Assembly: GCA_020060385.1 (NCBI GenBank)
Contig: JAGVAH010000148.1
Coordinates: 1 to 42,638, forward strand
Length of the DNA: 42,638 nucleotides
Source of the DNA: Syntrophobacterales bacterium
GTDB taxonomy: Bacteria; Desulfobacterota; Desulfobaccia; Desulfobaccales; 0-14-0-80-60-11
Direction: 5' to 3'
A program made the position numbers and the translations under genes. How positions within the stretch are numbered: position 1 is the first letter of the stretch; each line of letters opens with the position of its first letter. Positions 1 through 42,638 of this stretch are shown one piece after another. Below the pieces are notes generated by a model. The model was not told the origin of the DNA and did not search any database. It worked only from the letters and a program-made list of their open reading frames with translations.

Positions 1-1639
1 CCAGGCAAGGATCGAAGGAGTGGACGGTGCGGACCACCTCCAGGGGTTTCTCGGGGTCGGCCACCGGGTTGCCCACCAGGGAAGCCTCGTAGGGACCCAG
101 GGCGTCGTGCTGGTTCCGGGGCCCGGCGTTCCAGGTGGAAGGCACCACGCACTGGTAGTTCTTGATCTTGTTGTCTTCGATCACCACCCAGTGGGAGAGG
201 GTGCCCCGGGGGGCCTCGTGGAATCCGTAGCCCCGGCTTTCTCCCGGCTTGACGGGGTATTTGGTGCAAATGGCCACATCGCCCTTGCCGATGTTGTCCA
301 CCAGGGCCTGCCACTGCTTATTCAGCTCGTCGTAGAGCACGGCGCAGCGGATGGCCCGGGCCGCGTGGCGGCCGATGGTGGAGTGGAGAGCCTCCGGCCC
401 CACCTTGGCGCCCGCCACCTTGCTGACCGTGGCCAGGACCAGTTCCACGTACTGTTTGGTGGGTTCGTGGCCCGCGGCATACATGCAGAGGACGTTGGCC
501 AGGGGGCCCACCTGGGCCGGCTGGTCATAGAAGGACGGTGACTTGACCCAGGAATACTTGCCATCGTCCTTAAAGCCGGTGTACTTGGGATCGGTGGCTT
601 CATCGAAAGGATGTTTGGCCCAGTCGCCGTTGTACCAGGAATGTTTGATGGACTCCTTGACCCCTTCCCGGAAGTAATCGTCGTGATAGGAAGTAATGGG
701 TTTGAAGCTCTGGAGATCGGCGTTGGCGATATAGCCGCCCGGGAGGCTGAAGACCGTGCCCTTGGTGTCCATGGGCATGTCGGGCACCGACAGGTAGTTG
801 GTGACCCCGGCCCCGTACTTGGTCCAGTCGGAGTACATGGCCCCCACCGCGCAGACGTCCACCAGATAGACATTTTTAACGAACGCGCCCACCTCATCAA
901 TGAGGGTCTTGATGTAATAAAGCCGCTCCATATTGAGGGCCGCGGGGGAATCCAGATTGATGGCGGTGGAGACGCCCCCCGGCACCAGGTTGGCCACGTG
1001 GGGGGTCTTGCTCCCCAGGATGGAGACGATCATGTTGGCCTTGCGCTGATATTCCAGGGCCTGGAGGTAATGGGCCACGGCCAGGAGATTGACTTCCGGG
1101 GGCAGCTTCATGGCCGGGTGGCCCCAATAGCCGTTGGCGAAGATGCCCAACTGGCCGGAGGCGACGATGGCCTTGAGTTTGTCCTGGACCGCCTTGAGCT
1201 GCTGATAGCTGTTCATGGGCCAGGGCGACAGGCTGTCGGCCAACTGCGCCGCCTTTTTGGGGTCGGCCTTCAGGGCCGAGGTGATATCCACCCAGTCCAG
1301 GGCGGAGAGGATATAAAAATGCACAATATGATCGTGCACTCCATGGGCGGCCATGATGAGGTTGCGGATATACTGGGCGTTCAGCGGCACCTCCATCTTC
1401 AGGGCGTTCTCCACGGCCCGCACCGAGGTCAGGGCATGGACCGTGGTGCAGACCCCGCAGATCCGCTGGGTGAAAGTGGGGGCATCCCGGGGGTCCCGGC
1501 CCTGGAGAATGACCTCGATGCCGCGCCACATCTGGCCCGAGGACCAGGCATTGGTGACCTTGCCGCCGTCAACTTCGCAATCTATCCGCAAATGTCCTTC
1601 GATCCGGGTGATGGGGTCGATGGTAATTCTTTTGGCCAT
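1..1639 (-). CDS. hybC: NiFe hydrogenase large subunit, Hyb-type (3' end cut by window edge)
   Basis: Catalytic subunit of a membrane-bound uptake NiFe hydrogenase, carrying the Ni-Fe active site on the periplasmic side. I translated it directly: it starts MAKRITIDPITRIEGHLRID and has the N-terminal Ni-binding motif RICGVCTTVH near residue 65. The frame stays open to base 1, where it reads SFDPCL, the start of the C-terminal DPCxxC motif, so only some ten to thirty residues (including any tail cleaved on maturation) are missing. The residue after DP is Cys, not selenocysteine, so this is not a NiFeSe enzyme. The ATG at 1639 follows a GAGAGG ribosome site. It is the last gene seen in a small subunit-HybA-HybB-large subunit order, typical of group 1c (Hyb) hydrogenases. 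The maturation protease would lie outside the window. Confidence 0.95.
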   Translation of the reverse strand, partial: MAKRITIDPITRIEGHLRIDCEVDGGKVTNAWSSGQMWRGIEVILQGRDPRDAPTFTQRICGVCTTVHALTSVRAVENALKMEVPLNAQYIRNLIMAAHGVHDHIVHFYILSALDWVDITSALKADPKKAAQLADSLSPWPMNSYQQLKAVQDKLKAIVASGQLGIFANGYWGHPAMKLPPEVNLLAVAHYLQALEYQRKANMIVSILGSKTPHVANLVPGGVSTAINLDSPAALNMERLYYIKTLIDEVGAFVKNVYLVDVCAVGAMYSDWTKYGAGVTNYLSVPDMPMDTKGTVFSLPGGYIANADLQSFKPITSYHDDYFREGVKESIKHSWYNGDWAKHPFDEATDPKYTGFKDDGKYSWVKSPSFYDQPAQVGPLANVLCMYAAGHEPTKQYVELVLATVSKVAGAKVGPEALHSTIGRHAARAIRCAVLYDELNKQWQALVDNIGKGDVAICTKYPVKPGESRGYGFHEAPRGTLSHWVVIEDNKIKNYQCVVPSTWNAGPRNQHDALGPYEASLVGNPVADPEKPLEVVRTVHSFDPCL

Positions 1640-1663
1640 ATTTACCTCTCCCTCAAGATGGAA

Positions 1664-2878
1664 TTAGGCATGTTCTGTGGGCAGCACCGGGAATCTCTTA
1701 ACGAAATAGAGATAGGCCATAAGCTCCAGGGCCACGATTCCCAGGGTGATGAAAATCTCCGCGGGGGCCGGGAAATAATGCCACCCCGGCCCGGGGTTAT
1801 AGCCGATGAGAAAGGCATCGAAACGGTACAGGGAGCCCGCCAGGAGCATGGAGATGGCCGAGAGGAAAAGCCAACGCAGGCTTTGGCGCAGGGCGGGGCT
1901 CAATAATATGATTACTGGCGCCAGGTAAAGGAGATTTTCCAAAATAAACATGAAGCTGAGAAAACCGCTGGTGAAGACCGGGGCCCCCCGCAACAGGAGA
2001 TCGGCAAAACGGACGGCCAGGTAGACCACCAGGAGCCAGGCCATGCACACGGAGATCCGGGCCAGCATGGGAGTCTCATAGGGCCTCTTGAAGGCCATGG
2101 AGGAAAGGATGGATTCAAAGACGGTCACCGCAAAGCCCATGGCAATGGCCGACAACAGGAAGTAGAAGGGCAGCAGGCTGGTTTGCCAGAGGGGCGAGAG
2201 CTTGTGGCCGGCGATGATCATCAGGGTCCCCAGGGAGGACTGATGCATGGTGGGCAGCAAGATGCCCACCGCCACAATGACCGGCAGCCATCTCTCCAGG
2301 CGCTGGCGGGTGGCCACGGCCTTGGCATTATCAGGATAGCGTTCCAGGATCGCTGGCAACAGTTCTATCCACAGCACCACCACATAGGCGGCGATGCACA
2401 GGGCCACTTCCACCAGGACGGAATTGAAGTTGACCGACCAGGGCAGAAAGAGCTTGTAGCCGTTCCAATAGCGCCCGATATCCAAAAAGATGGCCAGGCC
2501 CGCCAAGGAGTATCCGAAAACGCTGGTAAGCACCGCGGAGCGCACCACCGGATGGTACTCCCAACGGTTGAAGGCATAGACCAGGATGGCCGTGGCGTAA
2601 CCCCCGCAGCCCAGAGCGGTGCCGATCAGGACGTCGTAGGTAATCCAGATGCCCCAGGGATAACCGTCGCTCAGGTTGGTGACCGCGCCCAGGCCGGCCA
2701 TATAGCGGTAGAGCATGAGAATGACGCCGATCAGGGCCAGGGCGGCCAGGACCAGAAACGGCTTGGTGATCACTTTCCCGCCTAAAGATTCAAATTCGGT
2801 CAAAGACCGGGCATGGACCCCAGCCGGAACCGAATCGGCCACCGTATTCCTGCCTAAGGTTTCATCGAATTCTGCCAT
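1664..2878 (-). CDS. hybB: Hydrogenase membrane subunit HybB (NrfD/PsrC family)
   Basis: A 404-residue polytopic inner-membrane protein of the NrfD/PsrC/HybB family, which passes electrons between the periplasmic hydrogenase module and the quinone pool. About ten hydrophobic helices are visible, starting near residue 38 (ITKPFLVLAALALIGVI). A conserved-looking loop, DGYPWGIWITYDV, sits near residue 70, and the C-terminus is a last helix followed by KRFPVLPTEHA. It lies 15 bases after hybA and 24 bases before the large-subunit gene, in one operon. The ATG is preceded by GGGGAG. No haem-binding protein is encoded beside it, which fits HybB rather than a cytochrome b HyaC-type subunit. The family assignment is firm; the direction of electron flow is inferred. 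Confidence 0.9.
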   Translation of the reverse strand: MAEFDETLGRNTVADSVPAGVHARSLTEFESLGGKVITKPFLVLAALALIGVILMLYRYMAGLGAVTNLSDGYPWGIWITYDVLIGTALGCGGYATAILVYAFNRWEYHPVVRSAVLTSVFGYSLAGLAIFLDIGRYWNGYKLFLPWSVNFNSVLVEVALCIAAYVVVLWIELLPAILERYPDNAKAVATRQRLERWLPVIVAVGILLPTMHQSSLGTLMIIAGHKLSPLWQTSLLPFYFLLSAIAMGFAVTVFESILSSMAFKRPYETPMLARISVCMAWLLVVYLAVRFADLLLRGAPVFTSGFLSFMFILENLLYLAPVIILLSPALRQSLRWLFLSAISMLLAGSLYRFDAFLIGYNPGPGWHYFPAPAEIFITLGIVALELMAYLYFVKRFPVLPTEHA

Positions 2879-2893
2879 AATAGACTCCCCATC

Positions 2894-3859
2894 TCAGGGT
2901 AAACCATGCCCGGTGGTATTCTTATAGATCAGTGCAAAGAGTCCGCCCAGGACGACATAGGGGACAATCATGCCCTTATAAAGGGTATGATACAGGGTTT
3001 CAGAATGGCTGGCCTGGGATGTGGGCGGCAACTGCGGCAAACCCAGTTTGTTAAAGGGCACGTTGGCCAGCATGAGGACCTGGGAGCCGCCCCCTTCCTT
3101 ATCCCCATAGATGTGTTGCAGGTAGGGGGTCACCTGGCGGCTGACCTTGTTGGGTGAATCCACCCGCTGCAAGGGGTAATCGGCGAACTCCCCCACCTTG
3201 AGAGACAGCCGCCGCTTGGCCTCTTTGAGGAGGTCCTGGACGTTGCCGAAGATGGAGGCGCCGGTGGGGCAGAACTCGCAGCAGGCGGAATAGCCGCCTT
3301 GGGCGAAGCGCTGGCTGCAGAGCTGGCATTTGACGATTTGGGGGAAGGCCTGGTCCCACTGAAACTTGGGAATGTTATAAGGACAGGCAATCTGACAGTA
3401 CCGGCAGCCGATACAGGCGCTCTTGTCGTACATAACGACGCCGGTGTTGGAGGCCTTGTGCAGGGCCCTCACCGGGCAGGCGGAGGTGCAGGAAGGATCG
3501 ACGCAATGCATGCAAAAGCGGCGGATGTAAGAATAGCCGTTGATCTCCTGGTCCTTGGCCTGGGCGGTGCCGTTGACATAGAGTTTGACGATGTTGACGG
3601 TCTTGGCGGACAGATCTATGGGGTCGTCCCAGATGTTGCTGGGGTTGTAATGATCGGGGGGCAGATGATTGTATTCCTTGCAGGCGCTCATACAGGCCTT
3701 GCAACCGATGCAGGCGGTGGCGTCATAGAGAATCCCCACGGCCTCGGGGAGGCGGGGGACCGGGTCCCGGGCCAAGGCCGGCACCGGGGCGAGATTGGAC
3801 GCCAACAGCAGGCCCCCGCTGGCGGAAACCTTGAGAAAATCTCTGCGGCTGAGTCCCAT
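2894..3859 (-). CDS. hybA: Hydrogenase ferredoxin-like subunit HybA (Tat-exported, 4 x 4Fe-4S)
   Basis: A 321-residue iron-sulfur protein that wires the hydrogenase small subunit to HybB. The Tat signal is plain: SRRDFLK at residues 4-10, then a hydrophobic stretch ending ALA. Four cysteine groups follow, CIGCKACMSACKEYNH near residue 51, CVDPSCTSACPVRAL near 120, CIGCRYCQIACPYNIPK near 150, and a C-rich group around CQLCSQRF and CCEFCPTGA near 180-200, as in the HybA/DmsB/PsrB family. A single C-terminal helix (GMIVPYVVLGGLFALIY) gives the membrane anchor typical of HybA. The start is preceded by AAGGA, and the gene begins only three bases after the small-subunit stop, indicating tight co-translation. 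Confidence 0.93.
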   Translation of the reverse strand: MGLSRRDFLKVSASGGLLLASNLAPVPALARDPVPRLPEAVGILYDATACIGCKACMSACKEYNHLPPDHYNPSNIWDDPIDLSAKTVNIVKLYVNGTAQAKDQEINGYSYIRRFCMHCVDPSCTSACPVRALHKASNTGVVMYDKSACIGCRYCQIACPYNIPKFQWDQAFPQIVKCQLCSQRFAQGGYSACCEFCPTGASIFGNVQDLLKEAKRRLSLKVGEFADYPLQRVDSPNKVSRQVTPYLQHIYGDKEGGGSQVLMLANVPFNKLGLPQLPPTSQASHSETLYHTLYKGMIVPYVVLGGLFALIYKNTTGHGLP

Positions 3860-3862
3860 AGG

Positions 3863-5068
3863 CTATTCCTTCTTGGTCTCGGGGCCGGAGTCTGGTTTTT
3901 CCTTGCCCAGTTTCAAGGCAGCCACCGCCGCGGCCCCCGCGGCCAATCCGGCCAAGCCGGCCACAATGCCCACGGCCGTGGCGGAGGCGCCGAGCCCTTC
4001 CGGAGGATGGATGGGGGCAAAGGCGGTGGGTGGGGTGAGACAGAGCTCCCCCCCCCCGACCCGGACCTTGCCGCCTTCCTTCTCCAGGTGAATGCCCGCG
4101 GGGGTGAAATACTTCAGACTGGCCTGTTCCGTGATAGCCTTGGTGAAGCCCACCCCTTTCTCGGAGCAGCCAAAGCAGGGGCAGCCGGTGCCCACCGGCC
4201 AGCTCCGGGGGCCGACATCGCCGAAGAGTTGTTCGGGGCAGTTGTTATAAGTCTCCGGCCCCTTGCAGCCCAGTTTGTAGAGGCACCAACCCCGGCGATG
4301 GCCCTCGTCCCCAAACTCCAGGGCAAACCTGCCGGCGTCGAAATGGGCCCGGCGCTCACAGCCCTCATGGATGAGCCGGCGATAGGCGAATTTGGGGCGG
4401 GCCTTGTCGTCCAGGTCCGGCAGTTTCTTGAAGGTCAGGACATAAAGAACGGTGGACAGGAAATTATAGGGGCTCGGGGGGCAGCCCGGGATATTGATCA
4501 CGGTGGTTTTACCCCCCAGGGCCTCGGCTACGCCCACCGCGCCGGTGGGATTGGGAGAGGCCGAGGCAATGCCGCCCCAGGAGGCGCAGGAGCCGATGGC
4601 GATCACGGCCATGGCCTGGGGGGCGGTCTCATTTAATATTTGCAGCACCGGCTTGCCCCCCACCTGGCAATAGATGCCCCCTTCCTTGGTGGGAATGGCC
4701 CCTTCAACCACTAGAATAAACTTGCCCTTGTTTTCCTGAATGGATTTGTGTCTGGCTGCTTCCGCCAGGGCGCCTGAAGGGGTGCTCAGGGTCTCGTGGT
4801 AATCCACGGAGATGAGATCGAGAATGAGCTTTTCCACGGTGGGGTGGGTGGAACGGAGGAGGGTTTCGGAGCAGCCGGTGCACTCCTGGCCGGAGAGCCA
4901 GATGACCGGCGGCTTTTTGAGGTTTTGGGCCACGGCCTCAGCGATTTTGCCCCCCATGCCCAGGGGCAGCCCCATGCCGGCTGCCGCCACGGCACAGAAC
5001 TTCAGGAAATCGCGGCGGGAGACCATACCGAAATGGTCGGGTAAATGATCAAAATGCCTATCCTTCAT
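3863..5068 (-). CDS. hybO: NiFe hydrogenase small subunit, Hyb-type, Tat-exported
   Basis: The electron-relay subunit of the hydrogenase, 401 residues. A Tat signal, VSRRDFLKFCAVAAAGMG, starts near residue 16 after a short polar extension and guides export of the folded heterodimer. The proximal-cluster motif WLSGQECTGCSE follows near residue 57. The remaining cluster ligands appear as GSCASWGG, GCPPSPYN, GCKGPETYNNCP and GCPCFGCSEKG. A C-terminal helix near 365-390 followed by KLGKEK would anchor it in the membrane. It is the first gene of the operon, with GGAGG ahead of the ATG. A shorter start at the Met just before the twin arginines is possible, but the longer form has the better ribosome site. 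Confidence 0.95.
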   Translation of the reverse strand: MKDRHFDHLPDHFGMVSRRDFLKFCAVAAAGMGLPLGMGGKIAEAVAQNLKKPPVIWLSGQECTGCSETLLRSTHPTVEKLILDLISVDYHETLSTPSGALAEAARHKSIQENKGKFILVVEGAIPTKEGGIYCQVGGKPVLQILNETAPQAMAVIAIGSCASWGGIASASPNPTGAVGVAEALGGKTTVINIPGCPPSPYNFLSTVLYVLTFKKLPDLDDKARPKFAYRRLIHEGCERRAHFDAGRFALEFGDEGHRRGWCLYKLGCKGPETYNNCPEQLFGDVGPRSWPVGTGCPCFGCSEKGVGFTKAITEQASLKYFTPAGIHLEKEGGKVRVGGGELCLTPPTAFAPIHPPEGLGASATAVGIVAGLAGLAAGAAAVAALKLGKEKPDSGPETKKE

Positions 5069-5771
5069 ACACCCTCCGCCTGAAAAAAAAAATTATTTGG
5101 TGATTAAAAATTTGATTGTAAAGAGCAAATGCTCAATATCTCTAATCGTAATGTATAACTGAAATTCTATCCAAACATACGAGTACAACCTATTACCAAG
5201 ATTCTTCACCATAGTCAAAAAGAAATTTACTTGTGAAATTTATAACATACTCATAATAGGTGAGCCTTCCCACCATCCAGTGGAGGGCGGGGACATGATC
5301 CCCGCGTCTGGAGACCGGGCTTCCCTTGCCCTACTGACGGCCAGGTGCATTTTAAGAGGGGGGATGATCGCGGCCGGACTGACTTGCAGGGGGAGTGCGG
5401 CTCCCCAACTGCCGGGGTATTTCCAAAGCCATCTCCAGAAAAGCGCGGCCATTTCCACCGGCCCCGTGGATTAAAGGTTTTAATCCCCTCAGTGGCCGCA
5501 GATGTCTCCGGTTCTCCTTTGTCCATCTAAGGCGCCCGATTTCATTTTGCACTTATGATCACTACAGGCCAGGGCTGCGAAATACTTGCCCGGATTCCCT
5601 GGATTTTCCCCCAGAAGTCCCTTGATTTTTGGATTCCCGGTCTAATTATTATATAAACGATCTTTTCTAACCAAAATAAAGGAAGGGAAATACCTCTCCG
5701 GGCTCTCCCTTTTCTTCACTGGCGGGGAAGGGATTTGATTCTCAAATTGCCTGGACCAGAGGAACTTAACC
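5069..5771. other. 703-base intergenic region with three hairpins
   Basis: This separates the leftward hydrogenase operon from the rightward msrAB gene. The part next to hybO (5080-5250) is AT-rich and looks like promoter DNA. The middle (5280-5490) is GC-rich and holds three perfect inverted repeats: GCGGGGA/TCCCCGC with a 5-base loop (5287-5305), GGGGAG/CTCCCC with a 5-base loop (5390-5406), and GGATTAAA/TTTAATCC with a 3-base loop (5468-5486). Overlapping short reading frames on both strands show no recognisable protein. I cannot assign a known RNA family; it may be a structured leader or an intergenic repeat. Confidence 0.5.
5190..5218 (-). promoter_or_regulatory. Possible sigma-70-like promoter of the hydrogenase operon
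   Basis: On the minus strand, TTGACT (5213-5218) is followed after exactly 17 bases by TAATAG (5190-5195). The -35 box is good, but the -10 box matches the consensus at only three positions. It would give a leader of roughly 115 bases ahead of hybO. I found no GG-N10-GC sigma-54 pattern in the same region. A weak candidate only. Confidence 0.25.
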
Positions 5772-6956
5772 ATGAAAACCGTTCTACCGTTATTGACACT
5801 GGCCTTTATCTTCGCCCTGGCGATGGGCCTGGTCCACGCTGACAGCCACCCCCAGGGGGAAGCAGCCAGGGAGGGCTCCATGGCAGGTAAGTCTAAAAAA
5901 TTGGCCACCGCCACCTTTGCCGGCGGCTGCTTCTGGTGCGTGGAATCGGACTTTGAGAAGGTCCCGGGGGTGGTGGAGGCCATCTCCGGTTATATGGGCG
6001 GTCGCGGGGAAGACCCCAACTATGACAATTACGCGGCCAAAGGATTTGTGGAGGCCGTCCAGGTGCTCTATGATCCGGCCAGAGTCACCTATAAACAATT
6101 GCTGGCCTATTTCTGGAGACACATCGACCCCACCGACCCGGGGGGCCAGTTTGTGGACCGGGGGCCCCCGTATCGGGCGGTGATCTTCTACCAGGATGCC
6201 GAGGAGAAGCTTCTGGCAGAGGAGTCAAAGAAAGAGCTGGAGAAATCCGGCAGGTTTAAGAAACCCGTTGTCACCGAAATCCTCCCCGCCACCAAATTCT
6301 ACCGGGCGGAGGACTACCACCAGGACTACTATAAGACACATGCCCTCAAGTATAAGTATTACCGGTGGAATTCCGGCCGGGATCAATTTCTGCAAAAGGT
6401 CTGGGGGAGAGAAAAAAAGGTGGAAAACCCCGGCAATCCTTTCCTCAAGGAGGCCAGGGCGGAGGAAAAGGGGACGGAAAAAACCGGTAACCCGGCCCCC
6501 TATCCCGGGAAGTATGGCAAACCAGGAGAGGCGGTGCTCCGGAAGACCTTGACCCCCTTACAATACCAGGTGACCCAGCAGGAAGGCACGGAGCCGGCCT
6601 TTAACAACGCTTACTGGGATAATAAAAAAGAGGGGATTTATGTGGACATCGTTTCCGGGGAGCCCCTTTTCAGTTCCCTGGACAAATACGACTCCGGCAC
6701 CGGCTGGCCCAGTTTTACCAAACCCCTGACGCCGGAAAACATCGTCACCCGGAAAGACCGGCGCCTTTTCACGGTGCGCACCGAGGTGAGGAGCAAGCAC
6801 GGCGACTCCCATCTGGGCCACGTCTTTAATGACGGGCCGCCCCCCACCGGCCTGCGCTACTGCCTGAACTCCGCGGCCCTGCGCTTCATCCCCAAGGAGG
6901 ACCTGGAAAAGGAAGGCTACGGCCAGTACCTGCAACTCTTTGAAAAGAGCCGATGA
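5772..6956 (+). CDS. msrAB: Exported peptide methionine sulfoxide reductase MsrA-MsrB fusion
   Basis: Repairs both epimers of oxidised methionine in exported proteins. Of 394 residues, the first ~23 form a signal peptide (hydrophobic run ending VHA). The MsrA domain follows (about 44-205) with the catalytic motif GGCFWC (C53, C56). A charged Lys/Glu-rich linker leads to an MsrB domain (about 262-390) with [25 protein letters not shown] and the catalytic Cys in [11 protein letters not shown] (C364). The CxxC pairs that bind zinc in many MsrB proteins are missing, so this is the zinc-free type. It is the only supported plus-strand gene in the window. Such exported fusions usually take electrons from a DsbD/CcdA-type thiol relay; whether the ccdA gene at 18209-18904 serves it is speculation. 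Confidence 0.93.
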
Positions 6957-7024
6957 TTTGGCGGCGGGGGGCGGGGGCCGGCGGCGGCGGAAAAGCCGGT
7001 GCTGCTGGTTCCTGTCCTCCCCCC

Positions 7025-7243
7025 TCAGGCTCCCTCAGGTCCCAGCCCCCCCAAACAGGGAGGCTCTGTTCTGGTAAAGCCCTCCCCCCAATAATAGCCG
7101 CAAAAATAATAATAAATGCCGTCCCCCACCGAGAATTCCTTGTAGGCCAGATAACTGCAGGAAAGGCAGAGCGCCGGAATCTCATCCAGATCCGAGGAGG
7201 GCAGGCTAAATTCGCCGGAGCGAAATTGTTCCAAAGTAATCAT
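7025..7243 (-). CDS. Small cysteine-containing protein downstream of the giant kinase
   Basis: Hypothetical protein of 72 residues that I do not recognise. I chose the ATG at 7243 because GGAGG stands about ten bases upstream and because the longer frame would overlap the kinase gene. It shows ALCLSCSYL (C26, C29), a very aromatic patch (GIYYYFCGYYWGE, C48) and a C-terminal Pro/Gly tail with one more Cys. The CxxC plus further Cys could bind zinc or an iron-sulfur cluster, but that is a guess. It starts 25 bases after the kinase stop and is probably co-transcribed with it. Confidence 0.55.
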   Translation of the reverse strand: MITLEQFRSGEFSLPSSDLDEIPALCLSCSYLAYKEFSVGDGIYYYFCGYYWGEGFTRTEPPCLGGLGPEGA

Positions 7244-7268
7244 GGGGACCGCCTCCTCCAACCCAAGG

Positions 7269-10200
7269 TCAATGGAGAGGTTCTTGATATTCGGAGGAGT
7301 CCAGAACCTCCCTGACTTTCTGCACCAGGCCCAGCAGCCGGAAGGGCTTGGCAATAAAGTTGACATGGGCGTCGAGAACCCCGTGATGGACGATGGCGTC
7401 TTCCGTGTAGCCCGACATATAAAGCACTTTCATCTCGGGATGCAGGGAAGACAAACGTTGGGCCAAAGCGCTGCCGCTGATCTGGGGCATCACCACATCG
7501 GTCACCAGTAAGTGGATGGGGCCTTTCTCCCTCTCACAAATCAGCAGGGCCTCCCCGCCGTGGGCGGCTTCCAGCACTGAAAACCCGAACTTGCGCAAGG
7601 CCGTGGACACCAAATCCCGGAGCGCGTCATCATCTTCCACCAGGAGGATGGTTTCCTCCCCTCCCAGGGTGGTGGGGGGGGCTGCCTTGGGTTTGGGCTC
7701 CGGGACGGCTTCTTCCACCCGGGGGAGATAGACTTTGAAAGTCGCGCCTTTGCCGGGTGCGCTATCAACCCAAATATTGCCGCCACTCTGTTGGACAATG
7801 CCGTAAACGGTGGCCAGGCCCAGTCCGGTGCCCTTGCCGCTTTCCTTGGTGGTGAAAAAGGGCTCAAAAATATGGGACATGGTCTCGGCATCCATGCCCA
7901 CGCCAGTATCACTTATCGCCAGCATCACATAGGGGCCGGGGGCAACCCCCACCCGGCTCCGGGTATAAGCCTGGTCCAAATCAACATTGGCGGTGGCGAT
8001 GGTCAGGCTGCCGCCGTGGGGCATGGCATCCCGGGCGTTCACCGCCAGGTTCATGATGATTTGCTCGATCTGCCCGGGGTCGGCCTTGACCGCCCCCAGC
8101 TTCTGGTCGATGCTGGTCACCAGGTCAATATCTTCGCCGATCAGCCGGCGCATCATCTTGTCCATGTCCAGCACCACTTCGTTGAGATTGATCAACTGGG
8201 GTTGCAGGATCTGCTTGCGGCTGAAGGCTAACAGCTGATTGGTCAGTGAGGCTCCCCGGCTGGCAGCCTTGGCGATCTCGTTGATATAGGCGGAGAAGGG
8301 GTCTTCCTTCCGGAGGTCCATCATCATTATCTCACCGTAGCCCATGATGGCGGTGAGAAGGTTGTTAAAATCGTGAGCCAGGCCCCCGGCCAGGATGCCC
8401 ACCGCCTCCATTCTTTGGGCTTTGATCAGTTGGTCTGCCAGCTCCTGGCGCTCGGTGATATCGAAGAATACCCCGCTGATATAATCGACTTTACCGGCAT
8501 CATCCCGAATGATCCGGTTTCTGGCCTGTATCCAGCGGACCTCTCCCCTTTTTTTGCGGATGCGATGCTCGGTGACATAGGAGCCGTCGCCTTTGAGGGC
8601 CTCTCTAAAAAGTCTTTTGGCCTGATCCAGGTCTTCCGGGAAGATCAGGTCACGCCAGGTTTTCCGGCGGGTATCGAAATCCTCCTTGGCATAACCGGTT
8701 ATGTCTTCTATCTTCCGGTCAAAGCAATCCAGGCTCCAATCCGTATACCCTTTGTAAACCACCGCCGGGATCTGATCCACCAACTGGCGGTATTTTAATT
8801 CGCTCTGCCGCAGCGCCTCCTCCGCCGTCTTGCGCTTGGTGATGTCGTGGCTCACCACCGCGGCGTAAGCCACCGTGCCGTCTTCACTAAAATATGGATT
8901 GTAGGAGACATGATAGCACCCCCGACCCCGCTGCCCGAAGTCGAACCAGCCTTCGAATTCCATCATTTGGCCGACAAAACAGCGGTCGAGATAGCCCTTG
9001 ATGACAGTCCCGAAGGTGTCCGTTCCCCAAACATCGGCCACGCTGGTGCCCACCACCTCCTGCCGGGTCTTGCCGTGGGCCTGGCAATAAGCGGCGTTGG
9101 CCGCCTCATAGATATAATTGCGGTCGATCAAGGTCATGCAATCGGTGGCGGTGTTGGCAATGAATTCATATTTAAGTAAAGTTTCTTCCGCCTGTTTGCG
9201 CCCGGTAATGTCAAAGAAAACGCCACTGATGGAATCAAACTTGCCGGCCCCATCGTAAAAAATTTGGCCCATGGCCTGCACCCAGGCAATCCCGCCATCC
9301 TTTTTCCTTATGCGATATTCTCTTTCATAAGTCCTGGCGCAGTCTTTAATGGCCTCTTGAGATTGGCGTTTGACCTTCGTTAAATCATCTGCATGGATCA
9401 CCTCATCCCATTTTATTCTGCGGGCATCAAATTCTTCCTTTCCATAGCCGGTGAGTTCCTCAATCTTGTTATCAAAGAAATCCACGCTCCAATCCGCGTA
9501 GCCTTTAAAAACCACCGCCGGGATCTGATTCACCAGCAGCCGGTATTTCTCTTCACTTTTCCGCAGCCCTTCCTCTGCCTGCTTACGTCCGGTCATGTCT
9601 ATGCCCAGGCCCGTTAGACAGAGTTTGCCTCCCACCGTTATGCGCCTGCCGGTAAAAAAGTAAGGCGTCTTCCCGCCATCTTTTGAAACCAGCTCGGCTT
9701 CGGCAGTATTCTCTCCTTTTACAAAAGCCTCCCTGATGGCCTGGTCAATGAGGATCTTGTCCTCCCCTGCAAATAAGTCTAACGGGCTAAGTTGAGCGAA
9801 CTCCTCTCTGGCATACCCGGAGACCTGTTCGAAGTTCCGGTTCCAGCGCAAGAACCGGCCTTGTTCGTCAAACAAATAAAAAACCCCGGGCAGGCTGTCA
9901 ATGATGCCATCAGAGAAGACCTTCTCCTTCAGTAGACTTTCCTCCGCCCGTCTGCGTTCCGTGATGTCCAAGGCTGTAAAAGTGACGCCCGCGGCAAGGT
10001 CACCCGCAACGATGGGGGTGGAGCTAAGGAGTACCTGAATTATGGACCCGTCTTTGCGCCGCCAACGGGTCTCCACCGTGCCCGTGCCTTTTTCCATAAT
10101 TTGCCGGTACTTCTCCCGGCCGACAAAATCAAAGTCTTCCTGGGTGGGGTACAACATCCTGGCCGATTGTCCCAGCAATTCCGGGACAGAGTAGCCGGTC

Positions 10201-13200
10201 ATTTCCGACAAACGGTCGTTGACTTCCCGTATCACCCGATCCGCCACCACCCCTATACCCGTAGGGGCCGCCAAAAAGATGCTACTCAGCTTTGCTTCCC
10301 GCGTGCGCAGCTCTTCCTCGGCCTGTTTGTGGGGAGTAATATCAAAGGTGACCCCGCTTATATGGTCAATTTTACCCTCAGGATCGAAAATGATCTGCCC
10401 CCGGCACTGGACCCAGCGAATCTCCCCGTTTTTAGTGCGAATGCGGTGCTCCCGCACAAAGGCGCCGTCTGCTTTTAGAGCCTCAATGAAGATATTCTTT
10501 GCATAATCCAGGTCTTCCGGCAGGATCAAATCGGACCATTTAAGCCGACGGGAGTCGAAGTCATCCTTGCTATAGCCGGTAAGCATCTCGATCTTGTCAT
10601 CAAAGAAATCGACGCTCCAATCCCGGTATCCTTCAAAGACCACCGCGGGCAGCTGATTCACCAGCAGCCGGTATTTCTTTTCGCTCTGGCGCAAGGCTTC
10701 CTCGTGGCGGCGTCGTTCCGTCAGGTCCCGGAAAATGCCGCAAACCAGTTGTTTGCCTCTCACCTCAATGGCGCTGGCGCTGATTTCCACCGGGATGCGG
10801 CGGCCCGAGGCGTCCACCACATAAATATCTTCAGTGATAATCCCCCCCATCTCACTGTGGGCCCGGAAAATATCCCGGTATCTTAAGACTTCTTCCGGCG
10901 GATGTATTTGACTCTGGTGCAGGCCAATGATTTTTTCCCGGGGCAGGCCCAGTAATTCCTGGGCCTGGGTATTGGCATCAATAATCACCCCGGTGTCCAC
11001 CTCCGCAATAAAGATGGCGTCATTGGCAGCTTCCATCAATCGCCGGTATCTTTCTTCGCTTTCCTTCAGGGCCTCCTCCGCCCGCTTGCGGTCGGTGATG
11101 TCCTTGGCCAGGGCCAGACGGGCCCGCCGGCCATCAAAGGCAATCTCATGGGAGATGATCTCGACGTTGATGATTTCCCCGGATTTCTTCACATGCCGCC
11201 ATTCCCCCGAGTAGCTTAGACCCGGGGTCTCCTCCCTAAGTTCCTTCACTCTCTCCAGAAAGCGGGGCAGTTCTGCGGGAGGCCGGATATCCTTGATGGT
11301 CTTGGCCAGAAATTCTTCCAGGCTGTAGCCATATAAGTCAATTGCCGCCCGGTTGACTTTGAGGAAACTCAGGCTGTCCAGGTCATAGACCCACATGGGC
11401 TGGGGGTTGCCTTCAAAAAGCAAGCGGTATTTGGCCTCCGACTCTCGCAGGGCCTCCCTTGCCTGGACGCGCGCGGTGACATCCCGGAAACTCCAGACCC
11501 GGCCCACGATGGTCTGGCCGACCCGTTGAGGTTGAGAATAGCGTTCAAATACTCTGCCATCCTTAAATATCAACAGATCGTAGCTCTCTGCCTCCGGTTG
11601 GCCATATAACTCTCGCACCTTGCTGAGAAAACCTTCAGGATCGGTCAATTGCTCCAGGACAAAGGCCAGGGCCTGGTCATCATCCCGGGTCTCCAGAATT
11701 GATTGAGGAATACGCCACATTTGGGCAAATTTCTGATTATAGGCGACGATTTTCCCGGACCGGTCAATCACCAGGAGGCCGTCGGCCGTGGACTCCAAGG
11801 TGGCCTGCAGCAGGGAGATGGTATGTTCCAGCCGGTCCGCGGCCTGCTTGCGTTCCGTAATATCCGCATTCAGGGCCAGGATACCGGTGACGTTGCCCCG
11901 GGTATCATACAGAGAAGAGGTATAGATGCTGATATCAATGGGGGTTCCATCTTTTTTGTGGCGACGCAGTTCCAGTCCTCTCAAGGGTTCCCCAGCCATA
12001 GCCCGCTGTAGATTTTCCCGGAACTCATCCCGCTTCTCCCCCGGGACAATGGGCAGAACGCGACCTACAGCCTCTTCCTCAGTCCAGCCAAAGGTGCTGG
12101 TGGAAGCCGGGTTCCACATCAACACCTTTCCTTCCGGATCCAGGACGAAGATACTTAGCGGGGAGGCCTGAATTATGGCTTGCAGCTTTTGGTGCGCCTC
12201 CCGCAGGGCCTCCTCCACCTGCTTGCGCTCAGTAATATCGATATGGGTGCCGCTCATCCGCAGGGGACGACCTTTAAGGTCACGCTCCACAATCCGGCCG
12301 CGGTCGAGTATCCACTTATACTGCTTGTCCTTGGTCAACATCCGGCACTCGACCTCATGGATCGGGGTCCGGCCTTCCAGGTGATCCTGGAGGGACTTCT
12401 GGGCCGCGGCCCAGTCGTCCGAATGAATGAGATTTAACCATTGCTCCACGTTGGCATCGATCTCCTGGAGAGTGTAGCCCAACATCTCCGCCCAGAGCTC
12501 GCCACGCTTGACTTCACCCGTTTCCAAATCCCAGTCCCAGAAACCCTGTTGGCTGCCCTCCAGGACCAGATTCAGGCGTTCTTCGCTCTGGCGCAACTCC
12601 TCTTCCGCCCGCTGACGATCGGTGATGTCATTCATCAATGCCAGAACATGAACTACCTTATCTGTGGATATCAGAATAGAAGTGGAGATGTTGACAATTC
12701 GCTTTTCTCCATCCGCCCGGGTAATTTCCCAGGGCTCGCTGCGCAGGTTGTCCCCTTGCCGCATCCTCGCCATGCGCTCCTGGGCCCTGGCCTGCAGTTC
12801 TCGGTCCGGGTACATTGTCTGGTACCAGCCCAAACGGTTTATTTCCTCCAGTGTATACCCGGTGATCTCGGTCATTTGATCATTCCAGAGGGTAAACCTG
12901 ACGTAGGGATAGTCGGCCGTCTCATGGCAGACACAAAGCCCCTCAGCCGCGTTATCAATAACCGCCGACCTGAAAGAACTTTCCTCTTTGAGTGCTTCTT
13001 CGGAGCGTTTACGGTCAGTGATGTCGGTGGCAATATGGATGATCCCTTTAACATTGTCGTGTTCATCTAAAATCGGCGTGCAGGAGACTAAAAAGACCCC
13101 GCCCAGGGCCTCCATCTCCATTTCCACAGTTTCTACACTGCCGGAGGCCAGTAATGTTTCCATGGGACAGCCTGTGGGGGGATGATCCCCACCATGGAAG

Positions 13201-13835
13201 ACTTCGTAACATTTCCTGCCGATGATTTCTTTTTCAGAGGCGCCTATGGCGCTTACCGTCGCCCGATTCGCGGCTATGATGGTGTGGTTGGTATCGAGGA
13301 TGATGGCGGCATGGCCGATGGCTTGGAAGATCTCTTCCCATTCTCTGCGGCTCTGCTTGAGGTCTCTTTCGGTTTGCACCCTCGGGGTGACATCCTCCAC
13401 CGTGGCTACCACCTGCTCCACTTGTCCTCCTGCGTCAAGGATGGGGGCCGCGTTAACGGTTAATAAAATACGCTGCCCATCGGCACGCTCGACGGCATGT
13501 TGGACGCCATGAACCGGTTGGCTGGTGTCCATGACCCGACGGAAAGGCAATTGATCGTGGGGAAATGGATTCCCCTCGTAATCTGTTATTCGCCACCGGG
13601 GATCATTATAGGTGAGACCGGTAATCTGGTCCTGGGCCAGACCTAATACCCGGGTCGCTTCCAGGTTGGCCGTAAGGATGGCTCCCTCTCGGTCCAGCAC
13701 CACGATACCTGCCGGACTGGTCTCCATAACCCGGGCTAACAAAGCGGAACCTTGACTTAACGCCCCCAGTCTCTGCCGCCGCAACTCTTGCAGTTCTGCC
13801 AAGAGTTGCATTTTGGTCTTGTCTGTATCCTTCAT
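7269..13835 (-). CDS. Giant soluble hybrid histidine kinase with fourteen PAS domains
   Basis: A 2188-residue sensor kinase with no transmembrane helix or signal peptide, so it should sense cytoplasmic signals. I count fourteen PAS/PAC units, each ending in a DITxRKxAEE-like helix, at roughly 36-150, 165-275, 288-407, 417-537, 547-662, 673-787, 801-914, 928-1040, 1053-1168, 1180-1293, 1305-1416, 1430-1544, 1555-1666 and 1680-1795. Then come a HisKA domain with phospho-acceptor H1821 (LAHDFNN), an ATPase domain (N box [25 protein letters not shown]), and a C-terminal receiver with phospho-acceptor D2113 (TDVVMP) and KPF. Units 9, 12 and 14 are close copies sharing QxPAVVxxGYxDWS. Unit 2 carries two cysteines (KCYEVF, GCP). 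The partner and signal are unknown. AGGGG precedes the ATG. Confidence 0.92.
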
Positions 13836-14166
13836 TGTGGGCCCCTACTGGATGACCGGAAAAACCAGGATTATCTTAAAGCATATTCACAAGTTAACAT
13901 ATTTTCTTTCCACATTAAACCAAATACTTATTGAAATATCCCATAATTTTTAATAGACCTCGCCAAAATATTGTAAGACCTACTTTTTACCAAATATCGG
14001 CAAATTTTCCGTAAAATTTATAACGGTTTTTTTATGGTGGACTTGAGGTTAGGTAAGGCTAAAAGAGGGGGTCAAGGGTTGATTTTATTACCTGTATGGG
14101 GGTGCAGCAGGGAGAGACACCAACCTCAGAATTCCGGAGCCTCCCGAAAAACTCTAAGAGGGCCGA
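13836..14166. other. Intergenic region between the kinase and the thiol/arsenic island
   Basis: About 330 bases. The part near the kinase is AT-rich and holds the candidate promoter at 13870-13897. The part near 14034-14166 is GC-richer, and a plus-strand frame there (14034-14249) has no recognisable product. I see no clear rho-independent terminator for the Fe-S protein gene that ends at 14167. Confidence 0.5.
13870..13897 (-). promoter_or_regulatory. Candidate promoter of the giant kinase gene
   Basis: On the minus strand, TTAACT (13892-13897) and GATAAT (13870-13875) are separated by 16 bases, with four and five consensus matches. The predicted start lies near 13863, giving a leader of about 28 bases to the kinase ATG. 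The surroundings are AT-rich, unlike the coding DNA on either side. Confidence 0.35.
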
Positions 14167-14721
14167 TCAGGCGTCCAGGGTCCGCCAGCCAAAGCTCTCC
14201 AGGTATTCCCGCAGTCTGGCTAGCTGCACCTGAAAGGTTTCCTCTTTGAGGGGCGGGCAGTTTTCCCAGGAGGTCTCCCCCTCCCGCAGGGCCGCGGCGT
14301 AAGCCATGCAGGTGGCGTAGCCGCAGACCCGGCAATTGGTCTTAGGCAGGAGCTTCAGGATCTCCATCACCTTCAGGCTCGCCTGGCCGGTGTAGCGGGG
14401 GGCAATATTCTCCCGGCGGGCATAAATCTCGTTTACCTGGTTTTTGATCCACTCCACCAGGGCCCGGGCCTCGGCAATATCCCGGCACCCCCGGACCGCG
14501 ATTTGCCGGGGCTGCAAAGTGATCCATTTACCCGGGGCCATTTTCAGCAACAGGACGTGGTTTAGGGCGTCGTAATCCCAGCCCCCCAATTCGCTGTTGA
14601 GGAAAGGCAGGGCGGGAGAGATGTCCTCCTGCAGATCGGCAATTGCATGGAGCACCTCCTTGGTGGAGTCGCATTTGGGCCGGAAAATCTCCAGATGTTT
14701 AATGGTCTCCAGCAGCATCAT
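14167..14721 (-). CDS. 4Fe-4S cluster protein with CxxCGxxxC domain
   Basis: A 184-residue soluble protein. Its C-terminal third has LLPKTNCRVCGYATCMAYA (C130, C133, C138) and a fourth ligand in ENCPPL (C155). This is the pattern of the small 4Fe-4S domain in the acetyl-CoA synthase corrinoid protein and related reductases (Pfam FeS family). The N-terminal ~115 residues match no family I can name. It is the last gene of the arsenic/thiol island, and GGGAGG stands directly ahead of its ATG. An electron-transfer role beside the small thioredoxin is likely from position, but its partner is not evident. Confidence 0.7.
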   Translation of the reverse strand: MMLLETIKHLEIFRPKCDSTKEVLHAIADLQEDISPALPFLNSELGGWDYDALNHVLLLKMAPGKWITLQPRQIAVRGCRDIAEARALVEWIKNQVNEIYARRENIAPRYTGQASLKVMEILKLLPKTNCRVCGYATCMAYAAALREGETSWENCPPLKEETFQVQLARLREYLESFGWRTLDA

Positions 14722-14764
14722 GCACCTCCCCGCCCTTCTTGGTAAAGGGCTTGCGGCTTCAGCC

Positions 14765-14998
14765 TTAGGCGATTAGTTTCTTGATCTCTTCCACGCTGGG
14801 CACCTGGCCGGAGACCTTTACTTCGCCGTCCACCACCAGCGCCGGGGTGATGAACACCCCGAAGGCCATAATCTCCTGCAGTCCGGTCACTTTCTCCAGG
14901 GTGTATTCGCCCCCGAGACCTTGGGCCGCGGCCTCCGTGCGTTTGGCCATCTCCTCGCATTTGGGGCAACCCGGCCCCAGGACTTGCAACTTTTTCAT
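14765..14998 (-). CDS. Minimal thioredoxin-like protein (MTH895/TM0996 type)
   Basis: A 77-residue thioredoxin-fold protein with the active site GPGCPKC (C11, C14) right after the first strand, the cis-proline region FITPALVVDGEV, and a final helix SVEEIKKLI. Such mini-thioredoxins are common next to COG0701 permeases and ArsM genes in anaerobes, where they probably act as thiol reductants or metal(loid) carriers. I prefer the ATG at 14998 to the GTG nine bases upstream because GGAGG is eight bases from it. It lies between the HMA selenoprotein candidate and the Fe-S protein gene. Confidence 0.85.
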   Translation of the reverse strand: MKKLQVLGPGCPKCEEMAKRTEAAAQGLGGEYTLEKVTGLQEIMAFGVFITPALVVDGEVKVSGQVPSVEEIKKLIA

Positions 14999-15057
14999 GA
15001 TAACCACCTCCCCAAAGATAAGAATCAGGGGGTCCTTATGAATTTTCCTGAGATATG

Positions 15058-15312
15058 TTACTGGATCAATGCCGGAAGGTATTCCTGGCCCATCTGTCTT
15101 CCCGCGTTGTAAACTGCGGCGAAGATGGCCGCCACCTCCACCATGATGGATTCAAAACTCACGGAGAAATAATCCTGTTCCTGATTATAGGAAACTGACA
15201 TCACTCCCGGCAATCGCAGCAGCTCCGCGCGCACGGCGTCGGGGCAGCCCATTCAGGTGAATCCTCCTTGCTGCAGCATCCCTTTAACGCGCATCTTAAT
15301 GGCCGTGATCAC
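15058..15312 (-). CDS. HMA-like metal-binding protein, candidate selenoprotein (in-frame UGA at 15253-15255)
   Basis: The plain reading frame opens at an ATG at 15252, directly after a TGA. The same frame continues upstream without another stop to a GTG at 15312, which has AGGAGG (15319-15324) six bases before it, while the internal ATG has no ribosome site. Read through, the 84-residue protein contains VKGML, then GGFTUMGCPDAV, with selenocysteine at residue 20 in a UxxC motif where HMA/MerP-type proteins have CxxC. Typical HMA features follow: LPGVMSVSY, a beta strand with SVSFES, then a helix. The C-terminus, AGRQMGQEYLPALIQ, is unlike MerP. A short CCG/CGG hairpin with a six-base loop lies about 17-28 bases after the UGA, a weak SECIS candidate. 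A nonsense mutation is the alternative, but a second UGA gene in this window (mvhD) supports selenocysteine use. Confidence 0.72.
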
Positions 15313-15416
15313 CTTATTCCTCCTGCACCTGAGAACGGTTTCTGGCGGGTAAGGCAAGGAATCGGCGGACAGTGCCAACCCACCTTAACCTTTCCATGCT
15401 CCACTGTTTATCTTTA

Positions 15417-15797
15417 TCAACCCCCAAACTGGGCCAATTTTTCAGCTAAAGGCTGCCCGGCCAACTCCCCTACCGCGCTCCAGAGCAGGTTCCCCTGGTC
15501 ATCCAGAAACAGGAGCGCGGGCAGGGTGAAAAGGTGATATTTCTTGATATATTCCTTGGCTTGGTTCTTATTCACGGCATAATCCAGGCGCTGCAGCAGC
15601 CCCGGCCTGGCCTTGGCGAAGACCTGCTGGACCAACTCCTCCCCCGCCCGGCAGCGTTCCAGGGTGCAGTCACAGGCCTTGCTGGTGGTGACCAAAACCA
15701 CCCGGGCCAGTGGTGGAGCTTTGGCCGCTACGGCCCCTATGAATAGCATGCCTGTCAGGACCGAGATAATCAGAGTGGCAACTTTTCCTCGCGACAT
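15417..15797 (-). CDS. Exported thioredoxin-like thiol protein
   Basis: Of 126 residues, the first ~26 form a signal peptide (VATLIISVLTGMLFIGAVAAKA), so it should act outside the cytoplasm. The mature part begins like a thioredoxin strand (ARVVLVTTS) and has cysteines in ACDCTLERC (C42, C44, C49). The YHLFTLPALLFLDDQGN segment is the usual cis-proline region, and the C-terminus is short. CxC plus C is not the classic CxxC site, so it may bind metal or form an unusual disulfide. I chose the ATG at 15797 because it gives a clean signal peptide. A start at 15833 has a better ribosome site but a poor n-region and overlaps the upstream gene. Confidence 0.65.
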   Translation of the reverse strand: MSRGKVATLIISVLTGMLFIGAVAAKAPPLARVVLVTTSKACDCTLERCRAGEELVQQVFAKARPGLLQRLDYAVNKNQAKEYIKKYHLFTLPALLFLDDQGNLLWSAVGELAGQPLAEKLAQFGG

Positions 15798-15810
15798 TAA
15801 TTTCACGCAT

Positions 15811-16320
15811 TCAGATGGTAGTAGCAATGGCATTGGCTTCCAGAAGCCATTTTTTCAAGGCCTCCCGGGTGGGGCTCTGGCCCACGATCTTCACGGCCCC
15901 GTTGATGAGCAACGCGGGCATCCCCATAATGCCGGTCCGGGCGATCTCCTTAATATCAGTCACGTGCTCCACGTCCGCGGGCAGGCTCAACTCCGAGAGA
16001 ACGGTGATCACCATCTGCGTCAGCGCGGTGCAGGAGGCGCAGCCGGGCCCCAGGATTTTGATGCTGAGAGCCCCCTTTTCTTCTGCCACTTCCTCCCCCA
16101 TGGCCTTCTTGAATTCCCGGAGCAGGGCTTTTTTGTAATCCGGCTCCGCGGCCCCGGGAATGTAATTCTTCTCTCGCAACCTGGCCAGCAGGGCCTGGGC
16201 GATCTCCTCCTCCGGCCGCCCTTTAAGGGCCTGCGCCTCCTCCAGGGCCGCGTCCAGGCCGGTGAGGCCCACCTTCAGGCCCCCACGGATTTGAATCTGG
16301 GTGATCTCCGCCACCAACAT
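15811..16320 (-). CDS. Thioredoxin-fold protein with N-terminal extension, permease-associated
   Basis: A 169-residue cytoplasmic protein. The C-terminal ~80 residues form a mini-thioredoxin with GPGCASC (C94, C97), GIMGMPALLINGAV as cis-proline region and a last helix TREALKKWLLE. The N-terminal ~85 residues are charged and helical (KGRPEEEIAQALLARLRE) and I cannot name them. It begins six bases after the permease stop, so a direct partnership with that permease is likely, perhaps delivering a thiol-bound metal(loid) or reducing its CxC motif. This arrangement (permease plus thioredoxin) is frequent in bacteria and archaea. Confidence 0.8.
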   Translation of the reverse strand: MLVAEITQIQIRGGLKVGLTGLDAALEEAQALKGRPEEEIAQALLARLREKNYIPGAAEPDYKKALLREFKKAMGEEVAEEKGALSIKILGPGCASCTALTQMVITVLSELSLPADVEHVTDIKEIARTGIMGMPALLINGAVKIVGQSPTREALKKWLLEANAIATTI

Positions 16321-16326
16321 GCCTCC

Positions 16327-17406
16327 TTAAAGAATGGCGTTGAACAAAAACCCCACGATCATAATCCCCAGGGCCACCACGCCGATAAAGACCGCGATCA
16401 GTCTAGGCTTCAGGACCTTGCGCAGGATGATGGTTTCCGGCAGACTGATGGCGATGACGCTCATCATGAAGGCCAACACCGTGCCCAGGGCCGCGCCTTT
16501 CCCCAGAAGGGCCTGGACCACGGGGATGACGCCCGCGGCATTGGCATAGATGGGCACGCCGATGATCACCGCCAGGGGCACCGACCACCAGGCCTGGCTG
16601 CCCATGATGGCAGCCATCATCCCTTCCGGCACGTAGCCGTGGATGGCCGCGCCCACGGCGATGCCGGCCACCACATAGATCCAGACCTTGCCCACGATGT
16701 CTTTCACCGCCTGCCATGCATAATCTATGCGTCCCGGCCAGGTCAGACCCTGGGAGACCACCTGGTTTCTGGCCGTCCTGATTTCATAGACCCAGTCCTC
16801 CACCTGCCGCTCCATGTTCAGGCGGCCGATGATCCAGCCGGTGGCCATGGCGATGACCAGGCCGGTGGCCATATAGATCAAGGCCACCCGCCAGCCGAAA
16901 AGTCCCAGGAGCAGCACCAGGGCCACTTCGTTGACCATGGGGGAGGAAATGAGAAAGGCAAAGGTGACGCCGATGGGAATGCCCGCCTCCACGAAGCCGA
17001 TGAACAGGGGCACCGCGGAGCAGGAACAGAAGGGGGTGGCCACCCCCAGGAGCGCGGCCAGGACGTTGCCGGCCATCTCCCTTTTCCCCGCCAGGATGTC
17101 CCGGGTGCGCTCGGGAGTGAAAAAGGAGCGGATAATCCCCACCCCAAAGACCACCAGGGTGAGGAGCATCAGGACCTTGGGCGCGTCGTACAGGAAGAAG
17201 GCCACGGCCTGGCCCAGATGGCTGCCCCGGGCCAGCCCCAGCAGGTCGTAGGTCACCCAGGTGGAAAAGCCCTGCAACTGCCAATAGACGGGCCACCAGA
17301 TGAGGAACCCCAGGCCCAGCAGGATCAGCCTCTTCCTTGGCTTATCAAGAAAACTCGGGACTGCCGCGGTCTGGCAATCCGACGGCAAACGCTCATCCAT
17401 GATCAA
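16327..17406 (-). CDS. COG0701 (DUF318, ArsP-like) permease
   Basis: A 359-residue inner-membrane permease with about eight to ten helices. The signature ATPFCSCSAVPLF (C127, C129) is the CxC motif of the COG0701/ArsP family, repeated structurally in the second half as GVPIYANAAGVIPV. ArsP members export trivalent organoarsenicals; others move different metals, so the substrate here is inferred from the adjacent arsM. Its start overlaps the arsM stop by four bases (ATGA), showing translational coupling, and a thioredoxin-like gene follows six bases later. Confidence 0.85.
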   Translation of the reverse strand: MIMDERLPSDCQTAAVPSFLDKPRKRLILLGLGFLIWWPVYWQLQGFSTWVTYDLLGLARGSHLGQAVAFFLYDAPKVLMLLTLVVFGVGIIRSFFTPERTRDILAGKREMAGNVLAALLGVATPFCSCSAVPLFIGFVEAGIPIGVTFAFLISSPMVNEVALVLLLGLFGWRVALIYMATGLVIAMATGWIIGRLNMERQVEDWVYEIRTARNQVVSQGLTWPGRIDYAWQAVKDIVGKVWIYVVAGIAVGAAIHGYVPEGMMAAIMGSQAWWSVPLAVIIGVPIYANAAGVIPVVQALLGKGAALGTVLAFMMSVIAISLPETIILRKVLKPRLIAVFIGVVALGIMIVGFLFNAIL

Positions 17407-18161
17407 CTCCCTTTCACCGCGCGCACGTTGACGCTGGTGATCTTACCCTTGAGCCGGGGGTCAATCTCCTGGCTCTCATACGGACGCTGGGAAACAATGG
17501 CCACTTCCTCAAATCCCGCATCCCGGATGGTCCGGAGATAGTCTTCTTTATCCATGGCCCCGGCCAGGCAATCGGCCCAGGCCACAAAACTCTTGCGGAC
17601 ATCATCAGGTATTTCTCCCTCAGTCACCAGGTCGCTGATGAGGATCCGGCCCCCGGGTTTGAGCACCCGGTAAGCCTCCCGGAAGCTGGCCAGTTTGTCC
17701 CGGGTCAGATTGATCACGCAATTGCTGATGATCACGTCCACGGTAGCCGCAGCCACGGGCAGTTGCTCGATCTCCCCCAGGCGGAAGTCCACGTTGCTGA
17801 AGCCGTGTTCCCGGGCCAGGGCCATACCCTTGGCCACCATGTCCGCGGTCATATCCACGCCGATGACCCGGCCCTGCTTTCCGACCCTTTTCGCCGCCAG
17901 GAAAACGTCGATGCCTGCGCCTGCGCCCAGGTCCAAGACCGTCTCCCCTTCCCGGAGTTCGGCCAGGGAAGTGGGGTTGCCGCAGCCCACCCCCAGGATG
18001 GCCCGTTCGGGGACGCTGGCCAAATCCTCCGGGGTGTAGCCCACCGCCAGGCATTGGTCCCCGGGGGTGGGGCCGCAGGTGGGGCAACAGAAGGTCTCCT
18101 CCCCCCGGGCGATCTTGCCGTAGCGGTCCTTGATGAACTGGCTGATTTTCTCATCATCCAT
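17403..18161 (-). CDS. arsM: Arsenite S-adenosylmethionine methyltransferase
   Basis: Transfers methyl groups from SAM to trivalent arsenic. Of 252 residues, the SAM motif VLDLGAGAGIDV is at 75-86. The cysteines expected to bind As(III) are at GVGCGNP (C60), ISNCVINL (C148) and WADCLAGAM (C198), together with an N-terminal cluster FCCPTCG (C25, C26, C29) and C37. The proline-rich GYTPEDLASVPERAILGVG segment is characteristic of ArsM. The protein lacks the long C-terminal extension of algal forms, as most prokaryotic ArsM do. It overlaps the permease gene by four bases, and ccdA and acr3 lie upstream. The assignment is strong; whether it makes mono- or dimethyl arsenic cannot be told. Confidence 0.93.
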   Translation of the reverse strand: MDDEKISQFIKDRYGKIARGEETFCCPTCGPTPGDQCLAVGYTPEDLASVPERAILGVGCGNPTSLAELREGETVLDLGAGAGIDVFLAAKRVGKQGRVIGVDMTADMVAKGMALAREHGFSNVDFRLGEIEQLPVAAATVDVIISNCVINLTRDKLASFREAYRVLKPGGRILISDLVTEGEIPDDVRKSFVAWADCLAGAMDKEDYLRTIRDAGFEEVAIVSQRPYESQEIDPRLKGKITSVNVRAVKGS

Positions 18162-18179
18162 ATCCAGACTCCCTTAAGC

Positions 18180-18200
18180 AGCAATAAAAAAAAGCCGGCG
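18180..18200 (-). terminator. Weak T-tract element between ccdA and arsM
   Basis: Just after the ccdA stop, the minus strand reads a GC-rich segment GCGCGCCGGC followed by eight T residues. The possible stem is very short (three or four pairs), so this may be a leaky terminator that lowers arsM expression relative to arsR-acr3-ccdA, or simply a chance T-run. Confidence 0.22.
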
Positions 18201-18208
18201 CGCTCAAT

Positions 18209-18904
18209 CTACCAGCTTCTTATCCCTTGATAAAAGATATAAACTCCGGCCAGGAAGACCAAGCCCCCGGCCCCCTGCTGCATGATGGTGCCGAACTTTG
18301 CCCCCTTGGACTGCAGGAAGCTTTCGATTATGCCGGTAAAGGTGCCGGCCAAGATGACCAGAGCGCCACGCCCAATGGCATAGGCGAACAGGAGAGTGCT
18401 GCCGTAAACCACCTCTTGCTTGACAGCCGCCAGAGTCAGAATGACCGCCAATTCCGGGGTGGCGCACGGAGAAAGTACGATCCCATAAAGCAATCCAAGG
18501 ATCAGCGATCCCACCAGACCGGTGCGCTGCGGCAAGAATTTCTGTGACAGCCCTCCCAGTTTAAGATTGATCACCCCTGACAATTGCAGGCCCATGGCCA
18601 TGAGGATGACCGCTACCAAAACTTGCCATTGAAAGCCTACCTGTCCGAACATGGTGCCCATCAGGGCTGCCAACGCTCCGAGAGCAGACATAGCGATAGC
18701 CAGCCCCACGACGAAAATTACAGAGTAGATGAAAGCCTGTTTCTTGCTGCCCTCTGAATAGCCGCCCACAAAACCGATAATTAGGGGAATGCTGGCTAGG
18801 CTGCACGGGCCGGCGGTGGCAATCAAGCCGCCCAAAAAAGCCGCGCCGTATCCCAGGATGGGCCGGTTCAGGATAACCTGCCCCAAAGCTTCGCTCCAGT
18901 CCAT
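18209..18904 (-). CDS. ccdA: CcdA/DsbD-type transmembrane thiol transporter
   Basis: A 231-residue protein with six hydrophobic helices that carries reducing equivalents from cytoplasmic thioredoxin across the membrane. The two redox cysteines of the family sit in the helix starts ATAGPCSLASIP (C34) and VLSPCATPEL (C147), each next to a proline. Ten bases separate it from the upstream exported thioredoxin gene, and AAGGAG stands before its ATG. The pairing implies a dedicated CcdA-thioredoxin relay for extracytoplasmic thiols, presumably serving the proteins of this arsenic island. Confidence 0.92.
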   Translation of the reverse strand: MDWSEALGQVILNRPILGYGAAFLGGLIATAGPCSLASIPLIIGFVGGYSEGSKKQAFIYSVIFVVGLAIAMSALGALAALMGTMFGQVGFQWQVLVAVILMAMGLQLSGVINLKLGGLSQKFLPQRTGLVGSLILGLLYGIVLSPCATPELAVILTLAAVKQEVVYGSTLLFAYAIGRGALVILAGTFTGIIESFLQSKGAKFGTIMQQGAGGLVFLAGVYIFYQGIRSW

Positions 18905-18914
18905 GGGCGCTCCT

Positions 18915-19304
18915 TTATTTCTTGATAAATTTCAGGTCCCGGAGTTTCTTGAGGACTTCCTCCCGGGAGAGGGGGCCGATATGGCGCTCCACTTCCTTGC
19001 CGGAGGCGTCCAGGAAGACCTGGGTGGGAATCATGAGGATCTGGTATTGCTTAAACAAGTCTTTCTCCTTATCCAAATAGACCAGGCGCACTTCCAATTG
19101 GTCGCCGTATTGACCCTTTAACTCCCCCATGATCTTCTCCATCTCTTTGCAGGAGAAGCAATACCCGGCCCCGAACTCATAGAGAGCGGGGCGACCCGGG
19201 ACGGGGGCGGAAGTTTGAGCCTGCCCCGGCCAGGGGAGGGAGATCATCACGGCCAGAAGGAACAGGCCGAAAAGCTTTGCCACTGCCTGCCAATGAAGTC
19301 GCAT
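18915..19304 (-). CDS. Exported thioredoxin-family protein, partner of CcdA
   Basis: Of 129 residues, the first ~30 form a signal peptide (LFGLFLLAVMISLPWPGQAQ). The mature protein has the active site GAGYCFSCKEMEK (C49, C52) and the cis-proline segment ILMIPTQVFLDASGKEV. It resembles the C-terminal thioredoxin domain of DsbD and the SoxW/TlpA-like partners of CcdA. It is followed ten bases later by ccdA, so the two together rebuild a split DsbD. AAGGAG is about thirteen bases from the ATG, a little far. Confidence 0.87.
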   Translation of the reverse strand: MRLHWQAVAKLFGLFLLAVMISLPWPGQAQTSAPVPGRPALYEFGAGYCFSCKEMEKIMGELKGQYGDQLEVRLVYLDKEKDLFKQYQILMIPTQVFLDASGKEVERHIGPLSREEVLKKLRDLKFIKK

Positions 19305-19359
19305 TTGATCAAAGTTCTCCTTTTATGCAGAGTAAGCCAACGGGTTTGATTTTTCCTGC

Positions 19360-20460
19360 TTACTGCTCACTGCTCAATTTGCTGCCAGCCAGCCCTGCAG
19401 CCTCCACTGCTTCGGGAGCGAAGTATTTATCCCGGAATTTCAGGGCCACGTTCACCAGACTGATGAGCACCGGCACCTCCACCAGAGGGCCGATGACCGC
19501 CGCGAAGGCCTGGCCGGACTGGATGCCGAAGACGGCCACGGCCACGGCAATGGCCAACTCAAAGTTATTGCTGGCCGCGGTGAAGGACAGGGTGGCGGAG
19601 ATGCGGTAGCCCGCCCCCGCCTTGGCGGACATGTAAAACGTGATGAAGAACATCAACAAAAAGTAGATGACCAGGGGGACGGCGATGCGCACCACGTCCA
19701 GGGGCAGGGCCACGATGTATTCACCCTTCAGGGAGAACATCACCACGATGGTGAAGAGCAGGGCGATGAGGGTGATGGGGCTGATCTTGGGCATGAACTT
19801 TTCCTCATACCAGTTAACCCCTTTACGATTCACCAGGAAAAAGCGGGTGACCATGCCCCCGAAGAAGGGAATGCCCAGGTAGATGAGGACGCTCTGGGCC
19901 ACTTCCCAGATGGTGACCTTCACTTCCAGGCCGGAGGCGATCCCCAGCCAGGCAGGGAGCAGGGTCACGAAAATATAGGCATAGATGGAAAAGAAGAGCA
20001 TCTGGAAGATGGAGTTGAAGGCCACCAGGCCGGCGCAGTATTCCGTGTCCCCCCGGGCCAGGTCGTTCCAGACGATGACCATGGCGATGCAGCGGGCCAG
20101 GCCGATGATGATCAGGCCCACCATGTACTCCGGATAGCCCTTAAGAAAGGCGATGGCCAGCAGAAACATGAGGATGGGGCCGATCACCCAGTTCTGCACC
20201 AGGGACAGGGCCAGGACCTTGAAATTTTTGAAGACCCGGGGCAGTTCCTCATAGCGCACCTTGGCCAAAGGCGGGTACATCATGAGGATGAGGCCCACGG
20301 CGATGGGGATGGAGGTGGTGCCCACCTGGAAGTAGGTCAATAGCTTGGTGAAACCAGGAATAAAATAGCCCAGGCCCACCCCCGCGGCCATGGTCAGGAA
20401 GATCCACAGGGTCAGAAAACGCTCTACCTTGGAGAGCTTTTTAGTAACCGTGGCACCCAT
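19360..20460 (-). CDS. acr3: Arsenite efflux transporter, Acr3 family
   Basis: A 366-residue inner-membrane protein with ten predicted helices that exports arsenite using the proton-motive force. The diagnostic segment [19 protein letters not shown] holds the conserved Cys of helix 4 (C124). [11 protein letters not shown] and the C-terminal [17 protein letters not shown] helix also fit Acr3, which is unrelated to ArsB of E. coli. It lies 69 bases downstream of arsR, with its own operator-like repeat in the gap (20482-20500). AGAGGAAGG precedes the ATG. Confidence 0.93.
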
Positions 20461-20481
20461 CTACCTTCCTCTGATTATATG

Positions 20482-20500
20482 CGGGTATCCGTTTATATAA
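20482..20500 (+). promoter_or_regulatory. Second ArsR operator-like site, before acr3
   Basis: The plus-strand sequence CGGGTATCCGTTTATATAA matches the site in the arsR promoter, CGCTTATCCGGTTATATGA (minus strand, 20905-20923), at 15 of 19 positions. It is partly palindromic, with TTATAT and ATATAA arms at its borders on the minus strand. The position, 20-40 bases before the acr3 start, suggests that ArsR also controls an internal promoter or roadblocks transcription here. Confidence 0.45.
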
Positions 20501-20529
20501 TTATTGGCAATAAAATTTTTTCCCAAATA

Positions 20530-20898
20530 TCAGGCTGTCAGTTCCCCGGGGGTTGGACAGCACTGCATTTTGAGGCGCAGGCACTCCGCCAATTTCTCCC
20601 TTAAGACCCGGGCTTCCGGCTTGGCGGCCAGCATCTCGCCCAGGAGACTGACTAACTGCTCCCCAGGGGTGCCCGGGGACACGGCCAAGCGGTAATACAT
20701 CCACAATCCCTCCCGGCGGTCGGTCACCCAACCCAGGTTATAGAGATAGCGCAGGTGCCGGGAGGCCTTGGACTGGGTAATGCCCAGGACCATCATGATA
20801 TCGCAGACGCAGAGTTCCTCCTGCCCCATCAGGAGCCAGAGGATCCGCAGGCGGGTCTCATCCGCCAGGGCTTTGAAGAAACGGGCTTGCTGCTTCAT
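20530..20898 (-). CDS. arsR: ArsR-family arsenite-responsive repressor
   Basis: A 122-residue winged-helix repressor of the arsenic operon. The metalloid site is ELCVCDIM (C30, C32) in the first DNA-binding helix region, as in E. coli ArsR, and the recognition helix is TQSKASRHLRYLYNLGWV. Three further cysteines near the C-terminus (C106, C113, C114) could add a third ligand, as reported for some ArsR members with displaced sites. The start codon lies only eight bases after the -10 box and has no ribosome site, so translation may be leaderless. It is the first gene of the island. Confidence 0.92.
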   Translation of the reverse strand: MKQQARFFKALADETRLRILWLLMGQEELCVCDIMMVLGITQSKASRHLRYLYNLGWVTDRREGLWMYYRLAVSPGTPGEQLVSLLGEMLAAKPEARVLREKLAECLRLKMQCCPTPGELTA

Positions 20899-20900
20899 AG

Positions 20901-20934
20901 ATATTCATATAACCGGATAAGCGAATATTGTCAA
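20901..20934 (-). promoter_or_regulatory. arsR promoter with overlapping inverted-repeat operator
   Basis: On the minus strand a perfect -35 box TTGACA (20929-20934) is followed after 16 bases by TTATAT (20907-20912), or after 17 by TATATG. The inverted repeat ATATTC (20923-20928) / GAATAT (20901-20906) spans the spacer and -10 box, so a bound repressor would exclude RNA polymerase. The predicted start falls at about 20898-20900, at the arsR ATG itself. Confidence 0.65.
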
Positions 20935-21005
20935 GGGAAATTCTTTCTAATTGTGTAACCAGGTCTAAGGCCATTTATGGGAAATTCTGGAAGAGTCTAT
21001 TCTCA

Positions 21006-21036
21006 GGGGCGGAACAGGCAGAAAAGCCTGTGCCCC
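21006..21036 (-). terminator. Hairpin downstream of mgtA
   Basis: Perfect stem ACAGGC/GCCTGT with a six-base loop (21014-21031), extended by GGGGC/GCCCC arms, starting about 20 bases after the mgtA stop and before the arsR promoter. It has the position and strength of a terminator but no run of T follows, so termination may be inefficient or the element may be a different structured repeat. Confidence 0.35.
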
Positions 21037-21056
21037 CTTCTGCCCGGAACCTGGTA

Positions 21057-23582
21057 TCAAGCCTGCACCCGCCGGTAAAAAAAGCGCTTCGCCACTTCCG
21101 CGGAGCCGATGTACAGGAGAATAATCAGGCCGATGAGCGCCAGGAACTCCAGGGACAGGGGTTGGAAGTTGAAGAACACGGCCAGGGGCGTATAGGGGAA
21201 GATGATGGTGGCCGCCACCACCAGCAGGGTGGCGGTCAGGAGGTATTTCCCGGGCAGGCTCTGGAAGAAGGGGCGGCGGCTGCGGATCACCAGGACGATG
21301 ATGGCCGCGGAAATGACCGATTCCTGGAACCAGCCGGTGCGGAACTGGGCCTCGGTGGCCTGGAGTATCCACAACAGGGCCCCGAAGGTGAGGTAGTCGA
21401 AGACGGAGCTGATGACCCCGAAGGTAATCATGAACTTGCGAATAAACTTGATGTCCCAACGCCGGGGCTTCTCCACCAGTTCCCGATCCACACTGTCCGT
21501 GGCGATGGTCATCTCCGGCAGGTCGGTCAAGAGGTTGGTGAGGAGGATCTGTTTGGGCAGCAAGGGCAGAAAGGAGAGGAAGAGGGAAGCACCAGCCATG
21601 GAAAACATATTGCCGAAGTTGGCGCTGGTGGCCATGAACACGTATTTCAGGGTATTGGCGAAGGTGGTGCGGCCGGCGTGGATCCCCTGGATCAAGACCC
21701 CCAGGTCCTTCTCCAACAGCACGATGTCCGCGGCCTCCTTGGCCACGTCCACCGCGCTGTCCACGGAAATGGAGACGTCCGCAGCGTGCAGGGCCGAGAC
21801 GTCATTGATGCCGTCTCCCATAAACCCCACCACGTGGCCCCCCTGGCGCAGGGTCCGGATGAGGCGCTCCTTCTGATTGGGCTCCACCTCCGCAAAAACC
21901 CTGGTCTCTTGGGCCTTACGGAGGAGGGCCTCATCGCTCAGGCGGGCGATCTCCGGGCCGGTGAGCACGTCTGGATGGGCGAACCCCACCTGCCGGCCCA
22001 CACTGGCCGCCACCAGGGCGTTGTCCCCGGTGATGATTTTCAGGGATACCCCCAAGCGTTTCATCTGCCGGATGGTGTCGATGATCCCTTCCTTGGGTGG
22101 GTCATAGACCAGGAGGAAGCCCAGGAAGGTCATGCCGGTTTCCTGGTCCTTGGTGATGGCCGTTTCCGTCCCCAGATGCCTGTAGGCGATGCCCAGGGTG
22201 CGCAGGCCCTGGGCGCTGAACCCGGCAAAGCGTTCCATGATCTCCTCCCGCACCCCTGCCAGTTCCACCACCTGCCCCTGGCCGTTCTCCGCCTGGCTGC
22301 AGGCGGCCAGGACATTGGTCAGTGCCCCCTTGGCGATCATCAGGTGCTCGCCGCCCTTGGCCACCAGGATGCTCAGGCGTTTCCTAAGAAAATCATAGGG
22401 CACTTCATCCAGCTTCCGGTAACCGGAGATATCGGGGCAGCAGTGCTTGCGGATGGCCTGATCGATGGGATTGGCGAAACCGGTCTCAAAAAACGCGTTC
22501 AAGTAAGCATAGAACAAGACTTTTTCCGACTCCCGGCCTTCCAGGCCTTGGGCGGAGTGGAGCTGCACCACCCCCGCGGTGAGGGTGCCGGTCTTGTCCG
22601 CGCAGAGCACGTTCATGGACCCGAAGTTTTCGATGGCGGCCAACCTCTTGACGATGACCTGGCCCGCGGCCATGCGCTTGGCGCCCAGGGCCAGGTTGAT
22701 GCTGATGATGGCGGGGAGCAGCTGGGGGGTGAGCCCCACGGCCAGGGCCAGGGAGAAGAGGAAGGATTCCAGCACCGGGCGCTTGAGAAAGACGTTGATG
22801 GCGAAGATGGCGATGACCAGGAGAAGGGTCACTTCCATGAGGAAATAACCGAAGCGTCTGACCCCCCGTTCAAACTCCGTCTCCGGGGCCTTGAGGGCCA
22901 ACTGCGCCGAGACCTGGCCGAACTCCGTGGCCCTGCCGGTGAGGACCACCAGGGCGGTGGCCGTGCCGCTCACCACGTGGGTGCCCATGAACAGGACGCT
23001 GGTCCGCTGGCTTAAGGGAAGGTCCGGGGCCAGGACCCCGGCCTCTTTCTCCACGGGGAAGGTCTCGCCGGTGAGCGCGGCTTCATTCACAAAAAGGTCC
23101 TTGGATTCCAGGAGGGAGCAGTCCCCGGGGATGACATCTCCGGCCTTGAGGAGCGCCACGTCCCCGGGCACGATCTCTTCCACGGGGACTTCCTTGACCT
23201 GGCCGTCCCGGCGCACCGCGGCCCTGATCTGCACCAGGGCCAGCAGTTTGGCCACGGCATGGACCGCGCCCCGCTCCTGCCAGAACCCCAGAAGCCCGCT
23301 CACCAGCACAATGGACAGGATAATGATGGCGTCGGTATGGTCCCGGAGATAAAAGGAGAGGGCGGTGGCAAAAAGGAGGATGAGGATGATGGGGCTTTTA
23401 TACTGGGACAGGAGGAGGGTAAGGGTGCCGGTATGCTTCTTGGGCCTGAGGAGATTGGCCCCATGGAGCTGCAGGCGTTTTTGGCCTTCCTCGTCGCTCA
23501 GACCCCGGGGAGTGGCCTCTAACTGCCGGAGCAGTTCGCGGCCAGGGACGCTCCAGAAGGCAGAGGGAGGCGAGGGAGCCAC
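21057..23582 (-). CDS. mgtA: Magnesium-translocating P-type ATPase (P3B, MgtA family)
   Basis: An 841-residue P-type ATPase that imports Mg2+. Its phosphorylation motif CADKTGTLT has the acceptor Asp at residue 329, and VGFMGDGINDVSAL closes the catalytic domain. The actuator loop is AALTGETFPVEKE. The C-terminal half holds helices with KQILLTNLLTDLPEM, a segment typical of MgtA/MgtB. It is somewhat shorter than E. coli MgtA (about 900). No Mg2+ riboswitch-like leader could be recognised in the 232 bases upstream, and no MgtC gene is adjacent. It sits next to the arsenic island but is probably a separate transcription unit. Confidence 0.92.
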   Translation of the reverse strand: MAPSPPSAFWSVPGRELLRQLEATPRGLSDEEGQKRLQLHGANLLRPKKHTGTLTLLLSQYKSPIILILLFATALSFYLRDHTDAIIILSIVLVSGLLGFWQERGAVHAVAKLLALVQIRAAVRRDGQVKEVPVEEIVPGDVALLKAGDVIPGDCSLLESKDLFVNEAALTGETFPVEKEAGVLAPDLPLSQRTSVLFMGTHVVSGTATALVVLTGRATEFGQVSAQLALKAPETEFERGVRRFGYFLMEVTLLLVIAIFAINVFLKRPVLESFLFSLALAVGLTPQLLPAIISINLALGAKRMAAGQVIVKRLAAIENFGSMNVLCADKTGTLTAGVVQLHSAQGLEGRESEKVLFYAYLNAFFETGFANPIDQAIRKHCCPDISGYRKLDEVPYDFLRKRLSILVAKGGEHLMIAKGALTNVLAACSQAENGQGQVVELAGVREEIMERFAGFSAQGLRTLGIAYRHLGTETAITKDQETGMTFLGFLLVYDPPKEGIIDTIRQMKRLGVSLKIITGDNALVAASVGRQVGFAHPDVLTGPEIARLSDEALLRKAQETRVFAEVEPNQKERLIRTLRQGGHVVGFMGDGINDVSALHAADVSISVDSAVDVAKEAADIVLLEKDLGVLIQGIHAGRTTFANTLKYVFMATSANFGNMFSMAGASLFLSFLPLLPKQILLTNLLTDLPEMTIATDSVDRELVEKPRRWDIKFIRKFMITFGVISSVFDYLTFGALLWILQATEAQFRTGWFQESVISAAIIVLVIRSRRPFFQSLPGKYLLTATLLVVAATIIFPYTPLAVFFNFQPLSLEFLALIGLIILLYIGSAEVAKRFFYRRVQA

Positions 23583-23814
23583 GGAGTCAGCCCCGGGGCG
23601 AGAGGGGCCGCAGCAGTTGCCCCTGGCTGAGGTGAGAAATTACCCTCTGATGCCGATAACTGACAATTCTCCCTGGAGAACCAACAATCAACAATCCCCC
23701 GTTCCTCGATACCCCAGAATTATTTTTCTCTAAAATTCCAAATTAAAGGAACAGGGGTAGAGATGCAAGATGCCCGGCCCATATTTCTCCGCCAGGCAAA
23801 TCAGAGGCGATCTA

Positions 23815-24018
23815 TTAGGCTGCGCCGGACACCGCCAGATGGCTTAAGGCCCTGACCGCCTCCGCCAAAGTCGGCCTGAGGCTGATCAGACGCTGTTCGC
23901 CCCGCCTGATGCTCACATAGTAGGCATCGGTGCCTTTCTCCAGGTCAATACATTTGACATAGGCATAACTCCACCCATTCTTACCCAGGAACTCCAAGGT
24001 CTGTTCCCAATCTTGCAT
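23815..24018 (-). CDS. Small hypothetical protein, 67 residues
   Basis: No family recognised. The ATG at 24018 has AAGGAG about eight bases upstream, so I prefer it to the longer frame that opens at 24225 and runs through a GC hairpin. The protein reads like a small alpha/beta fold (WEQTLEFLGKNGWSYAYVK, then a helix LAEAVRALSHLA) with a single Cys. It is unlinked to a clear operon, lying between mgtA and the glycosyltransferase. Confidence 0.5.
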   Translation of the reverse strand: MQDWEQTLEFLGKNGWSYAYVKCIDLEKGTDAYYVSIRRGEQRLISLRPTLAEAVRALSHLAVSGAA

Positions 24019-24714
24019 TAAGATCTCCTTCCCTGGTGTCTGCTGGTGGGTTTCTTGCCGCCCTGGGCTGCGTCTTTTGCCAATCTCGGAGAAAGCGGCT
24101 GGTGGGCGTAGGGGGAGGGGCTCGCCAGCCCCTCCCCCCAATGCTGGGACAGAAACCTCCTCGACCTCCTCTGATTTGCAAAATATAATAATCATTAAAT
24201 GCTGGTCAAAGGCCATGAGCGGCAATGGCAGTTAGCGGCACCCTGGAAAATTTTCTAGGTCCAGACTCACCAAATCCGCGTGGGACGGGATTTTGCGGCG
24301 GCTCCCCAAAACCTCAGGGCATCAGGGTTTAAGAAGCAGGGATGACGGGAGTCAAACCCAAATTCGGGGGTGGGGTGCCTGCTAGCGGATTTCACGAATC
24401 CTCAAATTTTCGACTTTTTTTACAGGGAGCCGTGCAGGGACGCCTAGATAATCGGCTATCCTCTCGATTTCCCCATAATTATCGCCCCAATCTTTTTCTC
24501 CAAAGGGAATTGCTGGGCTATTTTCCTAGGGGACAGTAGGGGGGAGAACGAGGGAAAAAAGGGAGGCCCCTTTAATCGGCATCCCCCGGTGGGGGTCGTG
24601 GAGGCCTGACCTAACGCTTTATAAACTCAATAATTTAACTTGTTACCTATTCTTTTTGACAATTTCCTTTTCCAGTGAAAGTGTAGAAAATAAGCGTATT
24701 TTTACAGGAGATTT
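24019..24714. other. Non-coding stretch with a perfect GC hairpin
   Basis: About 700 bases with no gene I can support. A plus-strand frame at 24342-24539 has no ribosome site or recognisable product. It contains a perfect 12-base-pair hairpin (24111-24138) and a CCCCC/GGGGG hairpin near 24584-24596. The part next to the glycosyltransferase stop (24610-24714) is AT-rich. Confidence 0.45.
24111..24138. repeat. Perfect 12-bp inverted repeat
   Basis: GGGGGAGGGGCT (24111-24122) and AGCCCCTCCCCC (24127-24138) are exact reverse complements around the four-base loop CGCC. It lies 93 bases upstream of the 67-residue gene. No T-run follows on either strand, so it is not a classic terminator; it may be a REP-like element or an mRNA structure. 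Confidence 0.6.
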
Positions 24715-25728
24715 TCACCGCAAGCGGCACTCACCCAATTCCCATATCTCATCCTGAACCCCGCCGTAATCGTTGGCCTGGTGGTCCAGGAAGTCACCCT
24801 GAAAGAGCCGGTGAATACAGAGGGGATCGCGACACTTCACGCCGCAGAAAAACCCCGCCAGACTCCCGTCCCGCAGGGCCAAGACCCGGGTACGCCGGTC
24901 CAACACGCCCAGGGGCGTGGTGGGGCCGAAAATGCCGATGGTCCTGAGTCCCAGCTTGTCCGCCAGATGGAGGGGCCCCGCGTCCACACTGATGACCAGG
25001 TCGGTTTTTTCCAGCAAAGCCAGGAAAGCCGCGGACGCGGCTTTGCTCTTCTGGAAGATGAGGATTTTTTCCCGGCCTTTTAGCTGTTGGGCTTCCTGGG
25101 GGGGCACGGCAATGGTGATCTCGGCCTCAGGAAATCTGGCCTTGACCTGTTGCAGCAACTTATGGAGGTCGCCGTTTACCAGGCTCTTGGCAATCGCCGT
25201 GGAAAAGGGGCAAATGACAATGCGGTTGACTTTATCTAATTGCCAGGCCGGCATCAGCCGCTCTTCTTTTGGCAGCCCTAAATAATCTCTGACGCGGTCA
25301 TAGAGGTTGCCGATGCCCTGAAATTTTCTATAAAAACTGAATTTATTGGCATAACTAATGATGAATTTACTATCATCGCTGCTGCACCAGGGATTAAATC
25401 CCAAATCTATCTTCTCTCTCTGCAATAATGAGATAATACTAAGTAATTTTAAGGGGTTTCGTCGTTTATTAAAACTGATTATGGTGACGTTGCCGTTTAA
25501 TAGCTTTTGGGCATAAGGATACATTTGTGGGGAAGTTACTAAAAAATATTTCTTATCAGGATATTTCTTAATAAACTCCGTGATGACGCTCAGGCTGATA
25601 ACAGTGTCCCCATAACGGCAAAAAAGAGCAAACAGGACCTTCCGGGCCGCTTCCAGGTCCTGGGGGGTGACCCCTCCCTCCATCTCCTTAACTCTTAGCA
25701 GTCTCCGCCGCAGCAAGTAATTGAGCAT
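24715..25728 (-). CDS. Glycosyltransferase family 9 (heptosyltransferase-like)
   Basis: A 337-residue cytoplasmic protein of the ADP-heptose:LPS heptosyltransferase family. The C-terminal signature LVISVDAGPLHLADKLGLRTIGIFGPTTP is the nucleotide-sugar site of GT9 enzymes (I read it at residues 240-270). The N-terminal segment VLFALFCRYGDTVIS resembles the usual acceptor-side start, though without the canonical GDxxLxTP loop. A C-terminal cluster FFCGVKCRDPLCIHRL holds the CxxxC pattern common at the end of GT9 proteins. It stands alone, so its acceptor (LPS core or another glycan) is unknown. Base composition is more AT-rich than neighbouring genes around 25290-25620, which hints at transfer. 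Confidence 0.8.
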   Translation of the reverse strand: MLNYLLRRRLLRVKEMEGGVTPQDLEAARKVLFALFCRYGDTVISLSVITEFIKKYPDKKYFLVTSPQMYPYAQKLLNGNVTIISFNKRRNPLKLLSIISLLQREKIDLGFNPWCSSDDSKFIISYANKFSFYRKFQGIGNLYDRVRDYLGLPKEERLMPAWQLDKVNRIVICPFSTAIAKSLVNGDLHKLLQQVKARFPEAEITIAVPPQEAQQLKGREKILIFQKSKAASAAFLALLEKTDLVISVDAGPLHLADKLGLRTIGIFGPTTPLGVLDRRTRVLALRDGSLAGFFCGVKCRDPLCIHRLFQGDFLDHQANDYGGVQDEIWELGECRLR

Positions 25729-26032
25729 CGTGCCATCCCGCGAATATCAAGGCTAAGCGTCACTAGTCGCGCAAAGATATAAGGCATTCTATCGTTAATT
25801 GATTAAATTTTCCAGGTCTCAGACATCTTCACGGAAGGAGAAAATTTGAGGTGGGGGCGGCCAGGGCCTCCGGCCCCGGCCCCCTCTATTTTTTTCATGT
25901 ATGGGAGTTGGATGGGTGGTGGGGGAAAGGAAGAAGGCACCTGGGTCCCGGGTCCAGGCCGTAACCAGGCCCTGGGCTTCCGGCCCTGGGCGTCTCCCCC
26001 ACCCTGGGGCAGACGCCCATGGAGGTATCTCC
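25729..26032. other. Intergenic region between the glycosyltransferase and rrf2 genes
   Basis: About 300 bases. It is very rich in GGGCC-type repeats near 25850-25990 and shows no gene. The hairpin at 25988-26018 follows the rrf2-family stop. The 25740-25820 segment is AT-rich and probably holds the glycosyltransferase promoter, but no clear boxes were found. Confidence 0.4.
25988..26018 (-). terminator. Hairpin downstream of the Rrf2-family gene
   Basis: GGGCGTCT (25988-25995) and AGACGCCC (26011-26018) form a perfect eight-base-pair stem, with an inner CCCC/GGGG stem after one mismatch. It begins 15 bases after the stop of the regulator gene. There is no T-run after the stem, so termination would need Rho or would be weak. 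Confidence 0.4.
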
Positions 26033-26458
26033 TTATTTTTGTTGTTGATCGGGCTTGGTCTTCTGCAACAGATCGGCCAGGGTGACGGCCTCCAGTCTGT
26101 CAAACATGGCCTGGGCCGCCTCCCGCCAAAGGTGGCGGGTAGGGCAGGTATCGGCGCGCGCGCAGACATCTTCATCATAGGAGCACTCCACCAAGCTGGC
26201 GCTATTTTCCAGCAAGGCCACGATTTCCCCCACGGTGATCTCCTCCGGGGGCTTGGCCAGGAGGTGGCCGCCTTTGGGACCCCGCACACTCTTCACGTAA
26301 CGGGCCTTTTTCAGGGGGATGATGATCTGTTCCAGATATTTCACGGAGATCCCCTGGCGTTGGGCGATCTTCACCAGATGGATGGGCCCGTTATGATAAT
26401 TCTCAGCCATGTCCAGCAACAGCCGGGTGCCGTATCTGCTTCTGGTGGAAAGTTTCAT
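26033..26458 (-). CDS. Rrf2-family regulator with cysteine triad (IscR-like)
   Basis: A 141-residue winged-helix regulator. It begins MKLSTRSRYGTRLLLDMAE, the standard Rrf2 start, and the ATG follows AGAGGAG at the right distance. The DNA-binding part (ISVKYLEQIIIPLKKARYV, then RGPKGGHLLA) matches IscR/Rrf2/CymR. Three cysteines, C92, C99 and C105 in ECSYDEDVC and TCPTRHLW, fit the ligand set of an iron-sulfur sensor as in IscR, NsrR or RsrR. No isc/suf genes are adjacent, so the target is unknown. The own promoter lies about 220 bases upstream. Confidence 0.9.
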   Translation of the reverse strand: MKLSTRSRYGTRLLLDMAENYHNGPIHLVKIAQRQGISVKYLEQIIIPLKKARYVKSVRGPKGGHLLAKPPEEITVGEIVALLENSASLVECSYDEDVCARADTCPTRHLWREAAQAMFDRLEAVTLADLLQKTKPDQQQK

Positions 26459-26681
26459 CTTTCTCCTCTTGATGCCCCTGGGGCTGCAGCCCACTTTTGC
26501 CGCCATTCTGGGGAAAAGGAACCCAGCCGGTCAGCGGCCGGGGGAACTTACCCAGGGCCAGTGGTATGTCTTCGTCCCGGGCGTCCGGGCCAGGAATTAA
26601 AATCTGAAAGACCTGGGTTACATCCAGAAGGATGCCCAAACCTTGGATACATTATTATTTTGATCTATAATATTCTATTAT

Positions 26682-26710
26682 ATATTAATAATGCATCGGT
26701 AGGCTGTCAA
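26682..26710 (-). promoter_or_regulatory. Promoter of the Rrf2-family gene
   Basis: A perfect -35 box TTGACA (26705-26710) and TAATAT (26682-26687) are separated by 17 bases on the minus strand. The DNA just downstream, roughly 26660-26690, is made almost only of A and T with several short dyads, a likely site for autoregulation. The leader to the ATG would be about 215 bases. Confidence 0.5.
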
Positions 26711-26733
26711 CCGGAGTTTTGAATTTATCGGGG

Positions 26734-26771
26734 AAAAGAAAAAATGCAGGGGGGACCGCCAGGCGACGGTC
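26734..26771 (-). terminator. Rho-independent terminator after the sigma-54 activator gene
   Basis: On the minus strand, GACCG/CGGTC arms (26754-26771) around an eight-base loop are followed, after a few bases, by TTTTTTCTTTT. It lies 20 bases past the stop of the activator gene and just ahead of the rrf2 promoter, so it separates the two units. Confidence 0.5.
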
Positions 26772-26791
26772 TCATTCCTGATGCGGGAATA

Positions 26792-28153
26792 TTACTTCAA
26801 CTTAATATTATATTTCTCGATTTTGTGACCCAGGGTCTTGCGGTTGATGCCCAGGATGCGGGCCGCTTCCTGGCGCCGGCCCTTGGTGCGGCGCAGGACC
26901 AATTGAATGTAACGTTTTTCCAATTCCTCCAGGGTGTACTCCCCGTCGGAAAAGACCTGGAACTCGCTCTGTCGCTGGGAGATAAAGCTGGGCAGGTGCT
27001 CCGGCTGGATAAAATCCCCGTCCTCCAGGATGACGATGCGCTCGATGGTGTGCTCCAGTTCCCGGACGTTGCCCGGCCAGGAGTAAGCGCAGAGCATCTT
27101 CATGGCCTGGCTGGAGACGCCGCTGACCTCCCGGTCGCCCCGCTGCCGGTATTTGTCCAGGAAATGCTCAACCAGCAGGGGAATATCCCCGGTGCGTTCC
27201 CTAAGCGGCGGCAGATGGATGGGGATGACGCTGAGGCGGTAGAAGAGGTCCTCCCGGAAGGTGCCGGCCTTGATGGCCTCTCGGAGGTCCCGGTTGGAGG
27301 AGGCGATGATGCGGATGTCCAGTTTGATGCGTTTCTGGCTCCCCACCTTCATGAATTCCCGTTCCTGGATCACCCGGAGGAGCTTGGCCTGGATGTTGAG
27401 GCTGAGGTTGGTGATTTCATCAAAGAAGAAGGTGCCGTGGTTGGCCAGTTCAAATAAGCCGTGCTTGGTCTGGTGGGCGCCGGTAAAGGAACCCTTGACG
27501 TGCCCGAAGAGTTCGCTCTCCAGGAGAGTCTCCACCAGGGCGGAGCAGTCCACCGGCACGAATTCCTTATCCCGGCGGGGGCTGAGGTTGTGAATGGCCC
27601 GGGCCGCCAGTTCTTTGCCGGTGCCGGACTCCCCGGTGAGGAGCACGGTGCTGTCGCTGGGCGCGGCCCGGCGGATCTTGGCGAAGACCTTCTGCATGGC
27701 CGGGCTCTGGCCGACAATGAAATCAATCCCCTGCTCCCGGCCCTCTTCCGGGGAGAGGGGGGCGTGTCTCTGGGCCACCAGGTCCTGGGCCCTCTCGATG
27801 AGGACTTCCAATTCATCCACCCGGAAGGGCTTCACCAGGTAGTCCAGGGCCCCGAGCTTGATGCACTCCACCGCGCCCTGGATGGCGGGATAGCCGGTGA
27901 TCATGATCACTTCGGTTTCCGGATATTCCCGGCGGATGAACTTGAGCAGGTCCACCCCGTCCATATCCGGCAATTTGATATCCAGGAGGACGATACCCAC
28001 CGGCTGGCGGGCTAAGAGACCCAGGGCCTCTTGACCGTCCGCGGCGGTGGCCACCGCGACTTTCTGTTTTTGCAGTATCTGGGCAATACCGGTGCGAATC
28101 GTGGCTTCATCATCCACTACCAGGATCTGCCGGGTAAGGTCACGTCGCTCCAA
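26792..28153 (-). CDS. NtrC-family sigma-54-dependent response regulator
   Basis: A 453-residue transcription activator. The receiver has phospho-acceptor D58 (LLDIKLP) and K108 (LVKPF). The AAA+ domain has Walker A GESGTGKE at 174-181, the sigma-54 contact loop GSFTGA at 221-226 (the usual GAFTGA with Ser in place of Ala), and Walker B GTFFFDEI at 240-247. A Fis-type helix-turn-helix closes it ([19 protein letters not shown]). The start is a TTG at 28153 with AAAGGG upstream; no better ATG or GTG exists before the receiver. It ends the signalling operon and sits 21 bases after the receiver-kinase gene, its likely phosphodonor. Confidence 0.92.
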
Positions 28154-28174
28154 GCCCGAAACCCTTTCTGCCCC

Positions 28175-29644
28175 CTATCTGGGAAGGAAAACCCGGAAGG
28201 TGCTGCCCACCCCCAACTGGCTCTCCACTTCCACCGTTCCCCGGTGGGCGTCCACAATGCCCTTGACCAGGGCCAGGCCCAGGCCGGTGCCGATGATCTG
28301 CCGGGTGCGGGGATGCTTTACCCGGTAGAACTTATCGAAAATCTTGGGAATCTCCTCCGGCTCGATGCCGATGCCGGTATCCGCCACCCGCACCTCCACG
28401 TATTCCCCGTGGGAGAACCCGGAGATGGCGACCGCGCCGCCATCCGGGGAATAATTGATGGCATTGCTCACCAGGTTGATGAAGACCTCTTCCATGCTGC
28501 GGCGGTCGGCCCGGACCGGGGGCAGGTCTGGGGGAATGGACAGATTGAGGGTGACTTTCTGGTCCTCCGCCTTGACCCGCAGGAGTTCCACCACTTCCCG
28601 GAGCACCTCCCCCATTTGCAAGGGCAGCAGTTCCAACTGGCGGTAGCCCGCCTCGATCTTGGCAATGTCCAGGGATTCATTGATCAGCTCTATCAGTCCC
28701 TGGATCTTGCCCTGGGCCCGGCTCAACAATTCCCGCTGCTTGTTGGTCACCTCCCCGGCCAGACCATCCAGGATTACTTCATGTTGTAATTTAATGGCGG
28801 TCATGGGGGAGCGCAACTCGTGGGACACCATATGCACAAATTCATTCTTCATGGCGTCCAGCTCTTTGAAGGCCGTAATATCATGAAAAACGGTGACCGT
28901 TCCCAGCATCTTCTCATCCGGTCCGAAAAAGGGGGCGCTCATGGCCCGGAGGTGGACCCGGCCCCGGCAGATTTCCTGGGACAGGCACTTGGCCGGCTCG
29001 CTCTCGGCCTTATCGCACAGCTCCCCAATCGCGTCCAGGAAGGACTGTTCGTTCAGATAAGCCGGCAGGGGACCGGGCTGGGGCAGAGGCCCGGACAGCC
29101 CCAGGAGCTGCATGAAGGTGGGGTTGCAGAGGACCACCTCCAGGTTGCGGTTGGTGACCAGCACCCCGTCGGCCATGCAGTTGACGATGGTGTGCATGCG
29201 GCTCTGTTCCATGGCCAGAGTATAGAGATTGCGGGCCGCCTCCTCCTGGAGCCGCTTCGTCTCCCGCTCCAATCTCTGCTTTTCCAGGGCCCGTTTGATG
29301 GCCAGGGTCAGATGATCCACCCGGAAGGGCTTGGTGACAAAATCATAGGCCCCTTTTTTCATGCATTCCACCGCGTCGGCCACCTTGCCGTGGCCGGTGA
29401 TGATGATGATGGGCACATCCGGGAAGAGGCTGCCAGCATCCTCCAGGACCTCCAGGGCCCCCATCCCCGGCATCTTCAAGTCACAGAGGACCACATTCAC
29501 CGGCTGGGCCCCCATCAGGTCAAGGGCCTCCCGGCCGCTGGCCGCGGTGGCCACCAGGTAGCCCTCGGGCTGCAACAGCAAGGTGCAGCCGTCCCGGATC
29601 ACCTTTTCATCGTCCACAACCAAGACCGTGGTCTGTTCTTCCAT
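28175..29644 (-). CDS. Receiver-PAS-histidine kinase
   Basis: A 489-residue cytoplasmic protein with reversed hybrid order. An N-terminal receiver (D55 in LCDLKMP, K106 in VTKPF) is followed by a coiled linker rich in Lys/Glu, one PAS domain (about 150-260, MHTIVNCMADGVLVTNRN start), HisKA with H275 (MVSHELRSP), and an ATPase domain (NAINYSPDGG, DTGIGI, GTGLGLALVKG). The receiver closely resembles that of the NtrC-type gene product that follows. It likely integrates phosphorylation from the four-PAS kinase upstream. The ATG has only a loose GGGGAAA ribosome site. Confidence 0.9.
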   Translation of the reverse strand: MEEQTTVLVVDDEKVIRDGCTLLLQPEGYLVATAASGREALDLMGAQPVNVVLCDLKMPGMGALEVLEDAGSLFPDVPIIIITGHGKVADAVECMKKGAYDFVTKPFRVDHLTLAIKRALEKQRLERETKRLQEEAARNLYTLAMEQSRMHTIVNCMADGVLVTNRNLEVVLCNPTFMQLLGLSGPLPQPGPLPAYLNEQSFLDAIGELCDKAESEPAKCLSQEICRGRVHLRAMSAPFFGPDEKMLGTVTVFHDITAFKELDAMKNEFVHMVSHELRSPMTAIKLQHEVILDGLAGEVTNKQRELLSRAQGKIQGLIELINESLDIAKIEAGYRQLELLPLQMGEVLREVVELLRVKAEDQKVTLNLSIPPDLPPVRADRRSMEEVFINLVSNAINYSPDGGAVAISGFSHGEYVEVRVADTGIGIEPEEIPKIFDKFYRVKHPRTRQIIGTGLGLALVKGIVDAHRGTVEVESQLGVGSTFRVFLPR

Positions 29645-29746
29645 AGCCCGGTTTCCCCAATAAAGAGCCCTGTGAGAGTGATCCTGTATTTAATTGGGGA
29701 AAAGGGAAATACCCCCCAGGCTTTTTCCTTTTCCCCTTTTAACCTT

Positions 29747-32068
29747 TTAACCTTTTAAGTCCGGCATCTCAAAAGGCACTTCCCGCTGTTCCGGGGAATC
29801 CAGGGGGAGTCTGATGGTGAAGATGGTGCCGCCCCCGGGCGCGCTATCTACTTCGATGCTACCCCCATGGCGCTGCAGTACCCCATAGACAATGGATAGC
29901 CCCAGGCCCGTGCCCTTACCCGGTGGCTTGGTGGTAAAGAACGGCTCAAAGATTTTGTCCCTGATGTCCGGGGAAATGCCCGGGCCCGTATCTCCAAAGG
30001 TCAAAACCACGCCCCCGGCCGCGGCGGGGCGGCTGGTGAGGTGAATCTTCCCCCGGCCGTTCATGGCGTCCGCGGCATTGAGCAAAAGATTGGTAATGAC
30101 CTGCTGCAGCTGTCCCGGGTCGCCGATGATCTGCGGCAACTCCGGGTCCAAGTCCTGCTGAATCTCGATGTTGTGAAACAGTGGCTGATGCTTTATTAAA
30201 TCCACACAGCGGGTGACGGTTTCATTCAAGTCAAAAAGCGTTCTCTCCCCCAGGGATTGGCGGCTGAATTCCAGGAGGCGGGTGACGATCTGCTGGCAGC
30301 GCACCGTCTGGCTGATGATCACTTCCAGGTTTTCCCGGACCCCGGCGTTCTCCTCCAGATCCCGCTTCAGGATTTCGGCATAGATGAGAATGCCCGCCAA
30401 AGGATTGTTGATCTCATGGGCCACCCCCGCGGCCAACCGGCCCAGGGAGGCGATCTTTTCGGCCTGGAGAAGCTGGGTCTGGCTTTCTTCCAGCTTCTTG
30501 GCCATGCGCCGGTGTTCCCGGAGGTCGGAGAAGATGCCGACACTGCCCACCTCCCGGTCTCCCTCCCGGACAATGGACGCGGAAAAATTAACGGGCACTT
30601 CCTCTCCATCCTTATTGATAAAGGTAATCTGGGTGGTCTCCAGGGTGCCCGGGGGTCCATATTCATCGCTGCGCATGCGGCGCATCATCTCCCGGGCCAA
30701 TTCCACGGGGTAAAAGGTGCGGAAGACCCGGGGGTCGGCGATGACCTCCTCCGCCTTATAACCCAGGATCCGTTCCGCGCCCTTGCTGAAGATCAAGGGA
30801 TCGCCCTTGGTGTCAATGACCACGATGCCGTCGAAGGAACTGCGGATAATGTTATGCAAAAAGACATTGGTCTTTTGCAGCTGGTCGTGGATCTTGATGC
30901 GGCCGGTGATGTCCCGGAGGTAGATGCAGGTAAGGGTATTCTTGCCGATGTGGGCGGCCCGCATACAGGTTTCGAAATGGCGGCTCCCCTCCTGTTCCCC
31001 CAAAGGCTGATCCAGGGAACTGCAGAATTGGGATTCTTCCTCCAGGCCTTCGGCCAGCATCCGGGTCAGGTCCTCCGCCCGCTGCACATGCTGGGGCGTA
31101 AGCACATCCCCCAAATGCAGGCCGATAAGTTCCTGCTTGGGCCGTCCGGTGATTTCCCCCATCCGGGAGTTGGCAAAGATGATGCAGTGGTTCTCATCCA
31201 CCATCAAAATGCCTTCCTGGGTCAGCTCCGTGAGGAGTTCAATCTTCTTCTCCGCTTCCACGATGGGAGTGATATCCCGGACGGCCTCGAAGCCGCCGAT
31301 GACCCGGCCCGAGGGGTCGGTGATGATGGACGCGGCCACCGTCACCTGAATATCGTTGCCCTGGCGGTCCCTGACCACCCGCCGCATGCCGGTGAGCGGT
31401 TTCTTCTGTTCCATGACCTGCTTCAACACGCATTCGGAAGTGTCGCATTGCACGGTGTTGAGCATGGCGCCGCAGCTCATGCGGCCCACCACTTCACTGC
31501 GGCTGTAGCCGGTGAGTTTTTCCATGAGTTCGTTGATATGGGTGACCCGCAGGTCCGGATCCACCATGAAAAAGGGCATGGGAAAGTTTTCCAGGATACT
31601 GGATAAGGTGGCCAGTTGCAGTTGCACCACCGGATGGGCCTGCAGCTCCTGCTGCACCTCCCGGAGCACCACGAAACAGCCCCGGGACTTTCCTTCCGGG
31701 CCCCGGATGGGGCTGGCGGTCACCGACAAGGGCGCGGAGGTGGCCCAGCCGGCCTTCAGGAGGAGGGGCGCATCTTTCAAGCCTTCCCCGAATTGCAGGC
31801 AGCGATCATGGCGCACTTTGCCGTCCACGCTCAGGGGCATACCCGTCAACTGGGAACAGATGGGGCAGGGATCGCCGATCCGTAAGGCTTCCCCGAAGAG
31901 GCTGGCCGCGGCCCGGTTTAAATAGGCCACCTTTTTCCGCCTGTCGGTGATCAAGGCGGGATTGGGAAAGTCTTCCAGCAGGGGCAGAAAACCCTCCCCC
32001 GGCAGGAGAGGGGCTTCCCCCCGGCGGGCTGCCGATCCGGGTTCCATCTTGCTTTGGCGCGATTTCAT
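29747..32068 (-). CDS. Four-PAS histidine kinase (soluble, NtrB-like)
   Basis: A 773-residue kinase without membrane helices. Four PAS domains precede the catalytic part: about 30-145, 150-275, 277-395 and 400-520. The first holds DPCPICSQ and the second [12 protein letters not shown] and SECVL, so both are cysteine-rich. The HisKA motif VAHEINNP carries H551, and the ATPase has [17 protein letters not shown] and [13 protein letters not shown]. The HEINNP form is typical of NtrB/AtoS kinases that pair with NtrC-type regulators, which fits the activator gene two positions downstream. GGAGGG stands ahead of the ATG. Confidence 0.9.
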
Positions 32069-32090
32069 GGCCTGTTCCCTCCAGGTCCCC

Positions 32091-33161
32091 TCAGGGGACG
32101 AACACGGGTTTCCGGGGCCTGGGACCGGTCAGGGGGCGGGGCGCCTCAAAGGTTGCGGACAAAACCTCCATGGCCGCATCCAATTCCTGCTGCTTGAGGA
32201 CCCCGGAGATGGAAGACACCGTGCAGCTCAAAGCCAGCAGCGACACCCGGGCCTTCATTAGGGCTTGCAAAAAGGTGTCCACCACCCCGTAGCGGTCCCC
32301 GAAATGGGGACCATGGAGAAAGACTCCGGCCACGGGGGTGAGCCGCATGGGCCGGATTTCCGGGAGGTGTCGCTGCAGGATGCGCCGCACTGCCGGTCCC
32401 TGGTCCCCCTCAGTTTGTTCCCGGAAGGTGCTGAAGGACAACAGGAAATCCTTGCCTCCCAGGCCCGGGCTGGCCACCAGAAAAGGTATCTTCAACCCCA
32501 ACTCCCCGAATTCAATGAGGGCCTCCGCGAACTCCTCCAGGATGGCCGAGGAAGAGACCTGGCCCCCCCAGAGGTCCAAATCCAGCTGGGGCACAATCCA
32601 ATAGACCTTGATGACCTTCTCCTGGTAGGTGGCCACCACCTGCTGCACCAGTTCGGCCGGCGGGGGCTGGGCGTCAAAAAATTCCTGGGGGGAGGGGAAA
32701 GCGGGAAAATGAAAATGCTGGAAGAGTTGCTCCACCGCGGCCTTCACTCTGCGGGAAGACAAGACCACCGAGATGGCGGAAGGGGAACTGGCCAGGCCGT
32801 GGAGGATGACCCGGGCCCGGGCCAGACTGCGGATAAAGGTGCCGAGAATTTCGGGGCGCTTCTCGTGGGGATAGACGGCGACAATAGAGGTGCCCCGCTG
32901 CAATTGCAGCGTACTCCCCGGACCCGCGTGGCGCTTTACCAGAGTAAAGGTCTCTTCCCCCATCTTATCAGCCGCGCAGATAACCTGGCGGTCGCCCGAA
33001 AGATGGGTAAAGAAGCTGAGATTAATCTTTTTCTGGGCCAGGGGGGCACAAATATCAGTGCTTAAACAATTCTCCCCCATGGGGGAGGAGGACACCACGC
33101 AGGCGCCCTCCTCCTGGACTTTAAGGCCCCCGACTTTGATCCTTTTCAGTGCCTGGTTCAA
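32091..33161 (-). CDS. Tandem ACT-like domain protein, aspartokinase-related, no kinase domain
   Basis: A 356-residue protein whose two halves each read like the ACT regulatory region of aspartokinase. Half one has ISFF-like strands (INLSFFTHL), HEKRPEILGTFIRSLARARVI and ASSPSAISVVL, then AVEQLFQHFHFP. Half two has GDRYGVVDTFLQALMKARVSL, SCTVSSISGVL and MEVLSATFEAP. No catalytic kinase motif is present. ACT domains bind amino acids or other small ligands, so a ligand-sensing role in this signalling operon is possible but inferred. The frame opens with a TTG (33161) without a good ribosome site, so the start is uncertain. It lies 41 bases after the lone receiver gene and 22 before the kinase gene. 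Confidence 0.6.
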   Translation of the reverse strand: MNQALKRIKVGGLKVQEEGACVVSSSPMGENCLSTDICAPLAQKKINLSFFTHLSGDRQVICAADKMGEETFTLVKRHAGPGSTLQLQRGTSIVAVYPHEKRPEILGTFIRSLARARVILHGLASSPSAISVVLSSRRVKAAVEQLFQHFHFPAFPSPQEFFDAQPPPAELVQQVVATYQEKVIKVYWIVPQLDLDLWGGQVSSSAILEEFAEALIEFGELGLKIPFLVASPGLGGKDFLLSFSTFREQTEGDQGPAVRRILQRHLPEIRPMRLTPVAGVFLHGPHFGDRYGVVDTFLQALMKARVSLLALSCTVSSISGVLKQQELDAAMEVLSATFEAPRPLTGPRPRKPVFVP

Positions 33162-33202
33162 GGGTCGTCAGGTACATGCCAGCCGCATTGAAGACAAGCA
33201 GG

Positions 33203-33583
33203 TTAAAGCAATCTCTCCACTGCCTCCACCAAGGTGGCCGCGTCTACGGGTTTAGGAATGAAATCTTCAGCTTCCACGGCCATGCCTTCCGCGTGGCTGT
33301 AAGTGGTGGTGGGCACGGCTTCCCCCACCGCGGTGAGGAGCACCACCGGGATGCCCTTGGTGGCCGGGTCGGCTTTCAATTCCTTACAAAGCTGGTAGCC
33401 GTTTTTCCGGGGCATCATCACGTCCAGCACCAGCACGTCCGGCCGGCGCTGTTTGATGGCTTCCTCGCCCTCGATGCCGTCGTAGGCCTTTCCCACCTCA
33501 TAACCCTTACTTTCCAAGATCATGGATACGGTTTCCACCAGATCCGGATCATCATCCACAATCAGCACATATTTAGCAGACAT
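33203..33583 (-). CDS. Single-domain response regulator
   Basis: A 126-residue receiver alone. The acidic pair is VDDDPD, the phospho-acceptor is in LVLDVMMPRKNG, and the conserved Lys is in DFIPKPVD. A canonical, active-looking receiver with no output domain, probably a phosphotransfer partner within this operon (two kinases and an activator follow). GGGGAGG precedes the ATG. It begins about 130 bases after the metF gene. Confidence 0.92.
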   Translation of the reverse strand: MSAKYVLIVDDDPDLVETVSMILESKGYEVGKAYDGIEGEEAIKQRRPDVLVLDVMMPRKNGYQLCKELKADPATKGIPVVLLTAVGEAVPTTTYSHAEGMAVEAEDFIPKPVDAATLVEAVERLL

Positions 33584-33711
33584 GAGACCTCCCCTTTCGA
33601 TTGATCCATCCCATTATGAACATAAAACCATAGAAATTACAAGGCATATGAGATGGGTTAGTTCATGCCTCGGTCATAATCCGGGGCCGCTGCTGGCCGG
33701 GGTTTCCCGGG

Positions 33712-34650
33712 TTAAGCAGCCAGTTGCGGCCGGGGGTACAAGCCGATTCTCTCCACAATTTCCGGGACCTTCTCTTCCCACTCAATGGCCATGATGTGGA
33801 AGCCCATGATGCCTTCCACTCCCTTCAACTCTTCAATCTGCTCCACGGCAAAGTTGATGCCCTCTTCCGCCTGCTTCTCCTTGGGCACCCCGCCGATGCG
33901 TTGGACCACGGAGTCGGGCACGTCGATCCCCGGCACCCGCTTTTGCATATACTTGGCCATGCCCACGTTTTTCATGGGGGTGATCCCCGCCAGGATGGCC
34001 ACCTCTTCATGGAGACCCCGGTCCACCACCATCTTCATGAAGGTCTTGAAGGTGTCCATGTTATAGATGCACTGGGTCTGGACGAACTGCACCCCCGCGG
34101 CCACTTTCTTGGCCAGCCGGGCCACCCGCAGGCCCACGTTGGGCCCGGCGAAGGGATTGGCCGCGGCGCCGATGAACATCTGGGGCCGCACCTCAAACTC
34201 ATGGCCCCCCAACAGCTTGCCTTCGTCCCGCATCATCTTCACCGTCAGGGCCAACTGGGTGGAGTCCAGGTCAAAGACGTTGGCGCAGGTGGCGTGGTCC
34301 CCAAAGTGCTGATGGTCGCCGGTGAGGCAGAGGATGTTGTTGATCCCGAAGGACGCGGCCCCCAGGATATCGCTCTGCATGGCGATGCGGTTCCGGTCCC
34401 GGGTCACCATCTGTAAGACCGGCTCCAGGCCCATCTGCTTGATGCGGATGCACGCGGCCAGGCTACACAGGCGGCAGACCGAGGTCTGGTTGTCGGTGAC
34501 GTTGATGGCGTCAACGTAGTCCTTGATCATCTTCGCCTTGTGCTCGATCACCTCGCCATCCGCACTCCGCGGGGGCCCCACCTCCGAGGTCACGGCCAGG
34601 TGGCCCGCCTTAATCATCTTCTGGAGTTTGCTCGGGGTCTCAGCGCTCAT
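33712..34650 (-). CDS. metF: Methylene-tetrahydrofolate reductase, MetF
   Basis: A 312-residue FAD-type TIM-barrel enzyme that reduces methylene-THF to methyl-THF, or runs in reverse in sulfate reducers. Signature segments are TSEVGPP at the start, VTRDRNRIAMQSD, LCLTGDHQHFGDH (FAD contact) and GVQFVQTQCIYNMD, then ILAGITPMKNVGMAKYM. It overlaps metV by four bases (ATGA), the usual MetVF pairing, in which MetV and MetF act as a subunit pair. A second MetF lies at the start of the same operon. Confidence 0.92.
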   Translation of the reverse strand: MSAETPSKLQKMIKAGHLAVTSEVGPPRSADGEVIEHKAKMIKDYVDAINVTDNQTSVCRLCSLAACIRIKQMGLEPVLQMVTRDRNRIAMQSDILGAASFGINNILCLTGDHQHFGDHATCANVFDLDSTQLALTVKMMRDEGKLLGGHEFEVRPQMFIGAAANPFAGPNVGLRVARLAKKVAAGVQFVQTQCIYNMDTFKTFMKMVVDRGLHEEVAILAGITPMKNVGMAKYMQKRVPGIDVPDSVVQRIGGVPKEKQAEEGINFAVEQIEELKGVEGIMGFHIMAIEWEEKVPEIVERIGLYPRPQLAA

Positions 34651-35315
34651 ATCCGTAAATCCTCCCTGACGATCTTGCGGGGTCCGCCGTCCCGGGAAGT
34701 GGTCCAGTCCTTGGGCACGGTGGGCGTCTCAAAACGGTGCAGTTGCCCCAGGGTTTTCAAGCGTTCATAGATCAATTCCCAGCCGCAGGGGGTTTCTTTG
34801 CTCACCTCGCATTTGCCCCCTTCCGAGCCGCCGCAGGGGCCGTTCAACATGCGCTTGGAGCAGCGGGCGATGGGGCAGATGCCCCCGGTCTCCGCCAGAA
34901 TGCAGCGGCCGCAGGCCTGGCAGCGCTCCGAGTACAGGCCCCGCTCTTCATTGACCCCCAGGAAGCAGGTGTCCACTCCCGGGAAGACGATCTTTTTGTC
35001 ATACATCTCCGCCAGGTATTGGATGCCGCAGCCGCAGGCCAGAGAGACCACCGCGTCGTATTGGTCGATGCGGTCCGAGAGCTGGGCCAGATATTCCTTT
35101 TCACACTGGCGGGTGAGGCTGGTCTCATCCACCTGGGCCTGCCTGCCCCCCTGGGTGAAATAGAGCCGGAGCGCGGAGGCCAACACCTTGGCCTCTTTCA
35201 GGCCGCCGGCCTCGCAGACGGTGACGCAGCCGTCGCAGCCGGCAATGAGCAATTTATTGAAATCCTTGACGTTGTCGATTATTTCTTCCATAGGTTTTGG
35301 TATTGCCTTGATCAT
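34647..35315 (-). CDS. metV: MetV, zinc/Fe-S subunit of methylene-THF reductase
   Basis: A 222-residue partner of MetF in acetogens and sulfate reducers. Cysteine groups are GCDGCVTVCEAGG near residue 26, ACGCGIQYL near 94, and CQACGRCILAETGGICPIAR plus GPCGG near 130-165, the last being the C-terminal MTHFR domain signature. Its start overlaps the mvhD stop and its stop overlaps metF, so the three are translationally coupled. In the acetogen complexes, MetV carries [4Fe-4S] and zinc and links MetF to HdrA/MvhD. Confidence 0.92.
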   Translation of the reverse strand: MIKAIPKPMEEIIDNVKDFNKLLIAGCDGCVTVCEAGGLKEAKVLASALRLYFTQGGRQAQVDETSLTRQCEKEYLAQLSDRIDQYDAVVSLACGCGIQYLAEMYDKKIVFPGVDTCFLGVNEERGLYSERCQACGRCILAETGGICPIARCSKRMLNGPCGGSEGGKCEVSKETPCGWELIYERLKTLGQLHRFETPTVPKDWTTSRDGGPRKIVREDLRI

Positions 35316-35764
35316 GCGGCTACCTCCCCGGCGGCCCTCACGGCCGTACCCTTGGCGATTCTGATGGGGCTAGGCCCCAATTCCATAATCTTGTCGGTCA
35401 TTTCCCGGACAACCTCCGCAAACTTGCCTCCCATGCCGGAGGAGAGATTGTACATCCCTACCCGCTCGCCGCCCAGACCCACCCGGTCCAAGATTTCTTT
35501 GACCCGCTGGACCCGATTCTTGGCGTAGAGATTGCCAGCCATATAGTGGCAATCCCCTTCCATGCAGCCCACGACGATGACCCCGTCGGCGCCCTGCTCA
35601 AAGGCCAGGAGGAGGTGAATGATGTCCACCTTGCCGGTGCAGGGAACCTCGATGATCCGGACGTTGGTGGGGTATTGCAGTCGCATCGAACCTGCCAGGT
35701 CCGCGGCGCTGTACGCTCAGTAGTGGCAGCAGAATCCAACGATCTTCGGCTCAAAGTTTTCCAT
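35312..35764 (-). CDS. mvhD: MvhD/VhuD electron-transfer subunit, selenoprotein (UGA at 35717-35719)
   Basis: An ORF that ignores Sec opens only at 35686, but the protein family starts earlier. Read through the UGA, the gene begins at an ATG at 35764 with AGGAG upstream and encodes 150 residues: PKIVGFCCHYU, then AYSAADLAGS, then RLQYPTNVRII. Selenocysteine is residue 16, at the position of the last Cys of the F-C-C-x-x-C/U motif; the family includes known selenoproteins such as VhuD. A hairpin ACCU-GGC-AGGU lies 17-27 bases after the UGA with G at the start of its loop, as bacterial SECIS elements require. The subunit carries a 2Fe-2S cluster and transfers electrons between HdrA and a partner. 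It overlaps metV by four bases and follows hdrA closely. Confidence 0.9.
35690..35719 (-). promoter_or_regulatory. Candidate bacterial SECIS element of mvhD
   Basis: After the UGA (35717-35719) the mRNA has a stem ACCU/AGGU (35697-35700 and 35690-35693) with loop GGC starting 21 bases downstream, and further pairing is possible outside it. The distance and the G at the loop start fit the general bSECIS rule. Not tested by folding. Confidence 0.45.
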
Positions 35765-35774
35765 TCTCCACTCC

Positions 35775-38700
35775 TCAGAATAAGGTTTTAATCTTGGCCT
35801 CGAGCTGGTCATCCTCAAAATGGGCCACCTGGATCACGTTGGCGGGACATTCCGAGGCGCAGGTGCCGCAACCCTGGCACAGGGCCGGGTTGATCTCGGA
35901 GACGTTGTCCCGGTTGATCTGGGGCACGTTATAGGGGCAACTGCGGACGCAGACCAGGCAGGCGGCGCAGCGTTCCGGAGCCACGTGGGCGGTGACGCCG
36001 CTGATGGTCTGCCGGGTGTCCGCCAGGAAGGCCCCGGCCCGGGAGGCTGCGGCCATGGACTGGGCGATGGACTCGCTGATGAGCTTGGGCGAATGGGCCA
36101 TGCCGCAGAGGAAGATGCCCTCGGACGCGAAGTCCACGGGCCGCAGCTTGGCGTGGGCCTCGATGAAGAAGCCCGCGGCGTTCCTGGGGATCTTCAGCAG
36201 GGAGGCCAGTTCCTCGGTGTCGTTGGGCAAGGCCGCGGCGCTCAGGACCACCGCGTCCACCGGCATCTTGATGGGCCGCTCCAGCACGTGGTCCACGAAG
36301 GTGACGCTCAATTTGCCCCCCTCGTTGGCCACCTGGGGCGGCTCTTCATGCTTATAGCGGGAGAACATCACCCCCTTTTCCCGGGCCTCCCGGTAGTAGT
36401 CCTCCAGGAATCCGTAAGTGCGCATATCCCGGTAGAGGGTCATCACCTCCATCTCCGGGTTGAGGTCTTTCAAATTAAGGGCGTATTTCACCGCGCCCTG
36501 GCAGCAGATGCGGCTGCAATTGGGATTCTCTTCATTCCTGGAACCCACGCACTGGATCATCACCACCCGCTGCCACTTGCCCACCTCTTCGGGCTTTTCA
36601 TGAAGCAGTTCCCCCAACTCCAGCTGGGTCAGCACCCGGTTGTGCTCGCCGTAGCCGAACTCCTGGGGGCGGTATTCCTGGGCGCCGGTGGCCACCACGG
36701 TGACGCCGTGGTCGATTTTCCGTTCATACATGGCCGGCCCCACCAGCACTTCCGTGGTGAAGTTGCCTTTATAGCCGCTGAAGCCCACCACCAGGGCCCC
36801 GGTTAGGACCTGGATCTTGTCGTGGGCCTGGACTTGGTCGATGAGTTTCTCCAGGTAGGCGTGGACGTCTCCGCCTTCGATGGTGTGATGGAGCTTCCAG
36901 GCGTTGCCCCCCAGCCGGTCTTCCTTCTCCAGGATGATGGTCTCAAAACCCTGGTCCGCCAGATTCAGGGCCGCGTTCATACCGGCGATGCCGCCGCCGA
37001 TGACCAGGGCCCGCTGGTTGATGGTCAGGGGCTCTTCCCTCAGGGGTTTTAGTAAAGAAGCCCGGGCCACGGCCATGCGCACCAGGTCCCTGGCCTTCTC
37101 CGTGGCCTTGCCCGGCTCCTTCATGTGCACCCAGGAGTCCTGGTTGCGGATGTTGGCCATTTCGAAGAGGTATTTATTCAAGCCCGCATCGATCATGGTC
37201 TCCCGGAACAGGGCCTCATGGGTGATGGGCGTGCACGCGGCCACCACCACCCGGTTGAGGTTTTCTTCCTCGATGATCTTGGTTATCTGCACCTGGGTGT
37301 CCTGGGAGCAGGTGAAGAGGTTGTCGGCCACGTAGACCACGTTGGGGAGCGTGGCCGCGTAGTCCCGGAGCCCCGGCACGTCGATGATGCCGCCGATGTT
37401 GATGCCGCAGTTGCAGACAAAGACGCCGATGCGGGGCTGGTCCTCCGGACTGAGCTTTTTCTCCGGAGGCGCTTCCCGGGTCTTGGTTTGAGTCCAGCGG
37501 GCCTCCCCCAGGGTGGCGCTCACCGCGCCCGCGGCCGCGGAGGCCTGCATCACCGATTCCGGGATGTCCTTGGGCCCCTGCATGGCCCCGCAGGCGTAGA
37601 TGCCGGGCCGGGACGCGGACACGGGGGTGAAGGGCGTGGTATCCACGAAATCGTGGCCGTTAACCTCCACTCCCAGGTTCTGGGCCAGCTGCCTGGCCCC
37701 GGGGCTCACCTCCATGGCCACGGACAGGACCACCATATCGAAGATTTCACTCTGCTTCTGACCGCTTTCGTCCGTATAGGTGATGCAGAGATTGTCGTCC
37801 GCCGCGGGGTCGATGGTGTGGACCCGGGAACGGATGAACCGCACCCCGCTCTCATCCTTGGCCCGGTTGTAATACTGTTCGAAGTCCTTGCCGAAGGTGC
37901 GCATGTCCATGAAAAAGATGGCGGCGTCCAAGTCGTAAGGCGCGTGTTCTTTGGCGATCACCGCCTCTTTGATGGCGTACATGCAGCACACGGAAGAGCA
38001 ATAAGAGTGGTGCTTTACGTCCCGGGAGCCCACGCACTGCAGCCAGGCGATCTTCTGGGGCTCCTTGTGGTCCGAAGGCCGCACCAGGTGCCCCTCAAAG
38101 GGCCCGGACGCGGAGAGGATGCGCTCGAACTCCAGGGAGGTGACCACGTTGGGGAACCTGGCATAATTGTAGGTTTCGTATTTGGCGGGATCGAAGGTCT
38201 GAAAGCCCGGGGACATAATGACCGCGCCCACCTGGACCTCTTCCACCTGGGGCTTCTGGCTGTGATCCACGGCCCCGGCCTGGCAGGCCACCACGCACTG
38301 CATACACTCGGAGCAGACCCCGCAGTTGAGGCAGCGGGAGGCCTCCCGCTGGGCCTGTTCCGGGGCGTAGCCCTTGGCGATTTCATCGAAACAGGCGCAG
38401 GAGTACTCCGGCGGCAGGGTGGGCATGACCTCCCGGAGCTGGCCCTCTTCGTCCTTGGGGATTTCGGCCCAGCGCTTGTGGGCCTCCTCCCCTTCCGTGC
38501 GCCCTTCTTTCATATCCAGGCCCTGGAGATAGCGGGCGATGGACTCCGCGGCCTCGATGCCGCCTCCCACCGCCTCGATGGCGATCCAGGGGCCGGTGTG
38601 CACGTCGCCCGCGGCAAAGACCCCGGGCCGGGAAGTTTGATAAGTCATCTCGTCCACTTCGATGGTGCCCCAGCGGGAGAGATTGATGCCGCAGTCCTTT

Positions 38701-40244
38701 AGGGGCCCCTGGGCCGCTTCCTGGCCGATGGCCGGGACGATCATGTCCACGGGCAGCTCGAAGGTCTCGTTGGGGATGGGCACGGGTTTGCGGCGGCCGG
38801 AGGCGTCGGGCTCGCCCAGCTCCATCTTCTGGCAGATGAGCCCCACCGCCTTGCCCTCCGCTCCCACCACCACTTCCAGGGGCGCGGCCAGGTAGATGAT
38901 CTTCACGCCCTCGCAGAGGGCCTGTTCTACCTCGTGTTCGAACGCGGGCATCTCCTCCCGGGAGCGGCGGTAGACGATGGTGACGTCGGAGCCCAGCCGC
39001 CGGGCGGAGCAGGCCACGTCAATGGCCACGTTGCCGCCGCCGATGACCGCCAGGCTCTTGCCCATCTCCTGGGGTTCCCCCAGGTTGTGCCTTCTTAAGA
39101 GATCCACCCCCTGGACCACGCCCGGAGCGCTCTCCCCGGGGATCCCCAGGGGCTTGCCCACGTGGCAGCCGATGCCCAGGAAGACGGCCTGGTAGCCTTC
39201 CTCAAAGAGCCCGTCCAGGGTGAAATCCCGGCCCAGCGCGGTGTTGGTCTGCAGTTCCACCCCCAGGCGCAGGATGTTGTCGATTTCCTTATCTAACACG
39301 TCCTTGGGCAGGCGGTAGTCGGGAATGCCCACCCGAAGCATGCCCCCGGCCTTGGGCAGGGCCTCGAAGATGACCGGGCGGTAACCCTTGAGGGCCAGGT
39401 GGTAGGCGCAGCTCAGGCCCGCGGGCCCGGAGCCGATGATGGCAACCTTCTCCGGCCTCGCCTCCACCAGGGGCGGGGAGAAGCTCAGCAAATCCACCTG
39501 GTCTGCGGCGAAACGCTTCAAGGAGCAGATGGCCACCGCCTCGTCCATCTCGGCGCGGCGGCACTTGGACTCGCAGGGGTGGGGGCAGACCCGGCCCAGG
39601 ACCCCGGGCAAAGGCAGCCGCTCCATGATAAGCTTCACCGCCTCTTCGTACTTGCCCATCTTGATGAGCTGCACGTAGCCCTGGACATTGATCTCCGCCG
39701 GGCAGGTCAGGGTGCAGGGGGCCCGGTCCAGCTTCTTGATGCCGAAGGCCGCGGGGATGGCCTGGGGATAGAGGCGGTAGGCCGCGTGCCAGTCGGCCAG
39801 GCCCTGGTTGAATTCATCGGGCATGATCACCGGGCAGACGTTGGCGCACTCCCCGCAGCCGGTGCACTTGGCGGGATCGACATAGCGGGGCTCCTTCTCC
39901 AGGGTCACCGTCAGGTTCCCCGGCTCCCCGGTGACGCCCTTCACTTCCGTCAGGGTGTGGATGTTGATATTCAGATGGCGCCCGCATTCCACCAGCTTGG
40001 GCGAAATAATGCACATGGAACAGTCGTTGGTGGGGAAGGTCTTGTCCAGTTGGGCCATGACCCCGCCGATGGCCGGCTTGACCTCCACCAGGTGCACGTA
40101 AAACCCGGAGTTGGCCAGATCCAGGGAGGCCTGGATGCCGGCCACGCCGCCGCCCACCACCATCACCGCACCCATGGGGGCACTCTTGCCGTTGCCGCCC
40201 CGGGGGGATTTTTCCTTGGCCTTTTTTGCTTTCTCTTTGGGCAT
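35775..40244 (-). CDS. hdrA: Fused HdrA with internal GltD-like NAD(P)H module (about 1489 residues)
   Basis: Flavin-based electron-bifurcation subunit, far longer than ordinary HdrA (about 650). In order: a Lys-rich start; an HdrA FAD site (VMVVGGGVAGIQ, ~24); a 4Fe-4S group (CTGCGECANVCP, ~125); a GltD-type Fe-S domain (PCTLTCPAEI to CPHPCESKC); Rossmann sites VAIIGSGPAGLSCAY (~264) and LAVIGGGNVAIDVAC (~395); a ferredoxin group (CLNCGVCSECMQC, ~637); an HdrA tail (CVGSRD..YCSSVCC, ~734). A second HdrA follows: VCNCGINIGG (~940), CTPITHE, VIGGGIAGMNAALN (~1078), CVGSRNEENPNCSRICC, and C-terminal CAACLVCVRSCP and CQGCGTCASECP. I chose the ATG at 40244; a TTG at 40271 is also open. The GltD part suggests NAD(P)H as a partner. 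Confidence 0.9.
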   Translation of the reverse strand: MPKEKAKKAKEKSPRGGNGKSAPMGAVMVVGGGVAGIQASLDLANSGFYVHLVEVKPAIGGVMAQLDKTFPTNDCSMCIISPKLVECGRHLNINIHTLTEVKGVTGEPGNLTVTLEKEPRYVDPAKCTGCGECANVCPVIMPDEFNQGLADWHAAYRLYPQAIPAAFGIKKLDRAPCTLTCPAEINVQGYVQLIKMGKYEEAVKLIMERLPLPGVLGRVCPHPCESKCRRAEMDEAVAICSLKRFAADQVDLLSFSPPLVEARPEKVAIIGSGPAGLSCAYHLALKGYRPVIFEALPKAGGMLRVGIPDYRLPKDVLDKEIDNILRLGVELQTNTALGRDFTLDGLFEEGYQAVFLGIGCHVGKPLGIPGESAPGVVQGVDLLRRHNLGEPQEMGKSLAVIGGGNVAIDVACSARRLGSDVTIVYRRSREEMPAFEHEVEQALCEGVKIIYLAAPLEVVVGAEGKAVGLICQKMELGEPDASGRRKPVPIPNETFELPVDMIVPAIGQEAAQGPLKDCGINLSRWGTIEVDEMTYQTSRPGVFAAGDVHTGPWIAIEAVGGGIEAAESIARYLQGLDMKEGRTEGEEAHKRWAEIPKDEEGQLREVMPTLPPEYSCACFDEIAKGYAPEQAQREASRCLNCGVCSECMQCVVACQAGAVDHSQKPQVEEVQVGAVIMSPGFQTFDPAKYETYNYARFPNVVTSLEFERILSASGPFEGHLVRPSDHKEPQKIAWLQCVGSRDVKHHSYCSSVCCMYAIKEAVIAKEHAPYDLDAAIFFMDMRTFGKDFEQYYNRAKDESGVRFIRSRVHTIDPAADDNLCITYTDESGQKQSEIFDMVVLSVAMEVSPGARQLAQNLGVEVNGHDFVDTTPFTPVSASRPGIYACGAMQGPKDIPESVMQASAAAGAVSATLGEARWTQTKTREAPPEKKLSPEDQPRIGVFVCNCGINIGGIIDVPGLRDYAATLPNVVYVADNLFTCSQDTQVQITKIIEEENLNRVVVAACTPITHEALFRETMIDAGLNKYLFEMANIRNQDSWVHMKEPGKATEKARDLVRMAVARASLLKPLREEPLTINQRALVIGGGIAGMNAALNLADQGFETIILEKEDRLGGNAWKLHHTIEGGDVHAYLEKLIDQVQAHDKIQVLTGALVVGFSGYKGNFTTEVLVGPAMYERKIDHGVTVVATGAQEYRPQEFGYGEHNRVLTQLELGELLHEKPEEVGKWQRVVMIQCVGSRNEENPNCSRICCQGAVKYALNLKDLNPEMEVMTLYRDMRTYGFLEDYYREAREKGVMFSRYKHEEPPQVANEGGKLSVTFVDHVLERPIKMPVDAVVLSAAALPNDTEELASLLKIPRNAAGFFIEAHAKLRPVDFASEGIFLCGMAHSPKLISESIAQSMAAASRAGAFLADTRQTISGVTAHVAPERCAACLVCVRSCPYNVPQINRDNVSEINPALCQGCGTCASECPANVIQVAHFEDDQLEAKIKTLF

Positions 40245-40267
40245 ATCTTCGTCCCTGTAAGCGATGC

Positions 40268-41140
40268 TCAAACCCCGGCTGCCGCCAGGATCGCCGGGAG
40301 TTTATCCTCCCAGCCGATAGTGGAGATATTCACGCCCGGGCAGCCCTGGGCCTTCAGAGCAGACACCAGCTCCCCGGCGATCTGGACGCACTCCCGGACC
40401 CGGTCCGGCGCTTTCTGGATGCGGTTGACGTAATCCTCGGGAATCTTCATTTCCATAAAGCGGTTGATGTACTTGGCCATGCCCACGGACTTGAGGAGCA
40501 GCACCGTGGGAATGACCGCGGCCTGGCGTTCATTCAGGCTCTCCTGGAGTTTGGCCAGGGCCCCGGGGTCGAAAATGGGTTGGGTGACAAAAAAGCTGGC
40601 CCCTCCGGCTATCTTTTCATCCATGGCCGCCAGTTCCTGGTCCCACAGCTCCCCCCGGGGGGTCACCTTCAGGGTGGAGCCCACGAAAAAGCTGGGCGCC
40701 CCCTGGAGGTCCACCCCGGCCATGTCCCGGCCGCCCTGCAGGGTCTGGATGGCCCCCAGGAGTTCCAAGAGTTCCAGGTCATTAACGGGGCGGGCCTTGT
40801 GATGATCCCCGTGGGTGATTTCCTCCCCCGCCACCGCCATGACGTTGGGCACCCCCAAGGCCTGGGCCGCCAGGAGGTCCCCCTGGATGGCCAGGCGGTT
40901 GCGGTCCCGGCAGCAGACCTGCAGCACCGTTTCCAGGCCCCGGCTCTGCAAAAGCAGCGCGCCCCCCAGAGAACTCATCTTCATCACCGCGTTGCTCATT
41001 TCCGGGATCACATACGCGTCCACTTTCCCCTTCACCGCCCAGGCGTTGGCAATCATGGCCACCGTGTCCGTGCCCTTGGGCGGCTCCATTTCCGCTAAGA
41101 TTACGAATTCCCTTGCCGTCAGTTTCTCTTGTAATTGCAT
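40268..41140 (-). CDS. Second methylene-THF reductase (MetF) paralogue
   Basis: A 290-residue MetF homologue at the head of the hdrA operon. It shares CCRDRNRLAIQGDLL and VAGEEITHGDHH with the MetF fold, and SFFVTQPIFDPGA and LLKSVGMAKYINRFMEM at the C-terminal half. It diverges widely from the metF at 33712-34650 and lacks the TGD triad at the FAD loop (AGE instead). I chose the ATG at 41140, preceded by GGGGAG, over one at 41158. Two MetF genes bracketing HdrA-MvhD-MetV suggest two different partner roles or folate/one-carbon substrates. Confidence 0.85.
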   Translation of the reverse strand: MQLQEKLTAREFVILAEMEPPKGTDTVAMIANAWAVKGKVDAYVIPEMSNAVMKMSSLGGALLLQSRGLETVLQVCCRDRNRLAIQGDLLAAQALGVPNVMAVAGEEITHGDHHKARPVNDLELLELLGAIQTLQGGRDMAGVDLQGAPSFFVGSTLKVTPRGELWDQELAAMDEKIAGGASFFVTQPIFDPGALAKLQESLNERQAAVIPTVLLLKSVGMAKYINRFMEMKIPEDYVNRIQKAPDRVRECVQIAGELVSALKAQGCPGVNISTIGWEDKLPAILAAAGV

Positions 41141-41157
41141 CGAACTCCCCTTTGGCA

Positions 41158-41538
41158 TTATTGGGCCGCACGCACCAAGGCGTTGGAGATTGCTAAGATG
41201 AGTTCATCCAGGCCAAACGAATTCACGTGATAATAGAAGATTCCTTTCTGGCGGATACGGCTTTCCTGTTCCGGGTTGTTTTCATCCGCGGTAATAATGA
41301 TGGGCAATTTCCGGTGCAGCCCCTTGATGATGGAGATGGCCTCGTAACCCATGTCTTCCGGGAGGCGCGCGTCCATCACCAAGACGTTGATCTTTTCATT
41401 CTGGAGGGTCATGAGCACGTCTTTGATATTGTCCACAGTCTTACATTGGTGGCCCTGCTCCGTCAGCCAGGAGGACAGGCCCTGGGCCAGCTCACAGCTG
41501 CGCTCGGCAATCAACAGCTTGCCACACCTTTCCGCCAT
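41158..41538 (-). CDS. Divergent receiver-like protein
   Basis: A 126-residue receiver fold with a probable phospho-acceptor in LVMDARLPEDMGY. The acidic pair of canonical receivers is replaced by AER near residue 11, and the conserved Lys position reads YYHVNSFG, so phosphorylation may be weak or absent. It is the first gene after a sigma-54 promoter and is followed by metF2, so it may tune or scaffold the redox complex. The ATG follows AAAGGTG. Confidence 0.7.
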   Translation of the reverse strand: MAERCGKLLIAERSCELAQGLSSWLTEQGHQCKTVDNIKDVLMTLQNEKINVLVMDARLPEDMGYEAISIIKGLHRKLPIIITADENNPEQESRIRQKGIFYYHVNSFGLDELILAISNALVRAAQ

Positions 41539-41968
41539 CGCTGCACCTTTGATGCTCTTAAGGGTTAAAAATACCCTCCTACACCTCTAATCCTAGAAGC
41601 TGGTTATGCAATGGCTGTGCCCGGAGGGGCGTAAGAATAAATACAGAAAATCAATAGTAATTTCCACTCGTGAAGGAATGCACGCTGAAGGGGGGAATGA
41701 GTAATTTCTAGCAGTGGCAGGCTTAATCTATCGGGAATACAAGGTGTTAGGAATTATGAGTAAAAATGCCACATAAGTTACTTCTTTACCAGGGTAAGAA
41801 GCCCTGGGGCAGCGGGGCCGGGAAAAGGGCTCCGGGCCTCGGCCCCCTTTGTGGCGGCTCCAGGGTTTGGGGAGCCTCAATGATAGGGTGTAAAAAAGTT
41901 CGACGTAACGTAAAGGGGATTGACACCCAGGGGTCTGTAATTTCCCCTGAGGAAGGCAGGGCAAAAGA
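41539..41968. other. Intergenic region upstream of the hdrA operon
   Basis: About 430 bases. It holds the sigma-54 promoter at 41607-41622, a hairpin CCAGGG/CCCTGG (41789-41807), and arms GGGGCCG/CGGCCCC (41814-41820 and 41840-41846) that lie downstream of the lone PAS gene. Short frames here show no product. Confidence 0.5.
41607..41622 (-). promoter_or_regulatory. Sigma-54 promoter of the metF2-hdrA-mvhD-metV-metF operon
   Basis: The minus strand reads GGGCACAGCCATTGCA, matching the consensus TGGCACG-N4-TTGCW at all but two positions, with the essential GG (41620-41621) and GC (41608-41609) exactly 10 bases apart. It lies about 60 bases upstream of the first gene's ATG, and an NtrC-type activator is encoded at 26792-28153. 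Confidence 0.7.
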
Positions 41969-42415
41969 CTACTTGCCCTTTTTCACCTCCGCCTCCAGGG
42001 CCGCCAGGCGCTCCCGCAAGAGCTTGTCCCGCTGCCAGCGGGCGGTGACCTCCCGGATGATGGCCCCTACCCCCAGAATTCCTCCCTTCTCATCCTCCAC
42101 CGGGACCACGGAGAATTCGATGGAAATGCGGGACCCGTCCCGGCGTTCGGCAGGCACGGCCAGGAGGTCCTGGGCGTATTTGGTAGTGCCGGTGGCCATG
42201 ACCCGGCGGTAGCCCTCGGCGTGCCGGGCCCGGAGATTCTCGGGGATGATCATCTCCAGGGGCTGGCCCAGGGCCTCTGCGGCCGGAAAGCCGAACATGG
42301 CCTCCGCGCCGTGGTTCCAGAGGCGGATGATCCCTTCCCGGTCCGCAAAGATGATGGCGTCCCGGCTATCTGCCACGAGGCGGCGGCACAGATATTCAGT
42401 GGAATAGGGAGTCAT
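41969..42415 (-). CDS. Single PAS-domain protein
   Basis: A 148-residue protein with one PAS domain (about 10-125, starting VADSRDAIIFADREG and ending GAIIREVTARWQ), then a coiled-coil tail of Arg/Lys/Glu (LRERLAALEAEVKKGK). No kinase or other output domain is present. Such lone PAS proteins act as sensory partners of other kinases. AGGTC stands loosely before the ATG. It is upstream of, and perhaps separate from, the sigma-54 operon. Confidence 0.85.
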   Translation of the reverse strand: MTPYSTEYLCRRLVADSRDAIIFADREGIIRLWNHGAEAMFGFPAAEALGQPLEMIIPENLRARHAEGYRRVMATGTTKYAQDLLAVPAERRDGSRISIEFSVVPVEDEKGGILGVGAIIREVTARWQRDKLLRERLAALEAEVKKGK

Positions 42416-42540
42416 TTTGGAAGACCTTTGAGGTGGCTGTAGCCCCTCTAGCAGCGCAGCCGGGCGGTGCTCCTGCCGGACTTTGACGGAGAGTGCGAGG
42501 CTTCATAATTATCATGACCTTGAAAACCGGTGGTGTTACT

Positions 42541-42595
42541 CCCCCCTTTGAAAAAGGGGGGCTGGGGGGATTTTATTGACTCCCCAAAATCCCCC
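42541..42595. repeat. Double-hairpin repeat at the right edge
   Basis: Two adjoining palindromes: CCCCCCTTT/AAAGGGGGG (42541-42561, three-base loop) and GGGGGATTTT/AAAATCCCCC (42565-42595, 11-base loop). C/G runs with a GGGGGATTT core are common in interspersed intergenic repeats of many bacterial genomes. It could also terminate transcription in either direction. Confidence 0.55.
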
Positions 42596-42638
42596 TAAAT
42601 CCCAGCAGTGTCCGGTTAGGAACTTGCATATGATGACC

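Follow-up and report, generated by a model that had tools for sequence, protein, structure and literature searches.

The window analysed here, a stretch of 42,638 nucleotides from a Syntrophobacterales bacterium (contig JAGVAH010000148.1), contains an arsenic island in which one short reading frame (15058..15312, minus strand) is interrupted by a UGA, and the locus raises the question of whether that codon is read as selenocysteine (Sec) and what role an HMA-fold selenoprotein would have among arsenic genes. The answer that we favor, with a probability of roughly 0.65 for the statement as a whole, is that the product is a small HMA-fold selenoprotein of the cytosol with SECIS-directed Sec, and that it would act as a soft-metal(loid) carrier reduced by thioredoxins. 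The analysis was sequence-based and drew on the frame, the family, the invariant TGA, the Sec machinery, a fold prediction and the neighboring genes, from which we infer Sec insertion, metal binding, partner and substrate of the product.

Reading frame and conservation of the UGA

The gene extends from a GTG start at 15312 to a TAA stop at 15060-15058 (84 codons), and the in-frame UGA is its codon 20 (15253..15255, minus strand). The frame continues past the UGA to this GTG, as a preliminary description of the DNA had noted, and a Shine-Dalgarno AGGAGG (15318..15323, minus strand) precedes the start with a spacer of 5 nt. Decoding the UGA as Sec gives the product (M)ITAIKMRVKGMLQQGGFT-U-MGCPDAVRAELLRLPGVMSVSYNQEQDYFSVSFESIMVEVAAIFAAVYNAGRQMGQEYLPALIQ. 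Translation around the UGA, VITAIKMRVKGMLQQGGFT-U-MGCPDAV..., places the codon at the first position of the HMA metal-binding pair (U-M-G-C), again in agreement with the earlier reading.

Homologues were sampled by a protein search of 59 related genomes and by profile searches of the order plus 395 genomes of the phylum. These searches yielded 23 homologous loci in the phylum, with profile scores of 86-140 bits. Either Cys or U had been expected at the codon in homologues; TGA was found in 23/23 loci and a Cys form in none of them. In two loci, both from one genome (G053), the second ligand is also TGA, giving UxxU. The next-best profile matches, which have no TGA, scored 35 bits or less and were HMA domains, most of them within large proteins (P-type ATPases, for example). 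When 84,980 species genomes were scanned with two peptide patterns, only 14 relatives were recovered, all matching known TGA loci, although distant Cys forms may escape such a scan because the patterns are exact. Every member examined had a start codon with a Shine-Dalgarno-like sequence 18-22 codons 5' of the UGA, and the family alignment showed an excess of third-codon-position substitutions on both sides of the UGA, a pattern that was lost 5' of the start.

These data bear directly on the alternative of genuine termination at the UGA, with a 64-residue product translated from the internal ATG (15252-15250). The preliminary description had dismissed this ATG for want of a ribosome site, which was wrong: in the window genome an AAGGAGG (15263..15269, minus strand) ends 10 nt 5' of it, and this is the point in favor of an internal start. 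The same bases double as codons for the conserved QGG loop, and the motif is probably not a ribosome site in use. Of the 23 loci, 11 have ATG directly after the UGA, 4 have GTG and the other 8 have ATC, ATA, ACC, GTC, GCC or AGC; with a potential start in only 15 of the 23, an internal start cannot account for the family, the internal-start model was rejected, and the mistake over the ribosome site is harmless to the conclusion. Homologues that start at the internal ATG had been named as evidence that could overturn the selenoprotein reading, and this comparison left it standing. Termination at the UGA is made highly improbable also by the 18 codons 5' of it, which are conserved at the protein level with V, G and F invariant, by the loss of beta1 and one metal ligand that the shorter product would suffer, and by the fact that the codon is TGA throughout the family and never TAA or TAG.

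Selenocysteine machinery and the candidate SECIS region

Absence of the Sec machinery had likewise been named as evidence against a selenoprotein, yet the host genome contains selA (597 bits), selB (364 bits), selD (377 bits) and a tRNA-Sec with anticodon tca. The selD gene contains an in-frame UGA of its own, in UxxK (UASK). The tRNA-Sec was matched twice, in an identical 98-nt stretch at the ends of two contigs (G000:C30 and C134; L129 and L130); we rejected these matches as evidence for two tRNA-Sec genes, because they probably represent an assembly break at one locus and only possibly two gene copies. Within the window, mvhD (35312..~35762, minus strand; start approximate) also contains an in-frame UGA, in the sequence FCCHY-U-AYSAADLAG, and this codon, which the preliminary description had pointed out, lies at the CxxU of a known selenoprotein (PMC13188914, Table 1).

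Several neighboring genes use UGA as their ordinary stop, so UGA is not globally reassigned, and a reassigned genetic code was rejected on these grounds. The broader alternative, in which a residue other than Sec is inserted at the UGA (through near-cognate readthrough as Cys or Trp, or through a changed code), would also be expected to conserve the frame; however, the full Sec system, the Sec-type UGAs in selD and mvhD, the presence of UGA rather than any sense codon at every copy of the site, and the existence of UxxU forms together leave it scarcely credible.

A candidate SECIS region (15226..15249, minus strand) was delineated by reduced synonymous variation in codons +2 to +9 after the UGA. 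For each alignment column, the fraction made up by the most frequent synonymous codon was compared with draws from the codon usage of the same genes. Columns +2, +4, +5, +7, +8 and +9 were constrained (p <= 0.006, with p values that ignore relatedness), as illustrated by Arg CGC in 18/18 and Ala GCC in 18/19 sequences, while columns 5' of the UGA and most of those past +10 were unconstrained, the exceptions including +18, +35 and +56. These other columns serve as an internal control because relatedness is identical for all columns. The constrained stretch agrees with the expected position of a bacterial SECIS. A short hairpin with G-U in its apical loop, ~18 nt after the UGA, can be traced in codons +2 to +9; by pair counts in the family it is nearly invariant and without covariation, and an alternative register shifted by one base pairs only in three divergent copies. 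RNAalifold predicted no consensus structure for the family, and the MFE of the downstream region was about equal to that of codon-shuffled controls (mean z ~ -0.6 at best). Given the nearly invariant hairpin, the RNAalifold result and the about equally stable shuffles, the case for a SECIS is one of position and constraint only. Rfam SECIS_1, which describes the eukaryotic element, matched nowhere.

Taken on these sequence data, the UGA of the gene is very probably decoded as Sec. The UxxC selenoprotein first suggested for this locus is strongly supported by the unbroken conservation of TGA, the complete machinery, the constrained synonymous sites and the failure of the internal start, and the genes appear to form an uncatalogued selenoprotein family. 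Selenoprotein genes whose UGA stands near the start, as it does here, are readily mis-annotated or overlooked.

Predicted fold and known relatives

AlphaFold2, run with a 22-row alignment, returned a model with a pLDDT of 90.8 and the HMA order beta-alpha-beta-beta-alpha-beta (E2-9, H22-31, E36-42, E47-52, H59-72, E78-82), in which the ligands U19 and C22 lie between beta1 (2-9) and alpha1 (22-31). The top PDB folds for the model were HMA7 (3dxs) and MerP (1osd, rmsd 1.2). A selenolate metal ligand would fit this predicted HMA fold. Sequence and model suggest that the loop from the conserved G-M to the first ligand is ~6 residues longer than in G-M-T-C. Profile scores were marginal or low: the window copy scored 24.3 bits against PF00403 (HMA; gathering score 24.8), with 28.3 for another family member (L014), and the window protein matched no NCBIfam model (June 2026) above its cut-off. 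For NF041115 (cut-off 95 bits), four family members scored 24.9 (the window protein), 23.7, 23.5 and 17.7, and for TIGR02052 (MerP) the window protein scored 25.7 bits against a cut-off of 92.55.

Among the 119 families of prokaryotic selenoproteins inventoried in 2026 (PMC13188914) are UxxU metal-binding proteins (NF041115, labelled 'putative mercuric reductase' in Table 1) and UxxC P-type ATPases; as far as the open literature goes, a stand-alone cytosolic UxxC HMA protein is absent from the list. NF041115 resembles the window family in its HMA fold and in having Sec at metal-ligand positions. The members of this type that were examined in the phylum, however, appear to carry secretion signals and have the usual GMTCxxC loop, whereas the N-terminus of the window protein has no apparent signal sequence and the protein carries UxxC in a longer GMxxxGGFxUxGCPDA loop. 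The UxxC P-type ATPases share the motif but are large membrane pumps, in contrast to an 84-residue soluble protein. Among HMA metallochaperones, MerP, NmerA and CopZ have the predicted fold and ligand position in common with the window protein; they differ in having Cys at both ligands and a shorter loop, and the window protein falls below all of their family cut-offs. The arsenite metallochaperone ArsD embodies the same concept, a small carrier in ars clusters, but the window protein matched no ArsD model. The ArsD fold also differs from the HMA fold.

Genomic context and proposed role

The island lies on the minus strand throughout. An MTH895/ArsE-family thioredoxin-like protein (14765..15007; TIGR00412, 100.5 bits) is encoded 50 bp downstream of the UGA gene, followed by an Fe-S cluster domain protein (14167..14721; PF04060). 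On the other side are a thioredoxin-like protein with a CDC...C motif (15417..15833; CDCTLERC, no confident Pfam or NCBIfam match), a protein with a C-terminal ArsE-type thioredoxin domain (15811..16320; TIGR00412, 83.9 bits), an ArsP_1-family permease (16327..17406; PF03773, 247 bits), the arsenite methyltransferase ArsM (17403..18161; NF008823, 308 bits, over the cut-off), a CcdA/DsbD-like membrane protein (18209..18904), a thioredoxin with an N-terminal hydrophobic segment (18915..19304), the ACR3 arsenite efflux transporter (19360..20460; TIGR00832, 453.7 bits) and an ArsR/SmtB regulator (20530..20898). Against SaoE of the Sao selenoprotein system, which it also resembles, the permease scored 127.7 bits (cut-off 325). 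Elsewhere in the window, 7269-13835 encodes a 2188-residue protein that by eye resembles a sensor histidine kinase with multiple PAS domains and a receiver domain at the C-terminus.

Across the family, an ars cluster surrounds the gene in 9 of the 23 loci, where the gene typically follows arsM directly and is accompanied by acr3, ccdA and thioredoxins, with an ArsP-type permease in some of the nine. Two loci, both in genome G053, are merR operons: in one (L102) the order is merR, an ArsE-like thioredoxin, a merT-like gene, a MerP-like gene (UPAU) and the family member, with merT and MerP assigned by eye, and in the other (L103) it is merR, thioredoxin and family member. Thioredoxins like the 14765..15007 protein also accompany the mer-linked copies. 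The remaining 12 loci have no recognized ars or mer genes nearby; four follow ridA, two lie near an xdhC-like gene and six are of other kinds, one short contig included. Members cluster largely by gene context in the family tree.

Under the favored reading, the UGA would be decoded by the host SelA/B/C/D, steered by a short RNA element right after the codon, and Sec would be the first ligand of a U-x-x-C pair, set in a loop between beta1 and alpha1 that is shorter in ordinary HMA domains. Selenolate and thiolate would together capture a soft metal(loid), As(III) in the case of the ars island and ions resembling Hg(II) where the copies are mer-linked, and hand it to a neighboring enzyme or exporter (ArsM, ArsP or ACR3 in the window), while the neighboring ArsE-type thioredoxins would keep the pair reduced. 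Once Sec is granted, a carrier role is probable. The identity of the metal is less certain because more than half of the loci (12/23) are without recognized ars or mer genes, and even within the ars island of the window we put the odds that arsenic is the specific ligand at about even. An HMA site with two ligands is a better match for the linear geometry of Cu(I) or Hg(II) than for As(III) with its three-coordinate geometry. The earlier proposal of a selenolate ligand for arsenic handling therefore stands in part: the selenolate fits the HMA fold and the ars linkage recurs, but the two merR operons, and the absence of recognized metal genes at the other loci, leave a soft-metal(loid) role better supported than an arsenic-specific one.

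The main competing explanation is that the HMA scaffold serves redox catalysis, the protein being a thioredoxin-fed U-x-x-C selenenyl-sulfide reductant or oxidoreductase whose substrates might be, for example, arsenic species, selenium or oxidized thiols. UxxC is a common redox motif among selenoproteins (PMC13188914), both merR loci, like the ars island, have thioredoxin-like neighbors, and the copies after ridA or near xdhC are not beside recognized metal genes. Nevertheless, the fold and the position of the motif match metal-binding HMA domains and MerP, no catalytic residue is evident besides U and C, and the mer-linked copies suggest a metal, so that we regard an enzymatic role as unlikely relative to a soft-metal(loid) carrier.

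A more far-reaching form of the carrier reading, which we advance only tentatively and at somewhat below even odds, is that these proteins are obligate-Sec metallochaperones of the HMA type, cytosolic and lacking a Cys counterpart, whose selenolate is the essential metal(loid) ligand and which were recruited to arsenic and mercury operons. To our knowledge, Sec is almost always discussed as a redox residue; if the obligate-Sec reading is true, Sec is used here for metal trafficking and not for redox chemistry. With Sec in every copy (UxxC or UxxU), this stand-alone HMA domain is a simple system in which to study Sec as a ligand for soft metals, and it points to a possible selenium-dependent step in arsenic and mercury detoxification by anaerobes.

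Two secreted MerP-like proteins were also observed in the phylum. The UPAU protein encoded immediately 5' of the family member in the first merR operon (L102:1500-1780, G053), a relative of the NF041115 type, has two in-frame TGA codons, and a second protein (L105:3020-3430, G062) carries GMTCSGU (CxxU) and is another apparent HMA selenoprotein.
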